Below are positions 1 through 64,000 of a stretch of 64,000 nt of DNA, in pieces. The notes under the pieces were generated by a model. It worked only from the letters and a program-made list of their open reading frames with translations. It had not been told where the DNA came from and searched no databases. The DNA comes from Meira nashicola (Eukaryota; Basidiomycota; Exobasidiomycetes; Exobasidiales; Brachybasidiaceae), in NCBI GenBank assembly GCA_001600355.1, contig BCJU01000001.1:3431178-3495177 (forward strand). The letters are read 5' to 3'. The translations under genes were made by a program, and so were the position numbers. Each line of letters starts with the position of its first letter. The stretch's first letter is position 1.

Positions 1-2307
1 CAAAGAAGAAACAGGGGGCGCATCATGATCACCCGTATATCTTTCATATTTGTCATCACCTACGCTATCTGTATCACTATTTCTTGCCTCTCTTCTCTTG
101 CGAGCTGCATATAATCCTCCCAAACTTGCTACAACAGCTAAAGCACCAACAACCGAAGCAATCACTGCTGTATTTTTTGTTTTCGACGATGATGATCCAT
201 CACCAGAACTACCATCATCATCGTGATGACCGTCATCTTTGTTCTGTTGAGGTGCTGGCTGTTCGCTCGTCTGCGCTGGAACCGGATTCGAGGACGCTGT
301 CTGTTGCTCTGCCGATTGTGACATTGATTGAACTGGTTTGTCGCTGTTAGCTATTGAAGCTTGGGACGGACTCGGAGAAGATGAAGGAGATGTAGGGACT
401 AGCGGAGGATTCATTGAGGAAGAAGACGTTCCTGCGTCACGAGCAGCTAGGATAGTGTTAAGGTCTGTTGTCCAGCTCCAAGGCTCTGATGATCTAGTGT
501 CAAGATAATAGACGGGCGAAGAGATTGATTCGGAATCTCTTCTTTGTTGCGAAGAAGTCGACACTGTGGACATTGGAGCAGAGTTGATTGTATTCTCTTG
601 ACCAAAGGCGACCAAAAAGATACCATTCGCCATAATGGCAGTGTGGTATGCTTTACCTGGAGTACTTACTCCTGAACTTTCAGGATAGATTTTTTGCCAA
701 ATTGCAGGTTGAACCCTTGGATCGAGCAAGTAAGTATCATTTGAAAGGGGCTGACTGCCATCTAAAGTGACATATCCACCATGCACCAATATCGTACCAT
801 CGTCCATCAAGGTAGATGAATGACCGGATCTGCCTAAAGGGATATCCAGACCAGTGGCGCTTCCATTCGTGGTATCCATTCGCTGCCAAACGTTTGTCTC
901 AATATCCAAAGTCCAAAGACGATTCATTGGCGTGAACGCACCGAACATATCCCTACCGCCGATAAACATGATTCTTGTATTTTGCTTTGAAGTCTCATTC
1001 GCGGGAAGAACAACGGCAGAGTAATCATAAATGGAAACATTTGGCATTCGCGAATCGATTGGCAGAGTTCGAACGGACATAGCCTCCTCACCCTTATTGT
1101 CTGCAAAAGTTGTCCAAATGTCAACATATGGATAAGCGTTTGGTGCTTGGATAGAACTTGGAACGCTGCTATTGCATGTTGTGTAATCCATATAGCCTCC
1201 CAAGACCATGAAAGATGATCCACCCGTTTGACGAGCAATTTCTGCCTCGCTTGAGTTCAAACCAATTGAAACCGGAACTTGTACAGCAGACATACCACGC
1301 CTGCGAGGTGGTATTTTCTGATTAATGGTAATGTTTGGCTTTGACCAACGTCCATTACTTTGATCATGTTTGGCAGCTTTCCATGCATATATCGGAGAAT
1401 TGCTAATACTACAATCTGCTGTAGCTCCACCGATGAGAAACACCTGCTCGCCTTGATGATTACCAGTATGCGTCACAGCCCGAGCAGCAAATGCATGTGG
1501 TGAAAGTGCACTGGAAGACATTCTGTGCCATCTACTCTGACCAGCTTCGGTCGATCGCTTGAGGTATCCATTCGCAATTGTTCCATTAGACATATCAAGT
1601 GTGAATACATCATTTGTAACTCTGATAACTCCATCTTCAGCACTTTTTACTTGTCCACCTGTGAACAAAATCCGATTCGCAGTAGGCATATATGCAGATG
1701 TTTGTCCCCATCGCTCTTCACTTACTTCCTGCATATTCATTGCTCCACCTACCGTAGCATTGAGAACATTAATGTCACTTCCTATCAAATTTCCATTTTC
1801 GTTTGCGTTGAAAGAAGATCCCGAGATGTTTTCATTTGAGCCGGCAAGGAATGGCTGTTGGAGATATCCACTTGAACGCTGATGATCTTCTTGAAAAGAT
1901 TCTTGTGCTGCAAAACTTGCTGCCTTTCCCAATCCAAATAGCCTTTTCTGCAGAAAATTGTCCGATGCATATACGCCGACTATCACATTACTCCTTTGTT
2001 GTATTCCAGCTGCCTCCATCACCTCCAAGATAGTCGATGCAAGATGTGGTACGACGAAAAGTAAGAAAAGGATTTGCTTTATGAATGCAATGGTGAACGG
2101 TTGCGTGTTTTGCCGGGAAAGTGTGTTAGAATATCGTGAGGATCGGTAACTAAGAAGTGGGGTATGCTGATTCGAAATTGCAATATCGTGACTACCTGCT
2201 TCCTTTCCTTTCACGGTGTGCTGACATTCTGACACTTCTATCGATGCCTTTCTGTTTGTTTGCCCCATATTGTTTGACATCATTTCAGACTTGTGTAATC
2301 TACGCAT
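1..2307 (-). CDS. Kelch-repeat membrane protein, 3' end beyond the window
   Basis: The frame is open from an in-frame stop at 2398-2400 to the left edge without an intron, so about 769 codons are visible and the C-terminal end is missing. The first ATG is at 2307; further ATGs at 2283 and 2280 are also possible. A hydrophobic segment near residues 72-88 (ILFLLFVVPHL) looks like a signal anchor. The middle contains kelch-type blades such as ILFTGGQV, FLIGGA, FIGGRDMFG and GHSSTLMDDGTILVHGGY, which in this family form a beta-propeller. After a Ser/Pro/Gln-rich linker, a second hydrophobic segment (VIASVVGALAVVASLGGLY, plus-strand region about 80-165) is followed by the basic stop-transfer AARKRRE and a short acidic tail. 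I infer a cell-surface or endomembrane kelch protein with a large lumenal or external propeller. Its partner is unknown. Confidence 0.8.
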   Translation of the reverse strand, partial: MRRLHKSEMMSNNMGQTNRKASIEVSECQHTVKGKEAGSHDIAISNQHTPLLSYRSSRYSNTLSRQNTQPFTIAFIKQILFLLFVVPHLASTILEVMEAAGIQQRSNVIVGVYASDNFLQKRLFGLGKAASFAAQESFQEDHQRSSGYLQQPFLAGSNENISGSSFNANENGNLIGSDINVLNATVGGAMNMQEVSEERWGQTSAYMPTANRILFTGGQVKSAEDGVIRVTNDVFTLDMSNGTIANGYLKRSTEAGQSRWHRMSSSALSPHAFAARAVTHTGNHQGEQVFLIGGATADCSISNSPIYAWKAAKHDQSNGRWSKPNITINQKIPPRRRGMSAVQVPVSIGLNSSEAEIARQTGGSSFMVLGGYMDYTTCNSSVPSSIQAPNAYPYVDIWTTFADNKGEEAMSVRTLPIDSRMPNVSIYDYSAVVLPANETSKQNTRIMFIGGRDMFGAFTPMNRLWTLDIETNVWQRMDTTNGSATGLDIPLGRSGHSSTLMDDGTILVHGGYVTLDGSQPLSNDTYLLDPRVQPAIWQKIYPESSGVSTPGKAYHTAIMANGIFLVAFGQENTINSAPMSTVSTSSQQRRDSESISSPVYYLDTRSSEPWSWTTDLNTILAARDAGTSSSSMNPPLVPTSPSSSPSPSQASIANSDKPVQSMSQSAEQQTASSNPVPAQTSEQPAPQQNKDDGHHDDDGSSGDGSSSSKTKNTAVIASVVGALAVVASLGGLYAARKRREARNSDTDSVGDDKYERYTGDHDAPPVSSL

Positions 2308-2822
2308 TGTATATGCATATATTTGAGAAATTTGAAAGAAGAATCCTCTTTCGGACCGTTCCTGGATTTTAAAACAAGACTTAGCTGGTTCCACTACCTA
2401 TTCTTCCCAACTGTTCGTGCTTGTTTCGGTGAAGCTGTTAACGCAAAGTGCACTTGCTGCGAGAAATAAAAGTCAGTACTGTAATAGGGAAAGCGAAAAT
2501 GATGGTAATGAATCATAATTGTCAATGGGAAAAGTTGTAATCATTTGTTTGTGAAGAAAGACTAATTACGTTCGAGGACAATCTATCTAGTTGCCTTTTT
2601 GAGTTATGTGCATTACACGCGTTACGCCTACGCTATTCTACAAAATTGAGTTTAATTAATCTTCCGGTCTCGATTACGTAATCTTTCCGTTCTTTTACGT
2701 GTCGCTTAGACCGTGCGCTGCGCTTGGCTGAATGAAGTGCGTGCGCAACATGCTTCTTATTCATTATTATCATCATCATCATCTTTACATCACTTTGATA
2801 CAAATCGTCAGTTCAATCTAAT
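2308..2822. other. Divergent intergenic region
   Basis: This 515-bp spacer separates two divergent genes and presumably carries both promoters. It contains one ACGCGT box (2617-2622) and a short CAT/TCA-rich run just before the plus-strand gene. I see no RNA gene or conserved reading frame in it. Confidence 0.5.
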
Positions 2823-3343
2823 ATGAGTCTCCTACGTACATCAGCAAACTCTTTGCGCAATTCAGTTATGCCAACAATGCGTTCATCCATGGCCATTCGA
2901 GGCTTTGCCGATAAGCCTGATCCTGAATTTTCCGAGCCTTTCCGTCGTGGAACTTCCAGTGGATTCAGCAAACGTGAACAGGTATGTATCTGACGTCGTA
3001 GCGGCACAATATACAATTGAAGCTACATTTTGGCAGCTACTTTGAGGTGATGGAGTAAAACATGCTTGAATGAATTAGTATCATTGACTTTCATCATCTT
3101 ACCTCCACATTTCATTTTCATCTAGGCAAATGAAGACCAATTTGTTCGTCAACAAGAGCAAGAAAAGCTCAAAGCTTGTGAGTATTTTTGTTAGTTCCGT
3201 AGTGATATTCTCTTGCTGACTTTGATTTCATGATTTTATCGAAATTCTCAAACACAGTGAGAGAAAAGCTCGATAAGCACCGCAAAGATCTTGATGACGT
3301 AGAAAGTGCAATCAACGACCTCAACAAATCATCAAAGAAGTAA
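2823..3343 (+). CDS. INH1: Mitochondrial F1-ATPase inhibitor (IF1/Inh1)
   Basis: Three exons (2823-2981, 3126-3177, 3258-3343) encode 98 residues. The introns have consensus donors GTATGT and GTGAGT and end in TAG and CAG. Residues 1-29 are a mitochondrial presequence rich in Ser, Arg and Leu and lacking acids, ending at RGFADKP. The remainder is the family's inhibitory segment (GTSSGFSKREQANEDQFVRQ) followed by a charged helix (EKLKALREKLDKHRKDL) that would dimerise as a coiled coil. Inh1/IF1 blocks ATP hydrolysis by F1-ATPase when the proton gradient collapses. Length and domain order fit the family. Exon 2 is only 52 nt, so no long open frame exists over this gene. Confidence 0.9.
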
Positions 3344-3826
3344 AAGGTTGACAATTCTAAAAATCAAGAAAGATTCTAGATTGTAGCGTATCATCTCAAT
3401 ACTTCGCTGAACCGGAGGATTTGCACTAATGTCAATCAGGTCTATACAAATAAATGAAATCAAATATAGTCTGTTCCATGTGCCTGATCGATACTACTGT
3501 CTCCATTTACCCTAAAGAAGTGCATCAAGATATATAAACAGGTGACACTTTATCTTGAAGGTAATACTTAGAAAGCCCCAATCATATCCACCTTGAACGT
3601 ATCTGACAATCTTGCCAACACAAGCCACACATGCATGTCACGTCGGAGTGCCTAATCCTTGTTGTGTTATTCCAATCATCACCCTCGGTCCACACAATTA
3701 CTCACGTTTCCGTAGCCACAATACATCACACGCAAAGAGCAGAGCTCGAAATGACGAAGAATAATACAGAATGATCATTGAACTTGTTAGGCAAAAGATG
3801 GGACAAGGTTTACGATATATGTATAC
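3344..3826. other. Convergent intergenic region
   Basis: This 483-bp stretch lies between the 3' ends of the IF1 and MPC1 genes. An AATAAA-like motif sits about 100 bp after the IF1 stop and could serve as a polyadenylation signal. I see nothing else in it. Confidence 0.4.
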
Positions 3827-4734
3827 CTAAGCTGATCCTGGTACTGCAGCTTTGACGGAATCTCTAACGGATTCGGCGGTTTCTTTAATAGAACGCTTTG
3901 CTTCTCTGCCTCCCATGTAATGATAACGCTGTATTAGAGGGAAATGAAGGGAAGACAACGTTATTATCAGCATACATGCATTCAAAAACATCATAGAATC
4001 AGACTAATTCTGTGTACTCACTACAAACCGTGCTCCTTGTGTCATTTGAGCAGTTGCATTGGTAAGATGGCATGCGAGTAAGAGATAATTTCTTGGAACC
4101 ACTCGCCAAGCAAAACGGGAGAATACGAGCCTATGAAGATTAAGAAAGGACGACAAAATGAATAAAAGGATGTCAGCCATCTTTTGCCGAATCAATTGAG
4201 AAGCTGGTGATTTCTTGGGCAACGTACGAATAAGAGGCAAGTGCTGCAGTCATTGGTCCAGAGATGACTTCTTCATCTTTCTTGAGATCAGCAATGGCGG
4301 CCTTTAAAAGGGAGAATAGAATGGAAGCATTAGTGATGAATATTCTCAACTCGACCTCACATTTTCGTTATACATACCAATGGTAAACCCCAGTTGGCAA
4401 CTTTTGTATAAGAAGCGCATAGGAGAGAAGAGAAGAGGAATATGTGTCAACTGATAATCCAAATAGCGTTCTACCTTTTTTTAAGCGTGCGTACCAGGTC
4501 CCCAGAAGTGCTAGTTGAGAGAATGTAAATAGGTCAGTATACGATGTCTATAACTTCAAGAAGTAACGCAAACTCACAGTACTCTAGTGATAATGAACAG
4601 AAAGGGCACAAGAAAGAAGAATATCGTCAGCACAAAACTTTCGTCATATCTCCTGCTATCCTCTTTTTTAAACGTACGAAAAAGTATTCGCGTGCGGCTG
4701 GCGACCGTAGCCAATGTACAAATGTTGAAGCCAT
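3827..4734 (-). CDS. MPC1: Mitochondrial pyruvate carrier subunit 1
   Basis: Seven exons, in coding order 4678-4734, 4578-4583, 4495-4510, 4378-4400, 4228-4301, 4022-4130 and 3827-3928, join in frame to give 128 residues. Every intron is GT-AG and 67-97 nt long. The product starts MASTFVHWLRSPAAREYFF and continues with the MPC1 signature [20 protein letters not shown], then SRFAWRVVPRNYLLLACH and LTNATAQMTQGARFV. MPC1 pairs with MPC2 in the inner mitochondrial membrane to import pyruvate. The second exon is only 6 nt (AGTACT) and supplies the Ser-Thr of the invariant STHFWGP block; the third is 16 nt. Skipping the 6-nt exon would keep the frame but delete those two conserved residues. Identity is very secure; the exon model is supported by both splice consensus and family conservation. 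Confidence 0.93.
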
Positions 4735-5021
4735 ATTATATTATTGAGAATGTACTGGTCTTCTTGCGATGGCAAAGGCGAGAAGATTGTTTATCGTGAT
4801 CGAGAAGGAAGGCTTGCTCTTGCATCTACACTTTTTTCGGAACGTTGCACCCAAGCGCGGTCAGCTAAAATTCAAACGCAGAGTAGGCGCACATGCAGAC
4901 TCGAGCGAGTCACAACTCACTAAATGCCCCAAAATTAACGAATAGGCTAACGCGAATTTTTTCCCAGTAAAATTAGCTTTTCTTCTTTTTTTCTTAATTC
5001 GGATGATGATCATCGTTCTTT

Positions 5022-8000
5022 ATGACTCAAAAGGAGGAAGTCATGCTCACTCTTTTGGGCCCTTCGCCGTTTGGCAAGCCTAAAAGGTCGCAATTACTCG
5101 CAGCTTTGCAATCAATTCAGCCCACTATTCGTTCTATTGATGCTTTACACCTTCACTTTGTCTCTATTCACTCAAATGCTCAAATCACTGAAGACCAAAG
5201 GAAGGTTTTGGATAGTCTATTAATTTATGGTGACGATATTGCTTTTCCTGCAACACAAAAAGCAATTTCGCACGCATTGTCATCCAAACAAGATTTAACA
5301 CAAGAAAAAGCTAGCAAGACCTTCATCTTCTTCGTTACACCTAGACCCGGCAGTATTTCGCCATGGTCATCAAAGGCGACAGATATCGCGCGGATGTGCA
5401 ACTTACACTCTTGCGTAGACCGAATTGAAAGGGGAACAGCCTATTTGATCGAAAGCACTGATTCTATTGAATTAGAACCAAGCATTTTAAGCCTCCTTCA
5501 TGACCGAATGACCCAACTTTTAGATCGAAAACCTCCAAGTTCTGTTAGTCTCTTCGGACAAGCACCTCCTGCACCTTTGAGAAGCGTTCAATTGTCCGAT
5601 TCTAACCAACAACCCGACCGTAACACTGCTCGTGAAAAGCTCGCAAAAGCAAATCAAGAACTCGGTCTCGCTTTGGCCAATGATGAGATCGATTATCTTG
5701 CAGACGCTTTTGTAGCCAACGATGCAAACGCTTCTGATGCCCTACGTCGTGATCCAACCGATGTTGAATTATTCATGTTTGCTCAAGTAAATTCTGAGCA
5801 TTGCAGACACAAAATTTTCAATGCAGATTGGACGATCGACGGAAAATCAATGCAAAATACCTTGTTCGGCATGATCAGGAATACTCACAAGGTGACACCG
5901 CAATATACAATCAGTGCTTACAGCGATAATGCTGCTGTTTTGGAAGGAAGCGAGGCATACAGGTTCGCATCAGCCCCTAGATCTTTGGGCAAGAACACTC
6001 AAGCAGTATATGCTGGTCAAAAAGAAGATATGCCAATGATTGTAAAGGTGGAGACCCATAATCATCCTACTGCAATTTCTCCATTTCCTGGAGCAGCTAC
6101 AGGATCAGGTGGTGAAATCCGTGATGAAGGTGCAGTCGGAAGGGGAAGTAAACCTAAAGCCGGAATTGTTGGCTTTATGACCTCAGATCTTTTACTTCCC
6201 GAAAATGAGAATAATATTGGAGAAGGCTTGACTGGTTTGCGTGGACCTAATATGCCGTGGGAAACGCACGTAGGAAAGCCTGGCCATGTTGCAAGCGCTC
6301 TGGATATCATGACTGAGGCACCTTTAGGAAGTGCAAATTTCAACAATGAATTCGGAAGACCAGGATTGGGTGGATTTTGGCGAACTTTTACGCAAGAGGT
6401 TGAGTTTAAAGATAATGATGGACTTTCTAAAGACATCCGTGGTTATCACAAGCCTATTATGCTTGCTGGCGGTGTAGGAAACGTTCGTCCACAGTATGCA
6501 CTCAAATCAAAAATTACTGATGGCAGTGCAATTATTGTATTAGGTGGTCCCGGCATGTTGATTGGTCTTGGAGGTGGTGCAGCGTCCTCCATGGCTTCGA
6601 GTGCAAATCGAGCTGATTTGGATTTCGCAAGCGTGCAAAGAGAAAATCCAGAAATGGAACGTAGATGTCAAAGTGTCATTGATGCATGCTGTTCGTTGGG
6701 TGACACTGCCCATGGTACATTAGAAGGTGAAGCATTGAAAGGCAATCCAATTCAAAGTATCCATGATGTCGGAGCAGGAGGATTGAGCAATGCTCTACCA
6801 GAATTAGTTCACGATAGTGATTTGGGTGCCATCTTTGAAATTCGTGACGTTCTAGTTGCCGATCCAGGTATGAGTCCGATGGAAATTTGGTGCAATGAAA
6901 GTCAAGAACGGTACGTTTTAGCTGTCAAGCAAGAAGACTTGAACCGATTCAAAGCAATTTGTGAACGTGAAAGATGTCCTTTCTCAGTGGTTGGTAAGGC
7001 TACGAGTGAATTGCGTCTTGTCGTTACGGATAGACTACTCGGAAACAATGCAATTGATCTGCCAATGTCTACGCTTTTCGGCAAACCACCAAAGATTGCA
7101 AGAAAGGCTCAAACGGAGACCATTGAGTATTCTACTTTTGATCCGAGTCTACAGAAATATTTACCTCAATCTGACTCCCTTCCAAACGCAATCGCAGAAG
7201 CATGCGATCGGGTTCTTCACCTTCCCACTGTGGCATCAAAATCTTTTTTGATCACAATCGGAGATCGTTCCATTACCGCATTAGTAGCAAGAGATCAAAT
7301 GGTTGGTCCATGGCAAGTACCTGTAGCAGATGTTGCTGTGACGAGAACATCTTATGGCTTCTTGGACGCATTGACCGGAGAAGCAATGGCATCTGGAGAA
7401 AGAACGCCTCTTGCATTGATCGATTCAGCTGCTTCTGCAAGAATGGCAGTCGGTGAAGCTTTGACAAATTTAGTCGCTGCAAGTGTGCCTGCTATGGAAC
7501 GAATCAAATTGAGCGCCAATTGGATGTGTGCAGCTTCTCATCGTGATGAGGGTGCGAGATTGTATCAAGCGGTTGAGGCTATCGGTTTGGATTTATGTCC
7601 TGCATTAGGATTGGCAATTCCTGTAGGAAAAGATTCCATGTCTATGAAAATGGCTTGGCAAGCGGAAGACAATCAATCACGATCGGTGACAGCACCAATG
7701 AGCGTCATCATCACAGCATTTGCTCCAGTTGACAGCATTGACCGAACATGGACGCCACAAATTCGAACAGATGTTGAGGACGAAACTTGCTTGTTCTTTA
7801 TTGATCTTGCAAAGGGAAAGCAAAGGTTAGGTGGATCATGCTTAGCGCAAGTTTTCAGTCAATTGGGTGGAAATGAATGTCCAAATGTAGAAGATGCTTC
7901 AATCTTGCGCGGTTTCTTCCAAGCATGTCATACTTTGAAACAGCTTCGCGTTCAAAATAGACAAGAAGATGGCTTGGTTCTTGCATACCACGATAGAAGT

Positions 8001-9362
8001 GACGGTGGATTATTCACCACTGTAGTAGAAATGGCTTTCGCTGGTCATGCAGGTCTAGATATCGATCTAAGCAGTCTTTTACAACAACAACAATCACATC
8101 CAACATCTGCTCTATTCAATGAAGAATTGGGCGCAGTTATGCAGATCAAATTGCGCGACGTAAAAGCAGTCGCAGCCGTTTTCGCTCAAGCAGGTATCCC
8201 AGCCAACTGTATGCACAACATTGGTAAAGTGCTACCGTCAAACAAACAAACAATCACTATTCGTACCAACGATACGATCTTGCTGCAAAGTGACAGAGCT
8301 TCTTTGCAAAAATCTTGGTCAGAAACATCTTTCCGCATGCAAGCTAGACGAGACAATGCCCTTTCAGCACAATCGGAATATGCACTGATTACAAACGAAG
8401 CAAGAGGTGCACACACGCTTTCGTATGATCTCACATATGTTCCTGGTACAGATTATCTTGGTGCTTTGAAACCATCTTTGGTACCTCTTGATGTGCGACC
8501 AAAAGTTGCCATTCTTCGTGAACAAGGGGTCAATGGACATATCGAAATGGCATTCGCTTTCGATCAAGCAGGTTTCACAGCCGTTGATGTACATATGAGC
8601 GACTTGGTTGCGGGAAGGGTTACTTTAGGCGACTTTGTTGGTTTAGCAGCTTGCGGAGGATTCAGTTATGGAGACGTCTTGGGAGCTGGGAATGGTTGGG
8701 CTCAATCATGCTTGCTGATTCCTCAAGTTTATGCTGAATTGGATGCATTCTTGAATAAGCGTTCAGATACATTCGCTTTGGGTGTTTGTAATGGATGTCA
8801 ATTCTTAAGTCATTTGGCCAGATCAGGGCTTTTGAAGACCGGTAGTGCTGAACCAAAGGCTACTGAATCAAAGCAATTAGTTTGGCCGCGTTTCACAAAT
8901 AATATCAGCGAAAGATTCGAAGGACGAGTAAGTATGGTTGCCATTAATGATACGCCAGCCGTAAGACGAAGCGTATTTTTACGAGATATGATTGGAAGTC
9001 GCTTGCCATCGATCATTGCTCACGGAGAGGGTAGGGCAGCTTTCGAAAATCAAGAAATAGAATTACAAGCTTTAGAATCGGCTGGTTCAATTGCAATCCG
9101 ATTCGTTGAAGATGGTCAATCTGATATAACCAAAGGAACTACTCGTTATCCTATCAACCCAAACGGCAGTCCTAATGGTTTGACCGGTTTGATTTCCCTT
9201 GACGGAAGAGTCCTAGCCATGATGCCGCATCCTGAACGTGGAATCACGCGAGAATCAATGAGCTGGCGTCCAGAAGCAAGTACACAAGCATGGAACGGTC
9301 ATGGACCATGGCAAAGGATGTTTGAAAGCGCACGAAAGTGGGTGGAAATGCAAAGCAAGTAA
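5022..9362 (+). CDS. ADE6: Phosphoribosylformylglycinamidine synthase (FGAM synthase)
   Basis: A single exon encodes 1446 residues, slightly longer than the roughly 1340-1360 typical of eukaryotic PurL-type enzymes. It catalyses the fourth step of de novo purine synthesis, converting FGAR, glutamine and ATP to FGAM. The synthetase half shows [19 protein letters not shown] near residue 343, the [19 protein letters not shown] region, and a second AIR-synthase-like half around the [14 protein letters not shown] block. A C-terminal class I glutamine amidotransferase begins near residue 1158 ([16 protein letters not shown]), with the nucleophile Cys in GVCNGCQF near residue 1255 and the His/Glu pair in MMPHPERG near residue 1403. 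All catalytic motifs look intact. The downstream neighbour is convergent. Confidence 0.97.
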
Positions 9363-9452
9363 ATTTCGTTAATAGAATTTGTTTAGAGATGTGTAAAAAT
9401 ACAGTGAATTAATTATGATCGTACAAGAGGTATATCGGTGTGAAAGGTACGA

Positions 9453-10445
9453 TTATCCAAAGTGAATGTTCTCTTTGTGGAAAGCGTGTAAGAGTTGTAG
9501 AATATCATCTACGTCCATTTGTGCTGCACGTTTATCCGAGTATGAGCTTGAGAGTAAAATTGTATCCAACAATTCATTAAAGTTTGCGGTGGTCTTTGCT
9601 TTTACAGGCAATTCATGCTGACTGCAAAATGTTTTATGATTCGCTTCTAACATAGTTTTAACTCCTTTTGCATCAAATGAGCTTCGAACAGTTTTATGAC
9701 GACGACTGAAGAGGATACGGGTAAGACCGTCATACTCTTCGAACGGGATTGACGGAGGAGGTTGAATGGGCACAATTCTAACAACACTTGAATCCACTTT
9801 GGGAGGAGGACGGAAGGAACCTTTACTGACATGCATTTGAAGGTCAACTTTAGCGTAAAGTTGTACGTTGGCACTCAATCTGCACCATAATTCTGATCCA
9901 GGTCTTGCCAATAATCGAAGTGCAAATTCTCTTTGAAACATCAAGATTGCACATCGAAATTGCGGTCGATGAGAAAGTAATTTGAAAACGAGAGGTGAAG
10001 AAATTTGATAAGGCGTATTGGAAATTACAACATCGAAATAATCCAATTTTGCCTTGCAAAAATCGCCTATCGTAATATCCAATTTCCTCTGTTCATTCTT
10101 CCCTTGTACACGTTTACGTAATTCTGCCGCCATTCTTGGATCCATTTCAATCACTTGTAATCGCTTACATTGTTCTAAAATTCTCATTGTTAAATTTCCC
10201 GTTCCTGGACCTACTTCAAGTACGATATCGGTCGCTTTCAAATTTGCCTTATCGACGATACTTTGAGCAACGAGAGGATTTTTTAGGATATGTTGACCGA
10301 ATCGTTCCGTATTGAAAATGGGATTCTTAGCTGTAGAAGAATCTCCATTTTTGCCATTTGAAGGATGTGCAGATCCGATTCGTTTATTTGCTGAAATAGG
10401 TTGGGCATGAACCCTTGTCAGTCGATCAGAAACTGCTTTAGGCAT
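9453..10445 (-). CDS. DIM1: 18S rRNA dimethyladenosine transferase Dim1
   Basis: A single exon encodes 330 residues, close to the usual length. Dim1/KsgA enzymes dimethylate two adjacent adenosines in the 3' hairpin of small-subunit rRNA and take part in pre-18S processing in the nucleolus. The SAM-binding motif I is LEVGPGTGNLT at residues 76-86 and the catalytic motif IV is NTPYQIS at 143-149, the eukaryotic form of NLPY. Conserved family blocks QREFALRLLARPG, RLSANVQ and FRPPPKVDSSVVRI follow. The end, LLHAFHKENIHFG, matches the Dim1 C-terminus. The N-terminal 44 residues are basic and low in complexity, as in nucleolar members. The start at 10445 is an ATG and the only sensible one. Confidence 0.95.
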   Translation of the reverse strand: MPKAVSDRLTRVHAQPISANKRIGSAHPSNGKNGDSSTAKNPIFNTERFGQHILKNPLVAQSIVDKANLKATDIVLEVGPGTGNLTMRILEQCKRLQVIEMDPRMAAELRKRVQGKNEQRKLDITIGDFCKAKLDYFDVVISNTPYQISSPLVFKLLSHRPQFRCAILMFQREFALRLLARPGSELWCRLSANVQLYAKVDLQMHVSKGSFRPPPKVDSSVVRIVPIQPPPSIPFEEYDGLTRILFSRRHKTVRSSFDAKGVKTMLEANHKTFCSQHELPVKAKTTANFNELLDTILLSSSYSDKRAAQMDVDDILQLLHAFHKENIHFG

Positions 10446-10650
10446 TTTGTGGGATGGTGGTGGCTATAGGCGTGCTTGTACACTTATTTGATGCAGGGAA
10501 GTTAACAATCTCCAAAAAAAAATTAAGAAATAAATACACGTGACACTTTCTTACACGCATAAAAATGTGGTTCTTTTCTTACCTCGTACACGGCGCCCGC
10601 ACTGATTGTCTTCCTATCATAACCACCTGCCTCGTCATATTTCGTTCACC

Positions 10651-11277
10651 ATGTTTTCAATCTCAACAAAGCTTGGAATAACAGGGAACGGTAGGGGTAC
10701 TATGATGCTTTCACAAATTGGCTCGACTTTGCAAGCTTGCAAAAATTCGAATTTGCGATCATTTTCTATGTCAATCCCTAGACTTGCTCCAACAAATGAT
10801 ACCAATCGTGCAACATCTTCATCTTCGCGCAATCATAATGTCAGCACACCACGATCTACAAAACAAGGACTTCCTTCAATCACAGCTGCAGGCTCAATAC
10901 CAAATCGTAATGATTCAAGACGATTTCTGCAAGGTCGCAATTATGCTCCTAAAAATTTGAATTTCGAACATATCTACGCTGAAAGAAGGAGACGAACACC
11001 ACCTCTTTTAGGACCTTCAAGAGCCATGGCTGAAAGGAATGATGAAATTTTCAAGCTAGGTCTACGGCCCGGTCATGTTTCTTTACACGATGATTCATAC
11101 AAGAATCCTGTCTTGCTCTCAAATTATGTAAGCGTGATGGGAAGGATTAAACCTAGGAGAGCTTCCGGACTTACACAAAGGAGTCAACGTGAAGTTGCTA
11201 AAGCAATCCGTCGTGCTCAGAATATGGGTTTGATGCCAGTCATGAGCAAGATGCAATATAAAGCATGGAGTCAATAG
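10651..11277 (+). CDS. RSM18: Mitochondrial small-subunit ribosomal protein bS18m
   Basis: A single exon encodes 208 residues, starting at the first ATG (10651). The C-terminal third carries the bacterial S18 core: NPVLLSNYVSVMGRIKPRRASGLTQRSQREVAKAIRRAQNMGLMPVM. That core is quoted in pieces of the family consensus, namely the NP-LLS, GRI-PRR and R---KAI-RA---GL-P segments, about residues 155-200. The N-terminal 60 residues are rich in Ser, Arg and Asn with almost no acids, which fits mitochondrial import. bS18m sits on the platform of the mitoribosomal small subunit beside bS6m. The gene diverges from DIM1 by about 205 bp. Confidence 0.88.
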   Translation: MFSISTKLGITGNGRGTMMLSQIGSTLQACKNSNLRSFSMSIPRLAPTNDTNRATSSSSRNHNVSTPRSTKQGLPSITAAGSIPNRNDSRRFLQGRNYAPKNLNFEHIYAERRRRTPPLLGPSRAMAERNDEIFKLGLRPGHVSLHDDSYKNPVLLSNYVSVMGRIKPRRASGLTQRSQREVAKAIRRAQNMGLMPVMSKMQYKAWSQ

Positions 11278-11380
11278 CAATGGGTATGAAAATGTTCCAC
11301 AAGGAATACGTGTATGATATAGAGAAGAATCTAGTTGGATATTATGAAAAAAAAAATCATTTCTTTTCAAAATGGAATTC

Positions 11381-12533
11381 TTAGATACTTTGGCCTTTGT
11401 TTTTTTGTTCGACTGCCCAACCGATAAATGCAGGCACATCCTGTGAGGTAATCAAAGTAAGTCACTGAGCTTCTACACTTTTTCATAAAGACAACTTACC
11501 GGTGAAATCTTACTAGGCATGGCCATCTGTGAAGGGGTGGGATGACATTGTTCAGCATCGAACCACAAGAAGACGAATTCTTGTTACCTACCTCTTGGAA
11601 GATTAATGGAACACGTCCAGCACTGTCTGATTGAACAGCCATCCTGCGAACGAATGACATGTTAGTAAGGGACATAAGATCATCAATTCTCCATCCAAAC
11701 TTACCACCACTCGGTTTTATCACTTTCCAATTCCCGAACGATCTCTACACTGCTATAAAAGGCTCGGACAAAATTTGCTTGCGGTTCAAAAGCCGAGGTG
11801 GAAACGGGCAATTGAATGTTGATTGCACTGCTACGCTTTTGAGCGGGATTGCTTTGTTCGTCAATTACGTCATTCTGGGCATCTGCATTTAAGGATGCGA
11901 TTATTGAATCAATATGCTGGCTTGACAATGGATCAGCATGCGGTTTAAGATCGATTGTCAAGAATAATTCCAAGAAGTCACGATTACTAGTGATCATGGG
12001 TAATTTGTCTTTGAAAAAGATGTGTCAGCATAAAGCCAAAAAAATCTGTCTCGTCATATTTACTTACATTCGGTGACCCAAACATCTGCACGAATATCAT
12101 CGATAAATTCAGCAGCAGAATTTGAAAGAGTGGGCGATTGAATAGCTTGGATTCTATCATAACGTAAAATTTCATGAATGTATTGTTTCTCTTTGATTGG
12201 ATGATCGACGAAAAGACCTTGATGGAATTCTTTATAAGTTAATTTGTGAGATTGAGTTGCAGGATCGTGAATGCTTTTACGTGCATGCCAAGCGCATTTT
12301 GAAGTCCTTTGTGATTGTTCACCTGGTAAAAGTTTAGATGTTTCCACTTCGGAATCATGTTCATGCTTGTATGTATGATTTACAGTGAATTTTGATTTGT
12401 ATAAATTTAAAGCTTGTCGTAATAAAGAATTTATTTTTTCGTCCTTCAATTTATAGTCATCATTGACCAAATCGGAAAGAGGGATCGCAACAGGCGTCAA
12501 TGGACATTCTGATTCGGGTTTTGGCGCAGTCAT
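11381..12533 (-). CDS. DUF3074 START-like domain protein
   Basis: Five exons, in coding order 12068-12533, 11705-12008, 11592-11643, 11500-11526 and 11381-11440, give 302 residues. All splice sites are GT-AG and phases match throughout. The product carries the fungal DUF3074 pattern: WHARKSIHDPA near residue 87, then FHQGLFVDHPIKEKQYIHEI, a central VTEYKLPMIT-type segment, and YSSVEIVREL, WWMAVQSDSAGRVPLIFQE and ISPDVPAFIGWA near the end. Members are START-like, so a hydrophobic-ligand or lipid-binding role is possible, but no function is established. An in-frame ATG upstream at 12605 is an alternative start. Exon 4 is only 27 nt. The gene diverges from MCM10. Confidence 0.8.
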
Positions 12534-12647
12534 AATGATGATGATGTGTGTCGGGAGTGAGAAGGGATGATAATGACCCCTAATTGCTAGAACGCATATG
12601 TACATTCAGGTGGAGTAATAATTGATCAACAAAAAATCGTATGACAT

Positions 12648-12673
12648 ACGCGTCTGAAAAAAAAAGCACGCGT
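12648..12673. promoter_or_regulatory. Two ACGCGT (MCB-like) boxes upstream of MCM10
   Basis: Exact ACGCGT copies lie at 12648-12653 and 12668-12673, 54-79 bp before the MCM10 start codon. ACGCGT is the core bound by the MBF complex at G1/S genes in yeasts. Use by this gene is inferred from position and gene function. Confidence 0.5.
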
Positions 12674-12726
12674 TAATTAACCAACACTTTTTAGCTTTCT
12701 TAATACCATACTTCTCACATGAAACG

Positions 12727-14835
12727 ATGAATGATTTGAAGAGGAAGCATGATGGAGGTCATGCCATCAACTTTCTAACCGGCTCAGCCAATTTTCAGTC
12801 CTGGAAGAACACAAAGAAAAAGGAAGAGGCTATTAAATATGAACGAAATGCTAATTCCTCTTTTCAGTCTAATCAAATCATAGGAGAAACACAAAGAGGG
12901 AGTACAACTTCTCAAAAAGATGCGGAAAGCTCTAGCACTTTTTCACTACAAAGCGAACAAAGACAAAAAGCTCAACAAATTTCTGACTCACTTCCTCTCG
13001 GTCCAAAAGATGTACAAGCACCTGAAGATGATCCACATTTCATCAATTTTGAACCAAATACGGGAATAGAATTGAAAAAGCGCTTCTTGCCGAATTTGAA
13101 CGTGTCAGGTTACCTAGAAGGACGAACGCTTATTCCAATTTCCACTCTTTATTCGATATGCCTACCTGGAGAATCAAATGACGGGAAATGTACGATTCCA
13201 ATCGATGGCGATTGGCTTATCATTGGTGCTATTGCAGAAAGAAAGGCATCGTATGAAATAAAGGGTTATAAGCTGGATACAAAAGGTAAAAAGATTGACG
13301 AAGAAAAGTTCAAAGCAGCTTATCTGGCTTATTTGGAGCGCAAAGCTGGCGAACAGCCTGACATCAATGACGTAGACAATCCATGGCGTGACGTACAGAA
13401 AGAAGTACCAAAATCAATTTCGCAAACGTACACTTTAGTAGATATTGGTCAAAGATTGGTGAAACGAGAAACTGCTGGAGATTCAATGCTAATGGTGACA
13501 GTATACAAAGCTGATGAAGTTCGAGTTGATGAAAGTGCTAATCGCCGTTATATAGGAGGAAGTGGTGGAGCATACGAATTAATGGCCGCTCTGGGTGCAG
13601 GTACGGTGGTCTGTTTGCTTAATCCAATGATCACACATGGGCCAACACAATCGACTTCTACCAGCACAAATAATGACTCAGAAACCCCAAAAGGTAAATC
13701 TTCGAGTGGCTCAGACAAAAAGATGATTGGATTAAAACCTAGAAGGTGTGAAAATGTTTTGACGATAGGAATTGCCAAACATGTTGGACAATGCGAATCA
13801 ATCCGTAGAGACGGTTTAATATGTGGTAACTTTATTGATCGGCGAACCTCTATGCGAGCTTGTTCCTATCATTCCCATCTGTCTAGTTCAAAATCGCGCA
13901 ACAGAAGACAAGAATTTGCCAATAAGTAAGTCTTTTTTTACAGCTATGTTTTGAGCATATACTGATAATGTCTTCTTTGAATACAGTACTTCCATTTTTA
14001 TGCGTTCCAATACTGCTACCCCTTATTCGTTTTCGGACGGTATGGGTTTCGCTCAATCTAAAGCATACATTTCTAAAGGTGGTCCAGGAAGATCGATAGA
14101 TTCACATTTTGAGGTTAATGCAAGTATAGAACGGGATGCGGAAGCCAGATTTATAAAAAATGCAAGGGAAAAAGAAGCAGAAAGTAAAATTTCTACTCAA
14201 TTGTTCATGAATCGTCTCACTCGTCCGAAAGAAAAGACAACCCAAAGCAAAGGTGCTTCATCAAAGCCATCCGTACCCAAAGCAAAGGAAAAAATCACTT
14301 CTGATCATGTTACACAAACCACATCAGACCTCCAAAAGCCAGAAGGACAACGACATAGCTATGGATCTAGATTAGTACAAGATGCACTCAAGGAATTAAA
14401 GAAATCTACGGCTTCTCTGAGTAATGCTGATAATAAAAAACCAACAAACATTGATAAACATAAGATAAACCCAAGTCAAGGTAATGAATCAGACCAAAAG
14501 AAGGAACTTTCCGTAACAAAGTTGGATAAAGTGAGTAGAAGAATGTAGGGTTCTGGGGCCGTATTTATTATTTTACTGACAAAGAATGACTTTTATAGCT
14601 TCTGGCACGACATAGCGCTTCTTCACAAATACCCGTACCTCTCATGAACCTCAAAGTTGGAGTGGGAAAATCAGCAGTTCGAGCACCATCTCATACATCA
14701 TTTGGGAGGAACCTTCAGCTTGCTCCTAAACGTTTAAATACGATAGACAATCAATCAATCACTTTCGATGACAGTTTATCGGATGATGATGATTTGGTCA
14801 TCGAACGTGTTGTGAAACCAAGCAAATCAAATTGA
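12727..14835 (+). CDS. MCM10: DNA replication initiation factor Mcm10
   Basis: Three exons (12727-13925, 13987-14530, 14599-14835) encode 659 residues. The central OB-fold spans roughly residues 110-300, including the RFLPNLNVSGYLEGRTLIPI opening and the WLIIGAIAER strand. It is followed by the Mcm10 zinc knuckle near residues 354-381, with ligands in GQCESIRRDGLICGNF and ACSYHSH. Mcm10 binds the Mcm2-7 helicase, single-stranded DNA and polymerase alpha, and is needed to activate origins. The tail is basic and disordered, with an acidic patch (DDSLSDDDDL) near the end. The KRFLPN-type entry to the OB-fold and the zinc knuckle make the call secure; the introns follow consensus GTAAGT and GTGAGT donors. 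Confidence 0.92.
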
Positions 14836-14988
14836 TATCTTTGTTTATAAATACCAAGCTTATCTATCATGGCTTGTATTTTATTCGTCTCTCTCTGCAT
14901 GCAAGAGAATTGATGATACATTGTAATATTATATTATACTTTACACATTAATCTCCTCTATAATTTTGCAAATCTATGAGCATTTCCT

Positions 14989-16053
14989 TTATTCCTCTGG
15001 CATTAAACGATGGATTAAATCCTTTGAAGATCCAGTTTCATCACCTAATTTTACGAGATGCGCACGTAATTCGGCAGAAATGAAACTTCGTGCTATACGT
15101 GCTTGATCTGAATCCAGGCCTGATTGAATTGCATTGAAAGATCTCGAATCTTCCAAAGGCAATGGCCAGGATACACCACCAGGGGGTGGTGTTAGTGGTG
15201 TAGTAGGAGAGAAGAGAGTCTTTTCAGGAATCGGATAGGTCTGTGCTAATGAATCATTTCCTTCCATCTTTCCCTCCAAGGAGCGTATGAGTGTATGGCT
15301 GGATTCAGTATTTTCCTTACTGCTCATATCTGTCGATAATGCGAATTCCTTAGCACGTTCAATGATTGGATCAATCGATTCATTGATCGGATGTCCAAAT
15401 GTGATTGTAACATCTGCACCAGGACGTGGCATCCATTTTGGATTTCCACGGGGTTCTGGCATCATCCCATCTAAACCGGTAATCCAAATCGGAAGGATGA
15501 CGGGTAACTTTCTTGAGATACCTAAACCTGTCTCTAATAACATTCTTCCGATTCCCCACTTAAATCTTCTCACTCTTGCTTGACGGGACATATTAACATA
15601 TCCTTCGGGAAAGATGTGAACCCAGCCACCATTTTGCATTATTTCGATACTATGATCTAAAGCTGGTTGAAAAACTCCACGACCTCGATCTGTTGGTAAT
15701 ACTTGACCTGATCGAAAGATGTAAGCGTTGAATGAATTCGTAAACATGATATCACTCGCACCCATAGTCCATCTTGTCGTTTTTGATTGTTGAAATAATT
15801 CAGATGGCAAACTTCCAAAAAGAGTTGGATCATCCAAAACGCTAATATGATTAGCATATGTCAATACACCTCTCTTTTGCGCTATTCTCTTTTCATCCTT
15901 TATAACGTTCACCAAACGTTCTAAACCTTCTACACGAACGCTTTTACACCATCTTTGCAATAAAAGATTAGAGCACCAACCTACCAAACGAACAATCAAA
16001 TGCGATCGATCATGCAAGGTTGAAAGGGGAGGAAGACGAGTCAATGCTGTCAT
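14989..16053 (-). CDS. TAZ1: Tafazzin, monolysocardiolipin acyltransferase
   Basis: A single exon encodes 354 residues. Tafazzin is the mitochondrial transacylase that remodels cardiolipin. The acyltransferase HX4D motif is NHISVLDD (His69, Asp74), preceded by GVLTYA, and the FPEG box is at residues 148-151 (WVHIFPEGYVNM). The GIGRMLLETG and PIWITGLDGMMPE stretches are typical of the family. Residues 260-310 form a proline-rich insertion (LFSPTTPLTPPPGG) that I do not expect in shorter members. The gene is tail to tail with MCM10 across about 150 bp. Confidence 0.92.
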   Translation of the reverse strand: MTALTRLPPLSTLHDRSHLIVRLVGWCSNLLLQRWCKSVRVEGLERLVNVIKDEKRIAQKRGVLTYANHISVLDDPTLFGSLPSELFQQSKTTRWTMGASDIMFTNSFNAYIFRSGQVLPTDRGRGVFQPALDHSIEIMQNGGWVHIFPEGYVNMSRQARVRRFKWGIGRMLLETGLGISRKLPVILPIWITGLDGMMPEPRGNPKWMPRPGADVTITFGHPINESIDPIIERAKEFALSTDMSSKENTESSHTLIRSLEGKMEGNDSLAQTYPIPEKTLFSPTTPLTPPPGGVSWPLPLEDSRSFNAIQSGLDSDQARIARSFISAELRAHLVKLGDETGSSKDLIHRLMPEE

Positions 16054-17452
16054 CAGCTTTGGCTTCCATCAACTTGTACTACTTGACCGTAAGGAAAAGG
16101 AAAATGTTCTAGAAAAAGTGAACAAAGTTGAGCAAGAATTCCAAAAAAAAAGTAGCTTACTAAGCCTCACTCATATTCCGTTAGCCGAGAAAAAAATTGG
16201 CCATTAGACACGTGAAGCACAAGAATTATTTTTTTGTAAAAGAATATGTGTTGAATTGCATTTTCGCGTTAACAAACACTCCTTCTTTTAACCACAAGCA
16301 TCGGATGGATGTAGACTTGTACTCTGTTTTACAGTTATGCTCGTCAAACGTTCATCATTTCGTCTGTTTGAGAGTGCGAAATCGTTTGGTTGTCGGATTA
16401 AGTTCTGATTGACTGAGCTTACATGTGCGCTAACAAGGTTTTTCATTACCCTTGTGAACTCGGACGACGGTGCTCATAATAACCTTGATGGGAACGTGTT
16501 TATGGTAATTGTACCGTTCGGTATCGTTTTTCGGTATTGTGATGTGAGCGCTTTTGTTATAGGCATTGTCTTGTCAGCTATAGGTTAATGGTCTCTGATT
16601 TCATAGTATACAGGATTAGCCAATATTTGGCCATTATCTGAATTGCTGCGACCCACAGACCAACATTTCAGTGATACATTTGTTCTTATGAACTTGTCTT
16701 CATTCGGACAAGGCCGATCTTACTTGTCAATTAAACTTTCATCAGTCCTTTCTCCGATCTCAATGTTATGTAGTCGGTTCCATATTATAATAACTGAGTT
16801 CTATTTCTCTTTAATCAATCAGAATCATTTAATCTGGATTCCATCATTCTTATAGTAGAATCAATCTTGTGTGATACATCATCATTTCTACCATTGGTAA
16901 TTCTATCTATTAGCTACATGATAAGTTGTCTATGATAAATGCATTGTTTGAATTTCATAATATGTCCCAGAAATGTCATGTTGATTCATCTTTCAACAAA
17001 CAAAATTGCTCAATTAACCTCGACTTGACTCTCCAGTGAGAAGAATCTAATTGACAACGTACTCAATTCTATAAGAAACACAACTCACAGGAAGCCTGAT
17101 CATTTGGAGACATGAGAATAAGCAATAAAGTACGTATTCTAAGCTCTTTCTGAATCGGCTTTCTTGTATGCAGATGCCTCACTTGATAAAGACTATACTC
17201 CTAGCGCATCTCTTCTCTCAAAGCAATAATTCAAAGACCGAATCTATGCACGTATATGCATCAAATAAAATTTAAAGGTTCCATATGGATATGTACATTA
17301 ATAATATTTTTCTATTGTGCTACTTTAGACAACGAGAATTGGTTCATGAGGTAAAATTCAAGGCTCTGTACCTCTTATTAACAACTTGAGATATTTGTAT
17401 CTAGTGTAAATAGGTTGAAAAAAGTATCTAGTCAAGAAGAACAAGAAACCAT
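16054..17452. other. Long gene-free stretch
   Basis: About 1.4 kb between tafazzin and thioredoxin, the longest stretch without a supported gene. Short open frames exist on both strands, but none shows family resemblance or coding-like composition. The part nearer tafazzin must hold its promoter; the rest is A+T-rich and could hold the thioredoxin 3' UTR or a non-coding RNA. I recognise no tRNA, snRNA or repeat in it. Confidence 0.4.
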
Positions 17453-18040
17453 TTAAGCAGAGACGACTTGTTTAATTGCAGCCTGAAGAGGACAAGGAAA
17501 CGAAGATAGTTAAAAAGTCAGCATTCAATGCAGCTATCACAGCCAAACAGAAGCGTTCATATTACTTACCTGTAATTGTTGTGGGTTAGCACCAACAGTT
17601 TGAGTGATCTTTTGGCCGTTCTTGAAGAATACAAAAGTAGGCATTGCGGTGATACCGACTTCTTGAGAAATTTGTTCTTGTTCATCGACATCAACTTTGT
17701 AGAAAGCAATTTGATCAGCAGGAGCATCATTTGCGAATTTCTCGAAAAGAGGAGAAATCATTTTGCAAGGACCGCACCAAGTTGCCCAGAAATCAATAGC
17801 GGCAATCTTGTCTCCATTGATAATCTTTTGGAAATCTTCGTAACTTGTGATAGCTTGAACAGACATTTTGATTTGTGTTGTTGAGAATGTTGCAATTCGA
17901 ATGGGTGATGGAGCGAATGAAGATGTTAATCGTGGCAAACGGCTGCTTAAACGTAGATTGGAAGCGCTGAGCATGTTATGGAAATAACGAAAGAGTCGTC
18001 TGGAATGCTCAACCTGGACTAGTCTGACTGTGCATCGCAT
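17453..18040 (-). CDS. Thioredoxin, with possible mitochondrial and cytosolic forms
   Basis: Two exons (17570-18040, 17453-17482) encode 166 residues. The thioredoxin fold starts at residue 59 (MSVQAITSYEDF), the canonical start of fungal cytosolic thioredoxins. The active site WATWCGPCKM has its cysteines at 89 and 92. The cis-Pro loop (ITAMPTFVFFKNG) and the C-terminal helix AAIKQVVSA are intact; the last 30 nt are a separate exon. Upstream of Met59 the same frame adds a basic, acid-poor stretch with ATGs at residues 1 and 23 (RLFRYFHNMLSASNLRLSSR), ending ATFSTTQIK, which looks like a mitochondrial presequence. I infer that initiation or transcription start choice decides localisation. The gene diverges from SEC12 by 143 bp. 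Confidence 0.9.
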
Positions 18041-18183
18041 TCAAACACCGTAAATTGCGCGCTGCTGCTTAAGTCCGGATCAACACGTGTTATAGTGGCG
18101 GAACAATCTGGCAGACGCGTAGAAGGGATGCGGGGAGTCAGGCGCGTATTGGACCGTGCATTTAACGACCAAAAAACAAGAAG

Positions 18184-19733
18184 ATGATGACGTTGAATAA
18201 AATCATTAGATTCTCTCGTCCCCATGCTCAAAAAATGGGTCAGCCTGATTCATTTAGTGTGAAATGCTCGATACCGATCTATGCAATCACTTCACCAAAT
18301 TCGAATGACTTCATATATGCTGGAGGTGGTGGACAGTCCAAGAGTGGAATAGCTAATGCAATTGTGAGTGATGTGAATAATTCAAATATGTGCATATATT
18401 TACATTATCTTCCTTACAGAAAAGCATTACTATAGATGAAAAGAAGAAAAGTACGCTGGATCAAGCAGAGATCAAATTGAGCAGTGAAGAAGATGCTCCT
18501 ATGTGCATCACCCTTACAGCAGATGAAAATGATGATGACGTAGAAGAATCGGATGATCAAGGAAAAAGCTCTTTGGGAACATCAAATCCTCAATCAAGCT
18601 CTACAGAAAAGCTATCAGAGAGTAGTTCGTTGTTTAACTCACGTCAATCCCAGAGAACTATCATCGCTGCTATAAATTCGTCAGTATCTCCTTCCGGTGC
18701 AAACAAGAATCTGAGAAAATTTGAATGGACAGATTCGGCGAAAGCTAAAAAAGAGCATGAAAACAAGAATCTGCAAACCATCAAGCAAGTAAATCAAGTT
18801 GAATCAGTTTCAATCAAAGATGCTGAAGTGTATATTCGTTGCATCTCAACATCACCTAATGGCTCATTCGTAGCAGTAGGCAGTACAGATGGTCAATTTT
18901 CGCTGCATTCGCTGCCCACACTTGAACGTCTCTGGTCTAAAACCGTAGAGGACAAAAATGGTATTGCAGATGTGACTTTTTCGGCCGATTCTGCTTTGAT
19001 CGCAATCGTTACGTCTGATTCTATTCAAATTTTTCCAACCTCATCTTCCACCGGCAATTCTTCTGGACCAGAGCTCTATCAAAGCATACGTAATCCTACT
19101 TTGAAAGGTACAAATGGTTGTGTTTTCAGAGCTGCTCGTTTTGGTCGCAATGCAAAAGGCAATTCGGCAACAAAAAGCAGCCGATTATATACTGTTGTTA
19201 ATTCCAATCCTGCTGCAGGCTTGGGAAGTTCAAAGAAAGATCGCGAAAAGGCAAAAATACGGAAATGTTTTATCTCTTCTTGGGATACAGATACATGGAC
19301 AATCGTTCAAAGTCGTCAGATAAGCGATAGACCAGCAACAGTTGCAGAAATAAGCGATGACGGTTCTTTCATTGCAATCAGTACATCGGATCTTTCCTTG
19401 CATCTCTTATCTAGTCATACATTAAAGTCGATATGGCAAATACGTGATACGCATGCTTTTCCAGGAACATGTTTGGCTTTTAGCCGTAATGGCAAACTTT
19501 TGGCAAGCGGAAGTGCGGATATGACATTACGCATTGCTTCCATCGATAAGGGTTCCGGTTTGGTGAACACAACAACATTTCTTGAGAGTGAGTCTGATTT
19601 GCAAAAGTTGACGAACCGATTAGATGCTGACCTTCAGTATTATTCCTTTATCCTAGGTAATATAGTAATATTCATCCTTGCATTAGCTTTGGCTATCTTG
19701 GCATGGTACTTTCAAACGAGATTTCTGACATGA
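18184..19733 (+). CDS. SEC12: Sec12-type guanine-nucleotide exchange factor for Sar1
   Basis: Two exons (18184-18363, 18420-19733) encode 497 residues. Sec12 activates Sar1 on the ER membrane to start COPII coat assembly. The N-terminal strand YAITSPNSNDFIYAGGGGQS with SGIANAI, near residues 33-60, is the glycine-rich potassium-binding loop characteristic of Sec12. WD-type blades follow (ISTSPNGSFVAVGSTDGQFS, VTFSADSALIAIV, LAFSRNGKLLASGSADMTLRI). Near the C-terminus a transmembrane segment (FILGNIVIFILALALAILAWYF) anchors the propeller on the cytosolic face, with only about five residues left over. An acidic, Ser-rich insert of about 100 residues (ENDDDVEESDD) follows blade 1. An intron splits the gene inside the N-terminal blade. 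Confidence 0.88.
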
Positions 19734-19855
19734 ATTCGCCGATTTGTGTCAAGGTACATCCATTCCGCTTTCTTTATTCACATACATGACCTCTTGTATA
19801 TCTTCCGAATGGATGCTCCAAATGAATTATTCCAAATTTTTTGCAAATATGTGAG

Positions 19856-20245
19856 TTATTCACCTATCAAATCGAAACATTCTCTTAGACGTTGCCGGTA
19901 AGAGTCATTTTTTAGCTGTAATGAAGCGACATGCTTGTGTAAATGTTCAAATTGGCTACTGTTTGATCTATTTTGATCTGCTTTACGACTACCATTCATT
20001 TGTTCTAGTAACCCGTCTGCGAATTCAATGTAAGATATGGATAATTGAGAGGCGACTCCTTCCGAACCTTGATTATCGGCTTTTATACGTTGAATGAGGT
20101 GAGTGAGATCAACCTTGTCCACCTCATTCGTACCTTTCGATTCATCTTTCATATCTCCTCTTATTAAGCTTGGTAGAAGACCACGTCCAAAGTTTGCCAA
20201 TGCTTTTGACCGCTCACCAATTATTGCTTGTTCCAATTCGGCCAT
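19856..20245 (-). CDS. Small predicted coiled-coil protein, unrecognised
   Basis: A single exon encodes 129 residues from an ATG at 20245. I do not recognise a family. It is hydrophilic, mostly predicted helical, and has two stretches with heptad-like spacing: residues 1-30 (ELEQAIIGERSKALANFGRG) and the C-terminal 35 (LHKHVASLQLKNDSYRQRL). The gene diverges across 142 bp from another small helical protein. That intergenic region carries an ACGCGT box (20307-20312), which would fit a cell-cycle-regulated pair such as small kinetochore or spindle subunits. This is inference only. Confidence 0.6.
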   Translation of the reverse strand: MAELEQAIIGERSKALANFGRGLLPSLIRGDMKDESKGTNEVDKVDLTHLIQRIKADNQGSEGVASQLSISYIEFADGLLEQMNGSRKADQNRSNSSQFEHLHKHVASLQLKNDSYRQRLRECFDLIGE

Positions 20246-20387
20246 GGTTGTTGGAGAGAATAATTACAAACCTACATAAATCTGCCGCTTGTTTGTTTTG
20301 GGTGAAACGCGTACGGCAAATAGATGAAATATATATTAACAAAAGCAAGCTTTTTACCTTGTACTATGATGAAATGGACAATGAAAG

Positions 20388-20863
20388 ATGAGTGATCTGA
20401 AAGACATCAGATCAGATTTGAATGGAGTATCTGCGGCAGAATTACTTACAAATTTAAGAGAAAAGATTCATCAAACAAAGTTATTGGAAAAGAGTAATTT
20501 GGAGATCGAACAAATGTTACAATTGGGCAAAAATGATGAATCAAAAGAATTAGATCAAGATGACAAAATGATATTGAGTGAGGCTTTTAATGAAAATAGG
20601 GAAGCAATGTGAGTTCTCTATAACATTTTATTGAAGTTGATGGTTCATACTAAATGTTATGTTTCTTCTGTAATCTCAGTGAACGAAAGAAGCAAGCCAG
20701 TCAAATATTCTGTGACATATTGACAAAAAAGATGGAAGCGAACGAATTATCCAAAGATCTTACATCGGAAGTTGAATCAATAATAAAAGAGGTGCAAAGA
20801 TCAAATACAGAACAGGATCAAATCGATTCATCTGCTACAGAAAATCAAGGCATATATATGTAG
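20388..20863 (+). CDS. Small predicted coiled-coil protein, unrecognised
   Basis: Two exons (20388-20608, 20680-20863) joined by a GTGAGT...CAG intron encode 134 residues. The protein is strongly charged and helical. Heptad-like leucine spacing runs through residues 16-50 (AAELLTNLREKIHQTKLLEK) and again through the second exon (ASQIFCDILTKKMEANELSK). No family is recognised. Its reading frame continues cleanly across the splice, which supports a real gene. It is head to head with the other small coiled-coil gene and convergent with CAF1. Confidence 0.6.
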
Positions 20864-20914
20864 AGTACATAGTGTTACAAAGATCAAAAAAAACAGCTAT
20901 TTCATCTAAAGGCT

Positions 20915-21901
20915 TCATCTTTCTCCAGCGCTACCGATTGATGTCTTGCTGAACGCATTGCTGTGGGACATATGTATACTAGCCGCAGAAGATGACTTTG
21001 AATGAATTGCTGCTCCATCAACTGATTCCCTTCCGTTTGATCCTGAAATAACTGCGATATTGGGTCGATTTGCTTGGGCAGAAAAACCATATAAACATCC
21101 CAGATATTTGGCATCGTCTATTTGACCTTCGAAATAACGCTTTCTCATTTTGAAAAACGTGCTAGCAGTCAGCAATGAATCACTTCCCGCTTGATGTTGT
21201 TGTCCAATTCGGCTCACTTGCAAATCATCCGCAACATCTTGCAATCCTCCTTTTAGCGTTTTGCAAGATCGCATGAGATACTTGATGTCATAAATACATG
21301 GGAACCATTGTCGTAGATTTTCAAAGAATTCTGTTTCTTGAGCAGGTAGAGGTAAAGCAGTGACAACTTTTAATAGATAACCGAAATCGTATCCGCTATG
21401 AAAAGTGACCCATCTAACGTCTTCAAAGAGAACTAAGCCGGATGTGATCATCAATTCACCAAAATGTTCGATATCAATCCCATGATTTTCGTGTTTATCG
21501 AAATCCAAACCTGCTTTATTCAATAAATCCAAAGATTCGGGAGCGCACATATCATCGGTCAGACTGAAGCGAAAGTTAAATTGCCAAGTGCAAATATCAT
21601 CCGGATGTTCTCCTTCTTCATCGCAAACGGTTAGACCAAGTTGAATCAGTTTAAGAAGATCGACATTACACCGAAGCGTTTGATAATGATAATCGGACGA
21701 TCCTTTGAATGTACCGATCGGACGTGCAACGATTCCCGGGAATTCAGTATCCATTGCAACATAAGGATACCTTTCTATTGCTCTCCGAAGGTTTCCCATC
21801 TCTTCTTCCACATTATCCGACCAAACTTCTCGTATTTGGGCACCGCCGTTCATCGATGAGAGTGATGTAGCCGGTGCCAATCTTTGCATCATTATGTTCA
21901 T
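20915..21901 (-). CDS. CAF1: CCR4-NOT deadenylase subunit Caf1/Pop2
   Basis: A single exon encodes 328 residues from the first ATG at 21901. Caf1 is a DEDD-family 3'-5' exonuclease that shortens mRNA poly(A) tails within CCR4-NOT. Catalytic acids are visible: Asp51 and Glu53 in VAMDTEFPG, Asp172 in FHSGYDFGYL and Asp241 in HQAGSDSLLT. Flanking blocks match the family well (EVWSDNVEEEMGNLR, YHYQTLRCNVDLLKLIQLG, WQFNFRFSL). The last 50 residues are a Ser-rich tail without clear motifs. Unlike budding-yeast Pop2, the active-site set is the canonical one, so the enzyme should be active. Confidence 0.96.
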   Translation of the reverse strand: MNIMMQRLAPATSLSSMNGGAQIREVWSDNVEEEMGNLRRAIERYPYVAMDTEFPGIVARPIGTFKGSSDYHYQTLRCNVDLLKLIQLGLTVCDEEGEHPDDICTWQFNFRFSLTDDMCAPESLDLLNKAGLDFDKHENHGIDIEHFGELMITSGLVLFEDVRWVTFHSGYDFGYLLKVVTALPLPAQETEFFENLRQWFPCIYDIKYLMRSCKTLKGGLQDVADDLQVSRIGQQHQAGSDSLLTASTFFKMRKRYFEGQIDDAKYLGCLYGFSAQANRPNIAVISGSNGRESVDGAAIHSKSSSAASIHMSHSNAFSKTSIGSAGER

Positions 21902-22217
21902 CAAATGACTATATGAGCATGGAAATGCTGTTCCTCTAACATTTATTATGGTATGTAATGGAAGAGATTATTATCGGATTTTACCCTCATTTCCAGGGCG
22001 CGTGTCAGAATTTGGCTGCCCGCCCAGATACCTAGACCTAGGCTACAGATGTACATAGTCTACACCTGTATTCCATGCACGGGCTTCATGACACTGGAAG
22101 GACGCGTGGTGGTTGATGTAAAATACATACCTATGTATATTAGAAACACCAATGTGAATCCTTCTTCATTCATAGCCACATACATATTCGTATAGTCAAA
22201 GAAAATTATCGGTCAAA
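21902..22217. other. Divergent CAF1-RPN10 promoter region
   Basis: A 316-bp spacer between divergent genes. It contains an ACGCGT box (22104-22109) and a small palindromic patch (CCTAGACCTAGG near 22031). I see no transcribed element in it. Confidence 0.4.
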
Positions 22218-23318
22218 ATGGTACTCGAAGCAACGATGGTTGTCATTGACAATTCTGAATGGATGAGAAATGGGGACTATATGCCAACTAGGTGGGATGC
22301 ACAATCTGATGCAGTTAATATCGTCTTTGATGTAAAGACGAATTCAAATCCTGAAAGCCGCGTTGGATTGATCACAATGGCGGGTAAACGTGCTGAACTT
22401 CTTGCTTCTCTCACTCAAGATATTGGCAAAATGATTGGCGCTCTTCATTCTAGTCAATTAGGTGGCCAATCCGATATCGCAAGCGGAATTAATATCGCTC
22501 AATTAGCTTTGAAACATCGGGAAAACAAATCTTTACGTCAACGAATTCTTGTCTTTGTTGGATCGCCAATTCCAGATTCTGAAGCTGATTTGATCAAATT
22601 GGGAAAAAAATTGAAGAAAAATAACGTTGCAGTTGATATTATTAACTTTGGCGAAATTGAAGAAAATGAGTCAAAATTGAACGCATTCGTCGAAAACGTT
22701 AATAGTGGAGAAAACTCTCATTTACTCACAGTACCTGCCAGCCACAAATTGTTATCAGATCAAATCATTTCTTCGCCCATTTTGATGGAATCTGATGGTG
22801 CCGGACCTTCAAATTCAGGTGCTGCTGCAGGAGGATCTGGATCCTCAAATCAATTCGAATTTGGAGTCGATCCAAGTATGGACCCGGAACTTGCTATGGC
22901 TCTACGTATGTCGTTAGAGGAAGAACAAGCACGTCAGCGAGCTGCTGAAGGAGGAAGCGCTCCAACTGAATTACCAACAGTATCAGAAAGTGCAAATGAG
23001 AGCTCATCTGCCGTTTTAGAATCAACAACGAAATTGCCAAGTGCGGGATCGCTCGTTCTTCCAGGTGCAGATGCAATTACTGGTGCAGGGAATGCTGCTT
23101 TGGATGAAGGTGAAGATGCAATGTTACAACAAGCGATAGCTTTGTCACGCGGTAATCAGGCTGGTGAAGTAGATGCAAAGGAAAATATGGACATCGATAC
23201 AAAGCATCAAGAACAAGATGAAGATGAAGAGATGGACGAGGAAGAGGCAATCGCACGAGCTATTGAAATGAGTCTAAAGGGTCAAAATGACCGGCCGACG
23301 GGTGAGGGTAGTAAATAG
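22218..23318 (+). CDS. RPN10: 26S proteasome ubiquitin receptor Rpn10
   Basis: A single exon encodes 366 residues. Rpn10 captures polyubiquitinated substrates at the base-lid junction of the proteasome. The N-terminal von Willebrand A domain spans residues 1-190 (VVIDNSEWMRNGDYMPTRW, SDIASGINIAQLALKHR, LVFVGSP). Three ubiquitin-interacting motifs follow: residues 221-240 (DPELAMALRMSLEEE), 299-312 (EDAMLQQAIALSRG) and 341-354 (EEEAIARAIEMSLKG). Budding yeast has one such motif, so three is the longer, animal-like arrangement. The gene lies immediately left of the mating-type region and marks its boundary. Confidence 0.96.
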   Translation: MVLEATMVVIDNSEWMRNGDYMPTRWDAQSDAVNIVFDVKTNSNPESRVGLITMAGKRAELLASLTQDIGKMIGALHSSQLGGQSDIASGINIAQLALKHRENKSLRQRILVFVGSPIPDSEADLIKLGKKLKKNNVAVDIINFGEIEENESKLNAFVENVNSGENSHLLTVPASHKLLSDQIISSPILMESDGAGPSNSGAAAGGSGSSNQFEFGVDPSMDPELAMALRMSLEEEQARQRAAEGGSAPTELPTVSESANESSSAVLESTTKLPSAGSLVLPGADAITGAGNAALDEGEDAMLQQAIALSRGNQAGEVDAKENMDIDTKHQEQDEDEEMDEEEAIARAIEMSLKGQNDRPTGEGSK

Positions 23319-23742
23319 AGTGGAAGCAATCATATGTAGCGAATACTAGGCATTACTAAATTTGATCTCTCATCATCTTTTGCGAGATAGTCTGGCTTCG
23401 TCTCTAAGTAATGATTGAAATCTTGCTGATGGTGCTCTTTCACGCTTCAGACTTATTCGAAATACTTTCAATGACTTTCTTTGACATCTGTTTCAAAGAT
23501 CTTACTTTCGAAAGCTCGGGTTTGACATCACTCCATAAAAAACAGACTGGCATGCATTTCCAATAAGATCAATATATTGAGTTATCAAGAGGAAAGGGGA
23601 ATCCAGGAGGCTCGCGGCACGCTAGAGCGGCGCAGAAGCTAGGTATTCAAGGATTGAAAAAGGTTGACCCTGTTAGCCGGATGCAGGGTGAGATCTTTGT
23701 CATGGTCTTCTCGGCTCACAGATTGTACTTGTTGATTTTACA
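23319..23742. other. Intergenic between RPN10 and the pheromone gene
   Basis: A 424-bp stretch between the convergent 3' ends of RPN10 and the pheromone precursor. It holds both 3' ends and a short G+C-rich patch (GGCTCGCGGCACGCTAGAGC near 23609). No gene is recognised on either strand. Confidence 0.4.
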
Positions 23743-23951
23743 TCAGAGAACAACGCATGTTGGTTGTAATGGAGATCCAGGGCTGATGAACACGTATGAT
23801 AGGGATAGTGAAAATGCAGAAGAGACTTTGATAAGTAACATACTTATACCAAAAATACAATGAACACTCACTTGGACTCGAAATCAACTGGAGCACTAGG
23901 AATGTTGTCACCTGGCATATCGGCTTGAGCTGTTGCGAATGTGGGGTACAT
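23743..23951 (-). CDS. Candidate lipopeptide mating pheromone precursor (a-factor/mfa type)
   Basis: Two exons (23872-23951, 23743-23782) encode 39 residues. Exon 1 begins ATG at 23951 and reads MYPTFATAQADMPG, then DNIPSAPVDFES. A GTGAGT donor and CAG acceptor remove an 89-nt intron in phase 2, after which the frame reads NPGSPLQPTCVVL and stops. The C-terminal CVVL is a CAAX prenylation box directly before the stop. Total length, the short N-terminal leader and the Pro/Ser-rich middle resemble smut Mfa precursors of about 40 residues. The gene diverges from a STE3 receptor across a spacer full of pheromone response elements. Leu at the last position is unusual, since most basidiomycete precursors end in Ala or similar; in other eukaryotes Leu favours geranylgeranyl transfer. 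Unspliced, the frame ends two codons past the donor, so only the spliced form carries the CAAX box. Confidence 0.82.
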
Positions 23952-24088
23952 TTTTATTTGTTCTGATGTTCGAGTGAGGGTGTCGATGAGGGGAATAGAT
24001 TATTCTCCTGTTCAAGGCATGTTTTTATACCTTTTTCCATACCTCTCTTTTTTGTCGTTTCCTCATACGCCTTATATCATTTCGCACT

Positions 24089-24097
24089 TCCCTTTGT
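24089..24097 (-). promoter_or_regulatory. Pheromone response element near the pheromone gene
   Basis: An exact ACAAAGGGA on the minus strand, 138 bp before the pheromone start codon. This nonamer is the Prf1 binding site in Ustilago maydis mating genes. Confidence 0.7.
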
Positions 24098-24221
24098 TCC
24101 CGCATTTGCTTTCCCTTCCTTGATTTCGCTACAGGACTCAGGAGAAGAAAGGGAGTAAAGGAATAATGTGTAATAGAAGAACTGAGAAATTTGATAGAAA
24201 GGGATAAACAGTAATAAGTAA

Positions 24222-24230
24222 ACAAAGGGA
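24222..24230 (+). promoter_or_regulatory. Pheromone response element, opposite orientation
   Basis: An exact ACAAAGGGA on the plus strand, midway between the pheromone gene and the element array. It is the only copy in this spacer in the plus orientation. Confidence 0.65.
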
Positions 24231-24360
24231 AGTTTAGAGGAGATAGAAGAACAAATTAAAATAATTGACTAAAAAGTGAAGGGGAAGTGAAGGAGGGGTT
24301 TTTTTATTTGACCATATTTCCTTTGTTCACTTTTATTCCCTTTATTCAGTTCAATTTTAT

Positions 24361-24705
24361 TCCCTTTGTTCATTCCCTTTGTTCATTCCCTTTGTTCATT
24401 CCCTTTGTTCATTCCCTTTGTTCATTCCCTTTGTTCATTCCCTTTATTCCCTCTATTCAGTTCAGTCTTATTCCCTTTGTTCATTCCCTTTATTCCCTTT
24501 GTTCAATCCCTTTATTCCCTTTATCTATTCCCTTTGTTCAATCCCTTTGTTCCTTCCCTTGGTTCCCTTTGTTTTCACTTTTATTCCTTTGTTCTCGCTT
24601 TTATTTCCTTTAGTCGCGCCCTTAGTTCAATTTACACTACTTAATTAATTTCCTTCGTCCCCGTTTAATCCCTTTGTTCTACTTCTATTCCCTAAATCCC
24701 TTTGT
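24361..24705 (-). repeat. Array of 13 pheromone response elements built on a 13-bp tandem repeat
   Basis: Thirteen exact copies of ACAAAGGGA (read as TCCCTTTGT on the plus strand) start at 24361, 24374, 24387, 24400, 24413, 24426, 24472, 24494, 24529, 24542, 24564, 24669 and 24697. The first six are spaced exactly 13 bp apart as repeats of TCCCTTTGTTCAT. Between and after them are degenerate units such as TCCCTTTAT and TCCCTTGGT. All copies have the same orientation. The array ends 170 bp before the receptor start codon and about 410 bp before that of the divergent pheromone gene. It is best read as a shared upstream activating region that has expanded by replication slippage. Overlapping open frames through it are a by-product of the repeat. 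Confidence 0.85.
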
Positions 24706-24857
24706 CTAGTCTACTTTTATTCCCTTTTGACGTCTATTTTTTAATTCGGTTCCATTAGCGTAAATTAGTGTGTTATAATTCAACAAACAGATAGACAGAC
24801 TGGTCTTACATTCTCGCATTAATTTACGAGCCGAAATAAGCTAAAATCCTAGAATAC

Positions 24858-24865
24858 TATATAAG
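24858..24865 (+). promoter_or_regulatory. TATA box of the STE3 receptor gene
   Basis: TATATAAG lies only 10 bp before the first in-frame ATG (24875) and 52 bp before the second (24917). If transcription starts the usual 25-60 bp downstream of a TATA box, the first ATG would often be missing from the mRNA and translation would start at 24917. Confidence 0.55.
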
Positions 24866-24874
24866 GAGAACCTA

Positions 24875-26547
24875 ATGTGGACCTATCAGCCTTCTCATCA
24901 AGTTGAGATACCCATCATGTCGCAAAATTCAGTCACGATCGCCTTTGGCGTGCTCGCCATTATTGTTGCTACGTTGCTTCTTCTCATACTTCCTTATCAT
25001 ATCAAAGTACGCAATGCTGGTGAGTGCTTATTTCTGAGATATATGACGAACATAATTACTGACATTTTTACTTCACTTTAGGAATTTTGATCGTAAGTTT
25101 AAAGAGGAGTATTACTTTGTTAAATTTACTAATAATTTACTTTTTTGTCTTTGATAGATGGTATTTTGGGGCATTCTTGGTAATTCAACACAAGCAATCA
25201 CCGCTTTTATATTTGCAGATTACAACAGAAATGTTGGAGAAAGTATATTGAGATGGTGCGATTTTGGTAAGTAAGCTGTTCATATTTGGGGGGAAAACAA
25301 AGAAAATAGAATTTATCACTCAATATTCTTTATTGAAAATTCACAGCTGGAGCAGTACAATACATTTATCCCTTTGGATTTTCTGCGGGAATGTTTGCTT
25401 TATTAAGGAAATTGGAGAATATTGCCTCTACCCGTCAAGTTTCACAAACTGTACAAGACAAAAGAAGATCGTTAATGATCGATATCTTTATAGGCATAAT
25501 TTGTCCAATTCTTCTCGTACCATTACGTTTTATCGTTCAAGGTCATCGATCTGACGTTATAATTGGAATGATGTGCATAACTCCTCTCTATGCATCCGTA
25601 CCGGCTCTATTTTTATCTCAATTGCCACCTTTATTACTAGCAACAAGTAATGCTATTTTAGCAGGTACGTGAAAATGATACTTCTTTTTAAAGTAATTAC
25701 GCAGTGTATTGATCAACAATTTCTCTTTTGTATAGCCATCGTACTTCACTGGTTCATTCTTAGAAGACGACAATTTAGCGCTTTGCTACATTCGAGCGGA
25801 ACTGGACTTACAAAAAAGCGTTATATTCGTTTGATGTTGCTATCGTTTATGGAAATTTTGATGACATGGCCATTAAATATTTACGTTTTCGCTTATAATA
25901 TAAAATATGTCCGATTTCAACCATACAAAAACTGGAATTATGTTCATGAAGGATTTGGTATGGTATACTTTCTACCTTATGAAGGAAATATAATCGCCAC
26001 AAAAGCTGCTCTTGAAATTGGAAGATGGGCTGGCGTTGCTGCTGGAATCGTTTTCTTTGGCTTTTTTGGTTTATCAAAACAAGTGAGTGCTTTAAAACTT
26101 TTCTTTTTTACATTTCATGTTTAACGCATTCTTCTTTATTTTTACAGTCTTGGTCGGAAAGTTTTACAATCATCGGACGATTTACACAAAAAGTGGCAAC
26201 CGGTTGCAAATCTTTTAAGATTAAGAATATGCATGGCTTCTCAGGCAAAAATCAGTAAGTAATATGACCTGATATAATTTCCACAATCATGCTAAATTAA
26301 CACATCTTCACACTTTTATTGCAACAGAAATGCTATCAACGATTTAAATCGTCCCAATATTAGCGAAGACATTGTTCAATTTCCTTCAATCAATGCAACG
26401 GATAAATTATATACTTATCCTAATTCTCCATCCACCAAAGATTTTGTTGATGATATGGAACTTCAAGAAGATCATTTCAAATCACCATCAACAAACATTT
26501 ATATCTCTTCTGAACGTTTCACATATTCTTCCGGTTCACCCGTCTAA
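24875..26547 (+). CDS. STE3: STE3-type lipopeptide pheromone receptor (complete)
   Basis: Seven exons (24875-25019, 25082-25092, 25158-25266, 25347-25664, 25736-26082, 26148-26254, 26328-26547) encode 418 residues; all introns are GT-AG and in phase. This is a class D seven-helix GPCR for farnesylated peptide pheromone. Helix 1 is VLAIIVATLLLLILPYHI (residues 26-43); helix 2 follows the 11-nt exon GILI. Helix 3 is in AVQYIYPFGFSAGMFALL, then the conserved cytosolic loop KLENIASTRQVS with DKRR. Later landmarks are PLRFIVQGHR, LRRRQFSALL, KKRYIRLM, the NWNYVHEGF motif and helix 7 ending FFGFFGL. A hydrophilic tail of about 110 residues ends SSGSPV. Starting at 24917 would give 404 residues and a shorter outside leader, as is usual for STE3. 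It diverges from the pheromone gene. Confidence 0.95.
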
Positions 26548-26650
26548 ATTTTTCCATGCAATATATACCCTTATATTTTACCTAACAAGGATACCAGATT
26601 GTCTGTCATTGTGTGTGTGTCATAGAAAAGGAGAGCGGGGAGCATATCAG

Positions 26651-26672
26651 ACGCGCAACGCGTCCGACGCGC
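26651..26672. promoter_or_regulatory. MCB-like cluster upstream of MRC1
   Basis: ACGCGC (26651-26656), ACGCGT (26658-26663) and ACGCGC (26667-26672) lie about 100 bp before the MRC1 start. The cluster stands out in A+T-rich surroundings and fits MBF-type G1/S regulation of a replication gene. Confidence 0.5.
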
Positions 26673-26768
26673 CTGTCATGATTTTAATTGAATTAATGTG
26701 TCATTTGAGTTGTGTTGCTGTTTTGGTCTATTTGAATTGTGGTTTCTTCTCTCTTTATCATTATCAAG

Positions 26769-29700
26769 ATGACCACAAACGCATATTTCGGTTCCACTTT
26801 GACGGAAAGTGAAGGCTCTTCTCCACCACGTACTGTTTTATTTAGTAGCTCTCCCCGTAAAGACATACTTTATACTATGTCTATTACTCGTAATCGCGAC
26901 GATCACAATAACTTAGAGGCAACTTCTAGGCCAACTTCAATAAGTTCAGACAATGAAGAGAGCGAGAGTAACTCAAACACAAAAAAAGTTTCTATGAAGG
27001 GTCAAAAGAGTATTTTACTCAGTGATGAAGATAGTGAAGATGAAGGCAGAGCATCATCTGATAGTGAAGAAGATGGAATAGCATTCTTGAATCGATTTCG
27101 TCAAAAACAAGCCAATTCAGGTTTTATCAATGAAGTTATTGACAAGGCAAACCCTTTCTCCGATTCAATCATTGATCCTTCAAGATTAGTTCCTCAACCT
27201 CATGCTTCTTCCATTTTCTCAGGATCACTTTCAGAATTGAGTTCTACACAACAGAATATAGAGGCAAACACAAGTGATCAAGATGTAAATCACCCATCAT
27301 CTTCTAGTCATCATCATCTTAGGCCGGATGATATTTCTCTTTTCCTTTCCAGTAATGATTCTGCACTCAATCGAGCAGAGCGATCTGCATTACAGGAAGA
27401 AGGATTATATAGGACTGAAGCAGAGAAACGAGCTGAGCAAGATCATAAACGAGCAGAGCGCAGATCAGCTATGGAACGATTGGCTGCAAAATCACGCAAA
27501 GTAGATGATAATCATAGTGAACGGGAGAGCAGTGTGCCGACAGAAGATCACATTACATCTACTTCTGATAAAGATGCAAGTATCGAACGCATCTCGAAAA
27601 AACAACGCAAGAAAAGCAAAAAAGTGGGAGATAAAGTAAGAACAAGGACACTCAATCTTGGTCCGGAATTGGACGTAGGGGGAATTCTTTCGAGTGAAGA
27701 TGAGGATGTCAGACCATCGACTTCTGTTGCTGAGAAGCAAGTTCGACCTCTTTCGAAAAAAGATCTTGATGAAATGAATCGTGTACAAGCTCGAATTGAA
27801 CGAGAAAAGCGCATTTCTAGTACTCGAGTCCGACAAGCACCGAGGGAGAGAAAACGGTTTGGTATTCACGATCTTTTAGCCAAGATTGGAAACAGTGAAG
27901 CTGATCGAAAACAGGCCCTACCGCTTACAAAGCTTGAGAGAACCATACCTTCGCGTCAAAGCTGTACATCGCCAAGCTCTGATCCAATTGAAGCATACTC
28001 GGACAATGATGAAATTAATGTGGATCAAAAAACTGTACCAGTCCAACCGCCTTCTCGCCCCTTTTATGCGCAAATCAAAGATCGCAAAACTACAGGACTG
28101 GTTGATGATGATGACGATATTGACTTATTTGAGAGCGAAAATTTGATTGAGAAAGCACTACGTCAAAGTGAAAAAAGAGATCGATGGCGCCAATGGCAAG
28201 AACGGAAGAAAGCTGTTTTGAAAGACACTATCGCCAGCGGGAAAGGTACTGAAAACGTTGACGAGGACGATATCGAGCTTTATCGAGATGTTGATAAAGC
28301 AATAACTGTTACAGCCAATACTTCACATCAAAACGACATGCACAGCCGAACGCCAGATTCTCGCTTAGGTCATTCTGAGGGACCTCGAATGTTGGTTGGA
28401 GTTGGTATTGATCCGCTAGATGAAAATGAATCTGCAATGGCCATTTCTACACAACAAATTCAACGTTTTGGGCGCTTGATCGGGCAAAAGGATCAACAGA
28501 AAAGTTCAAAGGATACAATCGCAAGCGCAATAAATACCGAAAAATTATCGAACAAGCCAAAATTACACGAACGAACAAAAGATCAATTTAAAGGAACGAA
28601 AACTGTTGATCTTCAAGCATATATTATGCACAAAATGGAACGGCAAAATATTGAGTCGCGAAAGGGTAAAGGTTTGAAGCAAAAAGTAGCAGATGACAAT
28701 ACAAAAATTAGTGAATCTGAAAAGCAAGACATTGCAACGCTCATTGAGAATTTGCAAAAGAATGTTCAAGATACGGATCATCAGAATGGCGAAAAGAATG
28801 GAGATGATGACGACGAAGATGATACTGAATATACACCTGAAGGTGATGATCAAGAGCAAGAGATGGAGCATGATTATGGGAGTGGCTATGAAAGCGGAGG
28901 ATTTGACTCAAGCGTGGAAGATACAAACGTCATCAGTGAACGAATCAATACCGATGATGCTGAAGGATCGCTTGCTTCAGATAGCGAAGAAGAAGACATA
29001 ACTCTCAAGCCAAGGGAAACACAAAAGTCCAGAAAGCATCAACACAATCGCGTTGTTTTAGACGAAGATGACAACGATGAAAGTCTTTCTTTGTCTGGAC
29101 AGAAAGAAAGTTTGCATGCTCTTTCGCCTGCAATTGAAATCATGGATGGTGAAAAAGTAGTTCAAGAAGGAACAAACAAGCAAATGACATCAACATTGAT
29201 CAATGCTAGTCAAAAGGATAGAGATATTTCAGCTGTTTTCGGTCAATTTTTTGAAGACACACAATCTGATGCGCCTTTGCAAAGTGATAGTTTTAAAGTC
29301 CTGTCAATGAACGGACAAGATGGAGCTGGATTCACCCAATTCTTTGAGCAAGGTACGCCAATGAAAAGTTCATCAAGAAATGATTTGATGCCACCTCCTA
29401 CAATGAGCGCAAAAGGTTTCAATCTTAATCAAGCTTCCGATCAGGATGGATTTGCTGCTCTTCGAAAAGCTCAAGCTTCACAAGCAAAGTTGATTGATGA
29501 TGATCCGTTTGACTTACCTGCATTGGATGATATCCTTTTGCCTGAACAACAAGATGCGAACCTTGAATTAGAATTGGAAGCGATGCGGGCAGAAGAAGAA
29601 GAACGTATTCTTCGTCTTAAAAGTACGAATCGATCAGAGAATGGAGTGACATATATTAATAAAGAAGGATTTTTTACTCAGACAAGACCGCAATCTTACA

Positions 29701-31256
29701 GCTTTCAGCTCAGTCAAATGCATTCTCAGGTAGAAAATAGTATTGAAGGTTATCAAGAGACGACGAAAACATCGTTAATGGAAAGTGGAAATGAGATAGA
29801 CAACGATGAAGAAGAGGATGTAATCTTGAACAGCAGGAATAAACGACGATATCGTCGTGCTGTTTCTGCACATGATGAAGAAGGTCAAATGCAAAGAGAT
29901 AGTTTTGATGTTCGACCTGTAGGAAGGAAAGAAATTGAACAAGAACCTATGCACGGTAAACAAACAGCATTTGATATTCTTAGAGAAGGATCTCGTACCA
30001 TCAAAAGAAAAACAGATGACAAAGCGAGAAAAATATTCATTCAAGGTGAAGCCGAAGAATCAGATGGTGATTCTGAAGATGGAGATGAGAAAAATGCAAA
30101 GAAAGGCAAAAACAAAGGAAGGCATGGTGGATTAGAGGGTGTTTTCAGTGATCAAGAAGATCAAAATTCAGGCGAAGAAGAAGACGATGATGAAGAAGAA
30201 GATGGACAAGATCTTGAGGATTTGATCGATGAACAAAAGGACGAAAATGAAGCTGAAAAGGATATTTTGGCTCGTGAAAGATATTTGAAAGATGTTGATG
30301 AAGACGAAAAGGCTGCTCTAGCATTACATGAACGCGCAATTCGAGGTGCATTTCGTAATAAACGACGATCTAGAAATCATCAAAATGGTAATTTGGAAGG
30401 ATTTTTGGAAGATGATTATGAAGATGATTGGCTACAAAAGCTGGCCAAGAATCCATATGGAAATATAGCCAAAAAGCGTCGATTAGAAGGTAAAGATGGA
30501 ATGGATCTCTTAGCTGGCAAAGAAGATTCACAAGCATTTGTTCGGGAATATCATGATAGTCATCGTGATTCACAACCTTTGGATGCCTATTCATTCCTTA
30601 TGCATGAAGATGAAGATGAAGAAGATGAAGATGCAGATGAAGTGGAAAGTCAACAAAATTCATTCATTTCGCGCAAAGATATACAAGATGCAATAGCTCA
30701 AAAACGAAAGGCAAAGCGCATGGAAGCAAGACGATTGCGTTCTTTAGACGATGAAGTTGAAGCTGAAGAATGGCGTAAAAAGCAAGAAGAAGAAGAGATA
30801 CGTGAAAGAGAACTTCGACGAAATATTGAAAGAGCTCTTTATAATGCAAGTGATGATGAAGATGATGTTCAAGATCAACTTCGTAACACGCACTCTATTG
30901 CTCGATTTAATCTTGACCGTCAAAATGAAGCTACAGAACAAGATGAAGATAAAGAAGACGCATCCCTTGCTTCAGTTTTGCCTGGTGTAGCAACTCGATC
31001 ACACATTTCGGATCGTGAAAAAGCACGATTGGCAAAGCTTGCGAAAGATTTTGAGAACGAACCTGATTGGCAATCGGCAAAAGAGGCAATCCAACGGGTA
31101 CGAGGAAGGCCAACTGCTGCCAAAAATGAAAGTTTAGCAAGTCGTACTTTAGGAGATTCACAATCAAATGGAAAACAAACAAACTCAACATCATCTTCCT
31201 CGAATATTAGGACCCGTCTGCAAGGAGTTATGAGCAGAGAAAATTTATTCTCTTAA
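26769..31256 (+). CDS. MRC1: Replication checkpoint mediator Mrc1 (Claspin-like)
   Basis: A single exon encodes 1495 residues from ATG 26769. Mrc1/Claspin travels with the replisome and relays stalled-fork signals to the checkpoint kinase. The protein is highly charged and mostly disordered, with many SQ/TQ sites for ATR/Mec1-type kinases. It has two short repeated aromatic motifs (VFGQFFEDTQ, FTQFFEQGTP) and LDDILLPEQQD. The family's MRC1-like domain begins near residue 1090 (KIFIQGEAEESDGDSED) and continues through EDLIDEQKDE, FLEDDYEDDWLQKLAKNPYG and AFVREYHDS. Basic-acidic helices follow, then a Ser-rich end. The intron-free frame of 4.5 kb contrasts with the intron-rich receptor beside it. 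It lies between the two receptor genes, so it would be linked to mating type. Confidence 0.85.
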   Translation: MTTNAYFGSTLTESEGSSPPRTVLFSSSPRKDILYTMSITRNRDDHNNLEATSRPTSISSDNEESESNSNTKKVSMKGQKSILLSDEDSEDEGRASSDSEEDGIAFLNRFRQKQANSGFINEVIDKANPFSDSIIDPSRLVPQPHASSIFSGSLSELSSTQQNIEANTSDQDVNHPSSSSHHHLRPDDISLFLSSNDSALNRAERSALQEEGLYRTEAEKRAEQDHKRAERRSAMERLAAKSRKVDDNHSERESSVPTEDHITSTSDKDASIERISKKQRKKSKKVGDKVRTRTLNLGPELDVGGILSSEDEDVRPSTSVAEKQVRPLSKKDLDEMNRVQARIEREKRISSTRVRQAPRERKRFGIHDLLAKIGNSEADRKQALPLTKLERTIPSRQSCTSPSSDPIEAYSDNDEINVDQKTVPVQPPSRPFYAQIKDRKTTGLVDDDDDIDLFESENLIEKALRQSEKRDRWRQWQERKKAVLKDTIASGKGTENVDEDDIELYRDVDKAITVTANTSHQNDMHSRTPDSRLGHSEGPRMLVGVGIDPLDENESAMAISTQQIQRFGRLIGQKDQQKSSKDTIASAINTEKLSNKPKLHERTKDQFKGTKTVDLQAYIMHKMERQNIESRKGKGLKQKVADDNTKISESEKQDIATLIENLQKNVQDTDHQNGEKNGDDDDEDDTEYTPEGDDQEQEMEHDYGSGYESGGFDSSVEDTNVISERINTDDAEGSLASDSEEEDITLKPRETQKSRKHQHNRVVLDEDDNDESLSLSGQKESLHALSPAIEIMDGEKVVQEGTNKQMTSTLINASQKDRDISAVFGQFFEDTQSDAPLQSDSFKVLSMNGQDGAGFTQFFEQGTPMKSSSRNDLMPPPTMSAKGFNLNQASDQDGFAALRKAQASQAKLIDDDPFDLPALDDILLPEQQDANLELELEAMRAEEEERILRLKSTNRSENGVTYINKEGFFTQTRPQSYSFQLSQMHSQVENSIEGYQETTKTSLMESGNEIDNDEEEDVILNSRNKRRYRRAVSAHDEEGQMQRDSFDVRPVGRKEIEQEPMHGKQTAFDILREGSRTIKRKTDDKARKIFIQGEAEESDGDSEDGDEKNAKKGKNKGRHGGLEGVFSDQEDQNSGEEEDDDEEEDGQDLEDLIDEQKDENEAEKDILARERYLKDVDEDEKAALALHERAIRGAFRNKRRSRNHQNGNLEGFLEDDYEDDWLQKLAKNPYGNIAKKRRLEGKDGMDLLAGKEDSQAFVREYHDSHRDSQPLDAYSFLMHEDEDEEDEDADEVESQQNSFISRKDIQDAIAQKRKAKRMEARRLRSLDDEVEAEEWRKKQEEEEIRERELRRNIERALYNASDDEDDVQDQLRNTHSIARFNLDRQNEATEQDEDKEDASLASVLPGVATRSHISDREKARLAKLAKDFENEPDWQSAKEAIQRVRGRPTAAKNESLASRTLGDSQSNGKQTNSTSSSSNIRTRLQGVMSRENLFS

Positions 31257-31457
31257 GATAATTTATATCATAGGAATGTTCTTACCATGTTTAATAAGAC
31301 GGAGACTAAGGAGCGCATTTATTGATTGTATCATTCTGAATCATTTTTAAACTTTAATAATCATGTGGTTGAAGCATTTATCCAATAAGAAATGAATGAA
31401 AAAGAAAGAAGTGGGGTATCTACAATATGGTAATTGAAAAATTGAATCATATTTTGA

Positions 31458-32516
31458 TCAGGCGCCATACAACGTTTTCACGCTATAAACATGCACGCCA
31501 TCTTTCTTGCCGTATTCCACATCAAAAGGATCTTGAGGCGTATTTGGTTGATCGTAAAGTTCAACGTTATCGCTTTTGTATTCATATGTACTGCTAACAT
31601 CAGTTCTTGGCGTTAATGGAGGAAGTTCCAATGGATGTTCTGTTGAACCGATATCTTTTGAAGCGGAAATCTTTGGCAATTTTGCAATCTTTTGTCGGAA
31701 GATTGTTTTTCGAAAGAATGTACAGAAACCGTTCCAAATTCGAATGTTTTCTTTGATTGAATCTTCGTTGAATCCAAAAAATCTATATGAATCAAAATTG
31801 TTGTTATCAGTTTCAGCATTCATAAAATTATAATTTTCACATAAAACTTACGCAATTAATAAGAAACCGCTAACAGGAGCTGTCCAACGTGAAATTTCTG
31901 AGCTGATAAAAGCTTTGTGAGCTTCAGGTAAATCGAAAATGCTACTTGGAATACTGAGAACTTGGCCGAAACCTTCATGAACATAATTCCAAGAGACATA
32001 AGGCTTATACCAAATTCCATATTGTTGCGAAGCGAGTACTTGTTGAACAATCCACAAAGGTAAGTCTAAAATAATTTCCGTAAAACAGAGTGCCATCATT
32101 CTCAAATATCTTGATTTGTTGAGATTACTTCCAGCTGAACATAAGATAGCTGTGAATTGCTTTTGTCTTATGATGAAATGATGTACACACATACAAGCAA
32201 ATCCAAGACTTATGATAGCAACCAACGGTGGAGGAATAATACCGAGCAGAATATAAGGCCAACTGACATAAACGGCAGGATTGCAACCAATTCCTCCAAT
32301 AATATCGAATCGATGTCCTTGATAAACGATTGATAAGATTGAATAAATGATAGGAATAATGACAGAAATGAATAAGTCAAGATACAATTCCCTTCTCTTG
32401 TCTTTCGCCGATGAAGAAACGATGCGGGTGCTTGCGATCGACTCCAATTTTTTCGAAACGTACAAAACAGCGCATGGAGCGCACATGAATAACATGAAAC
32501 AAAGTAATAAAGCCTT
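31458..32516 (-). pseudogene. Second STE3-type pheromone receptor, 5'-truncated
   Basis: Two exons remain: 31852-32516 and 31458-31782, joined by a GTAAGT...TAG intron in phase 2. They encode helices 3-7 and a tail. Landmarks parallel the complete receptor: KKLESIASTR with DKRRE, IVYQGHRFDI, IIRQKQFTAIL, KSRYLRM, SWNYVHEGF and helix 7 running into FFGFNEDS. The sequence is clearly homologous but divergent, so this is a different receptor type rather than a recent copy. Upstream an in-frame TAG (32517-32519) coincides with a potential acceptor AG. It sits where the complete gene has its intron 3/exon 4 boundary. No exons for helices 1 and 2 exist in the next 1.5 kb. The first Met (32495) falls inside helix 3. 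The remaining frame has no stops or frameshifts, so the loss looks recent or the fragment may still be expressed. Confidence 0.8.
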
Positions 32517-32755
32517 CTAGAGGCTTGACATCTTTCAAATAATTTTAGTCCGTTTTGTTACCAGAACAAAAGGATATATAATTTCAAAATAAAATGTGAA
32601 GGAGAGATAAGATAATTTAAAAGATATAGAACCAAAAGCTTTTATGAATAAGAGAAGAAAAAAAGCAGAGAGAGGTATTGAAGGAACAAAAAAGAGCTAT
32701 AATTAGGTAGCATGGTTTCTTTTCTTGATCAAGAACCGAGATATAGATATCTACA

Positions 32756-33151
32756 CTAAATTTCTCTACCATGCTCACCAAAAGTACGGGCATACTCTGG
32801 TAAGGGACCATTAAGATAAATGTCCAGATTATCTTGTCCGCGCCTTACCAGCATCTCTGCTGGAATCGTTTCTACGTCATAGGCAATACAAGGCATACTC
32901 CTCCAATTAAATTCACCAAAGAGAAAACCGTTGCTTTCGAACACATTTGCTTTGCCGTATACACCATTTTGATTTAAGAAAGCGACCTTTTGTAATGCTT
33001 CATGTGAAGACTGATATAGCATAGGCTTTACATAAAGCTCAATAACGGTATCGCTTTCGCTCTCGTACCACGTGATAAAGACTCCAACAAAGCTATAAGT
33101 CTCCTCCATACGTAGTAAAGTTTGGGTGTGGCTAGGTAATTGCTGCATCAT
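32756..33151 (-). CDS. Orphan 131-residue protein next to the truncated receptor
   Basis: A single-exon frame of 131 residues with tandem ATGs at 33151 and 33148. I do not recognise the family. It has a balanced, globular-looking composition: SFVGVFITWYESESDTVIEL, then AFLNQNGVYGKANVFE, GFLFGEFNWRSMPCIAYD and LDIYLNGPLPEYARTFGE. There is no signal peptide, transmembrane helix or CAAX end. It occupies the place where the missing 5' exons of the second receptor would be expected, in the same orientation. An inverted pair of pheromone response elements lies about 520 bp upstream. It could be a mating-type-specific gene, as the a2 allele of U. maydis carries two extra genes, or a gene fragment brought in by rearrangement. 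Confidence 0.5.
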   Translation of the reverse strand: MMQQLPSHTQTLLRMEETYSFVGVFITWYESESDTVIELYVKPMLYQSSHEALQKVAFLNQNGVYGKANVFESNGFLFGEFNWRSMPCIAYDVETIPAEMLVRRGQDNLDIYLNGPLPEYARTFGEHGREI

Positions 33152-33589
33152 CTTGATTTATTTTTATTTCAGTTATTAAGAGTAGAAATCGTTCTTCAAA
33201 AAGTAAAGGTATAATTTTAGTAATACCTCCAGATCTGATCTAAAGATACTTAAGAAAAAGGTGGTTAAAGTTTTAAATAAAGAGAAAGGATAAGATAAGT
33301 CATTAAATATTTTGACTTTTATATATAATTTTAAAGAGAAACGTAAAATAAGCTTTAGAATAAAGGGATATAACTTAAGGAGTAGATTACGAGTATATAA
33401 AGACTTGCTTATAATTTCCCTAAAAAAAAGCTTGAATTTGCATTAAAGGTTCTCGAAGAAGAAAGGGATGCTGACGTAGATATTTTAGTTCACCGTATTA
33501 TTACGCCTACTCGTTATCGTCTGATTTAGCATTCTAGATTGCGATTTTAAAGAGGTACATACAGCTTAGGCGTGTTTTTAAGCGATTTG

Positions 33590-33617
33590 TGGCGCAGCGC
33601 AGCACAGCACTGCGCCA
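33590..33617. repeat. Short inverted repeat
   Basis: TGGCGCAG (33590-33597) and CTGCGCCA (33610-33617) form an 8-bp stem with a 12-nt loop, G+C-rich within an A+T-rich island. It may be a remnant of a mobile element end or a chance palindrome. Confidence 0.4.
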
Positions 33618-33674
33618 GTAAATTACACTGAAAAGCACAGTAGGAAGAAAGGAAGTCATAACGCTAATTGTATA

Positions 33675-33710
33675 TCCCTTTGTTTACGGATGAATCGTGA
33701 AACAAAGGGA
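33675..33710. promoter_or_regulatory. Inverted pair of pheromone response elements
   Basis: TCCCTTTGT (33675-33683) faces ACAAAGGGA (33702-33710). The palindrome extends to 10 bp arms, CCCTTTGTTT and AAACAAAGGG, around a 14-nt centre. These are the only exact copies I noticed outside the pheromone-receptor spacer. They lie upstream of the orphan 131-residue frame on one side and of an ATG at 33757 on the other. Confidence 0.65.
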
Positions 33711-34051
33711 AAATTTTGTTGAAGCAAGTATTTAAGAAAGATTTTAATAAAGACATATGTATCCTCCCTTCCTTTACAGTTCCAGGTCGAGATTCTTCTA
33801 CGCTTACGCTCAATTCAATATGTTGTGGACACTCACGCTTGAGTTTTCAAGATTTCTATGTGTCTATGTGTTTCGAATTCCGGTAAGGATCAAAATCGTA
33901 ATGCGAAAATATGGAAAAATTTCGCATTGTATTTTTTGCAACTGTCCATTTCGTGATTGCTTTCATCTACACGATTATGCCAGCCCAGTGTTCAATTTGT
34001 TAAAAGCCAGGGGTCACTTGCAAGCAGAAATGCTTCGGGATATAGACTTGT

Positions 34052-36790
34052 TTACAAGGGCCGAGAATTTCGGATAAAGATTGCGACATCTTCATTGGTT
34101 GGAATATTCTCTTCTCCGAGCCAGTCTGCCAGGAATCCATGCAAAGGGCCAGCGGCCGAATGATTTGAATAAGAATAAGGATCTTGATTGGTGGACGTCC
34201 CAAGCGCAGGTGGCATCCTCTCTTGTATATATGTGCATATTAAGCATAAGCAGCTCTTATTGGGAAAAATGTCCAAATAACGCATCCAAGAAATCACAAT
34301 CAAACGTTCTTCCCAGCCGATCTGCAAATGATCCCTTTCTCCAGATCCCATCCCAATTTCACGAGCACAATCTTCCACATATGGCAAAAGGCGCAAATAA
34401 TTTTCAAAAAGATCATGCGTGCATTGCAGCATAACCCTTTGTACACTACCCTTCCCTTGGTTTATTTCTAATCGATCGTTATTACTCTGATGCGTCAAAG
34501 AAGAAAATTGCTCTTGTCGACTGTTCCCACGTTCAAAACTCAATTTGCTTGAAAGCCATTCTTCGAATTTCTGCATGCGAATCTCATTCCTCCAAAGACC
34601 TACTCTCTTGCTCGTCTTATTATCGTCCAGAGGATTTGGTAAATTGCAAAGATCAGGATAGCTATCGAATAAAGCCTGACGAAACATTTGACGTGCTTTT
34701 AAAGGTGCGGGTATTCCATCCCAAAGAAAATCTTTATCTTTCAAAGAATCAGTACGCTGAAACAACATCCGGGCGATGAACGGATGATTGTCAGAATATC
34801 CTCTCCTCTCTTGTTTAACAGATGCTTCTTTAGCAGCACGTAAAAGTGTAGGCAGAAGTACGACATCCGTTTCTTGTCGCCCTTTCGAAGATGATTCCTG
34901 ATAAAGGCGAAAAACTTGTTGCGTTTCTCCTTGCTCTATCATACACTTCATCAAACGATATATAAATCCGGATCTTGGAATATACTTCTCCCCGCACCTG
35001 TCAAGCATACTCAATGCATCTTCTTTACAACCCTGGCGAACGAGAGCTACACAATATTCTTCAAAGCAATGCACATCAGGTTTTATGCCTCTTGCTAACA
35101 TCAGATCCCAAATATTCCTTATTTGATTAGCATAATTCAAATCTTTTCGTAAAGCGATCTGTTGAATTACTTTTGCGTATACGAGAGGTTGCGTAAGAAT
35201 GTTTGCTGACGGCTTTTGAATCGCAACACTTTCAGGACTAAGGTGCACTTTACTTTCGTCGTTACTATCAAGTATACGTAGTGCGATATCGGGAAATCTT
35301 CCTATATTCGCCAACATACCTATAATTGAAGCCCATACTTCAACGCTAGTGGAATTGCCAGCTTCTTCATTGGTTGTGAGTATGATGTCAAACAGTTGCG
35401 TCGCCTTTTCTTTTTGACCGGTCATCACAAGCTCTCTTAAGAAAGCTGTACTCTTGAAAAATCCGATTCCAATCCGTTTCGACTTGTACAATCGCTCTGC
35501 CTTTCGAACAAGCTTGGCAGATTGAGCTTCGGAGCGAGATTGAGTCGCAATATACAACGCCGATTGCAAGGCAAATTGCATCCCAGCTCCAAGTCTCTTG
35601 TTCTCATACAACCTCTCAACCAAATCAAGCGCTTGTACTGAATTTGGAAATGAACGATGCGTACTAGGGACCCACATAATCTCTTTCCAAGGAAGATGTA
35701 ACTCACTCTCAGCTGTTTCGCAACCCAAAACTTGCATGCGCAAAATGTCACAATGGTCAAGTGAAAGATTGTAATCGGCCCAGTTTAGAAGTCGTTGAAC
35801 ATGACGTCGAATATGCCCGAAAGGCCAAGGTATCAAAGACTGTATCTGATGCCGTATGATCTTCAAAGCCTCAATTTGACCGAAATTTGATACGCATGTG
35901 TCTGGATCAACTTGCCTCTCGCTCGTGTGGACCAGCCTGCTAGCAATTCGTACTGTAATGGAGGTGAGCAAACCGGTCAGGTAGGTCGCCTGCAAGTCGT
36001 TCATGATCAAATCATTGAGATTATGATATAGTTTGATCGCATCTCCCATAGCTAATGTATCCATACTATCATTCAATAGAGAGCATGCTTCTGAAGCATG
36101 ACGCGCATTCCTTATCATAGTGAAAGCATGTTCCAACGCAAAGAAAGGAACGTCTGTTCTGATCAATCCTTCAGTAATACTATCATCAGTCATCACTTTA
36201 GGATTGACCGCTGAATGTAGCTCAATCATCACATCCTCCCAGTTTTGGCAATGTGCGAGTATATTGATACAGCACAGCCAAACAGACGCATTTACTTGAC
36301 CTCCATTGAAATTAATTTTTGATTTTACAAGCTCTTGGAGGGAACTTGCTTGCTCGATATCAAGTTCTACAAACACTTGCTCAAAACTTTGTGCTTTTTG
36401 CTTGATATTACTTTTCAAGCGAAGATTTGCGATTAATTTTGTGAACTCTTCCAATTGCATTTGGCATATTGCATCGTAAGAGTCAGGGATGGATTGTCCC
36501 ACCTCACCAGCCTGTTCCGAGGAGGTAAAAGTATCATGTTCGTTCAACAGATTCTCATCGATATGTACAGCTATAGAGGATTTGGCTCGCGAGAAGTATT
36601 GAGGAAAAGCATTCGTTTGGCTTTCCCTCTTTGTTTCGGCCTGTTGGAAGGCGCTAGGCTGAAACTTGCTTTTCTGAATTCCTCCTGAACATCCTCGATA
36701 TGGCGAAAGTACACGTCTTCCTGTACATGACACTTTCACATGCCCATAAACTCGTTGCAGGTGGCCAACGCCTTGCAAGGGCGTACGCAT
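34052..36790 (-). CDS. PPR-like helical-repeat protein, probably mitochondrial
   Basis: A single exon encodes 912 residues. The N-terminus is basic and acid-poor (MRTPLQGVGHLQRVYGHVKVS with RRVLSPYRG), which suggests mitochondrial import. The body is almost wholly helical with paired-helix units resembling pentatricopeptide repeats, clearest around residues 560-660 (IRNIWDLMLARGIKPDVHCF, EEYCVALVRQGCKEDAL, FIYRLMKCMIEQGETQQV). Such proteins usually bind mitochondrial RNA for processing, stability or translation. No enzyme domain is visible. I cannot assign a specific member. It flanks the right edge of the mating region and diverges from COQ8. Confidence 0.65.
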   Translation of the reverse strand: MRTPLQGVGHLQRVYGHVKVSCTGRRVLSPYRGCSGGIQKSKFQPSAFQQAETKRESQTNAFPQYFSRAKSSIAVHIDENLLNEHDTFTSSEQAGEVGQSIPDSYDAICQMQLEEFTKLIANLRLKSNIKQKAQSFEQVFVELDIEQASSLQELVKSKINFNGGQVNASVWLCCINILAHCQNWEDVMIELHSAVNPKVMTDDSITEGLIRTDVPFFALEHAFTMIRNARHASEACSLLNDSMDTLAMGDAIKLYHNLNDLIMNDLQATYLTGLLTSITVRIASRLVHTSERQVDPDTCVSNFGQIEALKIIRHQIQSLIPWPFGHIRRHVQRLLNWADYNLSLDHCDILRMQVLGCETAESELHLPWKEIMWVPSTHRSFPNSVQALDLVERLYENKRLGAGMQFALQSALYIATQSRSEAQSAKLVRKAERLYKSKRIGIGFFKSTAFLRELVMTGQKEKATQLFDIILTTNEEAGNSTSVEVWASIIGMLANIGRFPDIALRILDSNDESKVHLSPESVAIQKPSANILTQPLVYAKVIQQIALRKDLNYANQIRNIWDLMLARGIKPDVHCFEEYCVALVRQGCKEDALSMLDRCGEKYIPRSGFIYRLMKCMIEQGETQQVFRLYQESSSKGRQETDVVLLPTLLRAAKEASVKQERRGYSDNHPFIARMLFQRTDSLKDKDFLWDGIPAPLKARQMFRQALFDSYPDLCNLPNPLDDNKTSKRVGLWRNEIRMQKFEEWLSSKLSFERGNSRQEQFSSLTHQSNNDRLEINQGKGSVQRVMLQCTHDLFENYLRLLPYVEDCAREIGMGSGERDHLQIGWEERLIVISWMRYLDIFPNKSCLCLICTYIQERMPPALGTSTNQDPYSYSNHSAAGPLHGFLADWLGEENIPTNEDVAIFIRNSRPL

Positions 36791-36936
36791 TAAGTAGCGG
36801 ACATGTGTTGAAATGATGAGAATGACGATCGGAAAGAAGTTTTAAGATTTTGAAGCTAATCTTAAATTGCACACGCGCAAAGCCAAACCCTTTTTCCGAA
36901 GAAAAATATCCGACAAATCGTTAGCTTGAGTGGAGA

Positions 36937-39911
36937 ATGTATGCGATTTCTTTCAATGAGGGCCATCATATCGTACAAAGAAATCAAATGAGATCGCAAT
37001 CTCAATTGCAGAGAATTTTGCTTGATGCAGCGTGTATTCTCTCATCGGCAGCAAATATAGCTCGTCGAGCTGCGTTGACGATCGATGTGACTCAAGAAGG
37101 TCAATTTAGTAAATCGACTAAACCGACGCATACATCCCCATACGATCAAACGGCCAAGAGAAGCGATGAGAGCTTTAATGCTCAAAGGCAGAGCTTCGAG
37201 CCACGTCCATGGCCATCTGCAGTTATGGGAACTTCGAGGGAAGAGGAATCTACTTCTCGCGACGGAGGGAATATGAAGAAAGTCACAGTGAATGACAGTC
37301 TCATACATGATGCACGCTCACCCGAAAGAGCCGAAGCGACCTTAAACAGAATCACACCAGAGAATCACGATTCGAACGATTCAGTAGAGGTTTCAGGGTC
37401 ATCTCAACAGCAGATCAAAAAGGGCGCGGCGGACCCTGGTGGGGGAACGAGTATCGAATCACAGGCAATTTTCCCGTCCGTTGAACCTGATCCGTTGCCA
37501 CACACCTCCTCAACGACAACTCGGACGACTGAAGAGTTCTTACCGGACGAATATGATGCAACAAAAGAGAATAAGCTCACACCTCTGCGTTCCTCCAAAG
37601 TACCATCTTCACGCATTGCACGTCTGATGCACTATGGCTCTTTAGGTGCGGGCTTGGCTTGGGGTGCTGCTGGTTCGTATATCCGGGGTGAGTCTATCGG
37701 AGGAGAAGGGAAACAATTCATGAGCGATGATAACGTTCGCAGATTGGTCGATAAATTGAGCACAATGCGCGGCGCAGCGTTGAAGTTGGGTCAATTTATG
37801 AGCATACAAGATAGCAATTTATTACCAGAGCAGATCGAACAAGTTATGTTGCGGGTGCAAAATAGTGCACATTATATGCCACAATGGCAAATGGAAAAAG
37901 TGATGAGGCAAGATTTAGGAGAAAATTGGCGGGATGGATTTGAGGAATTCGAAGATGTACCTTTTGCCTCTGCTTCTATTGGCCAAGTACATTCAGCTAT
38001 TTTATCGCGCAAATCTTCGTCACCTTTAGCCGGCCAAAAAGTTGCGGTCAAAGTGCAATTTCCTGGCGTAAGGGAGTCAATTAGTAGTGATTTGTCGAAT
38101 CTGAGATGGCTGGTAACCGCATCAGCAATACTACCGAAAGGACTGTTTCTCGACAATACGATTCGTGTAATGAAACGCGAATTGGACGACGAATGCAATT
38201 ACGAAAGAGAAAGAGAAATGTGCAAACGATTTGGAGATTTGCTCAACAGACCTGAAAGTTCATTTTCCGTTCCCAGGGTTGTGGATGATTTATGTTCAGG
38301 TCGAGTTTTGACTACGGAGATGATGCGAGGCAGACCTCTAACACAAACAGCAAGATTTACGCAAGAGAAACGAGATGTTATAGCTCGCTCAATCTTAGAA
38401 TTATCATTGAAAGAACTCTTTTCGTTTCGATTGATGCAAACGGATCCGAATTGGACAAACTTTTTGTACAATGAACGAACGGGAAAAATCGAATTAATCG
38501 ATTTCGGAGCAACGAGAGAGTACAACAAAGCATTTATGGATGATTGGTTGTGCATGTTAAGGGCAGCAATTAGCGGAGACCGTAAAGAATGTATCCGATG
38601 GAGTGAAAAGGTGGGCTATTTGACCGGAGAAGAAAGTGAGGGAATGCAAAATGCCCATGTAGACTCAATGATCGCTTTGGGTGAACCTTTTAGGCCAGAT
38701 GCGCCAAATCCATACCCTTTTGCGGGCCAAACGATCACCGATCGAGTGCGTGCACAAATACCACTCATGCTTCGTGAACGTCTCACTCCACCACCAGAGC
38801 CGACATATTCGCTTAATCGGAAATTAAGTGGAGCCTTTCTCTTATGCGCTCGATTAAAAGCAAAAGTTGATTGTAAAGAACTGTTTCAAAGCGTGACAAA
38901 GGATTATGTTCTGGGTCCAATTTCAGAATCACATACGTCTACAACACCCAAAGGATCTTTAGCAAATCCTACAAGACTATTTCAAGCTTCACAAGCACGA
39001 CCATTCTCCACCTCTGCATTCTTGCAATCCTCCAAAAGACGTCAACGTGAGCATCTGCATTGGATTTAGATCGTATTTTTAAGCTTACATGAATGATATT
39101 CTTTTATTCATCTTTTTCAGGTTTGGGTAATTTAGCTGATCGATGGCCGAAGCATATTGTAAAAGCGATGGAGAATACATACGCTGAAGAAAAGAGTGAA
39201 AATGGTAAATTTATCACATTAGCAAATGATCCCGTTTCTCCTTCAACGATCGAATCAACTGGACTTTCAACAGGTCCGTCAAAGATTAATTTAGCTGCAG
39301 AGCCAATCGGAGGTCAGAATATTCGATCACAAGATCCTGCTTTGAGCCCTATAAATGCAATGGATGAAAATACAATTCTCTCTGAGAGGCCGATTAATGT
39401 TCGCGGGATCTCTGTTCCTCGTAAGCCCAACCCACCAGGGCCAGAAGGTGAGTAAAAAAAGGAATCATAGTTGGAGTTGGACTGCTCATACTGACGATTT
39501 GAAAATTGTATAATGTAGACTGCTGCATGTCAGGTAAGTTGCGACACATGAGATTCTCATGACAACAGAAATGAAAAATTAATTCTTATTTTTCTTCTAT
39601 CAGGATGTGCACATTGTGTTTATGATTTATACGCTGAAGATTTGCAAGATTACCAAAAAGATCTTTCCGTAGCCCGAACGAAATTAATGGATCTCAAACC
39701 GCCAATCGCTATTCAAGATTGGGATGAAGAAATTTTAGGTCCCAAACCTGTATTAGAAGATAGTACTGGAGAGCATAGTGATAAACGATCAGCAGAAGAT
39801 AAAGCGCAAGACGAAGTGGACGCAATTATTGGACGTTTAGACCCGACAATGAAAGCATTCTTACAATTAGAGAGAAGTCTTAAGCGAAAAGGAAAAGGAA
39901 GTCAAGGATAG
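36937..39911 (+). CDS. COQ8: Coq8/ABC1 atypical kinase apparently spliced to an oxidoreductase-like (OXLD) protein
   Basis: Four exons (36937-39046, 39121-39447, 39519-39533, 39604-39911) join in frame to 919 residues. Residues about 215-660 are a UbiB/COQ8 kinase needed for coenzyme Q synthesis: KxGQ motif KLGQFMS near 284, Ala-rich loop PFASASIGQVH near 344, ERERE-type region, TDPNWTNF near 504 and IDFGATREY near 524. After the usual COQ8 end the same frame continues with TRLFQASQARPFSTSAFLQS, which looks like a mitochondrial presequence. A GTGAGC donor then joins it to an OXLD-type domain, with PPGPEDCCMSGCAHCVYDLY near residue 815. The DCCMS part is a 15-nt exon. Unspliced, COQ8 would stop at 39069 after 710 residues. 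An independent OXLD start at 39093 is possible but would lie in the polypyrimidine tract of the intron. COQ8 identity is secure; the fusion is an inference from splice signals. Confidence 0.8.
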
Positions 39912-39979
39912 AATATCGAAACATAATACTCATACATCAATTATTGTACACTACTTTACATGCATCTTGTAATCATTCC

Positions 39980-41038
39980 TTATAAATTTCCAATCTCGAC
40001 GCCTTCCAAAAGTTCGCCGCTGGTTTGCTGAATATCATCATTCTTTTCATCCCAATCTTTTGTTTCTCTCTCTTCTTGTAAGGCAGAACGAATACTTGCC
40101 ATTCGATCTAAAATCTTTGTTGCTGAGTTAAAGATGCCTTGTGTTTGCCTGTTACATGCGAAACATTTGCTCGTCTTTTCATACCTTTTTATTGCACAGC
40201 TCATGCAAAAATAATGTCCGCATTTAGTCACGACTGGATCTGTGAACTTTTTACGACAAATTAGACATGCAAAGGGTAAATCCTCTTCTGCTCCTCCATC
40301 TTTGGCTTTTTCAAGTAAATCTCCCCTTTTGCTGAACGTATTATTGGGTAATTTGTCTAATTGCCATCCGGCCAAATAATCTGATCTATCATGAAGATAA
40401 ATACAAGAATCACCATAGCCACACATTCCAGTTTCTTTATACGGTTTGCAAACTGAAGGTTGATAATCGACCATTGTGATCGTTCTGACGTTATTATTGG
40501 CACGCACAGGTCCTTTTACCATCCCTTTTGGTGTGTTGGAGCTATCAGTATTGCTAGAATTGGTAAAATTATTGTATGCTGCTTTTCCTCTGTAAATTCC
40601 ATCATCGTTGTTGTTAGTATCTGATTTTGGTTTCATTTCATTTCCTTTATCAGAAACGTCATCGTACCATGTATTTGTTCGAGTTGCATCATCACGAGAT
40701 GCAGCTGTTTTAGATGCATCATCTCTCTTTATCTTTGCTCTATCATCGTCATCTGATTGATCAAATTCATCATCATCATCTGCAACTCCTCCATGTTTAC
40801 GTGAAGATCCTATCTCGCGAGAAATACCTGAGCCTTGAACTAAAGGATTTGATGTTTGTACTTTTCTCCTCTTCAACACAACTGCAGAGCCACTTTCGGT
40901 ATCAATGTTTGTCATATTTGACGTTTCATTCGAAGATTCTATTGACACTTTATTTGCACTTTGCAATGTTCCATCGTCATCATCATCAATATTTCTCGAA
41001 CGTATGTCCCGCTTGATACCCGCTTTCTTTTTAAACAT
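39980..41038 (-). CDS. CWC24: Pre-mRNA splicing factor Cwc24 (RNF113-like)
   Basis: A single exon encodes 352 residues. Cwc24 is a transient spliceosome component that guards the 5' splice site before the first step. It has a CCCH zinc finger (CKPYKETGMCGYGDSCIYLH) near residues 200-220, followed by the WQLDKL linker. A C3HC4 RING finger spans residues about 262-300 (CLICRKKFTDPVVTKCGHYFC, then CAIKRYEKTSKCFAC). The first 190 residues are low-complexity with many Asp/Ser runs, which accounts for shadow frames on the other strand. It is convergent with the COQ8-OXLD gene and divergent from ERO1. Confidence 0.93.
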   Translation of the reverse strand: MFKKKAGIKRDIRSRNIDDDDDGTLQSANKVSIESSNETSNMTNIDTESGSAVVLKRRKVQTSNPLVQGSGISREIGSSRKHGGVADDDDEFDQSDDDDRAKIKRDDASKTAASRDDATRTNTWYDDVSDKGNEMKPKSDTNNNDDGIYRGKAAYNNFTNSSNTDSSNTPKGMVKGPVRANNNVRTITMVDYQPSVCKPYKETGMCGYGDSCIYLHDRSDYLAGWQLDKLPNNTFSKRGDLLEKAKDGGAEEDLPFACLICRKKFTDPVVTKCGHYFCMSCAIKRYEKTSKCFACNRQTQGIFNSATKILDRMASIRSALQEERETKDWDEKNDDIQQTSGELLEGVEIGNL

Positions 41039-41319
41039 GACGTGGTGACGGTTTATGATTAAGATTTTATAACGCCCTTACGGCCGCAAGAAATTCATTT
41101 GGCGTTCTAAAGTGGCAAAGGCGAATTTACGCGTTTAACATTAATCACAAACGGGGAAAAATGTTACGCCTCATGCATTCCACGTTTAACTGAGCGGGTG
41201 CGCTAGTCTACTTTAAAGTTATTTTCGTAACATAATCATAATCCAATTTCCCCTCCCTCCCTTTACGAATGGCTCGACATAGTCACCTATAAAGAAGCTC
41301 AAAGAGGAAGATTGAGAAG

Positions 41320-43203
41320 ATGAAAGAGCAGAAGCAATGGTTTACAAAACGTCTTTTTGCTCTTGCAAGGGTATGTATAGTGCTCGCGGTGTTGATGTTT
41401 GCTAGTCTTCCATCATATGCATCATCATCTTTTCAAAATCCACTACAAAATCCATTGATGTCATTCAATAATGATCAAGTCAAACAACAAGGCATTTTAG
41501 CTTCAGTACTAAATCACGATGATACACTTTCAAGTTGCAAACCCACAGGTCAAATATCCGATGCAAGATGTGATTATGAAACCGTTGAAATGGATATCAA
41601 TTCGGCCAATTTTTTTCCAATTTTAGACAAATTGAGACGAGAGAAATATTTTCGATTATATAAAGTGGATTTATATAAAGATTGTCCATTTTGGAACGAT
41701 AACAGTTTGTGTATGAGTAGAGATTGTACCGTTTCCAAAGTAGAGGAAGAAGAAATACCGACAGAATACAGATCTTTAGCACTTTCTTCCATCAAAACGA
41801 CAAACGAAAGAGATTACGAAGATGACCTATTAGGATCTTCCTCAGCACAAAGTTTACCTCACAATCACCAAAATTCGAAAGATACATGCCAATGTGCAGA
41901 ATCAGATTTTTGTCATTGGGAAGATGAAGAATGGTCACCGGAAAGTTCTTGGGTGGATCTGCTGGACAATCCGGAAAGATTTACAGGTTATGCAGGCGCA
42001 AGTGCTAGAAAAGTGTGGACGGCAATTTATGAGGAGAATTGCTTTGGAGTTGCAAGAGCAGTTGGTGCATCAATGACTTCTTCTGCTGGTTCGCCTTATG
42101 ACGTTCGTATAAAATCTGCACGATTAGGAGATCCCGGTAGCGCATCAGCAGCAGCAGAAGCACTTTCATCACTCCTTACCGGACAATCTTCTCCGCTTGA
42201 TTCTAGTTCATCAGAATCCGAACAATGTCTTGAGAAACGTGTTTTCTATAAAATCATTTCAGGATTACATGCAAGCATTTCGATTCACATCTGTCATGAT
42301 TATTTAGATCAACAATCCGGAGAATGGAAGCCAAATCTTTCTTGTTTCGTTGAACGTATCGCTCAACATCCTGATCGATTACAAAATTTATACTTCACTC
42401 ACACTGTTCTTGTTCGATCTTTAGCCAAATTAGCCGAACGTGTTGGAATGAAGCCAACGAAAGGATTACGAAATATAGGAGCAGCAAGTTTAGCCTCTCA
42501 AGCGAAACAATTGTCAAAGTTAGCACCTAATCTTCCTGCTTCTTCTTCTCCTGCTACTGTCAATTTGGCTTCTCTCTTACTACAAGCAATAAATGCACCG
42601 CCAACATTTGATGAAGAAAGTATGTTTGACGAAGAAGATCCGGAAAGTGAATTCTTACGTAGAGAATTTCGTGATCGATTCAGAAATGTGAGTCGAATTA
42701 TGGATTGCGTTGGATGCGATAAATGTCGTTTATGGGGAAAATTACAAATAAATGGCGTTGGAACGGCGTTGAAAGTTCTATTTGATGCCAACGAACTTTC
42801 TCCCCAAAGATTACTTCAACGAAGCGAATTAGTAGCTTTGATCAATACTGTTCATAGAGTTTCTGAATCAATTCGAGCGGTAGAAACATTCCGAACACTT
42901 TATCAATCAGCCGCTCAAAAAGTACGCAAAGAGGAAATACTTCAGGAAGACAAGGTCACAACCCAATTTGCAACTTCGAATAATCTTCGTATAAATGAAT
43001 CTCATAATAGTCACACAAAAGATAATGGAAAAAAGCAAGAAAGTGACCATAGTCACACCCAAGGGGCTTGGCATCGTATCTTTACCCTTCTCGATGCAGG
43101 AAAGAGACAATGCGAAGAAAAGTGGTCACGTTGTTTTGCATGGGTTTTGTGGTTAGCGAATGGCGGACGTGAGGAAAGCAATCATAAAAAGATAGAATTA
43201 TAG
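41320..43203 (+). CDS. ERO1: ER oxidoreductin Ero1
   Basis: A single exon encodes 627 residues. Ero1 is the FAD-dependent oxidase that reoxidises protein disulfide isomerase in the ER. A signal peptide spans about residues 1-35 (FALARVCIVLAVLMFASLPSYA). The shuttle cysteines are C131 and C136 (CMSRDC). The active-site cluster is C463, C466 and C469 in MDCVGCDKCRLWGKLQ, and the FAD-binding region includes YTGYAGASARKVWTAIYEENC-type sequence near residue 220 and LYFTHTVLVRSLAKL near 365. The C-terminus has no HDEL signal but an extra 90-residue polar tail. A TGACGTGG sequence, similar to an unfolded-protein-response element, lies 275 bp upstream. Confidence 0.95.
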   Translation: MKEQKQWFTKRLFALARVCIVLAVLMFASLPSYASSSFQNPLQNPLMSFNNDQVKQQGILASVLNHDDTLSSCKPTGQISDARCDYETVEMDINSANFFPILDKLRREKYFRLYKVDLYKDCPFWNDNSLCMSRDCTVSKVEEEEIPTEYRSLALSSIKTTNERDYEDDLLGSSSAQSLPHNHQNSKDTCQCAESDFCHWEDEEWSPESSWVDLLDNPERFTGYAGASARKVWTAIYEENCFGVARAVGASMTSSAGSPYDVRIKSARLGDPGSASAAAEALSSLLTGQSSPLDSSSSESEQCLEKRVFYKIISGLHASISIHICHDYLDQQSGEWKPNLSCFVERIAQHPDRLQNLYFTHTVLVRSLAKLAERVGMKPTKGLRNIGAASLASQAKQLSKLAPNLPASSSPATVNLASLLLQAINAPPTFDEESMFDEEDPESEFLRREFRDRFRNVSRIMDCVGCDKCRLWGKLQINGVGTALKVLFDANELSPQRLLQRSELVALINTVHRVSESIRAVETFRTLYQSAAQKVRKEEILQEDKVTTQFATSNNLRINESHNSHTKDNGKKQESDHSHTQGAWHRIFTLLDAGKRQCEEKWSRCFAWVLWLANGGREESNHKKIEL

Positions 43204-43610
43204 GAAAATTGCCTTATAGAGCACCCTTCTTTCTTTACTGTATCATAACTTCATTTTAATGGAATGTATTCATCAATGATAATCATGACTTACATAAAAT
43301 TCAAGAACGATCAACGTTCCCATTCGATCTCATCTGCGTCTTCTTCACCGCTATCATCCAAAACGAATTGATCCTCTTCTTCTTCTATATGATGCGATTC
43401 TTGCGTTTCCTTTATTACCACTCCTTGTCTATCATGCGCTAGGTCTTTATTTGATATGCTTTCAGATTGCTGCACGTCATCATACATCTTAGATTGCGTT
43501 CCCATCTCTCCATGGCCCTGCTTCCCGTTTTGCTCACCCAAATTACCAGCAGTTTCCTCCAATCGCTCTTGCCTAACAATTTCAAGGGCGATAGAAGCAG
43601 GGCCGACTTC

Positions 43611-45580
43611 CTACCGTTCCTCTCGATGAAGTGGTTGATAAGGCATATTTTCATGTGTACTTTCTTCTGTATTTCCTCCGAACAAACTAGCAATCATACC
43701 TCGACTTCTGGTTCCGCCCGAATTCGATGAAGATGATCCTCTTCCTAAGAAACTCCAAGTTTGATTTCTTCTTTCCAATTTGGCAACTTTTATAGCTGCT
43801 TGACGTGCTGCTAATTCTTCTTCGTTCATGTATCGAGGATGAGATGAAATGCTTCTCCGTAAAGGTCTAGAGGAAGATGAATGTTCTTCTTCGTCGTTGC
43901 TCAGTCTCCCTTGATTAAGAGGTTGATTTTCTTCATCCATTTCATCGTAATTTTGAGGAATCGGTCCAGGCTGATCACCAAACAATTCTCCCATTTCTTC
44001 CAACGGAACACCCATCGTTTCAGGGTAAGCGAAATAAACGAAAATCAGAGAGCAAAGGCAAAAGAAAGCGTGCATAGGATAAAGACGCCATTTAATCTTT
44101 TCTTGCAAGATTGGTGTTAATTCGCCAACGATATAATTAAAGATCCAATTGGTAGCCGTACTTAAGCTCGTACCTTTAGCACGAAATGCTAAGGGCATAA
44201 TCTCGGGTGGATAAAGCCATGGAATCTGTCATTCAAAAAAACAAAGAAATTGTATCAGTTGCCATCTCGACAAAACATTCAGACCACCTTTCACAAACTC
44301 ACCGGACCCCATCCACTTCCAAATGCAGCGTTGAAAATGATCACACAAGCGACAACGGCATTCGGCGTGATGGCTGTATCGATGTACAAAAAGTATCCAC
44401 AAGCTGCCAAAGCGGTCCCTGTTACAATCGATCCGAACATCAAAATTTTCCTACGTCCTAAAACGTCAATCAGAAACCAAGTAGGAATTGTGGCTAAAAC
44501 GTAAATTATTCCATTGATTCCAGCCATCAAGATAGCATCTCTACCTACCCAACCAGCACTTTCGAATACCATTGGAGCATAATAGCTGATTACGTTGATT
44601 CCGTTCAATTGCGCAAACATTTGTGAAGAACAAGCGATCATAGTTCTATACCAATAGACTCTCATCATTGTTGAATAGCTACGATCACCTTGGGAACGGG
44701 TAAAATGAACATTTTCCTTAATTTCACGATATTCCAGCCTAGCTCTTGGATCTCGAGGGTCACCTCCTCCATGCAAATCTGCCAAAACGCGCATACCTTC
44801 ATCGTCACGATCATTGTCAAGAAGCCATCTTGGCGATTCGGGTATTAGGATTGAGCCAAAAGCGAGAATTAGACCAATAATCGATTGAACTGCAAGTGGT
44901 AAACGCCAAGATCCATTTCCTGAAATGAATGAACAACCATAATCAATCCAAATCGATGCAGCATAACCAAAAATGTTTCCTGTAAATTCGATACAAGCCA
45001 ACTTTCCTCGATTTTCTGCTGGTGAAATTTCACTTTGATATGTTGGCACGATCATACTTAATGCACCTACACCAAAGCCGGCAATAATTCTACCAATCAC
45101 CATACTTTTGAATCCAGTTGTAAAAGTTTGGATCGTGCCTCCAACAGAGAATGTTAAAGCACCGATCAAGAGAACTTTCTTGCGTCCCCATTTATCTGCC
45201 AATGTTCCACATGCTAAACTTGTGACTAAAGCGCCAATCTCTAAAATTGCAACCATTGTGCCAATTTCATATGCTGTTGGATTATGAAAGTATGCTTTGA
45301 AATATGGGCCCGTAATAATTCCAGACATTACACCTTGATCATATCCAAACAAGAAAACACCAATCGAAACAAAACATGTTATAAAGATCATTAAACTATC
45401 TCCTTTTACACCAGCTTTTGCTAAAGGAGATGTACCATGTTGATTTGGTGGAAGATTGGGCACGCGAATCGAATTTGTTCTAGCACGGGTTGTTGATGAT
45501 GCCGTAGAATCCATTGAAAATCGTGCTTGATGATCAATATGACCATCTTGAACATTTTGGTTTGCATTATGGATTGTCAT
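43611..45580 (-). CDS. Sugar porter family MFS transporter
   Basis: Two exons (44303-45580, 43611-44225) joined by GTGAGT...CAG encode 630 residues. Twelve transmembrane helices are expected; family signatures are visible: FGYDQGVMSG in helix 1, LADKWGRKK after helix 2, PESPRWLL, QLNGINVISYYAP in helix 7, DVLGRRK, and GWGP/IPWLYPPEI spanning the splice, then RAKGTSLSTATNW and PETMGV. These define the sugar porter family of the major facilitator superfamily; the substrate cannot be told from sequence alone. The N-terminal 55 and C-terminal 130 residues are cytosolic, polar and Ser-rich. The same frame stays open for another 99 codons beyond the TAG (down to 43311); see findings for a possible 42-nt intron that would remove this stop. 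Confidence 0.88.
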
Positions 45581-45847
45581 TTTCCCTCGCCCTATCGCAT
45601 GGCATACTACGACAAGAGATATTCGATTGATGGCTAAAGAGGTAAGAGTTCAGGGGAATGATAAGCGTATATGCTTGCTCGGCACCTTTAATCTAGTATA
45701 AAATCCCGGGAAGGCTTGTGCACTTGACTGAGTTTATATGCGTGCGTGTATGATGAGGTACGCTAAACGTTTAATTTCCCTGCATGCATGAATTTTTTTC
45801 TCTCCTCTTTCGTTAATTTCCACCATCAAAATTTGTGATTCAATGTC

Positions 45848-46882
45848 ATGGAACATGGAAAGGATGCAAAGCTTGTTGGAGAGGTGACACGAGGTACAAC
45901 CAATTCACATTCACAAAAAGTCTTTGAGCCAAAAAGTATCAATCGAAAAGCAGTCTTTCGACCTATTCTTACCAGTCCATTCACAGCAAAATGGCCTTCG
46001 ATATCAAATGCAGATGCGAATATGCTATTTCACACACTACTAGCCCTTCTACGAACAAATGGAATACAAAGCTTGGTTACCAGAAAGAATACATTACTTC
46101 CTAGACAATCTGCACGAAAGACAAAGATGAAAAATGAGAAGCGTAAAGCAAGATTGTCACTTGCAAACTTGTTGCAGAATGGAATCGCTCCTCCTTCTAT
46201 AGAAGGATTCAAGATGGAAAAAGCTGAGAAAGAGACACATTTGAATGAAGAGGTACGACCACGACGTGATGCAATCATATGCGGCTTGAATAGTATAACC
46301 CGAATCTTGGAAGAAGAGGTTGCCAGTCGTTCACATTTGGAGGTCTCAGAAAGAAGGACAACTACAGATAAGCACCAACCATCGATGATCTTCGTTTGCA
46401 ATGCAGATGTTTCGCCCGCCTCTCTCACATCTCATCTTCCTCTTTTGGTTGCAACGTACAATGCTGTCTGTCAAACATCTGTGTTATTGGTGCCGCTGCC
46501 CTCGGGATCCCAGCTCGCTCTGTCTGATACTGTCAATCTTCGACGTTGCGGCATGATCTCAATCGATACAGATGCTTTAAAAGCTCTGAATGACGATGAG
46601 GTTCAAAGCAAAATTATGGATTTAGAGCTTAAATTTGGAAAGGCTGAAGTACAACCGATACGAATGACTTGGCTGGAGGAAGCAGCAGCAACCGCGCGAA
46701 GCAACAAGGACCAATTGAAACGACCAGAGCCAAAGATGAATCTGATAGCACCTCACATCAAGCATTTGAACAGTTCAACACCACTAGATCTCAATAAGAA
46801 GAAGGAAATTAAAAAGGCAAAGCGAACAGAACGCAAGATTAATAGGAAGATGAGAGCAACTTCCAAGACAAAAAAGACGTAG
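45848..46882 (+). CDS. POP3: RNase P/MRP subunit Pop3
   Basis: A single exon encodes 344 residues. Pop3 is an L7Ae-like protein of the nuclear RNase P and MRP complexes that mature tRNA and rRNA. The core runs from about residue 140: AIICGLNSITRILEEEVASR, then MIFVCNADVSPASLTSHLPL, VLLVPLPSGSQLALSDTVN and LRRCGMISIDT. The end is a strongly basic nuclear-type tail (KKKEIKKAKRTERKINRK). The first ATG in this frame is 45848; another ATG five bases earlier is out of frame. The call rests on the Pop3-type arrangement of the core and is fairly, not fully, certain. Confidence 0.78.
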   Translation: MEHGKDAKLVGEVTRGTTNSHSQKVFEPKSINRKAVFRPILTSPFTAKWPSISNADANMLFHTLLALLRTNGIQSLVTRKNTLLPRQSARKTKMKNEKRKARLSLANLLQNGIAPPSIEGFKMEKAEKETHLNEEVRPRRDAIICGLNSITRILEEEVASRSHLEVSERRTTTDKHQPSMIFVCNADVSPASLTSHLPLLVATYNAVCQTSVLLVPLPSGSQLALSDTVNLRRCGMISIDTDALKALNDDEVQSKIMDLELKFGKAEVQPIRMTWLEEAAATARSNKDQLKRPEPKMNLIAPHIKHLNSSTPLDLNKKKEIKKAKRTERKINRKMRATSKTKKT

Positions 46883-46953
46883 GATTATTCTCATACATCT
46901 TTTCTGTATAATACACTACTGTACAATATTGATACCACCAATAAGCTAATTAT

Positions 46954-48279
46954 TTATTCGTCGGCTAGATTCAAAATATCTGTCCAATTGACGTCGCCTG
47001 AGCGTGATGGAACTTGCTCCTCTTCTTCTTGAGAAAGGAGATTGCCTTGCTCGGCAGTAGATGATTTACTCATCTTTTCGTTTTGATTTGACGGCCATTT
47101 TTGTTCTTCTTCAGCTTGTCGTGCTGAATCACTTTCAGGGTCCTCTTGATTCGCTGGTTGTATAGGAATTCCAATTTCTAAGCTCGAAGGTTCGTCCGAT
47201 CGTGCAGATGTAGCTAGTGCAAAAGGATCGCTAAAATCCGTTTCCGTCTCATTTGCATTCGTAGACTGTCCATTCCTTTGTTCAAGAAGTGTATCGGCTG
47301 CTGCTTGTAGTCCGTAGTGATCATCAGACCAACTAAGAGAAGAGTCTCCCCAATCGGCTTTTTCTACTTTCTTTTTTTTCTTCGCACGAGCATTAAGTGC
47401 TGGCTCATCGACTTGCCTTTCATTTCTCTTTAACTCCTTTGGTTGCTGGTACGGCTTTGGGCCAGACGGTTCACTTCCCGTCGTAAAGCGATTCGAAGAT
47501 AAAGTGGAAGCGCTATGTATAGTTGTCGTATTTGAATTTTGATGCTTTTTTGTATATGCTCTTGCATATCGTCGCCTGATTGATCCTATCCACTTTTTGA
47601 AAGCCCTTTTATGTTCTTTATCCATCATCAAATTTGAACTTGTCCCGTTTCTTACACTTCCAACAACTTTATTTGAATCATTTTCATCTTCTAGTAGGAA
47701 CTTTTGCAAATCATTTGTATCCCAAAATATGGATTCATTGATACTTCCCCACAATTGAACGGATTCAACTTGTAGAAAGAGTCTTGGCGCAGTATGTGGA
47801 TTTGATGTACTCGCATTTGAATGTAAAACAGAAGCAAATGGACCATCGCCCCTAGAGTTCGCTTCAATCGAGTATAATTTCTCTGCGTGAATTGAAGACT
47901 TTGGTCTATACCATCGTAAAGCAATAATGGATCCACGCATCGAGATAAGTTTTCGAGTATGCATATGATCAAAAGAATTGACACATCCTTCGCTGAATTT
48001 GACACAAGTCCAATGCGTTCTATCTGCAACGATTGCCCATAATGCAGTATCATTCTGTTGCGAATCTTGATATGCATTTGCGACACCAAAGCCTAAAAAT
48101 CGAATTATTTGTACCTTGCTTCCTCTCTGAAAGGAGGTAACATCATCGTCTTCCTCCGCTATTTCATCATTTTCATCTAGGCGGTATTGCCTTTTATGAT
48201 CCTTTATTGACCTTTCGTTTATATCCAATAAGCCATGACATACTGACCTTGCCATCCAAGGTGTTAAACTTTCCGCCAT
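46954..48279 (-). CDS. Candidate TPP1/Tpz1-type telomere shelterin protein
   Basis: A single exon encodes 441 residues. The first 190 residues read as the OB-fold of the TPP1/ACD-Est3 group: LTPWMARSV at the start, VQIIRFLGFG, a strand WAIVADRTHWTCVKFSEGCV, then MRGSIIALRWYRP, and the hallmark late strand RLFLQVESVQLWG. The rest is low-complexity, with a basic KKKKKVEKADWGDSS patch and acidic end VNWTDILNLADE that could be a short interaction motif. TPP1 joins Pot1 and Tin2 at telomeres and recruits telomerase. I infer this from the order of OB-fold motifs, not from close identity. An unrelated OB-fold protein remains possible. Confidence 0.5.
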   Translation of the reverse strand: MAESLTPWMARSVCHGLLDINERSIKDHKRQYRLDENDEIAEEDDDVTSFQRGSKVQIIRFLGFGVANAYQDSQQNDTALWAIVADRTHWTCVKFSEGCVNSFDHMHTRKLISMRGSIIALRWYRPKSSIHAEKLYSIEANSRGDGPFASVLHSNASTSNPHTAPRLFLQVESVQLWGSINESIFWDTNDLQKFLLEDENDSNKVVGSVRNGTSSNLMMDKEHKRAFKKWIGSIRRRYARAYTKKHQNSNTTTIHSASTLSSNRFTTGSEPSGPKPYQQPKELKRNERQVDEPALNARAKKKKKVEKADWGDSSLSWSDDHYGLQAAADTLLEQRNGQSTNANETETDFSDPFALATSARSDEPSSLEIGIPIQPANQEDPESDSARQAEEEQKWPSNQNEKMSKSSTAEQGNLLSQEEEEQVPSRSGDVNWTDILNLADE

Positions 48280-48904
48280 ATCATCTTGACCGCTAGACCA
48301 GCATACAGTTTTGGTAGGTGTATGCGTTTTGCATATGATGGACAGCGTCTATGCGCCGCACTGGGCTTGAATGGGCGCTTTACATATGCAAACACGCACA
48401 CGTAGACTACGCACGCACGCGTCAAAATTGCATTCTCTGTCTATTTAAGAGCCTTTTCCCTTCTCTCTTGAAAACAACCATCCGCGTCATCGCCATCTTC
48501 TTTCGACTTCCCTTCAACCTGCGCGCCACTCGATCTGATTCTTGTGTTTCGCCAAACAATCATTTTTCGGTACACGAGATCTCTTTAGGGCACTTTTGAA
48601 TTCCATCACACGAGCTCGTGGTTGATCTTGTAGCACGCAGAAGGTTGGGGAACAAAGGGTCAGCATTTCGCTTCACACAATATTTTGACATTAGAAGGAA
48701 AGCGTCGCAACGATAGACAGGCTTTTGCGAACGCCAGAAATTTGACGTCAATCTAGAGATCTGAACGTCTTTTATCCTATCGACCACTTCATTGCGGTAG
48801 AAGGATTCTCTGTATTTTGCGCACCTCGATTTACATCCAATAAATTGAGGAAAGCTATCACAACTTTTTTGAAGGGACAAGGATAGGAAACACATTTAGC
48901 CAAC
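48280..48904. other. Divergent region upstream of TBP
   Basis: A 625-bp spacer between the candidate telomere protein and TBP. It contains an ACGCGT box (near 48417-48422) and pyrimidine-rich stretches before the TBP start that would fit a long 5' UTR. A 111-codon minus-strand frame here (48560-48895) has no family resemblance, and I do not believe it. Confidence 0.4.
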
Positions 48905-49594
48905 ATGTCAGCCAATGGAATGATGCTGCCCGGTCAAGGCAAGGGAGCCTCGCATCCAACAGGCGCAGGCGAGGGTAAAGTTGGGGAGGATTCACGGAAT
49001 AACACAGGGAGAGAATCAGCAGTCAACTTAGAACAAAGCCTAAGTCAGGTACACGGCATCGTTCCAACCCTTCAGAATATTGTTGCAACGGTCAATTTGG
49101 AAGTAAGGCTGGATCTGAAAACGATTGCATTGCATGCGCGAAATGCAGAATATAACCCGAAGCGTTTTGCTGCCGTGATTATGCGTATTCGTGAGCCCAA
49201 AACTACTGCTCTTATTTTTGCAAGCGGAAAAATGGTTGTCACAGGAGCAAAGAGTGAAGATGACTCACGTTTAGCAAGTCGTAAATATGCTCGTATCATT
49301 CAGAAATTGGGCTTTGATGCGCGATTTAGTGAATTTAAGATTCAAAACATTGTTGGATCTTGTGACGTTCGCTTCCCGATCCGTCTCGAAGGTCTTGCAT
49401 ATAGTCATGGTGTCTATTCATCATATGAGCCTGAATTGTTCCCCGGCTTGATTTATCGTATGGTTAAACCCAAAGTTGTATTATTGATTTTCGTTTCCGG
49501 CAAGATTGTGTTGACGGGTGCAAAAGTACGTGATGAAATTTATCAAGCGTTTAATTTGATTCTTCCCGTCTTGGCCGAATTCAAGAAGCCCTGA
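48905..49594 (+). CDS. SPT15: TATA-binding protein
   Basis: A single exon encodes 229 residues. TBP nucleates transcription by all three nuclear RNA polymerases. The variable N-terminal part spans residues 1-49. The saddle then consists of two direct repeats: [20 protein letters not shown] through [19 protein letters not shown], and [20 protein letters not shown] through [23 protein letters not shown]-contacting Phe residues lie in the FASGK and [12 protein letters not shown] segments. The saddle is almost unchanged from other fungi; one small difference is Tyr in [10 protein letters not shown] where Phe or Ala is more usual. Confidence 0.98.
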
Positions 49595-50264
49595 AGACAT
49601 GGAACATACAGCAAATTTTGTCGTCGATTACTTCATGCCCAGATTCCAAGCCCAGCAGACAACCCGCATCACCAGCCAAACCCAAAATATACTTTTCACA
49701 AGTCTACACGTCGTCGACCAGCTCTGGAGACGCTTCATAAAAATGTCTAAATACATCATTTGGACGTCAGTATTCTTGAGAGGGTCATAACTCTACCACA
49801 TAATCTCTTTCTGATTTTCGAGGCGAAACGCCAAGCGCTACAAATCCACTTACTACGTAATCCTAACCCACTTTTGATCAAAAAAAGAGACTTTCTGACT
49901 AGATATCCCGTTGTACAATAGCTATTCTCTTCATAATCATATCAATTATGTCAATTTAGCAAATTATTAATAAAAGTAGTCTGTGGGATTAAGAGTACTT
50001 AGAGAAGCCAGGCTCGAATGGGCAGATGGCAGATCTGAGGACGGTCACGTGATCAGATTCTTTATTTTTTTCCGTAAATTCTTAGAATAAATTTGGTAAG
50101 GCGATAGTTAATCCGCTAAATAAAATTTCTCGGAGATCCACTTACAAAGCCATCACAACCCATATCATCCTTTCAATTGCCCTATTGACTTATTTGTAGA
50201 TTGGAGCATATTCCTAGAAGCATTTCCTTTGGCTCGTGAGAGGGTGAGAAGAAGAAGGGACAGG
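49595..50264. other. Intergenic between TBP and RPO41
   Basis: About 670 bp holding the TBP 3' UTR and the RPO41 promoter. A T-rich run (TTTATTTTTTTCC) lies near 50060. I see no gene here; the frame leading into RPO41 opens with a non-ATG codon and is only the 5' extension of that gene. Confidence 0.4.
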
Positions 50265-53200
50265 ATGCTTTCCAGCAGTCGTATTAGCCTTTTGGCAGGA
50301 CGACAGACGGGAAAAAGGGCTGGAGAATGTTCGAAATCGATAAATGCAGTAAAGAGAATCTCTGCTTCATCAAATCAGGCATCCTCTTTACGATCAATAT
50401 CAACCTCAATACCAACAAGGCATCCAGTAATAAGATCTTTTAGCAGGCATCGGCCTACTTTACAAACATCAAGCTTGGAGAATGGACCATCATCTTCGAT
50501 CGGACAAGAGAGATCACAATCTTCCGATGCTGGACTACATCCAACACGCACTTTAAGGGCAGAAGTTGCAGGTCAATCTCATTCAAGCATTTCATTGGAT
50601 GGAGGGGAATTGAACTTCAGAGCGTTCGGGCTGGACAGAAGAAGAAGGACACGTCTACCGACTCCTTTGCCACCCAATCTATTTGATCAACACGCTGTTG
50701 CTTTACGTAAGCGTATAGGTGAAGCTTCAAAGAAGAAACCTGTATCATCTGAAGCGAAAAGCTCAACAGCGGATGAAGGAGACCACGTAACAACAGATCC
50801 TACTATTCAATTTGGCGATTTCTCCACTTCAACTTTGCAGGCTATGCAAGCAAATAATGAGGTCTTTACACCTACCCAAACGACCGAAAATACGGCAATC
50901 TTGCGAGCCTGCTTAAGCACAGGTCTTGTTGTGCGAGCAACGAAAATCTTCGATGACGTTCGTTCGAAAACGCAAGTAGATGATGATGATCTGGAGCAGG
51001 CCGGACGCACTCCAAGCTTAATTGATGGAACTGATTTCGGTGGTCGCAGGAGGAAGGCTCATAATCCGTTAGACATATCCATTTATAATGCAATGTTGGG
51101 AGCATATCTACGCAAAGCCTTTGTAGAGACAAATTCGGACAATGTGCAGAATTGGATCAGACGAGCTTGGGATTTGTTGAATGACATGCAAGGAGGATTA
51201 ACATCCCGTCATGGCACTTTACCAACTGCTACCATCGATCCTTCACCAAATGCAACTTCTTTTGCTGTGATGGCAAAAGGTATCGTTCGTTTGCTGCAAA
51301 CCCGGAAGTATGCAGGTGCATCTCCGGGCTTGGGTGAACTATTGAAGCGCTTGGGATCTGAAGGGATTCTAGTGAAAGACTTGATCTTGTCTCCGGCTTT
51401 CTCAGAAGAAAATGCTGAATTACAGGGCATTACCTCAAAAAACTTTAGCCGAGAAGGTGAGCCAACAGTGAGAATTGTACTCGAGCATTTATCTTCTGTT
51501 GCAGCAGATTTATCTAATGAAGCCTTCATTGTGGAGACGGAGGAAGCCAATGCGATGCTGAGTGCTCTTGAAAAACGGGCAAAAAGAGATGTCGAAAGGG
51601 ATGTTGCTTTGGCGCAGCAGGAAGAAGAAAAAACTCAAACTGAGGAGGGAAGCAAAGATGGAAGAGGGAAACGGACAACAACGCCAGCCGAATTGTTACC
51701 CGTAAAAACCATCCCCAGAGACAACAAAAAAGCAGATGACCAAAATGTTGACGAAAGAAGCAAAGAAGAGATTTCTTTCAATCTGCGTGTATTGAAGGAT
51801 AATCTTACTGTTGTCGAGCAGGCTAAATTGAAATCAGCGGATCCTTATGAGCGACAAAGGTGGTTGGAATTTAGTGCAATGGATGCGGCAGAAAAACGCT
51901 TCGATCATGCTAATGAAAACCTTGAAAGATTAGGGTTGCAAGCTGCTTCTTCGATGCAAAGCAAGAAGTTGCAACGGTGGATGTGGGAATGGTACAGCAA
52001 GCTATCAAAAGCTCTCACTGCCGATCTGGAACGGATTCGTACAAATGCCCTAAACGCAGAAAAATTTACTACCGGATCCAAAGGAGGTATGGAACTTGAA
52101 ATCTATCCATTTTTGGCTTTGGTACCAGTGAAAAGACTTGCGATTGTTACCATCCTAGAACTCATTCGAACTCAGGGAATGGCTGTTAATGGTATTAAGA
52201 CGGCGATGGCATTGGTTAGTATTGGCAAACAGATTGAGGCAGAATCGTACGCTTCTCAGCTAAACAAAACTAGCGATTTTAGCAAAGCCAAGGATATTCA
52301 TGCACTTTTCAAAAGAAACGGTATCACTGATAAAAGAACTAGAAACAAGCTACGGGAGATGATGGAGAAGGAAAAGCAATCTTCTGATTCGACTGCTCTA
52401 CCGGATTGGACATCACCTATAAGGATTCGGGCTGCTGCTTATCTTGTTGAGAAGCTGATGGAAGTTGCAAAAGTCAAACGTGCTGCTAGTGACCGCGATG
52501 GTGTCGAATGGAACGAACCTCAGCCTGCATTCCATTCAACCTATCAGTATATTCAAGGAAAAAGGCTCGGTGTTATCAAATTGAATGATGCAGTTGGTGA
52601 AGTTTTGAGCAAGGAAAGAATATCAGGAGATCTTTTATCACCCAGACATTTGCCCATGCTTGTACCACCTAAGCCTTGGACAGATCATGAAACTGGCGGT
52701 TACTATAGTGTCAAATCACGCGCCCTAAGATACAAGGAGGTGGCTGAACAAGGCTCTTATCTTCGTCATGCTTCTGCCAATAAAGAATTAGATTCTGTTC
52801 TGGCTGGACTTGACGTTCTTGGAAGTACGGCTTGGACGATTAATAGGGATGTATATGACGTGGTTGCTGAAGTTTGGAATTCAGGCAAGTCTATAGCAGA
52901 TATTCCACCGTTGAATGTAGACGAAGAAGAGCCTCAAAGACCGGCAAATTATGACACAGACATCACAGCACGCAATGTATTTGTGAAGCGATACAAGTAT
53001 TATCAATTGCGCAAAAGCAATGCCCATTCGGAAAGATGCGATATCAATTACAAACTGGAAATCGCTCGTGCCTATTTGGGCGAAAGCTTCTATTTCCCTC
53101 ACAATATGGATTTCCGTGGTCGTGCATATCCCATCCCACCTGCTCTGAATCACATTGGTAATGACCTTTGTCGTGGATTGTTGTTGTTTGCTGATGCTAA

Positions 53201-54629
53201 ACCGCTCGGTGCAGTAGGTCTCAAGTGGCTTCGAATTCATCTGTCAAACGTTTTTGGGTATGATAAAGCCAGTTTCGCAGAACGTGTGCAGTTTGCTATT
53301 GACAATATGGATAATGTTCTCGCAAGTGTTCGTGATCCTTTAGGTCCTGATGGAAATTGGTGGCTAAAAGCTGATGATCCTTGGCAATGCTTGGCAACTT
53401 GTTTCGAATTGACAAAGGCGATGAATTATCCCGACGGGCCGGAAAAGTACCCCAGTCGTATGCCTGTTCATCAAGATGGTACATGTAATGGTTTACAGCA
53501 TTATGCAGCTCTAGGTGGTGATTTAGATGGAGCTAAACAAGTCAATCTCAGCAGTGGCGATAGACCAGCAGACGTGTACACGGGTATTGCAGATCTAGTG
53601 ATCAAAGCTATTGACAAAGACATCGAAAAGGGCGAACAAACTGCCATGAAATTGAAAGACAAAGTCACACGCAAAGTAGTCAAACAAACAGTCATGACTA
53701 CGGTATACGGAGTAACTTTTATTGGCGCTAAAGATCAAGTTATGCGTCAATTGTCTGATCGTGGAGATATTGCCGCTGAAGATTTGTGGTCTTGCGCTTC
53801 TTATTTGGCCAAAACGATTTTGATGTGTGTTGGTGATCTTTTCTCGGGTGCTGGTGCTATTCAGAATTGGCTAACGAAGAGTGCTTCACTAATTGCAAAA
53901 AGTATTCCAGCTGAACGTGTACAATACACTCGATTACACGATTCAACAGAAGGTCAAGAAAACGATGTCGAAACGCCAGCTGCGAAGAAGATGACGAAAT
54001 CCAAAATGATCTCAAATGAACAAATGACATCCGTTATTTGGTCTTCTCCTCTTGGCTTACCGATCGTTCAACCTTATCGAAAAGTGATTAGAAAACAAGT
54101 TGCGACGGCTATGCAATCAGTATTCTTACATGATCCTCAACTGTCCACTCAAGTTTCAGCAACAAAACAAGCAAGCGCTTTCCCGCCCAACTTTATTCAT
54201 TCTTTGGATGCTACACATATGTTCCTCACCGCTTTGGAATGTCAACAGAATAAGTTAACATTTGCTTCCGTTCATGATAGTTATTGGACGCATGCTTGCG
54301 ATATCGATACTATGAGCGAAATCATTCGTGATACATTCATTCAACTTCATTCTTTTGACATTTTACCACGTCTTCGCGAAGAGTTCATCGAACGTTATAG
54401 TGGTCATTACGTTCCTATTTCTTCGATTAAACGAATCTTGAACGCAGACGAAGAGATTTCGGAACTAGTTGAAGCTGCCAAGAAGGCTAAAAAGGATGAA
54501 GATTCAAAGGAAACAAATGCTCCACGCTCACAGAATTTCGTTGAATTAGCCGCTATTTTACCCCGCATTCCTCAAAAGGGCAATTTTGACGTTGAGGAAA
54601 TCAGAGGTTCTCAATACTTTTTCTCTTAA
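50265..54629 (+). CDS. RPO41: Mitochondrial DNA-directed RNA polymerase
   Basis: A single exon encodes 1454 residues from the first ATG, 50265. Rpo41 is the single-subunit T7-like polymerase that transcribes mitochondrial DNA. Residues 1-40 are a basic, Ser-rich presequence (MLSSSRISLLAGRQTGKR). A PPR-like pair of helices follows near residues 210-290 (NTAILRACLSTGLVVRATKI, DISIYNAMLGAYLRKAF). The polymerase domain shows NMDFRGRAYPIP, motif A with catalytic Asp in VHQDGTCNGLQHYAALGGD near 1070, motif B RKVVKQTVMTTVYGVT near 1140, and motif C ASVHDSYWTHA near 1337. All catalytic residues are present. It is long for the family, owing to Ser/Glu-rich linkers in the first 550 residues. Confidence 0.96.
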   Translation: MLSSSRISLLAGRQTGKRAGECSKSINAVKRISASSNQASSLRSISTSIPTRHPVIRSFSRHRPTLQTSSLENGPSSSIGQERSQSSDAGLHPTRTLRAEVAGQSHSSISLDGGELNFRAFGLDRRRRTRLPTPLPPNLFDQHAVALRKRIGEASKKKPVSSEAKSSTADEGDHVTTDPTIQFGDFSTSTLQAMQANNEVFTPTQTTENTAILRACLSTGLVVRATKIFDDVRSKTQVDDDDLEQAGRTPSLIDGTDFGGRRRKAHNPLDISIYNAMLGAYLRKAFVETNSDNVQNWIRRAWDLLNDMQGGLTSRHGTLPTATIDPSPNATSFAVMAKGIVRLLQTRKYAGASPGLGELLKRLGSEGILVKDLILSPAFSEENAELQGITSKNFSREGEPTVRIVLEHLSSVAADLSNEAFIVETEEANAMLSALEKRAKRDVERDVALAQQEEEKTQTEEGSKDGRGKRTTTPAELLPVKTIPRDNKKADDQNVDERSKEEISFNLRVLKDNLTVVEQAKLKSADPYERQRWLEFSAMDAAEKRFDHANENLERLGLQAASSMQSKKLQRWMWEWYSKLSKALTADLERIRTNALNAEKFTTGSKGGMELEIYPFLALVPVKRLAIVTILELIRTQGMAVNGIKTAMALVSIGKQIEAESYASQLNKTSDFSKAKDIHALFKRNGITDKRTRNKLREMMEKEKQSSDSTALPDWTSPIRIRAAAYLVEKLMEVAKVKRAASDRDGVEWNEPQPAFHSTYQYIQGKRLGVIKLNDAVGEVLSKERISGDLLSPRHLPMLVPPKPWTDHETGGYYSVKSRALRYKEVAEQGSYLRHASANKELDSVLAGLDVLGSTAWTINRDVYDVVAEVWNSGKSIADIPPLNVDEEEPQRPANYDTDITARNVFVKRYKYYQLRKSNAHSERCDINYKLEIARAYLGESFYFPHNMDFRGRAYPIPPALNHIGNDLCRGLLLFADAKPLGAVGLKWLRIHLSNVFGYDKASFAERVQFAIDNMDNVLASVRDPLGPDGNWWLKADDPWQCLATCFELTKAMNYPDGPEKYPSRMPVHQDGTCNGLQHYAALGGDLDGAKQVNLSSGDRPADVYTGIADLVIKAIDKDIEKGEQTAMKLKDKVTRKVVKQTVMTTVYGVTFIGAKDQVMRQLSDRGDIAAEDLWSCASYLAKTILMCVGDLFSGAGAIQNWLTKSASLIAKSIPAERVQYTRLHDSTEGQENDVETPAAKKMTKSKMISNEQMTSVIWSSPLGLPIVQPYRKVIRKQVATAMQSVFLHDPQLSTQVSATKQASAFPPNFIHSLDATHMFLTALECQQNKLTFASVHDSYWTHACDIDTMSEIIRDTFIQLHSFDILPRLREEFIERYSGHYVPISSIKRILNADEEISELVEAAKKAKKDEDSKETNAPRSQNFVELAAILPRIPQKGNFDVEEIRGSQYFFS

Positions 54630-55011
54630 AAAAAAGAGGTTGGATAGGAGAATCTACATACCCCTGCTACATTAGATGCCATTGGAATATACATTAGACA
54701 ATCATACATACTTTATCGACAAAATGTATTTTTATAAACATAATTAATCTTTCACCACTATCGATTGCGTGCGTGCGTGTCCGAAAAAAAAAGGCGGCTA
54801 AAACGCAATATCTCATTGTCGCGCATGGGCCACCAGGCATTAAAATAGGCAGTAGTATATGCATTAACCTGCTCAACCCGCTCTCTGTTGCATACACATG
54901 TACAACCACATAATCCAATGTCTTTTGAGCACCAACAATAATCATGGCTTCAATTAACTTTTGACAAATCTATCAAGCGAATCACCTTTCTTTGGGCTCG
55001 CTTAAGAGCAC
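54630..55011. other. Intergenic between RPO41 and a WD-repeat gene
   Basis: A 382-bp spacer with a short alternating GTGCGTGC run near 54770. Nothing else is recognised. Confidence 0.4.
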
Positions 55012-57217
55012 ATGATGGTCACAATGCGGTACGTTTGGTGAAAGCTTTTTTTCTTTACTTCCTCTTCTGACGCATGCTTTTTTTCATTCCCTTTTTTATT
55101 TCCCTAGTGAATATGTTTATTCTCGTCCTGACGTTATTACAGCAGGTGTTTCAATCTTTCATCCTCAACTACGTGACCTTTTACAACCTGGAGATGAAAA
55201 AGGAAAGGTGATGTTCGTTCATGGATCGGCTATCGAATGCGTTGATTTCGTGTCGATGAAAGGGCCTACACAATTTTGTTCTTTGGATTTTGATGCTGTT
55301 TGCTTAACGACTGGATCCGGATTACTTGCCGCAGGAGGAGAACATTCTGAATTGGATATTCGACCTTTATTACCGGCTCCTCAAACTAGTAATATTGGAT
55401 CCAACAGAGAAGGAACAAGTTCTGAAGCAGGAGTTGTACAGCAGTCGTCTTCTCACTCTCGTAATCAAAGATACATACCAAGATGGCATTTACGTACGCC
55501 TACAGGAGGCAGTATAAATAATAATATATGTATCCAACCAGAGCCGAATCTTAATCCAAGTACGATACGTGGTGTACTATTTGATGAACAGAAATGCTCA
55601 ATTCAAACATCATCGCCCTCGGAAGAGAAATTGGGACATCGCGAAAAGCGGAGAAAAGAAGACATGGCACGTAAATCTAACAATTTTGCTTGGAAGCGGG
55701 ATGAACCATGGGGAAGACCAGGAGAAGATGAAATGCCGGACCAGGAGGGGGAAGGCTCGGAAGAAGCAATTGGAGTACTTAGAAGCGGTAAAGAAGGTAA
55801 TACTTATGCCAATAAAGCAACTCGATCAAACACGATCCGTCTTATGATAAGCAATAACGATCGAAGCGTAAAAGCATTTCGCCTAAGACCGCCTACACGA
55901 AATCGGACACCTCAAAATGAATGTGTACAATCCGAAGGCATTGAAAGTGGCCTGCCTGGCTTGAGTAGAACTCAAATCATTGCTTTTCCCACTTGCATCA
56001 ATCATTCTTCCTTTTCACCGAATGGAAGGCACGTCGTTTCAGTCGGGGACACTCCAGAAGTGTTTTTGTTTAGCGTCGATCCTATCTCGAGCGAATTGAG
56101 CAAGATTGCAACCTATACCGCCTCTTCTGATGCTTCTTTTAGTACAACATGGTCTCCAGATAGTATGCAATTTGCTGTTGCATCACAAGATGGTATTGTA
56201 TCTGTTTGGGATGTGCGTTCATCCAAAAAGATTGCTTCCCTGAGAACGACACAATTCTCTGATCTGTACGGCGCAGGCGCAGCACGGGTGGTGAAATGGA
56301 GCCCAAGAGGTGATTTTCTGGCTTTTAGTGAACAACAAAATTATGTTCATATCGTCGATACTATTTCTTTTGAGATCGTACAAAGGATTCGCTTGCCAAC
56401 TTTGACTATGGTGAATGGACCATGGGGAGAGACAAATTTGGGTCGGGTCAATCATACCTCACAAGGATCAGATAATGTGGACTCTGTCTTATTGGCTGCA
56501 GGAGCGGGAGGAGTTACTCGCTTGGAAAGCGATCCAACTTTAACAAACTCAGAGACAGCCATCCCCACAAATGAAGAATGGCTCGAATCTACTTCTCCTG
56601 CTCGATTTGCCAGTACGAATCGAACGAGTGCATCGAACGAAGGATCGAATTTATCACGTCAATGGCCCAACGGGAGACGATATAGGGATATAGGCAATCA
56701 CCATCCAACAAGATCAGGATTAGATCGTACTCTTCTTGGCGATTGGATCAATGCTCGTCGTAGTCCATTGAGTGGGCCGAGCTCTTCTTCTTCCACCCTT
56801 CGCTTGGGTACTGCAGGTACGAATACCGCTCAACAGAGACGCACAATTCGTCAATCGCAAAGAGATACAGAAGAGATGGATATGAGAAGGACGTATGCAG
56901 AAGCGGTATCATCATCCCCTTCTACCAATGAAATCATTTGGCAAAATGAAGTTCATAATCCGGTCATGTCAGCTGTAAGATCAGTTGATTCAATTTTAAC
57001 GGGTATTGGAGATGTGACAGATCGTGGGTCAGGTGTTTGGTCAATCGGACCAAATGTTGGAGGTCGATTGAGAAGGAGAGATGATTCGAACGTTGAAATT
57101 TCTGGCTTGACATGGGATCCAGACGGTGACCATTTGTATGTTTCCACCTCTGAACTGATTGCGAGGTATACGGTGATCGATCTAAGGAGATCATTTGGTC
57201 AGGCTTCCGTACGCTGA
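55012..57217 (+). CDS. DUF2415 WD-repeat protein
   Basis: Two exons (55012-55028, 55108-57217) encode 708 residues. The first exon is only 17 nt (MMVTM plus a split codon) and is the least certain part of the model. Exon 2 opens EYVYSRPDVITAGVSIFHPQ with LRDLLQPGDEKG. WD-type blades follow: IAFPTCINHSSFSPNGRHVV, FSTTWSPDSMQFAVASQDGI with VSVWDVRSS, and VVKWSPRGDFLAFSEQQNYV. A late blade, ISGLTWDPDGDHLYVSTSEL, closes the propeller. The combination matches fungal proteins with a DUF2415 domain; their function is unknown. Long Ser/Asn-rich insertions lie between blades. Confidence 0.7.
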
Positions 57218-57445
57218 TTCGATGTACTCATTTTGGATACCAATTTCATAAAATTCTTTGTATCCTTCTCTGTATTATTAGTATGATCGTGGACAGTGGT
57301 GTATCATTGCTATCGTGGAATGATGGAAATGGATATGATTATAGAATAAAGTACAAAGTGATTGTGTAAAGTTACGATTAATATTGCGAATGAACCGTGC
57401 GTATTAAGCGAGATTGAAAACAAGCAAAATAATTATCCATGTTAA

Positions 57446-59134
57446 TTATGCAGTTTCATCAGAGTCGTACCCGCGACCATCATCCCAACCATTTCCTGTT
57501 CTTTCAAATCCACTAGAATGCCAACCTGCTAGTTCCGCTTCTTCTTCACGTTCTCGTCTTCGCTTTCTTTCAGCTTCAGTCAAAAGAGATTCATCCTCTT
57601 CGTACTTTTTGCTTCCTTGACCAGTCGAAAGGCCTAAAGATGAAACTTCGCCTTCAACATGTCGAGCTTTACCGTTGGGAACTTCTCCTCCCTCCATTTC
57701 TGTATATGTACTCCCACCTCTTCCACCGACATTTTCAATTTGATCTTCATAATCTTCATCGTCCTCCTCTTCATCTTCTTCGCCGTGCCCATGTCCGTTG
57801 ATGGAACCGCCTTCTGCAATCTTTTGAATGAGTAAACGATATTTGTAGTAATTGTACAGAATGATACCCAAAATTGCAACACATAATCCTGTAACGTTGA
57901 TCGGTGTTAATTCGTCACCAAATACTGTACTGCTGATCATGATGGTCAAAATTTCCTTGAAAATGCCTGCTACGCTTAAGGTGATCACAGAAGTACGTTG
58001 GATGAGTGAAAATTCGCACAAGTTCATGCAAAAGACAATAAATCCCGGCAAGACTAATAATCCAATAGTGTGAAAGGACGAAGATGCATTAGAGAAGAAT
58101 GGTGAAGTGAATAGCTTCTTCCAATTCTCGATCAACAAGCTTCCACAAATCATAAATGCGCCCATCAAAGGACTTAGCCAAAATGTTGTAGCGATTGGAT
58201 TGCTCATGCCCATCTTTTTGCGTTTGAGTAGCATTTGCATCAATGCCCAACGTAAACCACCCATAGCAGAAGCTGTTAAAACTTCGACTGCTCCCTCTAA
58301 AACAAATTCCGTTTCAGCTGCTACCATCATAATTACACCCACGGTGATCAGAGTTATGATTCCGATTAGCGAGAGACGAAGCTTTTCCAAGCCGAAGATA
58401 ACAGCGAACAATAAGACGAAAGCTAAATTGGATGACTTGCACATCGTGTAAAACGTTAAAGTGATCGTTTGTAAACTTAAGTTTGAAAGTCCTATATCCA
58501 ATGCGGTTGCTAATGCACAGGGCATAACTTTACCCATATAATCCTTAGTGCTTGGTCTAGCTCGTTTGCCATTTCTTCGACGTGGTACGATCTTGCGATT
58601 TCTACGACAGAAGAACATGAACAAGCTCGAGAGTGTGAATTGTACGACCATATGTATCGATGTAGTGAATAGCGGATAAGAAAAATTTGTCCTCTTTCTT
58701 GAAAAAAGCCAAGAATTGTACAAATTCATCAAAGTTGAAAAGAAGAACCAACTTCCAATCAGAGCCAGATTGATCAAGATCTTTCTTGTCATTGTACCTT
58801 TATCTAAACTTGCACTACCACTCTTTCGTAAAGCATTACCTCCTACTTGTCTATAACCGCCATCTTGTAAAACTGTCTCGTGTCCTGCAATTGCAATCAT
58901 ATCTTCTCCTTCCGCATCTAAATCGTCATTCTCTTCAGCTGATCCTCCTGTCTTTGATGTAGAGGCAGAATGAAGAATTGTATCTTTGTACGTTTCCTCT
59001 TCTTTCGTCGCTACTCTTGCTGTGTTACCTTCATTACCAGTTAAACTTCCGCTTCTCCTTGTTGCTTTTGTCGTTTGTTCTTCTAGGGGCGGTGAAAGGA
59101 GGGGTATCCTAGGAGATTGAGATGGCCCCACCAT
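57446..59134 (-). CDS. TPT/nucleotide-sugar transporter family membrane protein
   Basis: A single exon encodes 562 residues. Ten transmembrane helices are expected between about residues 115 and 445; visible ones include ILINLALIGSWFFFSTLMNL, PLFTTSIHMVVQFTLSSLFM, SLIGIITLITVGVIMMVAAE and INVTGLCVAILGIILYNYYK. The SLQTITLTFYTMCKSSNLAFV segment and the GGLRWALMQMLLK block are typical of the triose-phosphate transporter branch (SLC35C2-like) of the drug/metabolite transporter superfamily. It is most likely a Golgi or ER carrier. The 110-residue N-terminus and the acidic C-terminus (EEDEEEDDEDYED) are cytosolic tails. The substrate cannot be named. Confidence 0.82.
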   Translation of the reverse strand: MVGPSQSPRIPLLSPPLEEQTTKATRRSGSLTGNEGNTARVATKEEETYKDTILHSASTSKTGGSAEENDDLDAEGEDMIAIAGHETVLQDGGYRQVGGNALRKSGSASLDKGTMTRKILINLALIGSWFFFSTLMNLYNSWLFSRKRTNFSYPLFTTSIHMVVQFTLSSLFMFFCRRNRKIVPRRRNGKRARPSTKDYMGKVMPCALATALDIGLSNLSLQTITLTFYTMCKSSNLAFVLLFAVIFGLEKLRLSLIGIITLITVGVIMMVAAETEFVLEGAVEVLTASAMGGLRWALMQMLLKRKKMGMSNPIATTFWLSPLMGAFMICGSLLIENWKKLFTSPFFSNASSSFHTIGLLVLPGFIVFCMNLCEFSLIQRTSVITLSVAGIFKEILTIMISSTVFGDELTPINVTGLCVAILGIILYNYYKYRLLIQKIAEGGSINGHGHGEEDEEEDDEDYEDQIENVGGRGGSTYTEMEGGEVPNGKARHVEGEVSSLGLSTGQGSKKYEEDESLLTEAERKRRREREEEAELAGWHSSGFERTGNGWDDGRGYDSDETA

Positions 59135-59516
59135 TTTGGTGTCTATGATGTTATCGAATTATCTTACTACCGTATGCTTTGTTGAAATTTTGACATGCCT
59201 TTTCTCTGATCTTGCAATCTATGATGATGTTCTAAAGAGGGTAAAGATCGTCAATAGAGAAAGGAAGGAAACAATTTAATAAATCAAACATGCATACATA
59301 CCCAGAGTGCTTGGGCACCCTGCGTGCATACTGCAAGGGTTTGTTCAAAATAGGGCGCAGGGCCAGTGCATGTTGTCGGTATTTGTGTGTAAGACCTCTA
59401 ACTAAAGAAACACGTTCAGATTTAAGCTCAAATCAGAAAGTTTAATGCTGAGATGTAAAAGAAGATCTAGAGATACATTGATAGTAGTACAAATGATAAT
59501 GACAACGAGAAATAAA
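59135..59516. other. Intergenic between the TPT transporter and MED7
   Basis: A 382-bp spacer holding the transporter promoter and the MED7 3' end. Nothing else is recognised. Confidence 0.4.
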
Positions 59517-60425
59517 TTACACTTCATTTCGCATTCCATTCTTTATCGATTGGATTTCAGCTCGGATCGCTTGACATTGAAGTCTCATTAGGTTTGCCTC
59601 TTGTTTCCTATTATTTAATTGATCACGCATTAAGTCTCTTAATTGTTCCCTTGCTTGTAATGGTCTTGTTTCATTTAATAAATGCATAAAGTTGATACTG
59701 ATATCGTTAATCTGTCTCGCTTTATCTTGTGTTGTAAAAAGCCATTCTTGATTGGTTATTTGGCCAGTGTTTGGATCATTTTGTGTGGAAAGGTATGCTT
59801 GAGGTGGTGATAAAACTGTATCAATTAAGCGTAAATAAGATTTGAGTAAAGTACGTAATAAACTTGTCAAGATTGCAGGTCTATCCATCTCTTCATTTTC
59901 GGATGTTGGATAAATTTGTGCCATTCCCATCTCTTGTAAAGATGGTAAACTTTCTTCTACTGGCCATCGATCACCAAAGCAAGAATAATAACCATCTTCT
60001 TTGATCCAATCAACATTTGGTGGTTCCATTGCAAGTAAAATGTCCCAATTAGGTACGGGCAAAAGGGATGATCCGATTGCTAACTCTTTTTCTTCTTCAA
60101 CGCTTTCTGTTTTTTCTTTCATTTCTCTTTCTTTGGCTGCAGAAACTGTTTCCAAGATGACTTTTTGACGAGCTATCCTTTCTGCAGGTTCTGAATTCTC
60201 CCAGTCGAATTCGCTATTCTTCAAATCGTTCTCTTTTGCCTCTTTCATCACATTATATCTTGCTATGTTTTCCCTGGAAAATCGACTGAAAGTTGAAGGT
60301 GGTGGTGGTAATAAGGAATTAGTGATTTGTGCCGCATCTCTTTCAGCATCTTGCGTTTCGTCTGGTAGATTTTGCTCATTTGTCCTATCTATTTCTCCTA
60401 CATCCATGGCGTCATCGTTTATCAT
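59517..60425 (-). CDS. MED7: Mediator subunit 7
   Basis: A single exon encodes 302 residues from ATG 60425. Med7 with Med21 forms the hinge of the Mediator middle module, linking activators to RNA polymerase II. Conserved blocks are the SLLPPPPSTFSRF opening, AMEPPNVDWIKEDGYYSCFG, and the helical DISINFMHLLNETRPLQARE with LRDLMRDQL. The reading frame extends to an earlier ATG at 60590, but those 55 residues are hydrophobic and unlike Mediator proteins. They would also leave only 48 bp before the divergent gene, so the shorter start is preferred. An insertion rich in Lys/Glu (KEREMKEKTESVEEEKEL) lies between the two conserved blocks. Confidence 0.88.
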   Translation of the reverse strand: MINDDAMDVGEIDRTNEQNLPDETQDAERDAAQITNSLLPPPPSTFSRFSRENIARYNVMKEAKENDLKNSEFDWENSEPAERIARQKVILETVSAAKEREMKEKTESVEEEKELAIGSSLLPVPNWDILLAMEPPNVDWIKEDGYYSCFGDRWPVEESLPSLQEMGMAQIYPTSENEEMDRPAILTSLLRTLLKSYLRLIDTVLSPPQAYLSTQNDPNTGQITNQEWLFTTQDKARQINDISINFMHLLNETRPLQAREQLRDLMRDQLNNRKQEANLMRLQCQAIRAEIQSIKNGMRNEV

Positions 60426-60637
60426 TTTGATGTTCGAAGGATGGTTGCAAAAGATTAAAACGCGTGGTAATTTCATGTAGTCTAGACTATGTGTGTGTGG
60501 AGATTTCATACGTACGTACGAGAAGTCCGAACTAGGCTCTGCTAAACCCGAGCCAAGGGAGAATGTATGAATGAAAATGACGTGCTTCATTTTAAAGTGA
60601 TTATATAGAACTTACAATCATCTTATCAAAGATTACA

Positions 60638-61270
60638 ATGTCAAGATCATTTGCTAAAGCAGAAGAATTTATCGCTCAAATTTCATCACGTAGAAGTATT
60701 TATGGTTTAGGTCGTCGTACGATTTTGAATGATAAAGATTTAATTGGATTAATAAAACAATCTGTACGTGAATCACCTACTAGCTTCAATTCACAATCAT
60801 CAAGAATTGTAATCTTATTGGGAAAAGAACATGAACGTTATTGGAATCAGATTGCAATACCTGCTTTACGTAAAGCTGTAGGTAATGATGATGAAGCATT
60901 CGAAAAAGGAAGTAAAAGGATGATTCAATTTCGCGATGCATATGGTACCGTATTATTTTACGAAGATCAAAATGCAATCAAAAAAATGCAAGAAAAAGTT
61001 GCCATATACGCAGATCGCTTTCCTCAATGGTCACTTCAATCTTCTGGAATGGCTCAAGTGAATACCTGGTCAGCACTTTCTTTAGCAGGTTATGGTGCTA
61101 ATTTACAGCATTACGGAAATTTAACCCAAAAGCCACTTACTGAAGCTTTTGATATTCCAACCAATTGGCATTTATACTCTGAACTTGTTTTCGGAAGTCC
61201 TGAAAATGAAGCAAAGGAGAAGACATACATCGAAGATTCCGAAAGGTTTCGTATCTTTGGCTCTCAATAA
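60638..61270 (+). CDS. HBN1: Nitroreductase-family protein (Hbn1/Frm2-like)
   Basis: A single exon encodes 210 residues, the usual length. The fold binds FMN; family blocks are SSRRSIYGLGR with LIGLIKQSVRESPTSFNSQS, RIVILLGKEHERYW, YGTVLFYEDQ, FPQWSLQSSGMAQVNTWSAL and GANLQHY. Yeast homologues Hbn1 and Frm2 are linked to fatty-acid signalling and oxidative stress, but the physiological substrate is unknown. No targeting signal is visible. Confidence 0.93.
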   Translation: MSRSFAKAEEFIAQISSRRSIYGLGRRTILNDKDLIGLIKQSVRESPTSFNSQSSRIVILLGKEHERYWNQIAIPALRKAVGNDDEAFEKGSKRMIQFRDAYGTVLFYEDQNAIKKMQEKVAIYADRFPQWSLQSSGMAQVNTWSALSLAGYGANLQHYGNLTQKPLTEAFDIPTNWHLYSELVFGSPENEAKEKTYIEDSERFRIFGSQ

Positions 61271-61360
61271 GCAATTGTACATCGGGTTGGTTTGTAAAAT
61301 GTGTTGTAGGTAGCCTACAGGGTATCGAATTTTTGAATTATACAAGGTTTGAAAGTGAAG

Positions 61361-61969
61361 CTAGTAGTACTCTAACTCCAAAAAGAGGAAAGCAGTATCC
61401 GAAGGATATCGAAGATTGAGACCGACAGGATTGAAATCCTTTTTGTTAGCTTGATTGATCCTTTCTCTTAAATTTCTTGTTTCCCTTTTGTACTTTGATC
61501 CGAGTATAAATGGTGAAATGTATAGAGTGAGTACAGCTAATGTATTATCTAAACATGCCCATATAGGATCATTCGCTTTGATAATGATCACGTTAAGATC
61601 ATTTATTGTTTCCGAATAAAGAGTTGGTGAAATTCTACCTTCTAATTCTAATGGAAATGTAGGATGAAATTGACACAATTCTCCAACCGTATAATCCCTT
61701 TCAATTCGAACAATTTCACGAGGTTTATCCCTACCAATCACTCCTACAGGTGGTGTACCAAAAGCACTATTCTTCGATGGAGGTCCATAATAGTATGAAC
61801 TTCGTGGGCCATCAGAAGGGCGTCTTGAAGATCTTTGTTGTAATTCATTCATTTGTCCATTCAATTGATTTCCAGATATAGACGAATGCACTGCATCTCC
61901 TGTGCCATGATTCGAAGATGTGAATACTTGTTGCGTTTGCAAAGGATCATCTCCACCTTTTAATGACAT
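61361..61969 (-). CDS. ERF4: Palmitoyltransferase accessory subunit Erf4
   Basis: A single exon encodes 202 residues. Erf4 (GCP16/Golga7 family) stabilises the DHHC enzyme Erf2, which palmitoylates Ras at the ER-Golgi. The Erf4 domain starts near residue 84: IVRIERDYTVGELCQFHPTF with PLELEGRISP, then TINDLNVIIIKA, LDNTLAVLTLYISPFILGS and DFNPVGLNLRYPSDTAFLFL, ending ELEYY. The first 80 residues are Ser/Gln/Asn-rich and disordered. Ras palmitoylation feeds cAMP signalling, which cooperates with pheromone signalling in smuts. Confidence 0.9.
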   Translation of the reverse strand: MSLKGGDDPLQTQQVFTSSNHGTGDAVHSSISGNQLNGQMNELQQRSSRRPSDGPRSSYYYGPPSKNSAFGTPPVGVIGRDKPREIVRIERDYTVGELCQFHPTFPLELEGRISPTLYSETINDLNVIIIKANDPIWACLDNTLAVLTLYISPFILGSKYKRETRNLRERINQANKKDFNPVGLNLRYPSDTAFLFLELEYY

Positions 61970-62288
61970 TAGTAGTAGATTTGTTTTGCGACTTTATCCT
62001 ACCTTTAGGTATATGATAGTTCGTAATGTGAGGTATCGTCGATAGGTTGAAGCAATTTGAAGCTAAAGTACAACAATTTTGCTTGCCTGCTTGCTTGCAT
62101 CATCACGGGCGGTGCGTGCGGGCGCGTTCTAGAATATGCAAGTGTTGTGTAGGTGTTGTGTAACGCACGGTCAGAATGCATGTGTTGGTTTTATAGACGC
62201 GTACCAATCCTTCTCGAATTCGTGTCTTTTGATCAATTACAACCATATATCATTCAGATTAAATGGCCAGAAAGGTTTCTTGTTTCAC
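61970..62288. other. Divergent ERF4-RFC1 promoter region
   Basis: A 319-bp spacer with an ACGCGT box at 62197-62202, 87 bp before the RFC1 start codon, and a CTTGC-repeat stretch (TTGCCTGCTTGCTTGC near 62081). In-frame codons continue upstream of the chosen RFC1 start to 62136, but they do not look like RFC1. Confidence 0.45.
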
Positions 62289-64000
62289 ATGCCATCACCT
62301 GTGAAAAAAAGTGCTCCATTAATCAAAGGTCAATCATCTCTTTCGGGTTTCTTCTCCAACGGTCGTTTAACCCTTGCTGAGTCATCAAATACTACAACAC
62401 CTTCACCTCAAAAGGGCGAAAAAGCAGGGTCGAAGGAGAAAGGAAAAATTAGCAAAGAAAAGGCTGAGCGTAAAAATACCTCATCGAAAGCCAAAAAAGT
62501 AGAATATACAGGTCCTCCAGTACAAGAAGTGAAGGAAAAGGTATGTTGTTGTAGTATGGCACTTATCGAGTTATAACTAACACTAATCACATTTTTTCGA
62601 CATAGATCTTCATCTCTGGCAGCAAACCTAGTCCATCGAAACCTCCGACAAACAGACGCATTTATACAGGGTGCGTATTTAGTAGACACAGTCATTGTCC
62701 ATTACAGCTATCTGACATTATCTTGATCCTCCAGAGAGAGTGACAAAAGCAGCTCTGACGAGCGTAATAACGAGGAAAAGATGGCCCCTTCAAAGTACTT
62801 TGATTCCTCAAAAGGCTCAGGCAGCAAAGGCAACGCAATCGATCTTAGCGACTCTGAAGACGAACAACCCAAAAATACGTCTAAACGCGGAAATGGAAGT
62901 GCATCGGCGTCAAAATCGGCACCTACAACTAAATCTCCAGCCAGATCAAAACGCAAGTCATATCTAGACGACGATGATGATGACTTTGACTTTGTTGAAA
63001 AGGAAGATGTGAAAGCTGTCAAGAAATCAAAAGGCTCTAGCAGTAAAGCTACACCAACGAAAAATGCACGAACATCCCCACACAAGTCAAAAGTTGCAAA
63101 GGAGGAATACGCCGATGAAGAAGACGACGATGATTTCTACGAAGATGAGAAACCGACAAAGGGAAAATCGAACGTTAAAGCAGCAAAGTCAGCTGCTGCC
63201 TCAACTTCATCCAAAGCAGCATCAAAGAAAGAAGAAGACACTGACATGGGTTTCGAAGAGGAGGCGAAGAAAAAGAAAGAGCCACCTGCTTGGATCATGG
63301 CACAAAAGCGCAAAGCTGATGGTCCTGCTATGCCTGGATCGAAGGAGATCCCAGTCGGAAAACCAAATTGTCTCGCAGGTATGACGCTTGTATTTACTGG
63401 AGAGCTGTCTAGTATTTCGCGTGACGAAGCTACCGATCTTGCCAAGCGGTATGGCGCAAAAGTAACTGGTGCACCGTCCTCAAAAACAACATACGTCATT
63501 GTCGGAGAGAATGCAGGTCCTTCAAAATTAAAAAAGATTGAAGCTCAGAAATTGCAAACTCTGGATGAAGACGGATTCTTGGACCTCATTCGACAAAAGA
63601 GTGCAGGTGACATCAAAGTTGATGAAGCTACAAAGAAGAAGCTGGTAGAAGAGCAAAAGAAGATCGAAAAAGCAGCCAAAGAAATGCAACCTGCAAAAGG
63701 AGCAGTCGTTTATGATAATCCACTTTGGACCGTGAAATATGCCCCGCAAACCCTCAAAGATTTGGCCGGGAACGGTGGTATCGTGACAAAGCTGCAAACG
63801 TGGCTGCATGACTGGCAGAATTCTCTCAAGGCCAATTTCAAAAAACCAGGCAAAGAAGGTATGAATGTTTGTCGAGCTGTATTATTATCTGGTCCACCAG
63901 GTATCGGCAAGACCTCTGCTGCCCACATTGTTGCTAAATTAGAAGGGTATACACCGATCGAGTTGAACGCAAGTGATGTGCGTAGCAAAAAGCTTATTGA
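62289..64000 (+). CDS. RFC1: Replication factor C large subunit Rfc1, 3' end beyond the window
   Basis: Exons 62289-62540, 62606-62670 and 62735 onward run in frame to the right edge. Rfc1 is the large subunit of the clamp loader that places PCNA on DNA. The N-terminus has a PCNA-interacting-like stretch (KGQSSLSGFFSNGRL). A long Ser/Lys/Glu-rich linker precedes a BRCT domain (KPNCLAGMTLVFTGELSSIS, KTTYVIVGENAGPSK). The AAA+ region then begins with LWTVKYAPQTLKDLAGN and the Walker A motif LLSGPPGIGKTSAAHIVAK. The second intron has a GTGCGT donor in place of GTAAGT, but the phase match and protein continuity support it. An ACGCGT box lies upstream. Confidence 0.94.

Follow-up and report, generated by a model that had tools for sequence, protein, structure and literature searches.

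In smut fungi of the Ustilago type, the HMG protein Prf1 is described as binding pheromone response elements (PREs) clustered at the genes of both the a and b loci (PMC4466345; PMC6747018), and prf1 is itself reported to be pheromone-induced in Ustilago maydis (PMC6747018). The PREs published for this group form clusters that vary in number and orientation (PMC4466345; PMC6747018; PMC3248468), and their placement is given as syntenic across 11 a loci of Ustilaginales (PMC3248468). For Ustilaginomycotina outside the Ustilaginales, frequent linkage of Rpn10 and CAF1 to the receptor gene is reported, duplicated receptors are reported in Exobasidiales, and a duplicated receptor together with a duplicated bE gene is reported for non-Ustilaginales MAT loci (PMC7766764). 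A comparable arrangement is described in Cryptococcus, where the HMG-box factor Mat2 binds PREs upstream of the pheromone and receptor genes; the portions of that account covered here call Prf1 a distinct HMG protein and describe no array (PMC3744442). The nearest parallel for a repeated element comes from the promoter of Magnaporthe PWL2, a tandem repeat of three 48-bp units that hold a short cis-element, the corresponding factor being unnamed in the account cited. PWL2 inducibility is reported to vary with the copy number of this promoter repeat, which is strain-dependent (PMC8035637). Within the portions of the PRE and mating-locus literature covered, no tandem PRE array is described.

The locus presented here belongs to Meira nashicola and was analysed in a window of 64 kb, i.e. 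the whole stretch of DNA under study (contig BCJU01000001.1, positions 3,431,178 to 3,495,177); positions are counted from its first letter. It is probably a smut-type a locus under Prf1/PRE control, in which an upstream activating sequence common to a divergent gene pair has grown into a PRE minisatellite of unusual density (Table 1). This reading is built on what is observed in the genome, namely more sites than expected by chance, the way the genes are arranged, their synteny and a HMG-box gene that bears PREs. PRE-controlled a loci are known, and an array so dense and partly in tandem sets this one apart from those described in the portions of the literature covered. As in a U. maydis-type a locus, a STE3 gene stands beside a CaaX precursor gene, ACAAAGGGA sites lie nearby, a HMG-box gene bears PREs and further PREs are found at homeodomain (b-type) genes. 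Unlike that type, the locus packs 13 exact sites, all oriented alike and partly in a 13-bp register, into 345 bp, and it is flanked by Rpn10 and CAF1 and not by the border genes of the Ustilaginales. The linkage of these two genes to the receptor is the one reported for the MAT a loci of Exobasidium vaccinii and Meira miltonrushii (PMC7766764). Like PWL2, the locus has a fungal promoter repeat with a short cis-element in its units; in contrast with the account of PWL2, the units are of 13 bp, they contain the site of a known transcription factor and they are found at a mating locus (PMC8035637).

Table 1. Features of the a locus of Meira nashicola and its PRE-bearing HMG-box gene (window positions, except for the last line)
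Feature	Position	Strand	Remarks
CAF1-family gene	20915..21904	-	synteny marker
Rpn10-like gene	22218..23318	+	VWA and UIM domains; synteny marker
Pheromone precursor gene model, 39 aa	23743..23951	-	exons 23951-23872 and 23782-23743, splice inferred
TATA-like box upstream of pheromone gene	24024..24029	-	sequence match only
Single PRE	24089..24097	-	~60 bp upstream from the TATA-like box of the pheromone gene
Single PRE	24222..24230	+	between array and pheromone gene, outside the tandem array
Full span of PRE-like units	24318..24729	-	26 units with at most two mismatches; 13-bp and 9-bp mix
PRE array	24361..24705	-	13 exact ACAAAGGGA, single orientation; exact-word count
Six-PRE block	24361..24434	-	perfect 13-bp register, ACAAAGGGAATGA units; exact-word count and Tandem Repeats Finder
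TATA-like box upstream of receptor gene	24858..24863	+	sequence match only
STE3-type pheromone receptor, 404 aa	24917..26547	+	7 exons, splices hand-placed; PF02076
Second STE3-type receptor gene	31458..32495	-	roughly 90 N-terminal residues missing; profile match from position 73/292
PRE pair facing apart (- then +)	33675..33710	.	separated by 18 bp; lies 1.2 kb upstream of the second receptor gene
PRE-bearing HMG-box gene	C1:3315241-3318039		four exact PREs at the 5' end

The sequence-only reading had announced 13 exact ACAAAGGGA sites between 24361 and 24705, six of them in perfect 13-bp register. The recount gave the same 13, all on the minus strand, and the same six, starting at 24361, 24374, 24387, 24400, 24413 and 24426. 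The remaining sites start at 24472, 24494, 24529, 24542, 24564, 24669 and 24697, likewise on the minus strand, with successive start-to-start steps after the block of 46, 22, 35, 13, 22, 105 and 28 bp. A period of 13 with 17.0 copies was reported by Tandem Repeats Finder over positions 24359-24565 (score 218). Degenerate units were indeed found beside the exact ones: 26 PRE-like units with at most two mismatches were counted between 24290 and 24760 (13 without mismatch, 8 with one and 5 with two), and no PRE-like unit of opposite orientation with at most one mismatch was detected in the same interval. The tract combines the 13-bp unit ACAAAGGGAATGA with a shorter 9-bp unit, AAAGGGAAT; the two units share AAAGGGAAT, and their mixing yields the common variant ATAAAGGGA. 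The two extra sites claimed nearer to the pheromone gene were also located, one on each strand, and the 965-bp intergenic region between the pheromone and receptor genes holds 15 exact PREs in all.

The number of exact ACAAAGGGA sites near the mating genes is beyond chance, as expected of a Prf1-type PRE. The 64-kb window contains 18 of them, against a mean of 0.71 and a maximum of 3 in 100 shuffles. Shuffles preserving the dinucleotides of the array itself (n=2000) gave a mean of 0.07 and a maximum of 2 sites for 13 observed, and those of the 965-bp intergenic region (n=2000) a mean of 0.04 and a maximum of 2 for 15 observed. Over the whole genome (17.88 Mb, 20 contigs), ACAAAGGGA occurs 361 times, compared with 131, 71 and 95 occurrences of three control words of the same dinucleotide content. 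At this genome-wide rate, 0.007 sites would be expected in 345 bp. For the two PREs that the intergenic region holds apart from the repeat, 0.0125 would be expected in 620 bp at this rate (Poisson P ~8e-5, for a region chosen post hoc). Among the same-strand PRE pairs separated by a gap of 2-62 bp that were listed for the whole genome, 11 of 20 belong to the array; pairs on opposed strands with the same gap face apart in two cases and face each other in three. Single PREs elsewhere in the genome were mapped from the first 100 of the 361 genomic sites. PREs also adjoin gene families without known mating role. Since the element is common genome-wide (361 sites) and stands beside such families, one site alone means little and the word by itself is no proof of pheromone control.

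The divergent pheromone-receptor pair of the sequence-only reading was recovered, a STE3 gene and a CaaX precursor gene model flanking the array. The receptor matches PF02076 with 222 bits (E 9.8e-66), and the search for resembling solved structures returned no match for this protein. The precursor model consists of an 80-nt exon opening at the ATG at 23951 and a 40-nt exon, separated by a GT-AG intron of 89 nt, and its predicted product ends in CVVL, a CaaX box like those of fungal lipopeptide pheromones. As a general rule, a CaaX box with a final leucine favours geranylgeranyl over farnesyl. The precursor model had no match in Pfam, and a genome search with it for a second pheromone gene returned the known first exon as its sole match. 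The gene with VWA and UIM domains and the CAF1 gene are both no more than about 4 kb away from the receptor. The locus thus combines the traits of a smut-type a (P/R) locus: an intact STE3 gene, an adjacent CaaX precursor (as a gene model) and Rpn10/CAF1 linkage. Together with the PREs, these traits place the fungus in the smut lineage.

The density of the array could also have arisen without selection. The tandem part would then be an unselected minisatellite, produced by slippage that multiplied one PRE-bearing stretch, and regulation would be left to a few copies or to the two single sites. This explanation, which is compatible with a PRE-controlled a locus for part of the array, has a real but minor chance of being correct. 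It agrees with the identity of six adjacent units, spacer included, and with the mixture of 13-bp and 9-bp units. Outside the perfect block, a wraparound alignment gave matches to the unit at 204 of 271 PRE positions and 81 of 123 spacer positions (odds ratio 1.6, p = 0.07), the C of ACAAAGGGA being conserved least among the PRE bases. A preferential selection of PRE bases over spacer bases was therefore not significant outside the block, and part of the repeat may be a neutral expansion. It had also been claimed that a 13-bp period puts neighbouring sites on rotating faces of the DNA; the arithmetic is right, each unit turning by ~86 degrees at 10.5 bp per turn. The 13-bp period is detectable among the 13 sites (p = 0.02). 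Helical phasing of these sites was absent at 10.0, 10.5 and 11.0 bp, which gives no support for a face-aligned assembly and is again in line with an unselected minisatellite. What such a minisatellite explains less well is the persistence of exact PREs in the diverged half of the array despite altered spacers and the irregular steps given above, a point that is itself weak because the units were chosen for exactness.

All 13 array PREs are oriented along the transcription of the pheromone gene and away from the receptor gene, which may speak against a second and still less likely explanation, namely that the array serves one gene only, receptor or pheromone, and that the other gene uses its own sites. 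The latter finds its arguments in the distance of 212 bp between the near end of the array and the receptor ATG and in the fact that the pheromone gene has its own PREs (24089 and 24222). Finally, the array is most improbably a pyrimidine-rich low-complexity tract (104 C and 175 T of 345 on the plus strand, i.e. 81% C+T) that excludes nucleosomes or forms unusual DNA and matches the PRE incidentally, given that shuffles of the array dinucleotides yield at most 2 PREs versus 13 and that PREs also occur beyond the tract, both elsewhere in this intergenic region and at the HMG-box and homeodomain genes.

A smut-type a locus under Prf1/PRE control supposes a Prf1-like HMG protein in the genome, as the sequence-only reading had pointed out, and a candidate is present: a PRE-bearing gene with a HMG box of the SRY/SOX class, located ~138 kb from the array. 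The genome contains 8 HMG-box matches, two of which share one open frame; at the 7 others, no PRE was found closer to the box than about 1.5 kb. The probability of four or more PREs at one of eight HMG loci is about 6e-6 (Poisson), a rough value because the sites cluster. The protein has one HMG_box stretch (residues 313-383), whose best matches among solved structures are a SRY/HMGB1 chimaera, SOX-30, SOX-5 and LEF, which belong to the sequence-specific class. Two of the four PREs (positions 4311 and 4458 of locus L024) fall inside the longest open frame, which starts at 4540, and all four are upstream only with a later start ATG, such as the one at 4243; the true start of the gene may thus be a later ATG. 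Another HMG gene, in L018, resembles the same class by eye and is without PRE in its own locus. Just downstream of the PRE-bearing gene (L024, 157-1406), two similar small proteins are encoded in tandem and look secreted by eye.

The homeodomain genes are carried by the same contig as the array, 2.7 Mb away, so that the arrangement is not the strictly bipolar one of E. vaccinii. Four open frames with homeodomain matches are contained in ~7 kb (L033, C1:6149500-6159000), as a divergent pair and two in tandem, an arrangement that resembles a duplicated b-type locus. Two of the homeodomain genes are preceded by exact PREs, which begin 93 and 221 bp upstream of the respective starts, in agreement with the published presence of PREs at a-locus as well as b-locus genes (PMC4466345). 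A peroxiredoxin-like gene, recognized by eye, stands between the homeodomain frames, and three exact PREs occur within 200 bp just past the cluster (L035 405-598, C1:6159204-6159397).

Other PRE-rich places were encountered. A run of minus-strand genes, related by eye (L022 and L023, C1:3234000-3248500), carries PREs, singly or in twos, some 90-215 bp ahead of four open-frame starts; one of its genes is at the Pfam cut-off for Rhomboid (22.8 vs 22.6 bits) and a second one tested had no match. Related genes on contigs C7, C7 and C6 (L025, L026 and L027) each have three or four PREs upstream; the two tested gave a weak GIY-YIG match (16.2 and 16.4 bits, cut-off 22.6), and the L026 copy appears decayed by eye. 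A PRE pair facing each other adjoins repeated F-box-like genes, identified by eye (L040, C3:2674500-2680500). Two or three exact PREs are found close together at each of L028, L029, L030, L031, L032 and L039.

The window contains a second STE3-type receptor gene that, unlike those of the MAT a loci published for Exobasidiales and further groups outside the Ustilaginales, is without its 5' part. Its frame encodes 319 aa from the ATG at 32486, another ATG being present at 32495, and it is 37% identical to the intact receptor over a 287-column alignment. Searches by tblastn with the intact receptor and with its first 95 residues returned no N-terminal exon in the window. The gene looks like a relic, or like a second type of receptor gene whose 5' part has been lost. 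The PRE pair upstream of it is one of the two such divergent pairs (gap 2-62 bp) in the genome. The stretch between this pair and the truncated receptor was considered as a dispersed repeat and turned out to be single-copy, its own copy being the only match in the genome. Near the truncated receptor, an ATG at 33757 opens with M-Y-P-x-F, by eye, which resembles the intact precursor; it was rejected as a pheromone gene for want of a convincing CaaX end. A 30-aa single-exon ORF from 33911 ends in CSIC, a CaaX pattern; its body is mostly hydrophobic and it was not counted as a pheromone. The remaining single-exon ORFs with a CaaX pattern in the scanned stretches were judged by eye to be due to chance. 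A further STE3 candidate at C1:4675843-4676154 was discarded as a weak match (21.6 bits, below the cut-off of 29.2).

Taken as a whole, the sequence-only reading held for what can be read from the DNA itself, namely the exact PREs, the divergent STE3 and CaaX neighbours, the class of the HMG-box gene and the rotation arithmetic; its regulatory part (factor binding, activation of both genes, feedback and dose effect) would hold by analogy with the U. maydis pathway. By this analogy, the 965-bp intergenic region would act as an upstream activating region common to the pheromone and STE3 genes, in which the site of a Prf1-like HMG factor would have been multiplied, partly by tandem duplication, to 13 exact and 13 degenerate copies in addition to the two single sites. 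Binding of pheromone by the receptor would switch on a MAP-kinase cascade, which in turn would activate the Prf1-like factor and lead to occupancy of the PREs. Their occupancy would then increase transcription of both genes as well as of the factor's own gene, making a positive feedback. A larger number of sites would be expected to raise occupancy at low factor levels, and with it basal and induced output; for such a dose effect, the PWL2 promoter offers a precedent among fungi (PMC8035637).

It is conceivable, if rather doubtful, that the PRE minisatellite works as a length-variable dial, its copy number setting the gain of the Prf1-like feedback switch and changing fast by slippage. Were this true, mating sensitivity would differ between strains without any change in protein. 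The wiring of PREs to the a locus, the HMG-box gene and the homeodomain genes is extended here to a fungus whose a-locus flanks are not those of the Ustilaginales. With its 13 exact PREs in one orientation and a spacing that passes from regular to irregular, this natural promoter would make it possible to ask how the number and spacing of sites set mating-switch gain, and whether changes in repeat number can be a route by which mating sensitivity evolves.
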